Below, one piece after another: positions 1-29,988 of a DNA stretch of 29,988 bases. Both the position numbers and the translations under genes were made by a program. The notes under the pieces were generated by a model. That model saw nothing but the letters and a program-made list of their open reading frames with translations. It did not search any database and was not told the DNA's origin. The stretch is from Pseudonocardia autotrophica (GTDB taxonomy: Bacteria > Actinomycetota > Actinomycetes > Mycobacteriales > Pseudonocardiaceae). Positions within the stretch are counted from its first letter, which is position 1; each line of letters opens with the position of its first letter. Where the stretch lies: positions 1-29,988 of the forward strand of contig NZ_JNYD01000048.1 in assembly GCF_000717175.1 (NCBI RefSeq). The letters are read 5' to 3'.

Positions 1-77
1 ACCCGCTCGACGTCCAGGACGCGCTGATCCACTACGCCCGCAAGGGCGCGATCATCAACTCCACCTACCAGCTCTGA
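1..77 (+). CDS. C-terminal end of an unidentified protein (partial)
   Basis: The window opens inside a plus-strand reading frame that ends with TGA at 75-77. Only the last 24 residues are visible, ending in KGAIINSTYQL. I do not recognise the family from this much sequence. The frame is preferred because it runs without a stop from the window edge and ends 3 bases before a perfect hairpin, as the other hairpin-associated genes here do. It may belong with the downstream nitrilase genes, which lie on the same strand 117 bp further on, but two strong stem-loops separate them and suggest separate transcripts. Confidence 0.5.
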   Translation, partial: PLDVQDALIHYARKGAIINSTYQL

Positions 78-80
78 CCC

Positions 81-122
81 CGTGAGTGGCGATAGTCGCT
101 AGAGCGACTATCGCCACTCACG
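81..122 (+). terminator. Perfect 20-bp palindromic hairpin, copy 1 of a dispersed repeat family
   Basis: Positions 81-100 are the exact reverse complement of 103-122, with AG between them and a CTAGAG core. The hairpin lies 3 bases after the stop codon of the upstream gene, so it probably acts as an intrinsic terminator or mRNA 3' end. The outer GTGAGTGGC/GCCACTCAC arms are shared with the elements at 9010-9050, 29583-29622 and 29856-29897; the inner arms differ but remain complementary. Confidence 0.75.
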
Positions 123-132
123 AGTGATGACC

Positions 133-176
133 TGAGGGGGAACGGTCCCGAACGCCCCCGGGACCGTTCCCCCTCA
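133..176 (+). terminator. Second perfect hairpin, 18-bp stem, upstream of the nitrilase gene
   Basis: Positions 133-150 are the exact reverse complement of 159-176, with an 8-nt loop at 151-158. The sequence differs from the palindrome just upstream. The stem ends 8 bases before the AAGGAGG ribosome-binding site (184-190) of the first nitrilase gene. It could terminate upstream transcripts, or, if transcription starts upstream, form a 5' leader stem. No T-run follows, which is common in high-GC actinobacteria. Confidence 0.65.
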
Positions 177-194
177 CGTGCGCAAGGAGGCCGG

Positions 195-1043
195 ATGGGC
201 ACGCTGCGGATGGCGGCGGTGTCGGCACCGTTCGGGCGCGACCTCGTGGAGGGGTTCGCCCGCGTCACCGCGCTGGTCGCGGAGGCCCGCGCGGACGGCG
301 TCGGGCTGCTGGTGCTGCCGGAGGCGGCGCTCGGCGGGTACCTGACCGACCTGGAGGGGGAGGCGGAGCTGCCGCCCGCGCTCGACCCCGACGGGCGGGA
401 GATCGCCACCCTCGCCGCGCTGGCGGGGGACATGGTCGTCTGCGCCGGGTACTGCGAGCGGGCGCCCGACGGCGTGTACAACAGCGCCGTCTGCGTGACC
501 GGCGACGGCGTGCTCGGGCGGCACCGCAAGGTCCACCAGCCGCTGCGCGAGGACGCCTCGTACGCCGCGGGGGACCGGTTCGAGGCCTTCGACACCCCGG
601 TCGGCCGGATGGCAATGCAGATCTGCTTCGACAAGGCCTTCCCCGAGGCCGCCCGCGCCCAGGCGCTCGACGGCGCCCGCGTCGTCTGCTCACTGTCGGC
701 CTGGCCCGTCAGCCGTACCAACCGGCACTCCGACCCCGCGCAGGACCGCTGGACCCGGCGGATGGACCTGTTCGACCGCGCCCGCGCGCTCGAGAACCAG
801 GTCGTGTGGGTGGCGTCGAACCAGTACGGCACGTTCGGCGACCTGCGGTTCGCCGCCAGCGCGAAGGTCGTCGACCCCGGTGGGGAGATCCTCGCCTGGA
901 CCGGACAGCGCGAGGGCCTCGCCACCGCCGCACTCGACGTCGAGGCCGCCGTCGACGCCGCGCGGGCCGGGATGAACTTCCTTCGCGACCGGCGCCCCGA
1001 CACGTACGCTGCCCCGGACGGGACACCGTTCGAGGCCGCCTGA
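195..1043 (+). CDS. Carbon-nitrogen hydrolase (nitrilase superfamily amidase)
   Basis: A 282-residue protein, the normal length for a single-domain nitrilase-superfamily hydrolase. It should cleave a non-peptide C-N bond (amide, carbamoyl or nitrile) through a cysteine acyl-enzyme. All three catalytic residues are visible: Glu43 in LPEAALGG, Lys112 in HRKVHQP and Cys144 in MQICFDKAFPE. There is no signal peptide, so it is cytoplasmic. The ATG at 195 is chosen because AAGGAGG lies at 184-190. The CFDxxFPE motif is typical of the amidase branches; the substrate cannot be read from sequence. It is followed by a close paralogue (1121-1948) on the same strand, which looks like a tandem duplication. 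Confidence 0.9.
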   Translation: MGTLRMAAVSAPFGRDLVEGFARVTALVAEARADGVGLLVLPEAALGGYLTDLEGEAELPPALDPDGREIATLAALAGDMVVCAGYCERAPDGVYNSAVCVTGDGVLGRHRKVHQPLREDASYAAGDRFEAFDTPVGRMAMQICFDKAFPEAARAQALDGARVVCSLSAWPVSRTNRHSDPAQDRWTRRMDLFDRARALENQVVWVASNQYGTFGDLRFAASAKVVDPGGEILAWTGQREGLATAALDVEAAVDAARAGMNFLRDRRPDTYAAPDGTPFEAA

Positions 1044-1120
1044 GCGGCGAGGACCGGTCGGTGTCGGAGTCGGTGGCGGGGCTGTCGGTGGCGGGGCCGC
1101 CGGGGCGCGGGGAGGGGCGC

Positions 1121-1948
1121 GTGGGCGCGCTGAGGATCGGTGCCGTGGCGGCCGCGTTCGGCCGGGACCTGGAGGGCGCCCTCGCCCGGGTGGCGACCCT
1201 GATCGACCACGCCCGGCGCTCGCGGGTCGGCCTCCTCGTGCTGCCCGACGCCGCGCTCGGCGGCTACCTCTCCGACTTCGGCGCCGAGGCCGAGGCCGAA
1301 CTGCCACCCGCGCTCGACCCGGACGGACCGGAGCTGCGCAAGGTCGCCGACCTGGCCGGCGACATGGTCGTCTGCATCGGGCTGTGCGAGGCGGGGCCCG
1401 GCGGGATCCGGTACAACACCGCCGCGTGCGTCGACGGCAGCGGCGTGCTCGGCCTGCACCGCAAGGTCCACCAGCCGGTCGGCGAGGAGCGGGTCTACGC
1501 GGCCGGGGACAGCTTCGGCGCCTTCGACACGCCCGTCGGGCGCCTCGGCATGCTCGTCGACTACGACAAGACCTTCCCCGAGTCCGCCCGCGCCCTCGCC
1601 CTCGACGGTGCCGAGATCATCGCCTGCCTCTCGGCCTGGCCCACCAGCATCACCAACCGGGCGCCGCGGATGGCGCAGGACCGCCAGTCGCGGCTCTTCG
1701 ACCTCTACGACCGCTCGCGGGCGGCGGAGAACCAGATCGTGCTGGTGTCGTCGAACCAGACCGGGTCGATGGGCAGGATGCGCTTCCTCGGGCAGGCCAA
1801 GGTGGTCGGGCCCGACGGCGAGGTCCTCGCCCGCACCTGGGCCAAGGCCGGGATCGCGGTGGCCGAGGTCGACGTCGAGGCCTCGCTCGGCGCCGCCCGC
1901 CGCCGGCTCTCCCACCTCACCGAGCGCCGCCCCGAGGCCTACCGCTGA
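1121..1948 (+). CDS. Nitrilase-superfamily paralogue lacking catalytic Cys and Glu (probable pseudoenzyme)
   Basis: A 275-residue protein that aligns along nearly its full length with the preceding amidase (shared blocks include LDPDG, HRKVHQP, YAAGD, FDTPVGR and LSAWP). Two of three catalytic positions have changed: Glu43 is Asp (LPDAALGG, codon GAC) and the nucleophile Cys144 aligns with Asp147 (MLVDYDKTFPE, codon GAC). Lys115 is kept. With no thiol it cannot use the family's acyl-enzyme chemistry. The frame is intact, so it is not simply a decayed gene. It may be a structural or regulatory partner; the family commonly forms dimers and larger oligomers. GTG 1121 is chosen because it matches the paralogue's start and has GGAGGGG at 1111-1117; GTG 1061 is an in-frame alternative that adds 20 residues. 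Confidence 0.85.
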   Translation: MGALRIGAVAAAFGRDLEGALARVATLIDHARRSRVGLLVLPDAALGGYLSDFGAEAEAELPPALDPDGPELRKVADLAGDMVVCIGLCEAGPGGIRYNTAACVDGSGVLGLHRKVHQPVGEERVYAAGDSFGAFDTPVGRLGMLVDYDKTFPESARALALDGAEIIACLSAWPTSITNRAPRMAQDRQSRLFDLYDRSRAAENQIVLVSSNQTGSMGRMRFLGQAKVVGPDGEVLARTWAKAGIAVAEVDVEASLGAARRRLSHLTERRPEAYR

Positions 1949-1973
1949 GACCCGTCGCCGCCCGCTCAGGTCG

Positions 1974-2377
1974 GTGAGATCGGCTGTGCGGTGCGCCGGG
2001 TACTCGGTGAACGGAAGTGTTGTGCGCTGAGGGTGGTGCCGAGAGCCGTGGGTGCAGGAGACCGGTGATCTTGCGACCGCGGGACGCCGACGCAGTCCGC
2101 GAGATCGGAGACTCCGTGCATTCAGGGCGCCTCCGGGAGCGGTACGTGCACGCAACTGGTGATCTTGCGCCCCCCGGGCGCGGCGCCGAAGGGTGAGCGG
2201 CAGTGCGGTGCACTCAGGGCGCTGCCCCGAGCCGTGCGTGCACGCAACTGGTGATCGTGCGCCGGCGGGACGCCGCACCGGTTGGTGAGATTGGCGGTTC
2301 GGTGCAGTGAGGGCGCTGCCGGGGGCCGTACCCGCACGCAGCCGCCGATCTTGTGTGGGGGCGTGGTGGTGGTGGCC
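1974..2377. repeat. Array of 92-94 bp imperfect tandem repeats (four units plus a fragment)
   Basis: This fills most of the 447-bp gap between the second nitrilase gene and the TetR gene. Units start at about 2007, 2099, 2193 and 2285 (spacings 92, 94, 92), with a partial start-like segment at 1974. In each unit a GATC (2067, 2161, 2253, 2347) lies 60-62 bp from the unit start. The best-conserved stretch is CGTGCACGCAACTGGTGATC; the third unit has a perfect 12-bp palindrome at 2235-2246. Units two and three also have CGCAA/TTGCG-type arms able to form a small stem. No convincing coding frame is present. The units differ at many positions, so the array looks old or under loose constraint. Confidence 0.7.
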
Positions 2378-2395
2378 GGCCCGGCGAGGGGGACG

Positions 2396-3088
2396 TCAGG
2401 GTCGTTGGGGCGGCCCTGAAAAGACCTGGCGTCCCTCTCGGTCGGGCGGCGTGCACAGCAGCAGCGCGAGCGAGCGCTCCAGCCAGGCGGCGTAGTGCTC
2501 CGGGCTCCAGCCCCGGCGGTGCCGCAGCAGGTCGTGGACCTGCGGGCTGCAGAGTGTGAGCAGGACGTCGGCGGCCTCGTCGACGGGAACGGTGAGCAGG
2601 CCGTGCCGCTCCATCGCCTCCGCGACGGTCCGCATGTTGGCGGACATGGTGCGCGCGCCCAGGTCGTCGAGCTCCCGCATGTCGGCGTCCGCGCCCGACG
2701 ACCCCTGGCAGGCCGCGAGCAGGCGCCCGGCCCGTTCGAGCAGCTCGGTGCCCTGGCGGGCCAGTTCCGGGAGGAGCCGGTCGGGGTCCTCGAGCGCCGC
2801 CACGAAGGCGGGCCGATCCGCCACGGCGACGGGCTCCTCGTCGCCGGCGGTGGCGACGTCGAGCGCCTCGTGGAAGATCTCCGCCTTCCCGCCCGGGAAC
2901 GCCGCGTGCACGGTGCGGAGCGCGACACCGGCCGTCGCCGCGATCTCCTTCACCGTGGTGCGCACGTACCCCTGCTCGACGAACAACGCGGTCGCCGCCT
3001 CGCGGATGGCGGCGCGTGTGCGGCGTGCGGACTCCTCGCGCAACGGCGACCGGTACGACCTCTTGACCTGCTCGGGCACGAGGTGCAC
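2396..3088 (-). CDS. TetR/AcrR family transcriptional regulator
   Basis: A 230-residue protein with a TetR-type N-terminal helix-turn-helix at about residues 20-70 (TRAAIREAATALFVEQGY, then TTVKEIAATAGVALRTVHAAF), followed by a variable ligand-binding helical domain. It probably represses transcription and releases DNA on binding a small ligand. It is transcribed divergently from the VOC protein gene at 3135, with only 46 bp between starts, so it likely controls that gene and itself. The start used is GTG at 3088; a second GTG three codons in is equally possible and would leave more room for the shared operator. The ligand cannot be inferred. Confidence 0.85.
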   Translation of the reverse strand: MHLVPEQVKRSYRSPLREESARRTRAAIREAATALFVEQGYVRTTVKEIAATAGVALRTVHAAFPGGKAEIFHEALDVATAGDEEPVAVADRPAFVAALEDPDRLLPELARQGTELLERAGRLLAACQGSSGADADMRELDDLGARTMSANMRTVAEAMERHGLLTVPVDEAADVLLTLCSPQVHDLLRHRRGWSPEHYAAWLERSLALLLCTPPDREGRQVFSGPPQRP

Positions 3089-3108
3089 TCTACACGCATT
3101 CGATGCAC
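3083..3108. promoter_or_regulatory. Possible TetR operator in the divergent promoter
   Basis: GTGCA at 3083-3087 and TGCAC at 3104-3108 are inverted, 16 bases apart, and enclose a second dyad, GCAT-TCG-ATGC (3096-3106). The site lies in the 46-bp gap between the TetR and VOC genes, where an autoregulatory operator would be expected. The dyads are short, so this is suggestive only. Confidence 0.3.
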
Positions 3109-3134
3109 TGCAAGTTCAACGAAAAGAGTGTGTC

Positions 3135-3575
3135 ATGCCGGAGCTGACCGGGGTCCGTTGCGTGAAGCTGCCCGTCGCCGACCTGCCGACGAGCGTCGGC
3201 TGGTACCGGCGGGTGTACGGCTTCGCACCCCTGTACGAGTTCCCCGACGAGAACGGCGTGGTGCGCGGGGTGGCCGGCGACCTGCCCGGAGGCGGGTACA
3301 CCGGCCTGGCGTTGCGGGAGATCCCGGGCGCGACGGGGGTCCCGGGGTTCGAGGTGATGCTCGGCGTACGGGACCGCGCGGCCCTCGAGGGGTGGGTCGC
3401 GCACCTCGACGAGCAGGGCGCCGAGCACTCGCCGATCGTCGAGGCCAGCGTCGGCTGGCTCGTCGTGGTGCACGACCCGGACGGGCACGAGCACCACCTC
3501 TACACCGACCAGCGGCACGGCATCGACCAGTCCGGCAGGGCGGGGTACGGGCGGGCGGTCGCGGACCCGGCCTGA
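3135..3575 (+). CDS. VOC (glyoxalase/bleomycin-resistance fold) family protein
   Basis: A 146-residue protein with the vicinal-oxygen-chelate beta-alpha-beta-beta-beta pattern. It opens with the characteristic VADLPTSVGWYRRVYGF segment and ends with the VVVHDPDGHEHHLYTD strand typical of the metal-ligand region. Members may be lyases, dioxygenases or binding proteins; the sequence does not separate these. The length fits a single protomer that would dimerise to complete the site. The upstream purine-rich AAAAGAG is a weak ribosome-binding site. It is divergent from and probably regulated by the adjacent TetR protein. Its last codons lie within a 30-bp direct repeat that continues past the stop. 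Confidence 0.85.
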   Translation: MPELTGVRCVKLPVADLPTSVGWYRRVYGFAPLYEFPDENGVVRGVAGDLPGGGYTGLALREIPGATGVPGFEVMLGVRDRAALEGWVAHLDEQGAEHSPIVEASVGWLVVVHDPDGHEHHLYTDQRHGIDQSGRAGYGRAVADPA

Positions 3576-3631
3576 CCCGCGCCCACCCGTCGCGGCCCGG
3601 CCTGACCCGGACCCACCCGCCGCGGCCCGGC
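3561..3631. repeat. Direct repeat of about 30 bp at the end of the VOC gene
   Basis: Segment 3561-3591 is repeated with few changes at 3592-3621 and the first ten bases recur at 3622-3631. The first unit contains the VOC stop codon (3573-3575), so the gene's 3' end has been duplicated into the spacer. Confidence 0.6.
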
Positions 3632-3651
3632 GAGGGGGAGGCTGGGCCGCG
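3621..3651. terminator. Candidate bidirectional terminator between convergent genes
   Basis: CGCGGCCC (3621-3628) pairs with GGGCCGCG (3644-3651) across a 15-nt purine-rich loop. It lies between the VOC gene and the convergent acyl-CoA ligase gene, which ends at 3666. The stem is short and no T-run follows. Confidence 0.4.
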
Positions 3652-3665
3652 TCGGTGACGGCCGC

Positions 3666-5291
3666 TCAGGAGGGCAGCGTGTAGCCCCAGAACTTGTCCC
3701 GCAGCGTCTTCTTCGAGAACTTCCCGACGCTGGTCTTGGGCACCTCGTCGATGAACTCCACGGCGTCGGGCAGCCACCACTTGGCCACCCGCGGCGTCAG
3801 GAACTCGATGAGCTCCTCGCCGGTGAGCGACTGCCCCGGCTTCACCACCACGCACGCCAGCGGCCGCTCGGTCCACTTCTCGTGCGGGATCGCGATCACC
3901 GCGGCCTCGGCGACCGCCGGGTGCGCCATGATCTCGTTCTCCAGGTCGACCGAGCTGATCCACTCGCCGCCGGACTTCACGAGGTCCTTCGTCCGGTCGA
4001 CCAGCCGGACGAAACCCCACCTGTCCACGGCGGCGACGTCGCCGGTGCGCAGCCACCCGTCCTGCGTGAACTGCGTGCCGCCGCCCTCGCCGCGGTAGTA
4101 CTCCTTGGCGATCCAGGGACCCGCGGCCTGCAGCTCGCCGGTGGCGCGGTCGTCCCACGGCAGCTCCTCGCCGCTCTCGGGGTCGGCGATCCGCAGGTCG
4201 ACGAGCGGGACCGGCTGGCCCTGGCGGGCGCGGGCGTCGGCCCGCTCGTCCTCACTCCAGTCCTGCTGGTGCGACCGCCGGGAGGAGACGCTGGCGATCG
4301 GCGAGGTCTCCGTCATGCCCCAGGCGTGCAGCATGGGGATGCCGATCGCCTCGCGGTAGGCCTCGGACAGCGAGCGCGGCACGGCGGAACCGCCGCAGAT
4401 GATCGCCCGCAGCGAGGACAGGTCGTGGTCGGCGAGCAGCGGCCGCACGCCCATCCAGATCGTCGGCACCCCGCCGGTGACGGTGACCCGGTGCCGCTCC
4501 AGCTGCCCGACGATCGCCTGGGGCGTCATGTTCGGGCCGGGGAAGACCAGGTCGGCGCCGGCGAGCAGCGCGCCGTAGGGGATGCCCCAGGCGTTGGCGT
4601 GGAACATCGGCACGATCGGCAGGACGACGTCCCGCTCGGCCAGGCCGAACGCGTCGGAGGTCAGGGTGATCAGCGAGTGCAGCACCGCCGAGCGGTGGCT
4701 GTAGACCACTCCCTTCGGGTTGCCCGTGGTGCCGGAGGTGTAGCACATGGCCGCGGCGCTGTTCTCCTCCTCGACCACGAACCGGCCGGCGAACGGCTCG
4801 GCCGCGGCGAGCAGCTCCTCGTAGTCCCGGACCCGCGGGTCGGCGGGGATCTCGTGCTCCGCGCCGTCGTCGATCACCACGATGTGCCGGACGGTCTCGA
4901 ACTTGTCCACCAGCGGCCACAGCTGCGGCAGCAGCGAGCGGTCGACGAAGACGACCTCGTCCTCGGCGTGGTTGACGATGTAGACGAGCTGCTCGGGGAA
5001 CAGTCGGATGTTCAACGTGTGCAGGACACGCCCGGTGCAGGGCGCGGCGAGGTACAGCTCCAGGTGGCGGTCGGTATTCCAGCAGAAGGTGCCCACCCGG
5101 GCGTCGGCGGACAGGCCGAGCGAGTCGAGAACCGTCGCGAGCCGGCGGACGCGCACGGCCCACTCCGCCACCGTGGTCACCCGCTCGCCGGAGGCTTCGG
5201 CGGTGATCAGCCTCTTGTGGCCGAAGAGCTGCTCCGCGCGGTGGAACACGTGGGGCAGCGCCAGCGGGCGGTCCTGCATCAGTCCGAGCAT
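3666..5291 (-). CDS. Acyl-CoA synthetase (AMP-forming, FadD/AlkK type)
   Basis: A 541-residue ANL-superfamily ligase that activates a carboxylic acid, most likely a medium- or long-chain fatty acid, to its CoA thioester via an acyl-adenylate. Visible motifs are the phosphate loop YTSGTTGNPKG (184-194), the adenine motif WGMTETSP (324-331), Asp418 in GWLRTGDVA, the hinge DRTKDLVKSGG (432-442) and catalytic Lys524 in SVGKFSKK. ATG 5291 is chosen because it gives the N-terminus typical of the AlkK-like branch (MLGLMQDRPLALPHVF) and follows a GGGAG; the frame stays open further upstream but without family resemblance. It is divergent from the MutL-type gene. Chain-length preference cannot be read. 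Confidence 0.92.
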   Translation of the reverse strand: MLGLMQDRPLALPHVFHRAEQLFGHKRLITAEASGERVTTVAEWAVRVRRLATVLDSLGLSADARVGTFCWNTDRHLELYLAAPCTGRVLHTLNIRLFPEQLVYIVNHAEDEVVFVDRSLLPQLWPLVDKFETVRHIVVIDDGAEHEIPADPRVRDYEELLAAAEPFAGRFVVEEENSAAAMCYTSGTTGNPKGVVYSHRSAVLHSLITLTSDAFGLAERDVVLPIVPMFHANAWGIPYGALLAGADLVFPGPNMTPQAIVGQLERHRVTVTGGVPTIWMGVRPLLADHDLSSLRAIICGGSAVPRSLSEAYREAIGIPMLHAWGMTETSPIASVSSRRSHQQDWSEDERADARARQGQPVPLVDLRIADPESGEELPWDDRATGELQAAGPWIAKEYYRGEGGGTQFTQDGWLRTGDVAAVDRWGFVRLVDRTKDLVKSGGEWISSVDLENEIMAHPAVAEAAVIAIPHEKWTERPLACVVVKPGQSLTGEELIEFLTPRVAKWWLPDAVEFIDEVPKTSVGKFSKKTLRDKFWGYTLPS

Positions 5292-5309
5292 CGTCGCTCC
5301 CGAGGAGTG

Positions 5310-5322
5310 TCGTGGATCACGA
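5310..5322. promoter_or_regulatory. 13-bp dyad in the fadD/mutL-type divergent promoter
   Basis: TCGTG-GAT-CACGA is a perfect 5-3-5 inverted repeat between the divergent acyl-CoA ligase and MutL-family genes. It lies 19 bp upstream of the ligase start and next to a minus-strand TACGGT (5325-5330) that could be the ligase -10 element. This placement suits a repressor site. No regulator is identified. Confidence 0.3.
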
Positions 5323-5395
5323 TCACCGTACCGGGGGACCCCGACACCCGGACAGATCCGGCGGTCATGACGGCACCGCGCAGCGTCACCGCCGG

Positions 5396-5401
5396 TACGC
5401 T
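5396..5401 (+). promoter_or_regulatory. Candidate -10 element (TACGCT) of a leaderless MutL-family transcript
   Basis: TACGCT fits TANNNT and ends 8 bases before the ATG at 5410. There is no Shine-Dalgarno in that gap, so a transcript starting at or next to the ATG is plausible. Confidence 0.4.
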
Positions 5402-5409
5402 CCCCGTCC

Positions 5410-6768
5410 ATGACGGGTGCGGCTGCGCCGGGCGGCCCTGGGGCGCCTCCGGGGACCGGTGCCGTCTGTCTCGACGTCGGCTCCACCTGGACCAAGGCCG
5501 TGCTCGTCCATCCCGACGGCGGGCTCGCCGGGTTCGCCGAGCACCGCACCACCACCGCCGACGTCCTCGAGGGCGTCGACGCCGCTGTCCGCGGGGTCAC
5601 CGCCGCGGCGGCGCGCGAGCCCGAGCCGGCCGTGCTGGCCTGCTCGTCGGCCGGGGGCGGGTTGCGGCTCGCGGTCGTCGGCACCGAGAAGCTGATCTCC
5701 ACCGAGGCCGGTCACCGGGTCGCGCGGTCGGCGGGCTCGCACGTCGTGCACGTCCACGCCGGGCCGCTCGAGCCGGCCGACGTCCGGGTGCTGCGCGGGC
5801 ACCGGCCCGGCGCGGTCCTGCTGGTCGGCGGCGCGGACGGGGACGATCCCTCGGTCCTGCTGCACAACGCGGGCAAGCTCGCCCGGGCCCGCGTCCGGTT
5901 CCCGATCGTCCTGGCCGGCAACGCCGAGGCGCGCGACGACGCCCTCGCCCTGCTCCGCGCCACCGGCCGGACCGTCGTGGCCTGCGCGAACGTGGCGCCG
6001 GCGCCGGGCGAGCTGGTCCCCGGCCCGGCCCGCGCCGCGCTCGCCGAGGTCTTCGCCCAGCACGTGCTCGGCGGGAGGGCGCCCGCTGCGGCGCCCCGCT
6101 TCCGGCGCATGGTCCGGTTCATGACGCCCGACGCCGTCCGCCGCGGCACCGCCGAGCTGGCGCGGATCTGCGGGACGCGGGTGCTCGTCGTCGACGTCGG
6201 CTGCGCGACCACGGACGTCCACTCCGCCGCTCCGGGCGGGCGGACGCGCCGCACCGTCGAGGGCGACCTCGGGGTGCGGGCCGCCGCCGAGGGCGTGCTG
6301 CTGGAGGCGCAGGCCGAGGAGATCGTCGACCCGGTCGAGGCGGACCTGCTCACCGCGACGGTCCGCGGGATGACGGCGGAGGTCGGCTCGGTCCCGCGGG
6401 ACCCGGGCAGTGCGGCCGAGGACCGGCGGATCGCGGCGCTCGCCGCCGTCGTCGCGGCGCGGCGGCACCTGCGCGACGAGCTCGGCCCCGAGGACGACGA
6501 CCCCGGCCACCCGGCCGAGGCCGCCGGGTCCGGCCCCGTCGGGCTCGTCGTGCTCTCCGGTGGGGTGTTCCGCCAGCGCGACGCCGCCGGCATCGGCGCG
6601 GTGGTCGGCACCCTGCAGCAGGACCCGATGCTCGCCCCGCTGCTCACGTCGGCGTCCGTGCTGGTCGACGCGGACTTCGCGCTCGCCCCCGCCGGGCTGC
6701 TCGCCGCCCACGACCGGTGCGCCGCGGCCGAGGCGCTGCTGTGCGACCACCTGCTGGGGTCACGTTGA
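5410..6768 (+). CDS. MutL/GlmL family protein (glutamate mutase accessory type)
   Basis: A 452-residue protein with an actin/Hsp70-like ATPase fold: phosphate-1 motif LDVGSTWTKA near residues 21-30, CSSAGGGLR near 78-86, and a second glycine-rich VVDVGCATTD near 256-265 followed by VEGDLGVR. These match the MutL family, whose genes accompany adenosylcobalamin-dependent aminomutases (glutamate, ornithine, lysine) and are thought to maintain or reactivate the mutase. No mutase subunit is encoded in this window, so its partner, if any, is elsewhere. Not to be confused with the mismatch-repair MutL. The start is ATG 5410, without a Shine-Dalgarno but with a -10-like element just upstream. Confidence 0.8.
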   Translation: MTGAAAPGGPGAPPGTGAVCLDVGSTWTKAVLVHPDGGLAGFAEHRTTTADVLEGVDAAVRGVTAAAAREPEPAVLACSSAGGGLRLAVVGTEKLISTEAGHRVARSAGSHVVHVHAGPLEPADVRVLRGHRPGAVLLVGGADGDDPSVLLHNAGKLARARVRFPIVLAGNAEARDDALALLRATGRTVVACANVAPAPGELVPGPARAALAEVFAQHVLGGRAPAAAPRFRRMVRFMTPDAVRRGTAELARICGTRVLVVDVGCATTDVHSAAPGGRTRRTVEGDLGVRAAAEGVLLEAQAEEIVDPVEADLLTATVRGMTAEVGSVPRDPGSAAEDRRIAALAAVVAARRHLRDELGPEDDDPGHPAEAAGSGPVGLVVLSGGVFRQRDAAGIGAVVGTLQQDPMLAPLLTSASVLVDADFALAPAGLLAAHDRCAAAEALLCDHLLGSR

Positions 6769-6812
6769 GCCGGGTCCCGGGCCGTGCCATCCTGGACGGC
6801 GCACGCACCGCG

Positions 6813-6908
6813 GGACCGAGAGGCGCTGCAGCGGACGGATCCGTCCGCCACGCTCGGTCCGCGGCCTGACGACGAGAAGGGCGCCTCCACCGTTCCGGGA
6901 GGAGGCCC
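6813..6908 (+). ncRNA. S-adenosylhomocysteine (SAH) riboswitch
   Basis: It lies in the 219-bp leader of ahcY. P1 is GGACCGAG (6813-6820) paired perfectly with CTCGGTCC (6853-6860). The joining segment AGGCGCTGCAGC carries the conserved GCGCTGC of this class. An 18-base palindrome (6831-6848) forms the inner hairpin. GAGGCGC (6820-6826) can form the pseudoknot with GCGCCTC (6881-6887). A competing hairpin (6879-6888 with 6898-6908) would use the pseudoknot strand, giving a plausible off state. SAH riboswitches are known to turn on ahcY/metH-type genes when SAH accumulates. The downstream gene is ahcY, as expected. Confidence 0.85.
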
Positions 6909-6987
6909 GTGTCGTGCCGATCGTCCACCGCCAGCACCGCGGGGCCCTCCCGTCTGCCCTGACCGCAGCACGAGGAGACAGTTCACG

Positions 6988-8490
<1,503 letters not shown>

Positions 8491-8518
8491 GTTCTGGTTG
8501 GGGCGGCGGTCGTCGGGT

Positions 8519-8524
8519 TAGGGT
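8519..8524 (+). promoter_or_regulatory. Candidate -10 element (TAGGGT) of a leaderless Nudix transcript
   Basis: TAGGGT fits TANNNT and ends 6 bases before the ATG at 8531, where no Shine-Dalgarno is present. The Nudix gene may thus be transcribed separately from ahcY, 40 bp upstream. Confidence 0.4.
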
Positions 8525-8530
8525 TGACTG

Positions 8531-9013
8531 ATGACCGCCGCTCCCCTTCCCGAGCCGATCCCCACGGGCTCCAGCGGCGACGGGTGGCAGTACTGCGCCC
8601 AGGGGCACAAGCACTGGGGGCTGTACGGGGCGGCGGGTCTGCTGGTCCGCTCCGGCGACCTGGTGCTGCTCCAGCACCGGGCGCTGTGGAGTCATCACGG
8701 CGGCACGTGGGGCATCCCTGGCGGCGCGCGGCACTACGGCGAGTCGGCCGAGTCGGCGGCTCGGCGCGAGGCCGCGGAGGAGTCCGAACTCGACACCGGC
8801 CCGCTGGTCGAGACCGCCCGCTTCGTCGACGACCACGGCGGCTGGAGCTACACCACGGTCGTCGTCTGCGCGGCCGCGGCGCTGCCGGTGGCGATCCGCG
8901 GCGGGGAGAGCGTCGAGTTCTCCTGGTTCCCCGCGGCGTCGCTCGGCACCCCCGAGGGCCCGCAGCTGCACCCGGGTTTCGCCGCCTCCTGGCCCCGCGT
9001 CTCCACCCTGTGA
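8531..9013 (+). CDS. Nudix hydrolase
   Basis: A 160-residue protein with a Nudix box at residues 65-87 (starting GARHYGE and ending REAAEESEL). The metal-binding Glu residues of REUxEE (80, 83, 84) and the early Glu71 are present; the late consensus Gly is replaced by Glu86. Such enzymes hydrolyse nucleoside diphosphates linked to another group, including damaged nucleotides; the substrate is not evident. The N-terminal WQYCAQGHKHWGLYGAAGLL leads into the fold. ATG 8531 lacks a Shine-Dalgarno, suggesting a leaderless message. Its stop codon (9011-9013) lies inside a copy of the dispersed palindromic repeat. In the mycobacterial arrangement tmk follows sahH directly, so this gene appears to be an addition. 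Confidence 0.88.
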   Translation: MTAAPLPEPIPTGSSGDGWQYCAQGHKHWGLYGAAGLLVRSGDLVLLQHRALWSHHGGTWGIPGGARHYGESAESAARREAAEESELDTGPLVETARFVDDHGGWSYTTVVVCAAAALPVAIRGGESVEFSWFPAASLGTPEGPQLHPGFAASWPRVSTL

Positions 9014-9050
9014 GCGCCGACTGCCCCTAGAGCGGCAGTTGCCACTCACG
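9010..9050. terminator. Degenerate palindromic hairpin, copy 2 of the dispersed family
   Basis: Arms 9010-9028 and 9031-9049 pair imperfectly (15 identical positions of 19 when one arm is reverse-complemented, plus one wobble) around the CTAGAG core. It contains the Nudix stop codon and lies between the convergent Nudix and tmk genes, so it probably terminates both. The following ACCCCGGCTGA tail is shared with copies 3 and 4. Confidence 0.65.
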
Positions 9051-9068
9051 ACCCCGGCTGACCTGCAA

Positions 9069-9704
9069 CTACCGCAGGAGGGTCGCCGCGAGAGCGGGGA
9101 GGTCGGTGTCGCCCTCCAGCACGGTCCACGGACTGAGCCACTCCGCGGCCGCGAGCTCCCGGTAGACGGCGTCGGTGCGTTCCTGCAGCCCCTCGTCGGA
9201 CTCGTAGGCGTCGCGCGCCCGGCCCGGATCGGCCGCCGCCCGCCGTTCCGCCCGCTCCGCGGCCACCTCCCGCGGGGTGGCGAGCAGCAGCTGGTGGTCC
9301 GGCACGGGGATGCCGAAGCGCGCGATCTCCAGCTCCCGGACCCAGCCGACGACCTCGCCGTCCGCCCCCTGCTTCAGCCGCGCCGCGTTGTAGGCCGCGT
9401 TGCTCGCGACGTACCGGTCCACCAGGACGACGTCGTGCGTGCCGAGGAGTTGCCGCAGCTCGGACACGGCGTCGCGGCGGTCCAGGGCGAACAGCACGGC
9501 CATCCCGTGCACCGAGTCGGCGAGGTCGCCGAGCCGCCCGTACAGCGCGTCACGCGCCAGCTCGGCGTGGACGTCGGCTTCGTAGCGGGGGAAGGCCAGG
9601 GTGGCGACGCGGGCGCCGCGCTCCTGCAGCGCGGCCACCAGCGCGGCGGTCAGCGTGGCCTTGCCGGACCCGTCCAGCCCCTCGATCACGATCAGCCGCC
9701 CCAC
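9069..9704 (-). CDS. tmk: Thymidylate kinase (dTMP kinase)
   Basis: A 211-residue enzyme that phosphorylates dTMP to dTDP. The P-loop EGLDGSGKAT is at residues 8-17, the DRY motif at 96-98 and the mycobacterial-type signatures TLAFPRY, FALDR and YVASNAAY are all present. It closely resembles the M. tuberculosis enzyme (about 214 residues). GTG 9704 is chosen because it places the P-loop at the family's usual position; the open frame upstream shows no resemblance. In mycobacteria tmk runs on the same strand as sahH and mtrA. Here it is on the opposite strand, convergent with the Nudix gene and divergent from the helicase. Confidence 0.92.
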   Translation of the reverse strand: MGRLIVIEGLDGSGKATLTAALVAALQERGARVATLAFPRYEADVHAELARDALYGRLGDLADSVHGMAVLFALDRRDAVSELRQLLGTHDVVLVDRYVASNAAYNAARLKQGADGEVVGWVRELEIARFGIPVPDHQLLLATPREVAAERAERRAAADPGRARDAYESDEGLQERTDAVYRELAAAEWLSPWTVLEGDTDLPALAATLLR

Positions 9705-9811
9705 GGGACCGGACGGTAGCGGAGCGCGCGCCGGTCGTCCGACGTCACCCGATAGCGTGACCGCCTCGCTGATCTTGAGGGGTGCGCCGGCGGGCGCGGG
9801 TAGGGGACGGT

Positions 9812-12800
9812 GTGCTGAACGAGGGCGTGCACGAACGGCTGCGCACGACGGGGCTCGAGGCCGACCTGGCGCGCGTCGCCGAGCTGGTGCCGCAGTGGGC
9901 GTCGGTCGAAGAGGCGGACCAGGCAGAGGTGTTGACCCGGCACGTCGCGGCCGCCGTCGAACGGGCACTGAAGGCGACGCCGTCGGAGGCCGGCCGGGTG
10001 GACCTGGTCAACCGCCTGCTCGACCGACTCGACGAGCACGACCAGCGCCTCGCCGAGGCGGTGGAGCAGCTCGTGGTGCTGACCCGGCAGGTCGCGCCGG
10101 GGGTGCACCAGCTGGTCCGGCCGGTGACCCCGCTGTCGTCGGCGGCGCTGCTGACCAACGCGCACGGCGAGCCGTCGCTGATGGCGGCGCTGAACTCGGA
10201 GCTGGTCTCCGCCGACCGGGTCGACCTGCTCTGCGCCTTCATCCGCTGGCACGGCCTGCGGGTGCTCGGCGACGAGCTGGCGCGGCTGCGCGAGCGCGGC
10301 ATCCCGTTCCGCGTGATCACGACGACCTACATGGGCGCCACCGAGCAGCGCGCGATCGACGAGCTGGTCCGTCGCTACGGCGCCGAGGTGAAGATCAGCT
10401 ACGCCAGCGCGTCGACCCGGCTGCACGCCAAGGCCTGGTTGTTCCGACGGAAATCGACCTTCGACACCGCCTTCGTCGGCAGCAGCAACCTGTCGCGCTC
10501 GGCACTGGTCGACGGCCTCGAGTGGAACGTCCGGCTGTCCTCGGTCGGCACCGGGCACCTGATCCGCAAGTTCGAGACCACCTTCGACAGCTACTGGGCG
10601 AACCCGGAGTTCGTGCCGTACGACCCGGAGAACCCGGCCGACGTCGAGCGGCTGGCGCAGGCGCTGGGCCGCAACCGGGTCGACGTCACCCCGCTGACCG
10701 GACTCGAGGTCACCGCGCGTCCGCACCAGGCGCAGATCCTCGAGGCGCTCGCCGCCGAGCGGGACCTGCACGACCGGCACCGCAACCTCGTCGTCGCGGC
10801 GACGGGTACGGGCAAGACGGTCGTCGCCGCGCTCGACTACGCCCGGCTCCGCCGCGAGCTGCCGCGCGACCGGCTGCTCTTCGTGGCGCACCGCAAGGAG
10901 ATCCTCGACCAGTCCCGCCGCACGTACCGGGCGGTGCTGGCCGACGGCGCGTTCGGCGAGGTCCACGTCGACGGCGAGCGGCCGGAGCGCTGGACGCACG
11001 TGTTCGCGAGCGTGCAGTCGCTGCACGCGTACGGGATCGACCGGCTCCCGCCCGACCACTTCGACGTGGTCGTCGTCGACGAGTTCCACCACGCCGAGGC
11101 CGCGACCTACCGCCGGCTGCTGGCCCGCCTGCAGCCCCGCGAGCTGCTCGGCCTCACCGCGACGCCCGAACGCACCGACGGTACGGACGTCCGGCGCTTC
11201 TTCGACGGCCGCAGCGCCTTCGAGCTGCGGCTCTGGGACGCCCTCGACGCCGACCTGCTCGTCCCCTTCCACTACTTCGGGGTGGCCGACGAGGTGGACC
11301 TGCGCGGCGTCGAGTGGAAGCGGGGCTCCTACGACTCCGCTGCGCTCGACACCCTCTACACCGGCAACGACCTGCGGGCGGCGATGGTCGTCCGGCAGGT
11401 GCGCGACAAGGTCACGGACGTCCGGTGGATGCGCGGGCTCGGCTTCTGCGTCTCCGTGGCCCACGCGGAGTACATGGCGGCGGTGTTCACCCGGGCCGGC
11501 ATCCCGAGCCTCGCGGTCTCCGGGGCGACGCCGCGGCCCGAGCGGGAGGAGGCCCTGCGCCGGCTGTGCGAGCGCGAGGTCAACTGCCTGTTCGCCGTCG
11601 ACCTCTTCAACGAGGGCCTCGACATCCCCGAGATCGACACCGTCCTGCTGCTGCGGCCCACCCAGAGCGCCACCGTGTTCCTGCAGCAGCTCGGGCGCGG
11701 GCTGCGGCGGGCGCCAGGCAAGGCGGTGCTCACGGTGCTGGACCTCATCGGGCAGCACCGCCGCGAGTTCCGGTTCGACCTGCGGTACCGGGCGCTGACC
11801 GGCAGCTCGCGGCGCCGGCTGATCGAGGACGTCGAGCAGGGCTTCCCGTACCTGCCCGCGGGATCCGCGCTGGTCCTCGACCCGGTCGCCCGGCGGACGG
11901 TGCTCGAGAACGTGAAGGGGCAGCTGCGGCTGCGGAAGGCCGACCTGGTGGCCGACGTGCGCTCGTACGGCGACGTCGGATTGGCCGACTACCTGCGCGA
12001 GGCGGACCGGGATCTGGCCGACGTCTACCGCTCCGGCGGCTCGTGGACGGCGCTGCGCCGCGAGGCCGGGCTGCCCGCGCCCGACGCCGGTCCGGGCGAG
12101 GCCGCGCTGCTCAAGCGGCTGGCCCTGTTCACGCACGTCGACGACCCCGAGCGGGCGTCCGTCTACGCGCAGCTGGCCGACCCCGCGGGCCCGCGCTACG
12201 CCGACCTGACCGAGCGCGAGCAGCGGCTCGCCCGGATGCTGTTCTTCCTGGTCTGGCCGGACCGCGGCGGCTTCGCGCACTACGAGGAGGGCCTCGCCCA
12301 CCTGCGCCGGCACCCCGCCGTCTGTGCCGAGCTGCGCGAGCTCGTCGCCCTGACCCTCGACCGGGCGCGGCACGTCCCGCGGTCCCTCGGGGAGGGGTTG
12401 CAGCACGTGCCGCTGCAGAGCCACGCGCACTACCGGCGCGAGGAGGTGCTCGCCGCGCTGGACTGGGCGTCGCTCGAGCGGAAGGCGTACGGGCACGCGG
12501 CCGGCGTGGTCTGGGCGCCGGAGACGCGGACGGACGCCTTCTTCGTCAACCTCCGCAAGACCGAGCGGGACTTCTCGCCGACCACCATGTACCGCGACTA
12601 CGCCCAGCGGCCCGACCTCTTCCACTGGGAGTCGCAGAACGCCACGACCGTCGCCTCCGAGACCGGGCAGCGGTACCTGCACCACCGGGAGCGGGGCACG
12701 CACGTCGCGCTGTTCGTGCGCGAGACGAAGAACGACGACATCGGCGCCGCCCCGTTCCTCTGCCTCGGGACCTGCGAGTACGTCTCGCACGAGGGCGAGA

Positions 12801-12880
12801 AGCCGATCTCGATGGTCTGGCGGCTCCGCCGGGAGATGCCGGGGGAGACCTTCCTCGCGGCGAGCGTGGTGGCTGGTTGA
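9812..12880 (+). CDS. PLD-like nuclease / SF2 helicase / DUF3427 fusion protein
   Basis: A 1022-residue protein. Residues ~100-270 form a phospholipase-D-like module with one HxK motif (His205, Lys207 in LHAKAWLF) and GSSNLS downstream. A superfamily 2 helicase core follows: Walker A ATGTGKT (330-336), DEFHH box (423-427), LTATPERTDG (448-457) and motif VI QQLGRGLRR (625-633). The C-terminal ~350 residues match the DUF3427 type, ending in VRETKNDD and APFLCLG motifs. The combination suggests ATP-driven DNA or RNA processing, perhaps repair or phage defence; the role is not established from sequence. GTG 9812 has AGGGGA at 9802-9807; GTG 9782 is an in-frame alternative. It is inserted between tmk and mtrA relative to mycobacteria. 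Confidence 0.88.
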   Translation: MLNEGVHERLRTTGLEADLARVAELVPQWASVEEADQAEVLTRHVAAAVERALKATPSEAGRVDLVNRLLDRLDEHDQRLAEAVEQLVVLTRQVAPGVHQLVRPVTPLSSAALLTNAHGEPSLMAALNSELVSADRVDLLCAFIRWHGLRVLGDELARLRERGIPFRVITTTYMGATEQRAIDELVRRYGAEVKISYASASTRLHAKAWLFRRKSTFDTAFVGSSNLSRSALVDGLEWNVRLSSVGTGHLIRKFETTFDSYWANPEFVPYDPENPADVERLAQALGRNRVDVTPLTGLEVTARPHQAQILEALAAERDLHDRHRNLVVAATGTGKTVVAALDYARLRRELPRDRLLFVAHRKEILDQSRRTYRAVLADGAFGEVHVDGERPERWTHVFASVQSLHAYGIDRLPPDHFDVVVVDEFHHAEAATYRRLLARLQPRELLGLTATPERTDGTDVRRFFDGRSAFELRLWDALDADLLVPFHYFGVADEVDLRGVEWKRGSYDSAALDTLYTGNDLRAAMVVRQVRDKVTDVRWMRGLGFCVSVAHAEYMAAVFTRAGIPSLAVSGATPRPEREEALRRLCEREVNCLFAVDLFNEGLDIPEIDTVLLLRPTQSATVFLQQLGRGLRRAPGKAVLTVLDLIGQHRREFRFDLRYRALTGSSRRRLIEDVEQGFPYLPAGSALVLDPVARRTVLENVKGQLRLRKADLVADVRSYGDVGLADYLREADRDLADVYRSGGSWTALRREAGLPAPDAGPGEAALLKRLALFTHVDDPERASVYAQLADPAGPRYADLTEREQRLARMLFFLVWPDRGGFAHYEEGLAHLRRHPAVCAELRELVALTLDRARHVPRSLGEGLQHVPLQSHAHYRREEVLAALDWASLERKAYGHAAGVVWAPETRTDAFFVNLRKTERDFSPTTMYRDYAQRPDLFHWESQNATTVASETGQRYLHHRERGTHVALFVRETKNDDIGAAPFLCLGTCEYVSHEGEKPISMVWRLRREMPGETFLAASVVAG

Positions 12881-12917
12881 TCTGGTCAGGTCCGACCAGG
12901 CTCGTCTCTCCTGACGT

Positions 12918-12939
12918 CGTGGCGGAGCAGCCCGCCACG
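12918..12939 (+). terminator. Candidate terminator after the helicase gene
   Basis: CGTGGCGG (12918-12925) pairs with CCGCCACG (12932-12939) over a 6-nt loop, 38 bp after the helicase stop. A weaker 6-bp hairpin lies at 12882-12899. There is no T-run. Confidence 0.45.
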
Positions 12940-13067
12940 GCCGGACGGTCCACGACGAGCTGGTGCCCTCGGAGCTGCTCACGGCCCTCCAGGACATCGA
13001 TCCGTGGACGGGCCGTGCGTGATGGCGACACGCTCCGCAGGAACACGACAACGCCCCGACCCGCCGA

Positions 13068-13073
13068 TACCGT
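13068..13073 (+). promoter_or_regulatory. Candidate -10 element (TACCGT) of a leaderless SEC-C transcript
   Basis: TACCGT fits TANNNT and ends 8 bases before the ATG at 13082, which has no Shine-Dalgarno. This supports that start over the upstream in-frame GTG (13004) or ATG (13022). Confidence 0.4.
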
Positions 13074-13081
13074 TGCCTTCC

Positions 13082-14035
13082 ATGAGACTCGCTCCGGCCG
13101 ATGTCGCGCGTGAGGAGGCCGAGGCCCTCGAAGCGCAGGTCGCCGAGTATCCCGACGAACGTGCGGAGATCCTCCGCGAGGCGGCGTACGCCTGGCGCGA
13201 CGCCGGCGAGGGCGCGCGCGCCGAGCGGATGCTCCGCGAGCTGGTCGCCGAGGAGGGCGAGGACGGCTGCTGGGCGCGGACCGACCTGATCGAGGTCCTG
13301 CTCGCCGACGGTCGCCAGAAGGAGGCCCGTGCCGAGCTCGACGCGCTGGCCCGCCACCCCGACCTCGACGGCGGCCACTGCGGGATGGTCGCCGAGCTGC
13401 TGGCCGGACGCGGAGCACTCTCCGAGGCCCTGGGCTGGTACGACAGGTTCGTCACTCGACTGTCCCCCGACGCGCTCGATGCGCTCCGTGGTCCGGAGGG
13501 CTGGATGGAGCTGGCGGCTCCGACCCTGCGGGGCCGCCGCCTGGTGCGCGAGGAGCTGGGCCTGCCGTGGGACACGACGGACGAGCTGACTCCGGCGCCG
13601 CCCACCGCGACGGACCTACAGCGGCTGCGGCGCGGTCTGCGCGGCGGCATGGCCGGCCCGCCCACCGCCACGCTCTTCCGGGTAGCCGTGTTCACGAGGT
13701 CGGAGCGTGCCGATGCCTGCCGCCGCTGGCCGGCGACCTACGTGTCGGACGACGGCCAGTTCGCCTCGGCCGAGCTCCACTGGCGCGAGATCACCGAGGG
13801 CAGCGGGACGTCGGTCAGGCTCTACCGGTTGAGCGCGGCCGGCCTCGCGGCGTTCGCCGACGCGGAGGGTCTGGACCCCGAGCAGGAGGAGACGCGCCTG
13901 CGCTACCGGGAGACCCTGCCGGAGGACCAGGCGCTGGTCTGGCCCCCGGGCCGCAACGATCCCTGCTGGTGCGCGAGTGGGCGGAAGTACAAGAAGTGCT
14001 GTGGGGCGGTGCGTGGCCGCCCCGGGGAGGTGTGA
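13082..14035 (+). CDS. Helical-repeat protein with C-terminal SEC-C zinc motif
   Basis: A 317-residue protein. The first ~130 residues are alanine/glutamate-rich paired helices (EAEALEAQVAEYPDERAEIL, then AWRDAGEGARAERMLREL and so on) resembling tetratricopeptide repeats. The C-terminus has a SEC-C motif, GRNDPCWCASG followed by YKKCCG (about residues 290-308), the zinc-binding CxC-x8-CC pattern first seen at the end of SecA. SEC-C modules occur in many stand-alone proteins of uncertain function, often thought to mediate protein interaction. It follows the PLD-helicase gene by 201 bp on the same strand, behind a candidate terminator. The window's own SecA lacks this motif. A 6-bp GGACCG/CGGTCC hairpin (14069-14084) follows the gene. 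Confidence 0.75.
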   Translation: MRLAPADVAREEAEALEAQVAEYPDERAEILREAAYAWRDAGEGARAERMLRELVAEEGEDGCWARTDLIEVLLADGRQKEARAELDALARHPDLDGGHCGMVAELLAGRGALSEALGWYDRFVTRLSPDALDALRGPEGWMELAAPTLRGRRLVREELGLPWDTTDELTPAPPTATDLQRLRRGLRGGMAGPPTATLFRVAVFTRSERADACRRWPATYVSDDGQFASAELHWREITEGSGTSVRLYRLSAAGLAAFADAEGLDPEQEETRLRYRETLPEDQALVWPPGRNDPCWCASGRKYKKCCGAVRGRPGEV

Positions 14036-14208
14036 TTCCCGTACGGTGCCGTCCACCTCTGCCAGGGCGGACCGCGGGCGGTCCACGCCCGTGATCGGCA
14101 TCGTCCTCGCTCGGTCCGGGCATGGCCAGGTGCACGCGGGATGGGCGCGGTTCGGGAAGTTCGCGGGTCGGAACAGGACTGTCGGACCTCAGTGGGATGC
14201 TTCCTCCC

Positions 14209-14886
14209 ATGAAGTCGCGCGTTCTGGTGGTCGACGACGACCCGGCCCTGGCCGAGATGCTGACCATCGTCCTGCGGGGCGAGGGCTTCGACACCGCCGT
14301 GGTCGGGGACGGGACCCGGGCGCTGCCCGCCGTCCGGGACATGCGCCCGGACGTCGTGCTGCTCGACCTCATGCTGCCCGGCATGAACGGGATCGACGTC
14401 TGCCGGGCGATCCGCGCCGAGTCGGGCGTGCCGATCGTGATGCTCACGGCGAAGAGCGACACCGTGGACATCGTGCTGGGCCTGGAGTCCGGCGCGGACG
14501 ACTACGTGGTCAAGCCGTTCAAGCCGAAGGAGCTGGTCGCGCGCATCCGGGCGCGGGTGCGGCGCACCGAGGCCGAGCCGGCCGAGCAGCTCACGATCGG
14601 CGACGTGGAGATCGACGTGCCGGCCCACCAGGTCACCCGCAAGGGCGAGCGGATCGCGCTCACCCCGCTGGAGTTCGACCTGCTCGTGGCGCTCGCCCGC
14701 AAGCCCCGGCAGGTCTTCACCCGCGAGGTGCTGCTCGAGCAGGTGTGGGGCTACCGGCACGCGGCGGACACCCGGCTGGTCAACGTGCACGTCCAGCGGC
14801 TGCGGTCCAAGGTCGAGAAGGACCCCGAGCACCCGGAGGTCGTGCTGACCGTCCGCGGGGTCGGGTACAAGGCGGGGCCGCCGTGA
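14209..14886 (+). CDS. mtrA: Response regulator MtrA (OmpR/PhoB family)
   Basis: A 225-residue response regulator. The receiver domain has Asp9-Asp11 acidic pocket residues, phosphoacceptor Asp53 (LLDLMLPGMNG), Thr80 and Lys102 (KPFKPKELVAR). The C-terminal winged helix carries LTPLEFDLLVALARKP and ends VRGVGYKAGPP, nearly identical to mycobacterial MtrA. Phosphorylated by MtrB, it controls cell division, wall remodelling and, in mycobacteria, replication-linked genes. ATG 14209 gives the known family N-terminus (KSRVLVVDDD); ATG 14197 would add four residues. mtrB follows after 27 bp, consistent with an operon. In mycobacteria the gene directly follows tmk; here three gene slots have changed in between. 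Confidence 0.97.
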   Translation: MKSRVLVVDDDPALAEMLTIVLRGEGFDTAVVGDGTRALPAVRDMRPDVVLLDLMLPGMNGIDVCRAIRAESGVPIVMLTAKSDTVDIVLGLESGADDYVVKPFKPKELVARIRARVRRTEAEPAEQLTIGDVEIDVPAHQVTRKGERIALTPLEFDLLVALARKPRQVFTREVLLEQVWGYRHAADTRLVNVHVQRLRSKVEKDPEHPEVVLTVRGVGYKAGPP

Positions 14887-14913
14887 TGACGTCCCGGTGT
14901 CACTGAGGCATCC

Positions 14914-16678
14914 GTGTCCGTGAGGTCCTTCGTCGCGCGGCTGCCGCTCGCCCGGCGGGCGAAGCGGGCGGCGGCGTCGGCCGGCGTGCTCGTCTCCGAG
15001 ATCCGCGCCGTCGCGCTGGCGGCGTGGCGCCGCTCGCTGCAGCTGCGCGTCGTCGTCTCGACCCTCGCCCTGTCCACCGCGGTCTCGCTCGTCCTGGGCC
15101 TGGTGCTGCAGACCCAGATCGCGGACCGGCTGCTGCAGGGCAAGTTCGACGCGGCCATCGCGCAGGCCGAGTCCGCGCGCGTGATCTCCGAACGGGACCT
15201 GTCCGGCGTCGATCCCGACCGGGAGGGCGCGCAGGGGACGCTGAACAACGCCCTGGACCAGCTCACCAACCAGTCCACGGCCGACGCGGCGGGCGCACCC
15301 ACGGCGGGGGAGTTCCGCGCCGCGCTGACCACGGGCACCGGGAGCGGCCCGGAGATCTCGGCGGGCAACCTCGACGACGTCTCGCCCGAGCAGCGGCAGA
15401 CCGTCGCGAACGGCGCCCTGTCCACGCAGTACACCACCGTGGACGGCATCCCGACGCTGGTCGTGGGCCAGCCGGTGCGCACCGCCGGACGCGAGCTGCA
15501 GCTGTACCTGATGTTCCCGCTCGACGCGGAGCAGCGGACCCTCGGCCTGGTCCAGAGCACCCTGATCGTCGGTGGGCTGGTGCTGATCCTGCTGCTCGCC
15601 GGCATCGCGAGCCTGGTCACCCGGCAGGTGGTGCGGCCCGTCCGGCAGGCCGCCGAGGTGGCCGAGCGGTTCGCCGAGGGACATCTCGACGAACGCATGC
15701 CCGTGCACGGCGAGGACGAGGTCGCGCGGCTGTTCGAGTCGTACAACGAGATGGCGAGCAGCATCCAGACCCAGATCCGCCAGCTCGAGGAGTTCGGCGC
15801 CCTGCAGCGCCGGTTCACGTCGGACGTCAGCCACGAGCTGCGCACGCCGCTCACCACCGTGCGCATGGCCGCGGACATCCTCTACGCCTCCCGGGACGAG
15901 CTGCTCCCGGCGCTGCGCCGCAGCTCGGAGCTTCTGGTCACCGAGCTGGACCGGTTCGAGACGCTGCTCGGCGACCTGCTGGAGATCTCCCGGCTCGACG
16001 CGGGCGTGGCCGAGCTGGGCACCGACCGGCTGGACATGCGGCACGTCGTCTCCCGGGCGGTGGAGGCGGTCCGCGGGCTGGCGGAGGAGTCGGGCACGTC
16101 ACTGGTCCTCGACCTCCCCGGGGACGTCTATGCCGAGGTCGACTCGCGGCGGGTCGAGCGGATCGTGCGCAACCTCGTCGCCAACGCGATCGACCACGGC
16201 GAGGGCCGGCCGGTGCACGTCACCCTGGCCGGCGACGAGCACGCCGTCGCCGTGGTGGTCCGCGACCACGGCGTCGGACTGCGGCCGGGCGAGGCCGGGC
16301 TGGTGTTCAACCGCTTCTGGCGCGCCGAGGAGTCCCGGGCGCGGCGCAGCGGTGGCAGCGGGCTGGGCCTGTCCGATCAGCCTGGAGGACGCCCGGCTGC
16401 ACGGCGGCTGGCTGCAGGCGTGGGGCGAGCCGGGCCGCGGCTCGGCCTTCCGGCTGACCCTGCCCCGCACCGAGGGGGACCTGCTCGAATCCAGCCCGCT
16501 GCCGCTGCAGCCCGAGGGCGACGACCCGGACACCGGGCACCCGCTCCCGGCGTCGGTTCCCACCCCGCCGTGGGGCACGCCGATCCCGACCGAGCTGCGC
16601 GACGGGGGGTCCGCGGCGGGCGACGACGCCGTCGAGCCCGCCGAACCGGCCGTCCTGGACCCGCGGGGGGACCGGTGA
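14914..16678 (+). CDS. mtrB: Sensor histidine kinase MtrB, interrupted by an apparent +1 frameshift
   Basis: Partner kinase of MtrA. From GTG 14914: transmembrane helix ~45-68, an extracellular domain to ~208, a second helix ~212-236, HAMP ~240-290, phosphoacceptor His307 in SDVSHELRTP, the N-box RIVRNLVANAIDHG, and the G-boxes DHGVGL and GGSGLGLS. At about 16372-16375 (TCCG, codon 487) the frame breaks: removing one C restores SISLEDARLHGG...GSAFRLTLP, the normal MtrB C-terminus, ending at TGA 16676-16678. As written, translation from the start instead enters another open frame that reads into lpqB. Either the gene is truly mutated or the assembly has an extra base. The conserved sequence on both sides argues for a recent event or an error. 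Confidence 0.88.
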
Positions 16679-18399
16679 CCCGCCGGCTGCTGCTGATCCT
16701 GGCCGCGCTGCTCGCCCTGGCCACCGGGTGCGCGAGCGTGCCCGGCGAGTCGTCGGTGCAGGTCCTGCGCAAGGTCACGGAGGGTGACTCCCCGGACATC
16801 CCGGCCGGGCCGGTCGAGGGCACCAACCCCCTCGACCTGGTCCGCGGCTTCGTCTACGCCTCGGGCAGCACGGTGGACAGGCACGGGGCGGCCCGCCGGT
16901 TCCTCACCCAGGAGGCCTCGCAGGGCTGGGACGACGGCGACTCCCTGACCGTGCTCGACGAGCAGTTCGACACCGTCTACCCGCCCACGAGCAGCACCGA
17001 TCCCGACACCGCGACCGTGCGCATCCGCGGCGACCGGGTCGGCTCGCTCGACCCGCTCGGCGCCTTCGAGCCCGCGGAGGCGCCCGTGGAGATCGACGTG
17101 ACGGTCCGCCGCGCCGACGGGCAGTGGCGGATCGACCGGCTCCCGGCCGGCGTGCTCGTGCGGCTCTCGGACTTCCGCACCAACTTCCGCACCGTGAAGG
17201 GGTACTTCGTCGACCCCGCCCGGCGGGCGACCGTCGCCGACCTGCGGTACCTCCCGGCGGTGCCCGCGCAGGCGCTGCCGTCGCGGACCGTCGACATGCT
17301 GCTGACCGGCCCGTCGCCCGCGCTGCAGGACGCCGCGGAGTCCGTCGTGCCGCCGTCGGCCCGGCTGCGCACCAACGTCACCGAGTCCCCGGACGGAGCG
17401 CTGATCGTCGACCTCACGCAGGTCGGCGACCTCGACGAGGCCCGCCGCCGCCTCATCGCGGCGCAGTTCGTGCAGACCCTCGCCGAGATCAACGTCCCGC
17501 GGGTGCGGCTGCTCGTCGACGGCGCGCCGCTCCTGGCCGGCAGGCCCGACCTCACGGCCGACGACGTCGCCGGGGCCGGCGCCTCGGTGCAGCCCGGTGC
17601 GGACGTCCCCGCCCTGGTCGTGACGGGTGGCCGCGTGCGGGCGCTGCCCGGCGGCGAGCCGCTCAACGGACAGGCGGGCAACGGGTCCTTCGACATCGCG
17701 TCGGCCGCGACCACCCCGGACGGCGCCCGCATCGCCGCGGTCGCCCGGGACGGCGGGCGGGTGCGGCTGCTGGTCGGGCCCACGGACGGGATGCTGGAGG
17801 CGGTGTCGCTGTCCGGCTCGTCGCTGTCCCGGCCGACCTGGACCCCGACCGGCGGCGAGGTGTGGACGGTGCTGGGCGGCGGCCCGGGCGCGGTCGTCGC
17901 GCGGGTCACCGTGGACCAGACCGGGGTGGTGCGGACCGGGCAGGTCAACGTCTCCGCGCTCACCGCGCTGGGCCCGCTCACCGATCTGCGGTTGTCGCGC
18001 GACGGCATGCGGGTCGCCGCGGTCGTCGACGGCGGCCTGGTCACCGGGGCGGTCGTGCGAGCGGCGGACGGCGACGTCGCGGTGCGCAACGTCCGGCGGC
18101 TGCGCCCGTCGGACCTCTCCGACGTCGTCGGCGTGGACTGGCGGGCGGACGAGTCGCTCATCGTGGTCACGGCCCGGTCGGACCGCCCGGTGTCGCTCGT
18201 GTCGTCCGACGGGCTGACCCTGCAGCTGGTGCCGGGCAGCAACCTGACCCCGCCACTCAAGGCCGTGACCGCCGCGTCGAGCCGACCGTTCCTGGTCGCG
18301 GACCAGGGCGGGATCTGGAGCTACGACGGCGGCGAGCTCGACAGCTGGCGGCAGGTGCTCGGCGCGGCGCCGGACGGGGTGCCGCTCTACCCGGGCTGA
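16675..18399 (+). CDS. lpqB: Lipoprotein LpqB (MtrB accessory, GerMN and beta-propeller domains)
   Basis: A 574-residue secreted lipoprotein. The signal peptide is RRLLLILAALLALATGC, with the lipobox LATGC placing lipidated Cys at residue 19. A GerMN-type domain occupies the middle (VDMLLTGPSPALQDA ... VRLLVDGAPL) and an LpqB-type propeller domain the C-terminal half (TPDGARIAAVARDGGRVRLLV and similar strands). In mycobacteria and Streptomyces LpqB is encoded after mtrB and modulates MtrB activity from outside the membrane. GTG 16675 overlaps the restored mtrB stop (16676-16678), indicating translational coupling. Because of the mtrB frameshift, this frame is also continuous with the mtrB start. 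A short ACCCGG/CCGGGT hairpin (18389-18406) spans its stop codon. Confidence 0.94.
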   Translation: MTRRLLLILAALLALATGCASVPGESSVQVLRKVTEGDSPDIPAGPVEGTNPLDLVRGFVYASGSTVDRHGAARRFLTQEASQGWDDGDSLTVLDEQFDTVYPPTSSTDPDTATVRIRGDRVGSLDPLGAFEPAEAPVEIDVTVRRADGQWRIDRLPAGVLVRLSDFRTNFRTVKGYFVDPARRATVADLRYLPAVPAQALPSRTVDMLLTGPSPALQDAAESVVPPSARLRTNVTESPDGALIVDLTQVGDLDEARRRLIAAQFVQTLAEINVPRVRLLVDGAPLLAGRPDLTADDVAGAGASVQPGADVPALVVTGGRVRALPGGEPLNGQAGNGSFDIASAATTPDGARIAAVARDGGRVRLLVGPTDGMLEAVSLSGSSLSRPTWTPTGGEVWTVLGGGPGAVVARVTVDQTGVVRTGQVNVSALTALGPLTDLRLSRDGMRVAAVVDGGLVTGAVVRAADGDVAVRNVRRLRPSDLSDVVGVDWRADESLIVVTARSDRPVSLVSSDGLTLQLVPGSNLTPPLKAVTAASSRPFLVADQGGIWSYDGGELDSWRQVLGAAPDGVPLYPG

Positions 18400-18427
18400 G
18401 CCGGGTCGGTTCCCCGCAGGACCGCCG

Positions 18428-18508
18428 CGTGGACGACTGTGTGGATGACTGTGTGGACGACTGTGTGGACGACGTCGGAGCTCGGGGCGAGGCCGGATTT
18501 GTGGACAA
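18428..18508 (-). promoter_or_regulatory. Cluster of DnaA-box-like 9-mers, 12 bp apart
   Basis: Read on the minus strand, the actinobacterial DnaA-box pattern TTGTCCACA and close variants occur at 18500-18508 (exact), 18464-18472 and 18452-18460 (TCGTCCACA), 18440-18448 (TCATCCACA) and 18428-18436 (one further mismatch, TCGTCCACG). All have the same orientation. The first four are exactly 12 bp apart and the fifth is 36 bp on, three times that period. They form the tandem 12-mer GTGGACGACTGT at 18429-18476. The site is in the lpqB-comF gap. It could titrate DnaA or make comF responsive to it; binding is inferred. Confidence 0.55.
18429..18476. repeat. Four tandem 12-bp units (GTGGACGACTGT)
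   Basis: Units at 18429, 18441, 18453 and 18465; the second has one change and the last is degenerate at its end. The array is in frame with comF and would read VDDC repeats if translation began at GTG 18429, but I consider it non-coding because no ribosome-binding site precedes it and the ComF fold starts much later. Confidence 0.85.
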
Positions 18509-18569
18509 TCCGGCCCGTGCGCCCCGATCCGGGGCGGGGCCGTCGGTGCGGACGGTCAGGGTGGGGGGC

Positions 18570-19427
18570 ATGGCTCGCCCCGTCATCCCGCACCGGCCCG
18601 GACCGATCCCGGATCCGGCCCCGCACCTGTCTCCGCGCCGGTCTCCGCACCTGCTCCTCGCCGGCCTGCTCGACCTGCTGCTGCCCGGCTCGTGCGGGGG
18701 CTGCGGCGCGGGCGGGGCGGGCTGGTGCCCGGAGTGCACCGCGCGGTTGCCGGACCCGCACCGCGTCGTCCTGCCCGAGGCGCCGGAGATCCTCGCCGTC
18801 GGCCGGTACCGCGGGCCGCTGCGCACCGCCCTGCTCGCCTACAAGGAGCGGGGCCGCCGCGACCTGGCCGCGCCGTTGGCGGCGGTGCTCGCCCCGCTCG
18901 TACCGCCCGGCGCGCTCCTCGTGCCCGCGCCCTCGCGGCCCGCGGCGGCCCGGGCGCGCGGCGGCGACCACGTGCTGCGGCTGTGCCGGCGGATCGCGCC
19001 CGGGCGGACCCTCCGGCTGCTCGGGCTGGCCCGCCGGACCCGGGACTCCCTCGGGCTCGACGCCGCGGGGCGGGCCGCGAACCTCGCCGGGCGGGTGTTC
19101 GTGCGGTCGCCGGAGAACCCACCCGATGCGGTGGTGCTCGTCGACGACGTGGTGACCACCGGGGCCACGCTCCGTGCCTGCGCACGGGCCCTGGCGGAGG
19201 TCGGGATCGGGGTCGCGGGGGCGGTCGTGCTGTGCGACGCGAGCAGCCGTACGGACCGCCGGCACCGGGTGGGCGGGGCCTCGCCGCAGGCCCGCGCAAC
19301 CCCACCACGATACGTGTTTGCGCAGGTCAGGGAAAGAGAATCCACCGATTTCGCCCGGTTCGGCGTCACTCGTCGCTCAGGACTGTTGCCAAAGCGTGAT
19401 GCGCACTACCGTGCCTGGCACACGTAA
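18570..19427 (+). CDS. ComF-family phosphoribosyltransferase-like protein
   Basis: A 285-residue protein of the ComF/amidophosphoribosyltransferase-like family. The N-terminus has a zinc-ribbon-like four-cysteine set (CGGC at 42-45 and CPEC at 53-56). The C-terminal domain carries the PRPP-binding motif VVLVDDVVTTGAT (188-200). In naturally competent bacteria ComF is needed for DNA uptake; in actinobacteria the role is unknown. It occupies the same position as mycobacterial Rv3242c, between lpqB and hpf. ATG 18570 follows a GGGGGG stretch; upstream GTGs are possible. The last ~60 residues extend beyond the domain and overlap what is probably the hpf promoter, with lower GC. Confidence 0.85.
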   Translation: MARPVIPHRPGPIPDPAPHLSPRRSPHLLLAGLLDLLLPGSCGGCGAGGAGWCPECTARLPDPHRVVLPEAPEILAVGRYRGPLRTALLAYKERGRRDLAAPLAAVLAPLVPPGALLVPAPSRPAAARARGGDHVLRLCRRIAPGRTLRLLGLARRTRDSLGLDAAGRAANLAGRVFVRSPENPPDAVVLVDDVVTTGATLRACARALAEVGIGVAGAVVLCDASSRTDRRHRVGGASPQARATPPRYVFAQVRERESTDFARFGVTRRSGLLPKRDAHYRAWHT

Positions 19428-19568
19428 CCCAGACCACAACGGGAGGGGAACACCGATCGTCCGCTTCGGGTCTCCCCAGGGTCACGCCCCGCTGTCGCGC
19501 CCCTTGATCCGGGAGGCCCGAAAACACCGCCCCGACGCCGAGCACGCACGGAGAGCGAGGGAAGTCGA

Positions 19569-20261
19569 GTGGAGATCGTCGTCACCGGCCGGAACGTGGA
19601 GGTGCCGGATCACTTCCGGATCCACGTCGAGGAGAAGTTGTCCCGCCTCGAACGGTACGACCACAAGATCGTCGGTATGGAGGTCGAGCTCTTCCACGAG
19701 CCGAACCGCCGTCAGGCCAAGATCTGTCAACGCGTCGAGATCACGGGACGGGGCCGGGGGCCCGTCGTACGCGCCGAGGCGTGTGCGCAGGACTTCTACG
19801 GAGCACTGGACTGTGCGGTGTCCAAGCTGGAGAGCCGGATGCGGCGCTCCCACGACCGCCGACGGCTCAACGACCGCCGCTCCCGCGTGATGGCGGGCCG
19901 GGGCGGGTCCGCCGTCGCACTCCTGGACACGCTGCCGGAGACCGAGGAGATGCTCGGCGCCGCGGAGGTCGAGGTGCCCCGGCCCCGCGGGCACGCCGAG
20001 CACCTCGACGACCTGCCGGGCGCCGGCCCCGAGGCGACCGGGTACGACGCGACCGACAGCGAGGAGGACGAGAACGTCCCGGGTCGCATCGTGCGGCGCA
20101 AGCAGCACTCGGACGAACCGATCAGCGTCGACGAGGCGCTCTCCCGGATGGAGCTGGTCGGCCACGACTTCTACCTCTTCGCCGACGCCGAGAGCGGCAC
20201 GCCCTCGGTCGTCTACCGGCGCAGGGGATACGACTACGGCGTGATCAGTCTCGGCGGCTGA
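19569..20261 (+). CDS. hpf: Long-form ribosome hibernation promoting factor
   Basis: A 230-residue protein that binds the 30S decoding region of idle ribosomes and, through its C-terminal domain, dimerises them. The N-terminal ~100 residues form the HPF/YfiA domain (EIVVTGRNVEVPDHFRIHVE, ending LESRMRRSHDRR). A variable acidic linker follows, then the long-form C-terminal domain (IVRRKQ at about 176, then SVDEALSRMELVGHDFYLF ... VVYRRRGYDYGVISL). GTG 19569 is preceded by GAGGGAAG (19557-19564). It corresponds to mycobacterial Rv3241c, between comF and secA1. The 141-bp leader (19428-19568) and the AT-richer comF end probably hold its promoter; I could not fix a single -10/-35 pair. Confidence 0.94.
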   Translation: MEIVVTGRNVEVPDHFRIHVEEKLSRLERYDHKIVGMEVELFHEPNRRQAKICQRVEITGRGRGPVVRAEACAQDFYGALDCAVSKLESRMRRSHDRRRLNDRRSRVMAGRGGSAVALLDTLPETEEMLGAAEVEVPRPRGHAEHLDDLPGAGPEATGYDATDSEEDENVPGRIVRRKQHSDEPISVDEALSRMELVGHDFYLFADAESGTPSVVYRRRGYDYGVISLGG

Positions 20262-20339
20262 TCGGGAGGACCCCACCGGCCCTGCCCACGAGGGCGTCGG
20301 GGTGCGGCACTCCGCCGCGCCCCGGCGTCCGCCCACCGC

Positions 20340-20372
20340 ACGACCCCGGAACCCACACGGGTCCGGGGTCGT
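20340..20372 (+). terminator. Strong stem-loop terminator after hpf
   Basis: ACGACCCCGGA (20340-20350) pairs perfectly with TCCGGGGTCGT (20362-20372). The stem continues with CCC/GGG after one bulged base and closes with an ACAC loop. It lies 79 bp after hpf and 140 bp before secA, so secA is probably transcribed from its own promoter in 20373-20512. Confidence 0.75.
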
Positions 20373-20512
20373 TGCACGGTGAGGGGTCGCCGCGCCGATG
20401 GCTACCATGGTTCGCGGGTGTCTGCCGTGCGCCGGCGTCCGCCCCGGTCCTCCGGCGCCCGTCGGGCCCGCAGGACCGCGCCCGAGACCGCGATCGCGAA
20501 TGAGGTCGACCA

Positions 20513-23461
<2,949 letters not shown>

Positions 23462-23471
23462 ACGCGCCTGG

Positions 23472-23495
23472 CACGTGACCTGAGCGGGTCGCGTG
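23472..23495 (+). terminator. Candidate terminator after secA
   Basis: CACGTGACC (23472-23480) pairs with GGTCGCGTG (23487-23495), nine base pairs with one wobble, over a TGAGCG loop, 10 bp after the secA stop. A repeated TGAGCGGGTC at 23502-23513 offers an alternative partner. It sits between convergent genes. Confidence 0.6.
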
Positions 23496-23577
23496 GGCGG
23501 TGCTGAGCGGGTCACGCGCGAGTCGGGCCCGCGAGCCGTGGTCGGTGCACAGGCCCGTCCAGGTGAGCGAGCCGAGC

Positions 23578-24336
23578 TCAGATGACCCGGAGAGCGACGC
23601 AGCGCCACTCGCCCTGCCCGGTGAGTTCGAGACGGGCGGCGAGTGCGCGGACCCGGGTGCCGAACCGGCAGACGGCGGCGACCTCCGCGGCGGCACGACC
23701 GGGCAGGCTCACGTGCAGGGAGCGCAGGGACGCCCCGGCTGCGGCGGTGCGCCCGCGTCGCGGGATGCCGGCGTTGACGTAGCGCAACACCTCGGGCGCG
23801 GCGAACGGGGCCAGATGGTTCACGGGGCGGCGGCCGTCGAGCACCTCGAGCGCAGTGCGGACGACCAACTCTGCCCGCCGCCGTGCCAGCAGCGCCCGTT
23901 CCCGCTCCCGGCGCAGGCGTCCGTCCGACGGGCCGGCCGCCGCGTGCGACCCGTCGGTCCCGTTCCGCGCGGGGGTCGGTGGTTCCCGCACAGCGGGCGA
24001 CACAGCTCCGGAGGCCACGACCGCGTCCTCGTCCACTGCGCTGCCGACGGCCGACCCGCACTCGGGCTCCGGAGGCGCGCCCTCGCTCGCTGCGCTGCCG
24101 ACCGCCGAGCGACCCTCGGGTTCCGGAGGCGCGCCCTCGACCGCCACCCTGCCGATCTCACGCATCGGAGCGGCCGTCGCATCCCGGGCCGTTTCCCGCC
24201 TCTGCTCGACGCTGAACGGGACGTCCCCCTCCACCACCCACTCGCCGTCGTCGAACGGGACGGGGAACTCGAGGGCGGGCTCGTGGTCGACCGTGGCGAA
24301 GAGCGGCAGCGTCGGGGCCGGGGCGGTGAGCGTCAT
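23578..24336 (-). CDS. Rv3235-like protein (DUF6459 type)
   Basis: A 252-residue actinobacterial protein of unknown function. The N-terminal half is low-complexity and Pro/Ala/Glu-rich; the conserved C-terminal domain (~140-252) has the features I associate with the Rv3235 family: a helix leading to VLDGRRPVNHLAPFAAPEV, then LRSLHVSLPG, VCRFGTRVRALAARLE and WRCVALRVI. It lies just downstream of secA, close to where Rv3235 lies in mycobacteria, and is convergent with secA. Residues 67-84 are repeated at 85-102. ATG 24336 is the natural start. Family assignment is from memory of the motif and context. Confidence 0.7.
   Translation of the reverse strand: MTLTAPAPTLPLFATVDHEPALEFPVPFDDGEWVVEGDVPFSVEQRRETARDATAAPMREIGRVAVEGAPPEPEGRSAVGSAASEGAPPEPECGSAVGSAVDEDAVVASGAVSPAVREPPTPARNGTDGSHAAAGPSDGRLRRERERALLARRRAELVVRTALEVLDGRRPVNHLAPFAAPEVLRYVNAGIPRRGRTAAAGASLRSLHVSLPGRAAAEVAAVCRFGTRVRALAARLELTGQGEWRCVALRVI
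24031..24138 (-). repeat. 54-bp in-frame tandem duplication in the Rv3235-like gene
   Basis: Two 18-codon units (24085-24138 and 24031-24084) encode EGAPPEPEGRSAVGSAAS and EGAPPEPECGSAVGSAVD, differing at four residues. It falls in the variable linker, where length change is tolerated. Confidence 0.8.
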
Positions 24337-24424
24337 GGCAGCAGCGTGCGAGCGGGACCACCACCACCGGGCCGGATCGCGGTACTTCGTCGCCGAATCA
24401 TCTGAGCCCTGATCGTTCGCGGGC

Positions 24425-24430
24425 TAAGGT
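24425..24430 (+). promoter_or_regulatory. Candidate -10 element (TAAGGT) of a leaderless MarR-HAD transcript
   Basis: TAAGGT fits TANNNT and ends 6 bases before the GTG at 24437. No Shine-Dalgarno lies between, so transcription may begin at the start codon. Confidence 0.45.
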
Positions 24431-24436
24431 GCCGAC

Positions 24437-24853
24437 GTGGCCGAGCAGCCGCTGGACCGGCTCCTGATCGCGACCGGCGCCACGCTCGCGCGGTTCCGGC
24501 AGCGGGTCGTCGCGGCGCACGGGCTGTCGGCGACCGCGCTCGACCTCCTCACCGCCCTGAGCAGCGAGGACGGCCTGCCGCACCGCGAGCTGGCCGGGCG
24601 ACTCGGCCTCACCCCTGCGACCCTGACCCCGGTCGTCGACACTCTCGAGCGGGCCGGGGACGTCCGGCGCGAACGGGACGCGGACGATCGGCGGGTGGTG
24701 CGGGTGTACCTCACGGAGAGCGGCAGGCGCCGGCGGGAGACCGTCGGCGACCAGGTGGACCACGCGCTGCGGGAGGTCGTGCCACCGGAGGATCCGGCCG
24801 TGCGCCGCTACCTGGGCGAGGTCCTCGCGGCGGTGGAGGGGCGACTGACGTGA
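24437..24853 (+). CDS. MarR family transcriptional regulator
   Basis: A 138-residue winged-helix regulator. The DNA-binding region spans about 35-100: SATALDLLTALSSEDGLPHRELAGRLGLTPATLTPVVDTLERAGDV is the helix-turn-helix, and RRERDADDRRVVRVYLTESG the wing, with the DxRxxR-type motif conserved in MarR proteins. Such proteins usually respond to small aromatic ligands or oxidants as dimers. It is divergent from the Rv3235-like gene (100-bp gap) and overlaps the following HAD gene by four bases (GTGA, 24850-24853), indicating translational coupling. The target is likely its own operon, but this is inferred from arrangement only. Confidence 0.88.
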   Translation: MAEQPLDRLLIATGATLARFRQRVVAAHGLSATALDLLTALSSEDGLPHRELAGRLGLTPATLTPVVDTLERAGDVRRERDADDRRVVRVYLTESGRRRRETVGDQVDHALREVVPPEDPAVRRYLGEVLAAVEGRLT

Positions 24854-25224
24854 CGGGCTTCCGCGGGCTGATCCTCGACTACGGCGGCGTGCTCACCGAC
24901 GGCCCGGAGATGGCGGACCTGCCGGTCCGGGCCCGGGCCGCGGGCCTGCGCGTCGCGCTGCTCTCCGACGCCCACTCCGTGCCGGACGAGTACGCCGAGC
25001 GGTTCGACGCCGTCGTCCTCGGCGGCGCGACCGGCGCCCGCAAGCCCGATCCCGAGGCCTTCCGCCGGACCGCGCAGCTGCTGGGTCTGGCGCCCGACGA
25101 CTGCGTGGTCGTCGACGACCTGCCGATCAACGTCCGCGGGGCGAGTGCCGCCGGGGCCGTCGGCGTCCGGCACACCGACCCCGACTCGACGCTGCGCGAG
25201 TTGGACGTCCTGTTCGACTGGTGA
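24850..25224 (+). CDS. Small HAD-superfamily hydrolase
   Basis: A 124-residue protein with the HAD core motifs: nucleophile Asp10 in ILDYGGVLTDG, Ser39 in ALLSDAH, Lys65 in ARKPDPEAF and the acidic VVDDLP (Asp89-Asp90). It is much shorter than usual HAD-IA phosphatases (about 200 residues) because only ~20 residues separate motifs I and II, so the C1 cap domain is missing. The +2 Asp general acid is Gly12, as in other DYGGVL-type members. Capless forms can act on larger substrates; activity is uncertain. Its GTG start overlaps the MarR stop. It ends just before a strong terminator. Confidence 0.82.
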   Translation: MTGFRGLILDYGGVLTDGPEMADLPVRARAAGLRVALLSDAHSVPDEYAERFDAVVLGGATGARKPDPEAFRRTAQLLGLAPDDCVVVDDLPINVRGASAAGAVGVRHTDPDSTLRELDVLFDW

Positions 25225-25232
25225 GAACGCGA

Positions 25233-25260
25233 ACGGCGCCGCCCGGTCGGGCGGCGCCGT
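25233..25260. terminator. Strong bidirectional terminator after the MarR-HAD operon
   Basis: A perfect 12-bp stem, ACGGCGCCGCCC (25233-25244) with GGGCGGCGCCGT (25249-25260), closed by a GGTC tetraloop. It lies between the convergent HAD gene and the small MT0933-type gene. Confidence 0.8.
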
Positions 25261-25273
25261 GGTGGTCAGGGGG

Positions 25274-25501
25274 TCACTGCTGCGGCGGGGGCGGCGGCTG
25301 CTCGCCCTCCGGGGCCGGCGGCGGCGCGGCCGTGGTGTTCCCTTCGCCGGTCCTCTCCTGCAGGAAGTCGACACCCTTGTCGATGTGCTCGTCGTGCCCG
25401 GCGTACTTCTGCTTGGCGGCCTCACCGGCCTTGTCGAGGCCCTGGTCGACCTTGTCGTCGTGCTGACCGATCAGCTCTTTCGCCTTGTCCAGGAATCCCA
25501 T
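25274..25501 (-). CDS. MT0933-type small protein (annotated antitoxin family)
   Basis: A 75-residue hydrophilic protein beginning MGFLDKAKELIGQHDDKVDQG and continuing with an amphipathic, lysine/aspartate-rich helix, then a Pro-rich tail (PPPAPEGEQPPPPPQQ). The N-terminus matches the MT0933/Rv0909 family, which is annotated as an antitoxin. No toxin-like gene lies beside it, so that label may not describe its function here. Stand-alone members are common in actinobacteria. ATG 25501 has no Shine-Dalgarno; a 13-bp perfect dyad sits at 25505-25517 just upstream. It lies 44 bp after the hydroxyacid oxidase gene on the same strand. Confidence 0.75.
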   Translation of the reverse strand: MGFLDKAKELIGQHDDKVDQGLDKAGEAAKQKYAGHDEHIDKGVDFLQERTGEGNTTAAPPPAPEGEQPPPPPQQ

Positions 25502-25504
25502 GCA

Positions 25505-25517
25505 GGCCACAGTGGCC
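25505..25517. promoter_or_regulatory. Perfect dyad GGCCAC-A-GTGGCC upstream of the MT0933-type gene
   Basis: A 6-1-6 palindrome, 3 bases upstream of the ATG. The spacer is too short for an RNA hairpin, so a protein-binding site is the more likely meaning if it is functional. Confidence 0.3.
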
Positions 25518-25545
25518 CCAACTCCGGGCGCGCGCCACCCCGCGC

Positions 25546-26766
25546 TCACCCGATCGGGCGAAGTCTCGTGTGCTCGCGCCGGAGGTCGTCGACGGACGTG
25601 ACGCCGAGGAGCTGCAGGGTCCGCGTGATCTCGCCGGTCAGGATGTCCACCGCCTTGGCGACGCCCGCGCGTCCGCCCGCCATCAGCCCGTAGAGGTACG
25701 CCCGGCCCACCAGCGCGCCGCGCGCGCCGAGCGCGACGGCGGCCACGACGTCCGCCCCGTGCATGATCCCGGTGTCGACGTAGACCTCCGCGGCGTCGCC
25801 GACCTCCTGCACCGTCGGCTCGACGAGCTCGACCGGGACGGGGGCGCGGTCCAGCTGGCGGCCGCCGTGGTTGGAGAGCAGCACCGCGTCGACCCCGGCG
25901 TCGACGACCCGGCGCGCGTCGGCCACGTTCTGGATGCCCTTGATCATCAACTTGCCCGGCCAGGCCCCGCGCAGCCACTCGACGTCGTCCATGGTCAGGG
26001 CGGGATCGAAGACCCGGTTGATGAGGTCGGCGACCGTGCCCTCGGTGCGCTCGAGCGTCGCGAAGGTGAGCGGCGAGGTGGTGAGCAGGTCGAACCACCA
26101 GTGCGGGTGCAGCGCCCCGTCGATGAACGTGCGCAGGGTCAGCGCCGGCGGGATCGTGAGGCCGTTGTGCACGTCCCGGCGCCGGTTGCCGCCGACGGGG
26201 GTGTCGACGGTCAGCATGAGGGTGTCGTAGCCGGCCGCGGCCGCGCGCTGGACCAGGTCCTTCGCGAACGCCCGGTCCCGCCACAGGTAGAGCTGGAACC
26301 ACCTGCGCGCCGCCGGCGCGGCCTCGGCGACCTCCTCGATGGTCGTGGTGCCCATCGTGGAGAGGGTGTAGGGGATGCCGGCGTCGGCGGCGACGGACGC
26401 GACCGCCGGCTCGCCCTCGGTGTCCATCATGCGGGTGAAGCCGGTGGGCGCGAAGGCGAACGGCAGCGCCGAGCGCGCGCCGAGCATGTCCCGGCCCAGG
26501 TCGACGGTGCTGACGTCGCGCAGCACCGTCGGGGTGAACTCGACGCGGGACCAGGCCGCGCGCGCCCGGTTCAGCGAGAGCTCCCCGTCCGCGGCACCGT
26601 CGGTGTAGTCGAACACCGCGCGCGGGGTGCGGCGGCGGGCGATCTCGCGCAGGTCGGCGATCGACGCCGCCCGGCGCAGGCGGCGCTCCGTGGCGTCGCG
26701 GACGAAGGGGGCGGGCCGGAGCAGGGGCAGCAGCTCCTTCGGCCTGGGCATCCGACGCTGAACCAT
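25546..26766 (-). CDS. FMN-dependent alpha-hydroxyacid oxidase/dehydrogenase (LldD-like)
   Basis: A 406-residue TIM-barrel flavoenzyme that oxidises an L-2-hydroxyacid to the 2-oxoacid. The FMN and substrate residues are visible: Tyr54 in VFDYTDGAAD, Lys276 in LMIKGIQN, catalytic His300 and Arg303 in LLSNHGGRQLD, and Asp331 in DTGIMHGADV, followed by GARGALVGRAYLYG. The closest recalled relatives are mycobacterial LldD2-like proteins, so L-lactate is the leading candidate, but mandelate-, glycolate- and mycofactocin-linked members share these motifs. No membrane segment is evident. ATG 26766 gives the longest plausible N-terminus; ATG 26751 is an alternative. Confidence 0.88.
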   Translation of the reverse strand: MVQRRMPRPKELLPLLRPAPFVRDATERRLRRAASIADLREIARRRTPRAVFDYTDGAADGELSLNRARAAWSRVEFTPTVLRDVSTVDLGRDMLGARSALPFAFAPTGFTRMMDTEGEPAVASVAADAGIPYTLSTMGTTTIEEVAEAAPAARRWFQLYLWRDRAFAKDLVQRAAAAGYDTLMLTVDTPVGGNRRRDVHNGLTIPPALTLRTFIDGALHPHWWFDLLTTSPLTFATLERTEGTVADLINRVFDPALTMDDVEWLRGAWPGKLMIKGIQNVADARRVVDAGVDAVLLSNHGGRQLDRAPVPVELVEPTVQEVGDAAEVYVDTGIMHGADVVAAVALGARGALVGRAYLYGLMAGGRAGVAKAVDILTGEITRTLQLLGVTSVDDLRREHTRLRPIG

Positions 26767-26852
26767 CCCCCGAGGCTAGCCCCGCTGACGCCCCGCTGAC
26801 GGCCGAGCGGCCCACCCTCGTGGGCGACGTGCCCTTCACACCGCGGACGTGC

Positions 26853-27608
26853 TCAGCGACGGCGGTGCAGCTCGTACGCGGCGACGGCGGCGGCGCTGGC
26901 GACGTTCAGCGACTCCACCCCGCCCCTCAGCGGGATCGCGAGGAGGTCGTCGAGCAGCGGGCGGACGGCGTCGGACAACCCGTCGGTCTCGTTGCCGAGG
27001 ACGAGGGCGACCCGGGCCGGGAGGTCGGCGACGAGCAGGTCCTCCCCGCCGGCGTCGAGCCCGAAGATCCCGAAGCCCGCCTCCTTGAGCTGGGCGAGCC
27101 CCTCCTCCGCGGTCGCCGAGCGGAGCACCGGCGCGGAGAAGGCGACCCCCGCGGAGGCCTTGATCACCAGCGGGTCGATGGCGGGTACGCCGCGCCGGGG
27201 GAGGAGGACGCCGTCGAGACCTGCGCCCGTGGCCGTCCGGAGGATCATCCCGACGTTCGACGGGTTGGTGACCCGGTCGAGCACGAGCACCGAGGCCGGG
27301 CGGCGGGAACCGAGGTCGCGCAGGAACACCGGCACCGGCGCCATCCGCGGGGCGACGACGTCCGCCAGCACGCCCTGGTCGTGTCGCCCGTTGCCGGCCA
27401 GGACCTTCACCCGGTGCGCGCTCGCCCGCTGCACCGGCACGCCGCGGCGGCGGGCGGCGTCGGTGATGGCGCGCACCGATTCGCCCCGCGTGCCCTCGGC
27501 GATGATCACCTTGTCGACGGCCAGCGAGTCGTCGTCGAGCGCCTCGAGGACGGGCTTGCGGCCGTAGACCGTGATGAAGGAGTCCTTCGGCGAGACCGGC
27601 GTTGCCAC
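26853..27608 (-). CDS. SpoU/TrmH family RNA 2'-O-ribose methyltransferase
   Basis: A 251-residue SPOUT methyltransferase. The N-terminal substrate domain contains VYGRKPVLEAL, typical of RlmB-like proteins. The catalytic knot carries motif 1 LVLDRVTNPSNVGMILRTA, motif 2 LVLGNETDGL and motif 3 IPLRGGVESLNVASAAAVAAYE. It uses S-adenosylmethionine to methylate a ribose 2'-OH in rRNA or tRNA; the site cannot be read from sequence. GTG 27608 is chosen because it keeps the whole N-terminal domain and leaves a 36-bp divergent promoter to the wax synthase gene. No clear Shine-Dalgarno is present. Confidence 0.88.
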   Translation of the reverse strand: MATPVSPKDSFITVYGRKPVLEALDDDSLAVDKVIIAEGTRGESVRAITDAARRRGVPVQRASAHRVKVLAGNGRHDQGVLADVVAPRMAPVPVFLRDLGSRRPASVLVLDRVTNPSNVGMILRTATGAGLDGVLLPRRGVPAIDPLVIKASAGVAFSAPVLRSATAEEGLAQLKEAGFGIFGLDAGGEDLLVADLPARVALVLGNETDGLSDAVRPLLDDLLAIPLRGGVESLNVASAAAVAAYELHRRR

Positions 27609-27631
27609 CCGTGCAGGGTCGCACGCGCACG

Positions 27632-27637
27632 TAGGAT
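27632..27637 (+). promoter_or_regulatory. Candidate -10 element (TAGGAT) of a leaderless wax synthase transcript
   Basis: TAGGAT fits TANNNT and ends 7 bases before the ATG at 27645. The 36-bp divergent gap leaves little space for a leader or a conventional -35. Confidence 0.45.
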
Positions 27638-27644
27638 CGCGACC

Positions 27645-29057
27645 ATGCCGCCCCGGCTCTCCGCGCTCGACGCGTCGTTCCTCTACCTGGAGCAGGCGAC
27701 CACGCCGATGCACGTGGGCGGCGTCGCCATCTTCAAGCGCGCCGGCAAGGGCGGGCTCGACTACGAGAAGCTGGTCGGGCTCGTCGAGCAGCGGATCGCG
27801 CTGGTGCCGCGCTACCGGCAGAAGGTCAAGCACGTGCCGGGCAACCTGGCCCGGCCGGTCTGGGTCGACGACACCGAGTTCGACGTCGCGTACCACGTCC
27901 GGCGCTCCGCCCTGCCGCGCCCGGGCACGGACGAGCAGCTCAGCGAGCTCGTCGCCCGGCTGATGTCCCGGCCGCTGGACCACACCCGGCCGCTGTGGGA
28001 GATGTACCTGGTCGAGGGCCTGGAGAAGAACCGGGTCGCCGTCGTCACCAAGACCCATCAGGCCATGGTCGACGGCATCTCGGCGATCGACCTGTCCCAG
28101 GTGATCCTGGACGTCTCGCCCGACGCGCGGCCCGGCGTCGAGGAGGTGTGGATGCCCCGGCCGGAGCCGAGCGACCTGCGGCTGATCGCCGAGGCCGTGG
28201 GCGACGCCGTCGCGCGTCCGGGCGAGATCGTGGACAACGTCCGCGCCGCCACCGGCGACGCCGTCGCGACCGCCACGAAGCTCGCGGGCATGGCCGGCAA
28301 GCTGCTCACCATGGCCCGGACGGCGTCGCGCCCGGCGCCCGGCACCCCGCTCAACGTGCACATCTCCACGCAGCGCCGGTTCGCGGTCGCCCGCACGGAC
28401 CTCGAGGCGTACCGGCGGATCCGCGCCGCCCACGGCTGCACGGTCAACGACGCCGTGCTCAGCGTGGTCTCCGGCGCCCTGCGGAACTGGCTGCTCTCCC
28501 GGGGCGAGCCGGTGACGTCCGGGGCGTCGGTGCGCGCGATGGTGCCGATGTCGGTGCGCGGCGAGGCGGACGTGCCCAGCTCGGCGACCTCGGGCTCGCT
28601 CGGCAACCGCGTGTCGTCGTTCCTCGTCGACCTGCCGGTGGGCGAGCCCAGCCCGGTCGTGCGGCTGCACCACGTCACGCACGCGATGCGCGAGCACACC
28701 TCCACCGGGCAGAACGTCGGCGCCGACACCCTGGTCCGCATCGGCGGCTTCGCCCCGCCGACCCTGCACGCGCTGGGCGCCCGCGCCGCGAGCGGGATCT
28801 CCAAGCGGATCTTCAACCTGGTCGTGACGAACGTCCCCGGCCCGCAGTTCCCCCTCTACGCCGCCGGAGCGCGCATGCTGGAGATGTTCCCGGTCGTGCC
28901 GCTCGCCAAGGGGCAGGCGCTCGCGATCGGGCTGACCAGTTACGACGGTGGCGTGTACTACGGGTTCAACGGCGACCGGGACGGTATGCCGGACGTCGAC
29001 GTCCTCGCCGGGCTGGTCGACGAGGCGTTGGACGAGTTGCTGGCCGCGAGCCGCTGA
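27645..29057 (+). CDS. Wax ester synthase/diacylglycerol acyltransferase (WS/DGAT)
   Basis: A 470-residue bifunctional acyltransferase that joins acyl-CoA to fatty alcohols or diacylglycerol, making wax esters or storage triacylglycerol. N-terminal signatures are LSALDASFLYLEQATTPMHVG and RPLWEMYLVEGL. Later motifs include VNDAVLSVVSGALR, LGNR and NLVVTNVPGP. The catalytic HHxxxDG motif reads HQAMVDG (138-144), so its second histidine is Gln139; the DNA (CAT CAG) confirms this. Activity may therefore be reduced or altered. In mycobacteria a homologue (tgs3/Rv3234c region) also lies near secA1. It is divergent from the methyltransferase and followed 16 bp later by a DUF6912-like gene, probably co-transcribed. 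Confidence 0.9.
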   Translation: MPPRLSALDASFLYLEQATTPMHVGGVAIFKRAGKGGLDYEKLVGLVEQRIALVPRYRQKVKHVPGNLARPVWVDDTEFDVAYHVRRSALPRPGTDEQLSELVARLMSRPLDHTRPLWEMYLVEGLEKNRVAVVTKTHQAMVDGISAIDLSQVILDVSPDARPGVEEVWMPRPEPSDLRLIAEAVGDAVARPGEIVDNVRAATGDAVATATKLAGMAGKLLTMARTASRPAPGTPLNVHISTQRRFAVARTDLEAYRRIRAAHGCTVNDAVLSVVSGALRNWLLSRGEPVTSGASVRAMVPMSVRGEADVPSSATSGSLGNRVSSFLVDLPVGEPSPVVRLHHVTHAMREHTSTGQNVGADTLVRIGGFAPPTLHALGARAASGISKRIFNLVVTNVPGPQFPLYAAGARMLEMFPVVPLAKGQALAIGLTSYDGGVYYGFNGDRDGMPDVDVLAGLVDEALDELLAASR

Positions 29058-29073
29058 GAGCAGGAGAGAGACC

Positions 29074-29586
29074 GTGCGGATCTACATCCCCGGGACCTGG
29101 CCGATGCTGCGGAAGCTGGTCAAGACCGGACGGTTCGACCCGATCGGGGGGACCGCGTTCGCGCTGACCCCCCGGTTGCGGGAGGCCTACGTGTCCGGCG
29201 ACGACGAGGAGCTGGAGTACGCCGCGATGGGCGAGGCGGCGCGGGCGTCGCTGCGCCTGCTCGCCGTCGAGTTCGGGCTGGGCGAGGACCAGGTGCCGGC
29301 CCGGAGGGTGGTGGTGGCCGCCGACCTCGACGACGTCACGCTGCGGCCGGACCTCGACGACGGCGCCGTCCGCATCTCCGCCGCCGTGCCGATGACCGCG
29401 ATCGCCGCGGTGCACGTCGACGCCGAGGAGGCCGAGCACGCGGTGCGGGAGGCGGCGGCGGTCGTCGACAAGGCGGACCTGGGCGACCTCGACGCCGAGT
29501 TCCTCGTCGGCGAGGCCGAGGACCACGAGCTCGCCTGGTACTCCCCGGAGGAGATCGCTTTCCTGGTGGACCTCGGCGACCTGTGA
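29074..29586 (+). CDS. Conserved actinobacterial protein (DUF6912-like)
   Basis: A 170-residue protein beginning MRIYIPGTWPMLRKLVKTG, then a helix-rich stretch (EELEYAAMGEAARASLRLLAVEFG), a strand pair (RRVVVAADLDD, VRISAAVPMTAIAAVHVD) and an acidic C-terminus ending ELAWYSPEEIAFLVDLGDL. This resembles what I recall as DUF6912; function unknown. GTG 29074 has AGGAGAG at 29062-29068. The 16-bp gap from the wax synthase suggests a shared transcript. Its stop codon (29584-29586) is the second to fourth base of a perfect palindromic repeat, so termination of translation and probably of transcription coincide there. Confidence 0.75.
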   Translation: MRIYIPGTWPMLRKLVKTGRFDPIGGTAFALTPRLREAYVSGDDEELEYAAMGEAARASLRLLAVEFGLGEDQVPARRVVVAADLDDVTLRPDLDDGAVRISAAVPMTAIAAVHVDAEEAEHAVREAAAVVDKADLGDLDAEFLVGEAEDHELAWYSPEEIAFLVDLGDL

Positions 29587-29622
29587 GTGCCAACTGCCCC
29601 TAGAGGGGCAGTTGGCACTCAC
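29583..29622 (+). terminator. Perfect 19-bp palindromic hairpin, copy 3 of the dispersed family
   Basis: Arms 29583-29601 and 29604-29622 are exact reverse complements around AG, with a CCCCTAGAGGGG core. The hairpin includes the stop codon of the DUF6912-like gene. The tail ACGACCCGGGCTGAGCTG matches the tails of copy 2 and of inverted copy 4. Confidence 0.75.
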
Positions 29623-29855
29623 GACCCGGGCTGAGCTGCGGAAATGCCGGGCGGCGAGCCGGGGCCGACGTGGGGTCTTGTCTCCGCCCGGGGGTTGTCG
29701 TGCGTGGGCGAAGGCACCGCAGCGGATGTGCGGCGCTCCGCCGGCTGTCCGAGTGGCCGGAGCGGGTGTGCCGGCCCCGATCGCGACGTCGGCCGGCCGG
29801 GACCCGGCCGACCGCGATGCCCGCTGACGACGCCTAACCCCAGCTCAGCCGGGGT
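29623..29855. other. Non-coding spacer between inverted palindrome copies
   Basis: I find no gene, tRNA or further strong hairpin here. The left edge carries the conserved tail of copy 3 and the right edge the same tail of copy 4 in inverted orientation (29838-29855 region). The arrangement resembles a small composite unit of about 315 bp, but the interior shows no mobile-element features. Confidence 0.5.
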
Positions 29856-29897
29856 CGTGAGTGGCAACTGCCCCTCTAGGGGCAGTTGCCACTCACG
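29856..29897 (-). repeat. Perfect 20-bp palindrome, inverted copy 4 of the dispersed family
   Basis: Arms 29856-29875 and 29878-29897 are exact reverse complements around CT. The asymmetric core CCCCTCTAGGGG and the upstream tail show that it is inverted relative to copies 1-3. It lies 18 bp past the stop codon of the minus-strand transposase fragment, so it may act as that gene's terminator or mark the element's target. Confidence 0.7.
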
Positions 29898-29915
29898 GGA
29901 CGCTCCTATGGTTCG

Positions 29916-29988
29916 TCAAGCCCCTGCGGCTGGTGGGTGTTCGAGCTGTCGGTAGAGCTGGCGGGTGATGTAGCGCTTGAGGCAGCGG
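29916..29988 (-). CDS. IS110-family transposase, C-terminal end (partial)
   Basis: A minus-strand frame enters from the window edge and stops at 29916-29918. The visible 23 residues begin RCLKRYITRQLYRQLEHPP. The CLKRYxxRxLY pattern is typical of the extreme C-terminus of IS110-type DEDD transposases (recombinases). Only the end is visible, so intactness cannot be judged and no terminus of the element can be fixed. It lies 18 bp from a perfect palindromic repeat, a type of site that IS110/IS1111 elements often target. Confidence 0.6.
   Translation of the reverse strand, partial: RCLKRYITRQLYRQLEHPPAAGA

Follow-up and report, generated by a model that had tools for sequence, protein, structure and literature searches.

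A conserved DnaA-type box, phased to the comF promoter of Pseudonocardia autotrophica, lies beside a recent tandem repeat

The gap between lpqB and comF of Pseudonocardia autotrophica contains a DnaA-type box that is real and conserved. The original prediction described a phased cluster of five DnaA-box-like sites; what it had picked up is a tandem repeat of recent date and, next to it, a single site of activator type that is conserved, helically phased, and a member of a wider promoter class. The box, the core promoter next to it, their conservation and phasing, and their recurrence at other genes are read directly from the sequence of a 29,988-nucleotide stretch, here called the window, and of related genomes. 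All five sites were found again where they had been placed, in a single orientation and with start-to-start spacings of 12, 12, 12, and 36 bp. The neighboring genes named in the prediction are upheld by domain matches, with LpqB (PF10647, Germane) detected in the frame ending at 18399 and a phosphoribosyltransferase domain in the comF frame. The features are as follows, in window coordinates.

18428-18436, minus strand: degenerate box TCGTCCACG, unit of the 12-bp array
18440-18448, minus strand: degenerate box TCATCCACA, unit of the 12-bp array
18452-18460 and 18464-18472, minus strand: two degenerate boxes TCGTCCACA, units of the 12-bp array
18428-18473, minus strand: tandem array of 12-bp units with the degenerate boxes, 3 bp separating adjacent 9-mers
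18491-18515, unstranded: perfect 9-bp inverted repeat GGCCGGATT/AATCCGGCC, its 7-nt loop being the box core
18500-18508, minus strand: exact DnaA-type box TTGTCCACA (plus strand TGTGGACAA), conserved, upstream of the comF promoter
18541-18548, plus strand: CGTCGGTG, -26-type element, 7/8 match to the RecA-NDp (PafBC-type) consensus
18557-18562, plus strand: CAGGGT, -10-like hexamer, 8 nt past the -26 element and 7 nt ahead of the comF ATG
18570-19427, plus strand: comF frame, ATG at 18570, probably leaderless

The exact TTGTCCACA at 18500-18508 agrees with the DnaA-box consensus. A genome-wide count, as proposed with the original prediction, establishes that the exact box is a rare word, because TTRTCCACA occurs 36 times in the 8.02-Mb genome, against nine copies of the reversed word; 33 of the copies are exact TTGTCCACA, the total rising to 36 once TTATCCACA is added. 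Within the window there are six matches to TTGTCCACA with at most one mismatch, compared with a mean of 1.79 after shuffling, and six or more were reached in 4 of 100 shuffles. No Rfam RNA family matches anywhere in the window. The genes mtrB and lpqB read here as a single 1161-aa frame (14914-18399). A frameshift near amino acid 490, either a sequencing error or real, is likelier than a genuine mtrB-lpqB fusion, because the MtrB C terminus diverges after GSGLGL from what we take to be its usual sequence.

To follow the box across relatives, a DNA search with positions 18300-18760 was run in 60 genomes and gave 30 loci, 29 of them in the genus of the window, its own locus included. The exact TGTGGACAA lies on the plus strand of the gap in 20 of these 29 congeneric loci, a comparison made without seven of the 35 congeners (G008, G010, G011, G021, G028, G031, and G034), which returned no such locus. 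It is absent from the other nine, four of which (L042, L045, L050, and L054) show no comF match in the sequence retrieved: L043 carries the exact box reversed together with a degenerate forward box, L048, L050, L059, and L066 have degenerate boxes only, and L042, L045, L054, and L063 are boxless. As genomes of the genus hold 9 to 42 exact boxes each (40 genomes), one within a gap of a few hundred base pairs is unexpected by chance. Outside the genus, the exact box appears only at L095 and L098 and a degenerate one at L092 (29 non-own loci, 23 with comF beside lpqB).

The box tracks comF, not lpqB. Its distance from the lpqB stop varies from 13 to 263 bp over 20 loci, whereas its distance to a conserved ComF codon stays between 75 and 106 bp in 17 of 19 loci (75, 85, five at 86, 93, 96, 97, two at 98, three at 105, and two at 106). 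The two outliers, at 166 and 177 bp, are the window and G030, in which the start lies farther from the conserved codon; the G030 comF ortholog matches the ComF family TIGR00201 with an E value of 2.8e-7, under the curated cut-off. With the distance to lpqB variable and that to comF kept, linkage of the box to lpqB is rejected, and the proposed tie to the mtrAB-lpqB system finds no support.

Spacing to the comF promoter is quantized. Measured between the first bases of the box and the -10 hexamer, the distance is 35-36 bp at 3 loci, 46-47 bp at 9, and 57-58 bp at 11, which corresponds to a Rayleigh R of 0.97 at a 10.5-bp period over 23 loci, with the best-scoring -10 hexamer and start taken at each and three degenerate-box loci (L043, L048, and L059) included. 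Seven loci fall outside this set: the four without comF, the boxless L063, L066 with its unphased degenerate box, and L067, which belongs to another family. Because the comF loci are related, changes of spacing class were counted on a quick LpqB tree, and at least three are needed, each of about one helical turn. The box thus holds the conserved position anticipated for a DnaA-regulated promoter. What relatives share in this gap is the single exact box and its phase to the comF promoter, but not the number of array units.

The promoter on which the box is phased resembles a known type. Aligned with TGTCRGTG-N8-TANNNT, the window core reads CGTCGGTG-N8-CAGGGT, with seven of eight -26 positions matched and a -10 that keeps the A and T and replaces the first T by C; the RecA-NDp consensus is given as tTGTCRgtg-8 nt-TannnT in the available text of PMC5656591. 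Judged by sequence, the comF core resembles a RecA-NDp/PafBC DNA damage promoter with a leaderless start, and comF is probably leaderless. In several congeners the comF core is degenerate, with a similar geometry kept. At PafBC promoters the PafB helix-turn-helix (HTH) engages the -26 motif and the PafC HTH contacts SigA domain 4, as described in the accessible part of PMC11804915. The likeness to this promoter class extends to recA and other repair genes, where TGTCRGTG-N8-NANNNT or something near it is also found, and the following start, where present, is mostly 6-7 nt past the -10. The difference is the upstream DnaA-type box, phased in steps of about one turn, which is not described in the available portions of PMC5656591 and PMC11804915. 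DnaA goes unmentioned in the main text of the PafBC papers PMC11804915, PMC5656591, and PMC6789036, and the open-licence literature returned no paper joining PafBC with "DnaA box," nothing joining comF, lpqB, and DnaA, nothing on Rv3242c with DNA damage and mitomycin, and nothing matching DnaA boxes at repair genes by ChIP-seq. In the genome itself, RecA-NDp-like matches are mostly boxless: of 30 examined among 67, one is preceded by an exact box at 80 bp or less.

The combination of box and core recurs well beyond comF. The pattern TGTGGACAA-N8..38-GTCGGTG-N8-NANNNT was found 36 times, in 23 of the 62 congeneric genomes (a same-species pair is included, so three loci are counted twice), compared with none for the reversed control and one when the box is replaced by TGTCGACAA, a control word of the same composition. 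Total lengths of the forward matches in the genus are 42, 51-54, and 62-64 bp, with singles at 47 and 57 bp. In the opposite orientation, nine of the 62 genomes have one match each, all at 53-56 bp. Among 249 genomes of the order, 28 contain forward matches (74 in total; control, 0) and 28 contain opposite-orientation matches (62 in total, of which G252 has 26; control, 0); of the opposite-orientation matches listed, most measure 53-56 or 64-66 bp, two measure 44 bp, and one 68 bp. A scan of named genomes yielded at least 116 stretches, and the 80 stretches listed include Amycolatopsis, Actinokineospora, Kibdelosporangium, Streptomyces, Curtobacterium, Rhodococcus, and others. Found order-wide and in named genomes, the arrangement is not a genus-specific accident.

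The raw order-wide counts were set aside as evidence of phasing, as the matches in G252, G153, G264, and G060 are often orphan repeats with a common 3' piece. Because some matches represent one repeated element, the counts were reduced to 26 gene-linked forward values, one per gene family and spacing class, several of the genes being without a family match. These give an R of 0.83 at 10.5 bp, and none of 20,000 uniform random sets did as well at periods of 9-13 bp.

The repeats themselves are interspersed elements of about 75-85 bp that comprise a phased box, a RecA-NDp-like core, a -10, and, in most of them, a similar start such as GGATACCGGGGGCCGGAGGC or TGAAACCGGGGGTCCCCC. They occur in G252 (L394-L399 and L401-L409), G153 (L410-L417 and L419), and G264 (L420, L421, L423, L424, and L426), mostly without a leaderless gene behind them, and could be genes for small RNAs or mobile promoter repeats. 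Of the 26 opposite-orientation matches in G252, 17 were looked at, and one precedes a ygjP-like gene (L400).

Starts downstream of these promoters are enriched. Among 148 promoter-like stretches, 62 have an ATG or GTG 3-9 nt past the -10 that opens a frame of at least 60 amino acids, compared with 10.7% of random positions, and 56 of the 62 starts sit 6 or 7 nt past the -10. An analysis independent of the core took all 101 exact TTGTCCACA of G000, G009, G026, and G020 and a span of 28-89 bp from each box, a leaderless start being defined as NANNNT followed after 6-7 nt by a coding-like frame, with some starts counted from two boxes. Such starts numbered 47, whereas random positions in these loci would yield 5.1. 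For forward boxes, 10 of 16 starts lie within 1.5 bp of 42, 52, or 63 bp and 6 of 16 are off phase; for opposite boxes, 16 of 31 lie at 53-56 bp and 8 of 31 at 72-74 bp. Grouped across the four genomes, the box loci form three groups present in 4/4 and seven in 3/4, with lpqB-comF among the latter. By eye, L036, L110, L116, L119, L120, and L141 show pairs of opposite-orientation boxes 19-20 bp apart, the distal box 73-74 bp and the proximal about 53-54 bp before the -10 end; the proximal box is often degenerate and the distal is mostly TTGTCCACATC.

NCBIfam and Pfam matches at box loci identify RecA, DnaB, YraN, YifB (ComM), Ssd, TadA, an error-prone polymerase, CrgA, RecQ, MazG, an Lhr-type helicase, DNA polymerase IV, RecC, a YgjP-like metallopeptidase, DUF2695, and ComF, as well as a weak AlkA-like match and a DnaN paralog; DnaA, RecF, GyrB, and the RecA of the genome itself were identified in the same way. 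Order-wide, box and core precede recA, recC, recQ, lhr, mazG, and the dnaN paralog. The recA promoter of P. autotrophica combines a box at 53 bp with a TGTCGGTG core and TACGGT, and the recA box is at 54 bp in G020, 53 bp in G026, and 73 bp in G009. For yraN the distance is 54 bp in G020 and 72 bp in G009. At a dinB/DNA polymerase IV gene (L284), where box and core are both present, the 48-bp distance is off phase. At dnaB, crgA, and the Tad operon a box is upstream or nearby. DUF2695 small proteins (L165, L180, and L172) recur in the genus behind a box and RecA-NDp-like promoter, and the first 45 residues are identical between L180 and L301 (P. halophobica). The recurrence of the box at repair genes suggests that DNA repair may be connected with chromosome replication.

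The phasing is found at a second promoter class. The actinobacterial LexA operator motif is GAAC-N4-GTTC, and on this motif, which we assume to apply here, LexA-type operators are assigned at dnaE2 of G000 and at L435 (weak HNH matches). Both share the operator with LexA-controlled SOS promoters and differ from these by a box at the same phases as above, 51 bp at dnaE2 and 42 bp at L435. The phasing is therefore not tied to PafBC, and a PafBC-only feature is rejected; RNA polymerase would be the common partner of the phased boxes. A dnaE2-like locus of G020 (L145:2049) also combines a LexA-type operator with a box, here at 41 bp, and counts for little because the reading frame that starts at its ATG does not stay open over 284 codons.

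We propose that an activator protein binds the exact box at 18500-18508, upstream of the comF promoter. Sitting on one helix face and centered about 44, 55, or 66 bp before the start depending on the species (about -66 here), it would touch RNA polymerase and perhaps PafBC as well, and would raise or gate transcription of leaderless comF mRNA from the RecA-NDp-like core. Activation and polymerase contact are what we infer; for the binder, the exact word, the seemingly common flank, and TTATCCACA near dnaA and recF/gyrB favor DnaA. An activator site that contacts polymerase, with DnaA as its likeliest reader, is on this sequence evidence a moderately probable account. Weighing against it are the scarcity of the box in this gap outside the genus, the nine congeneric loci without the exact forward box, the boxless majority of RecA-NDp-like matches, the off-phase distances (L066, L284, and 6 of 16 forward starts), and the use of best-scoring -10 hexamers and three degenerate boxes in the comF series. 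If DnaA does bind, repair, recombination, and DNA uptake genes would be tied to replication status. Of the two roles in the original prediction, a DnaA-regulated locus fits best.

The flank in question is C and then T or C after TGTGGACAA, present in 96% and 95% of promoter boxes (56 stretches) and in 66% and 77% of box-like words downstream of dnaA, figures uncorrected for base composition and for which the downstream count covers 148 words from 26 of 30 stretches, only three of them cut at dnaN. On these figures TGTGGACAAC[TC] would be common to promoter boxes and box-like words past dnaA in genomes of the family. Furthermore, TTGTCCACA lies upstream of dnaB, and TTATCCACA is found ahead of dnaA as well as between recF and gyrB. 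In the dnaA-dnaN gap of the genome itself (G000, L005:780-2020) there is no exact TTGTCCACA, just degenerate boxes such as TGGGGACAA; oriC is rejected as the home of the exact boxes, which in G000 lie outside it.

A serious rival to DnaA, though on balance doubtful, is another sequence-specific activator at the same promoter site whose word equals the DnaA box. E. coli DnaA in vivo occupies double boxes 2-3 bp apart in 15 of 16 regions, according to the available text of PMC11317965, whereas a partner by this E. coli rule, which may not define actinobacterial sites, is present for 1 of 28 distinct core-linked boxes of the genus upstream and 0 of 28 downstream, at a background rate of 1.1%. The absence of double-box geometry at the promoter boxes slightly weakens the case for DnaA as the binder and for the wider regulon considered below. 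The use of both orientations with a small phase shift would suit a roughly symmetric reader, and repeated use at DNA repair genes also speaks for such an activator. Against it stand the exact match to the actinobacterial DnaA box, the flanks that seem common to box-like words past dnaA, and the presence of DnaA-type boxes ahead of dnaA, ahead of dnaB, and between recF and gyrB.

Known DnaA regulons offer a partial parallel. In E. coli, DnaA boxes lie ahead of replication, repair, and nucleotide genes, as far as the accessible part of PMC11317965 describes them, and a B. subtilis DnaA regulon appears in the available text of PMC11019786. The likeness is in boxes upstream of replication and repair genes; unlike the E. 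coli sites, those described here are mostly single, quantized with respect to the -10, associated with PafBC- or LexA-type cores, and located in Actinomycetota.

It is improbable that the locus titrates DnaA or limits initiation in the manner of datA or DARS, with comF a bystander. Five box-like sites do fall within 81 bp, with the 12-bp spacing of DnaA double boxes, and DnaA-box clusters outside oriC are reported for S. coelicolor and B. subtilis in the available text of a review (PMC5742627). Such clusters, datA included, share with this locus several boxes close together; here, by contrast, the cluster is a recent tandem repeat, and what is conserved is a single promoter-linked box. In 18429-18473 Tandem Repeats Finder detects 3.8 copies of a 12-bp unit, GTGGACGACTGT, so that the first four sites cannot be counted as independent. 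No second copy of the array exists in its genome, where the next best two-unit matches carry three mismatches. It has four units in the species, being identical in a second strain that differs at 4 of 3001 bases, two in G030, and none in the remaining 27 congeneric loci examined; the conserved box is 36 bp, or three units, from the array in the window and G030 alike. Among the loci examined, no conservation as a cluster was found, the array being limited to its own species and, shortened, to G030, and the array as a regulatory unit is rejected, while the five-box cluster as a functional unit finds no support. Titration as a main role, which the original prediction had also offered, is at odds with this lineage specificity, with a conserved single box phased to the comF promoter (titration needs no phase), and with the recurrence of exact boxes at other promoters.

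An incidental 12-bp microsatellite beside a chance exact box, the other possibility originally raised, is still harder to accept as a whole. It may well hold for the array by itself, which consists of head-to-tail, near-identical units called as a repeat by Tandem Repeats Finder and varies in copy number among near relatives. The exact box is no part of that pattern: a word with only 9 to 42 copies per genome is present at 20 of 29 congeneric loci, and its spacing is quantized. The array was added locally and recently, and its 3-bp gaps match those within E. coli DnaA double boxes; it may supply extra DnaA binding or be neutral. That the inverted repeat is the lpqB terminator, with the box merely its loop, is hardly credible and was rejected: the 9-bp repeat is perfect, but it has no T tract, a terminator scan called no terminator-like site there, its fold is no better than that of shuffles (z = -0.36), and the repeat, not found as such in the other printed congeneric gaps, is not conserved, whereas the box is.

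If the reading of the box as a DnaA-bound activator site extends beyond comF, DnaA would be, across Actinomycetota, a position-quantized activator of a replication-linked repair, recombination, and natural transformation regulon, acting with PafBC or after LexA release; recA, comF, yraN-comM, dnaE2, recC, recQ, lhr, and others would be its members. We put this forward tentatively, as plausible and short of probable. If true, targets would follow a rule, with the first base of the box about 40-43, 51-54, or 61-64 bp from the -10 end, or 53-56 and 72-74 bp in the opposite orientation, and the persistence of a rare DnaA-type word at fixed positions outside oriC would be accounted for. The actinobacterial DNA damage response would then have a second conserved input, absent from PafBC/LexA promoter models and most likely read by the replication initiator, and the damage response and DNA uptake would both sense the state of that initiator.
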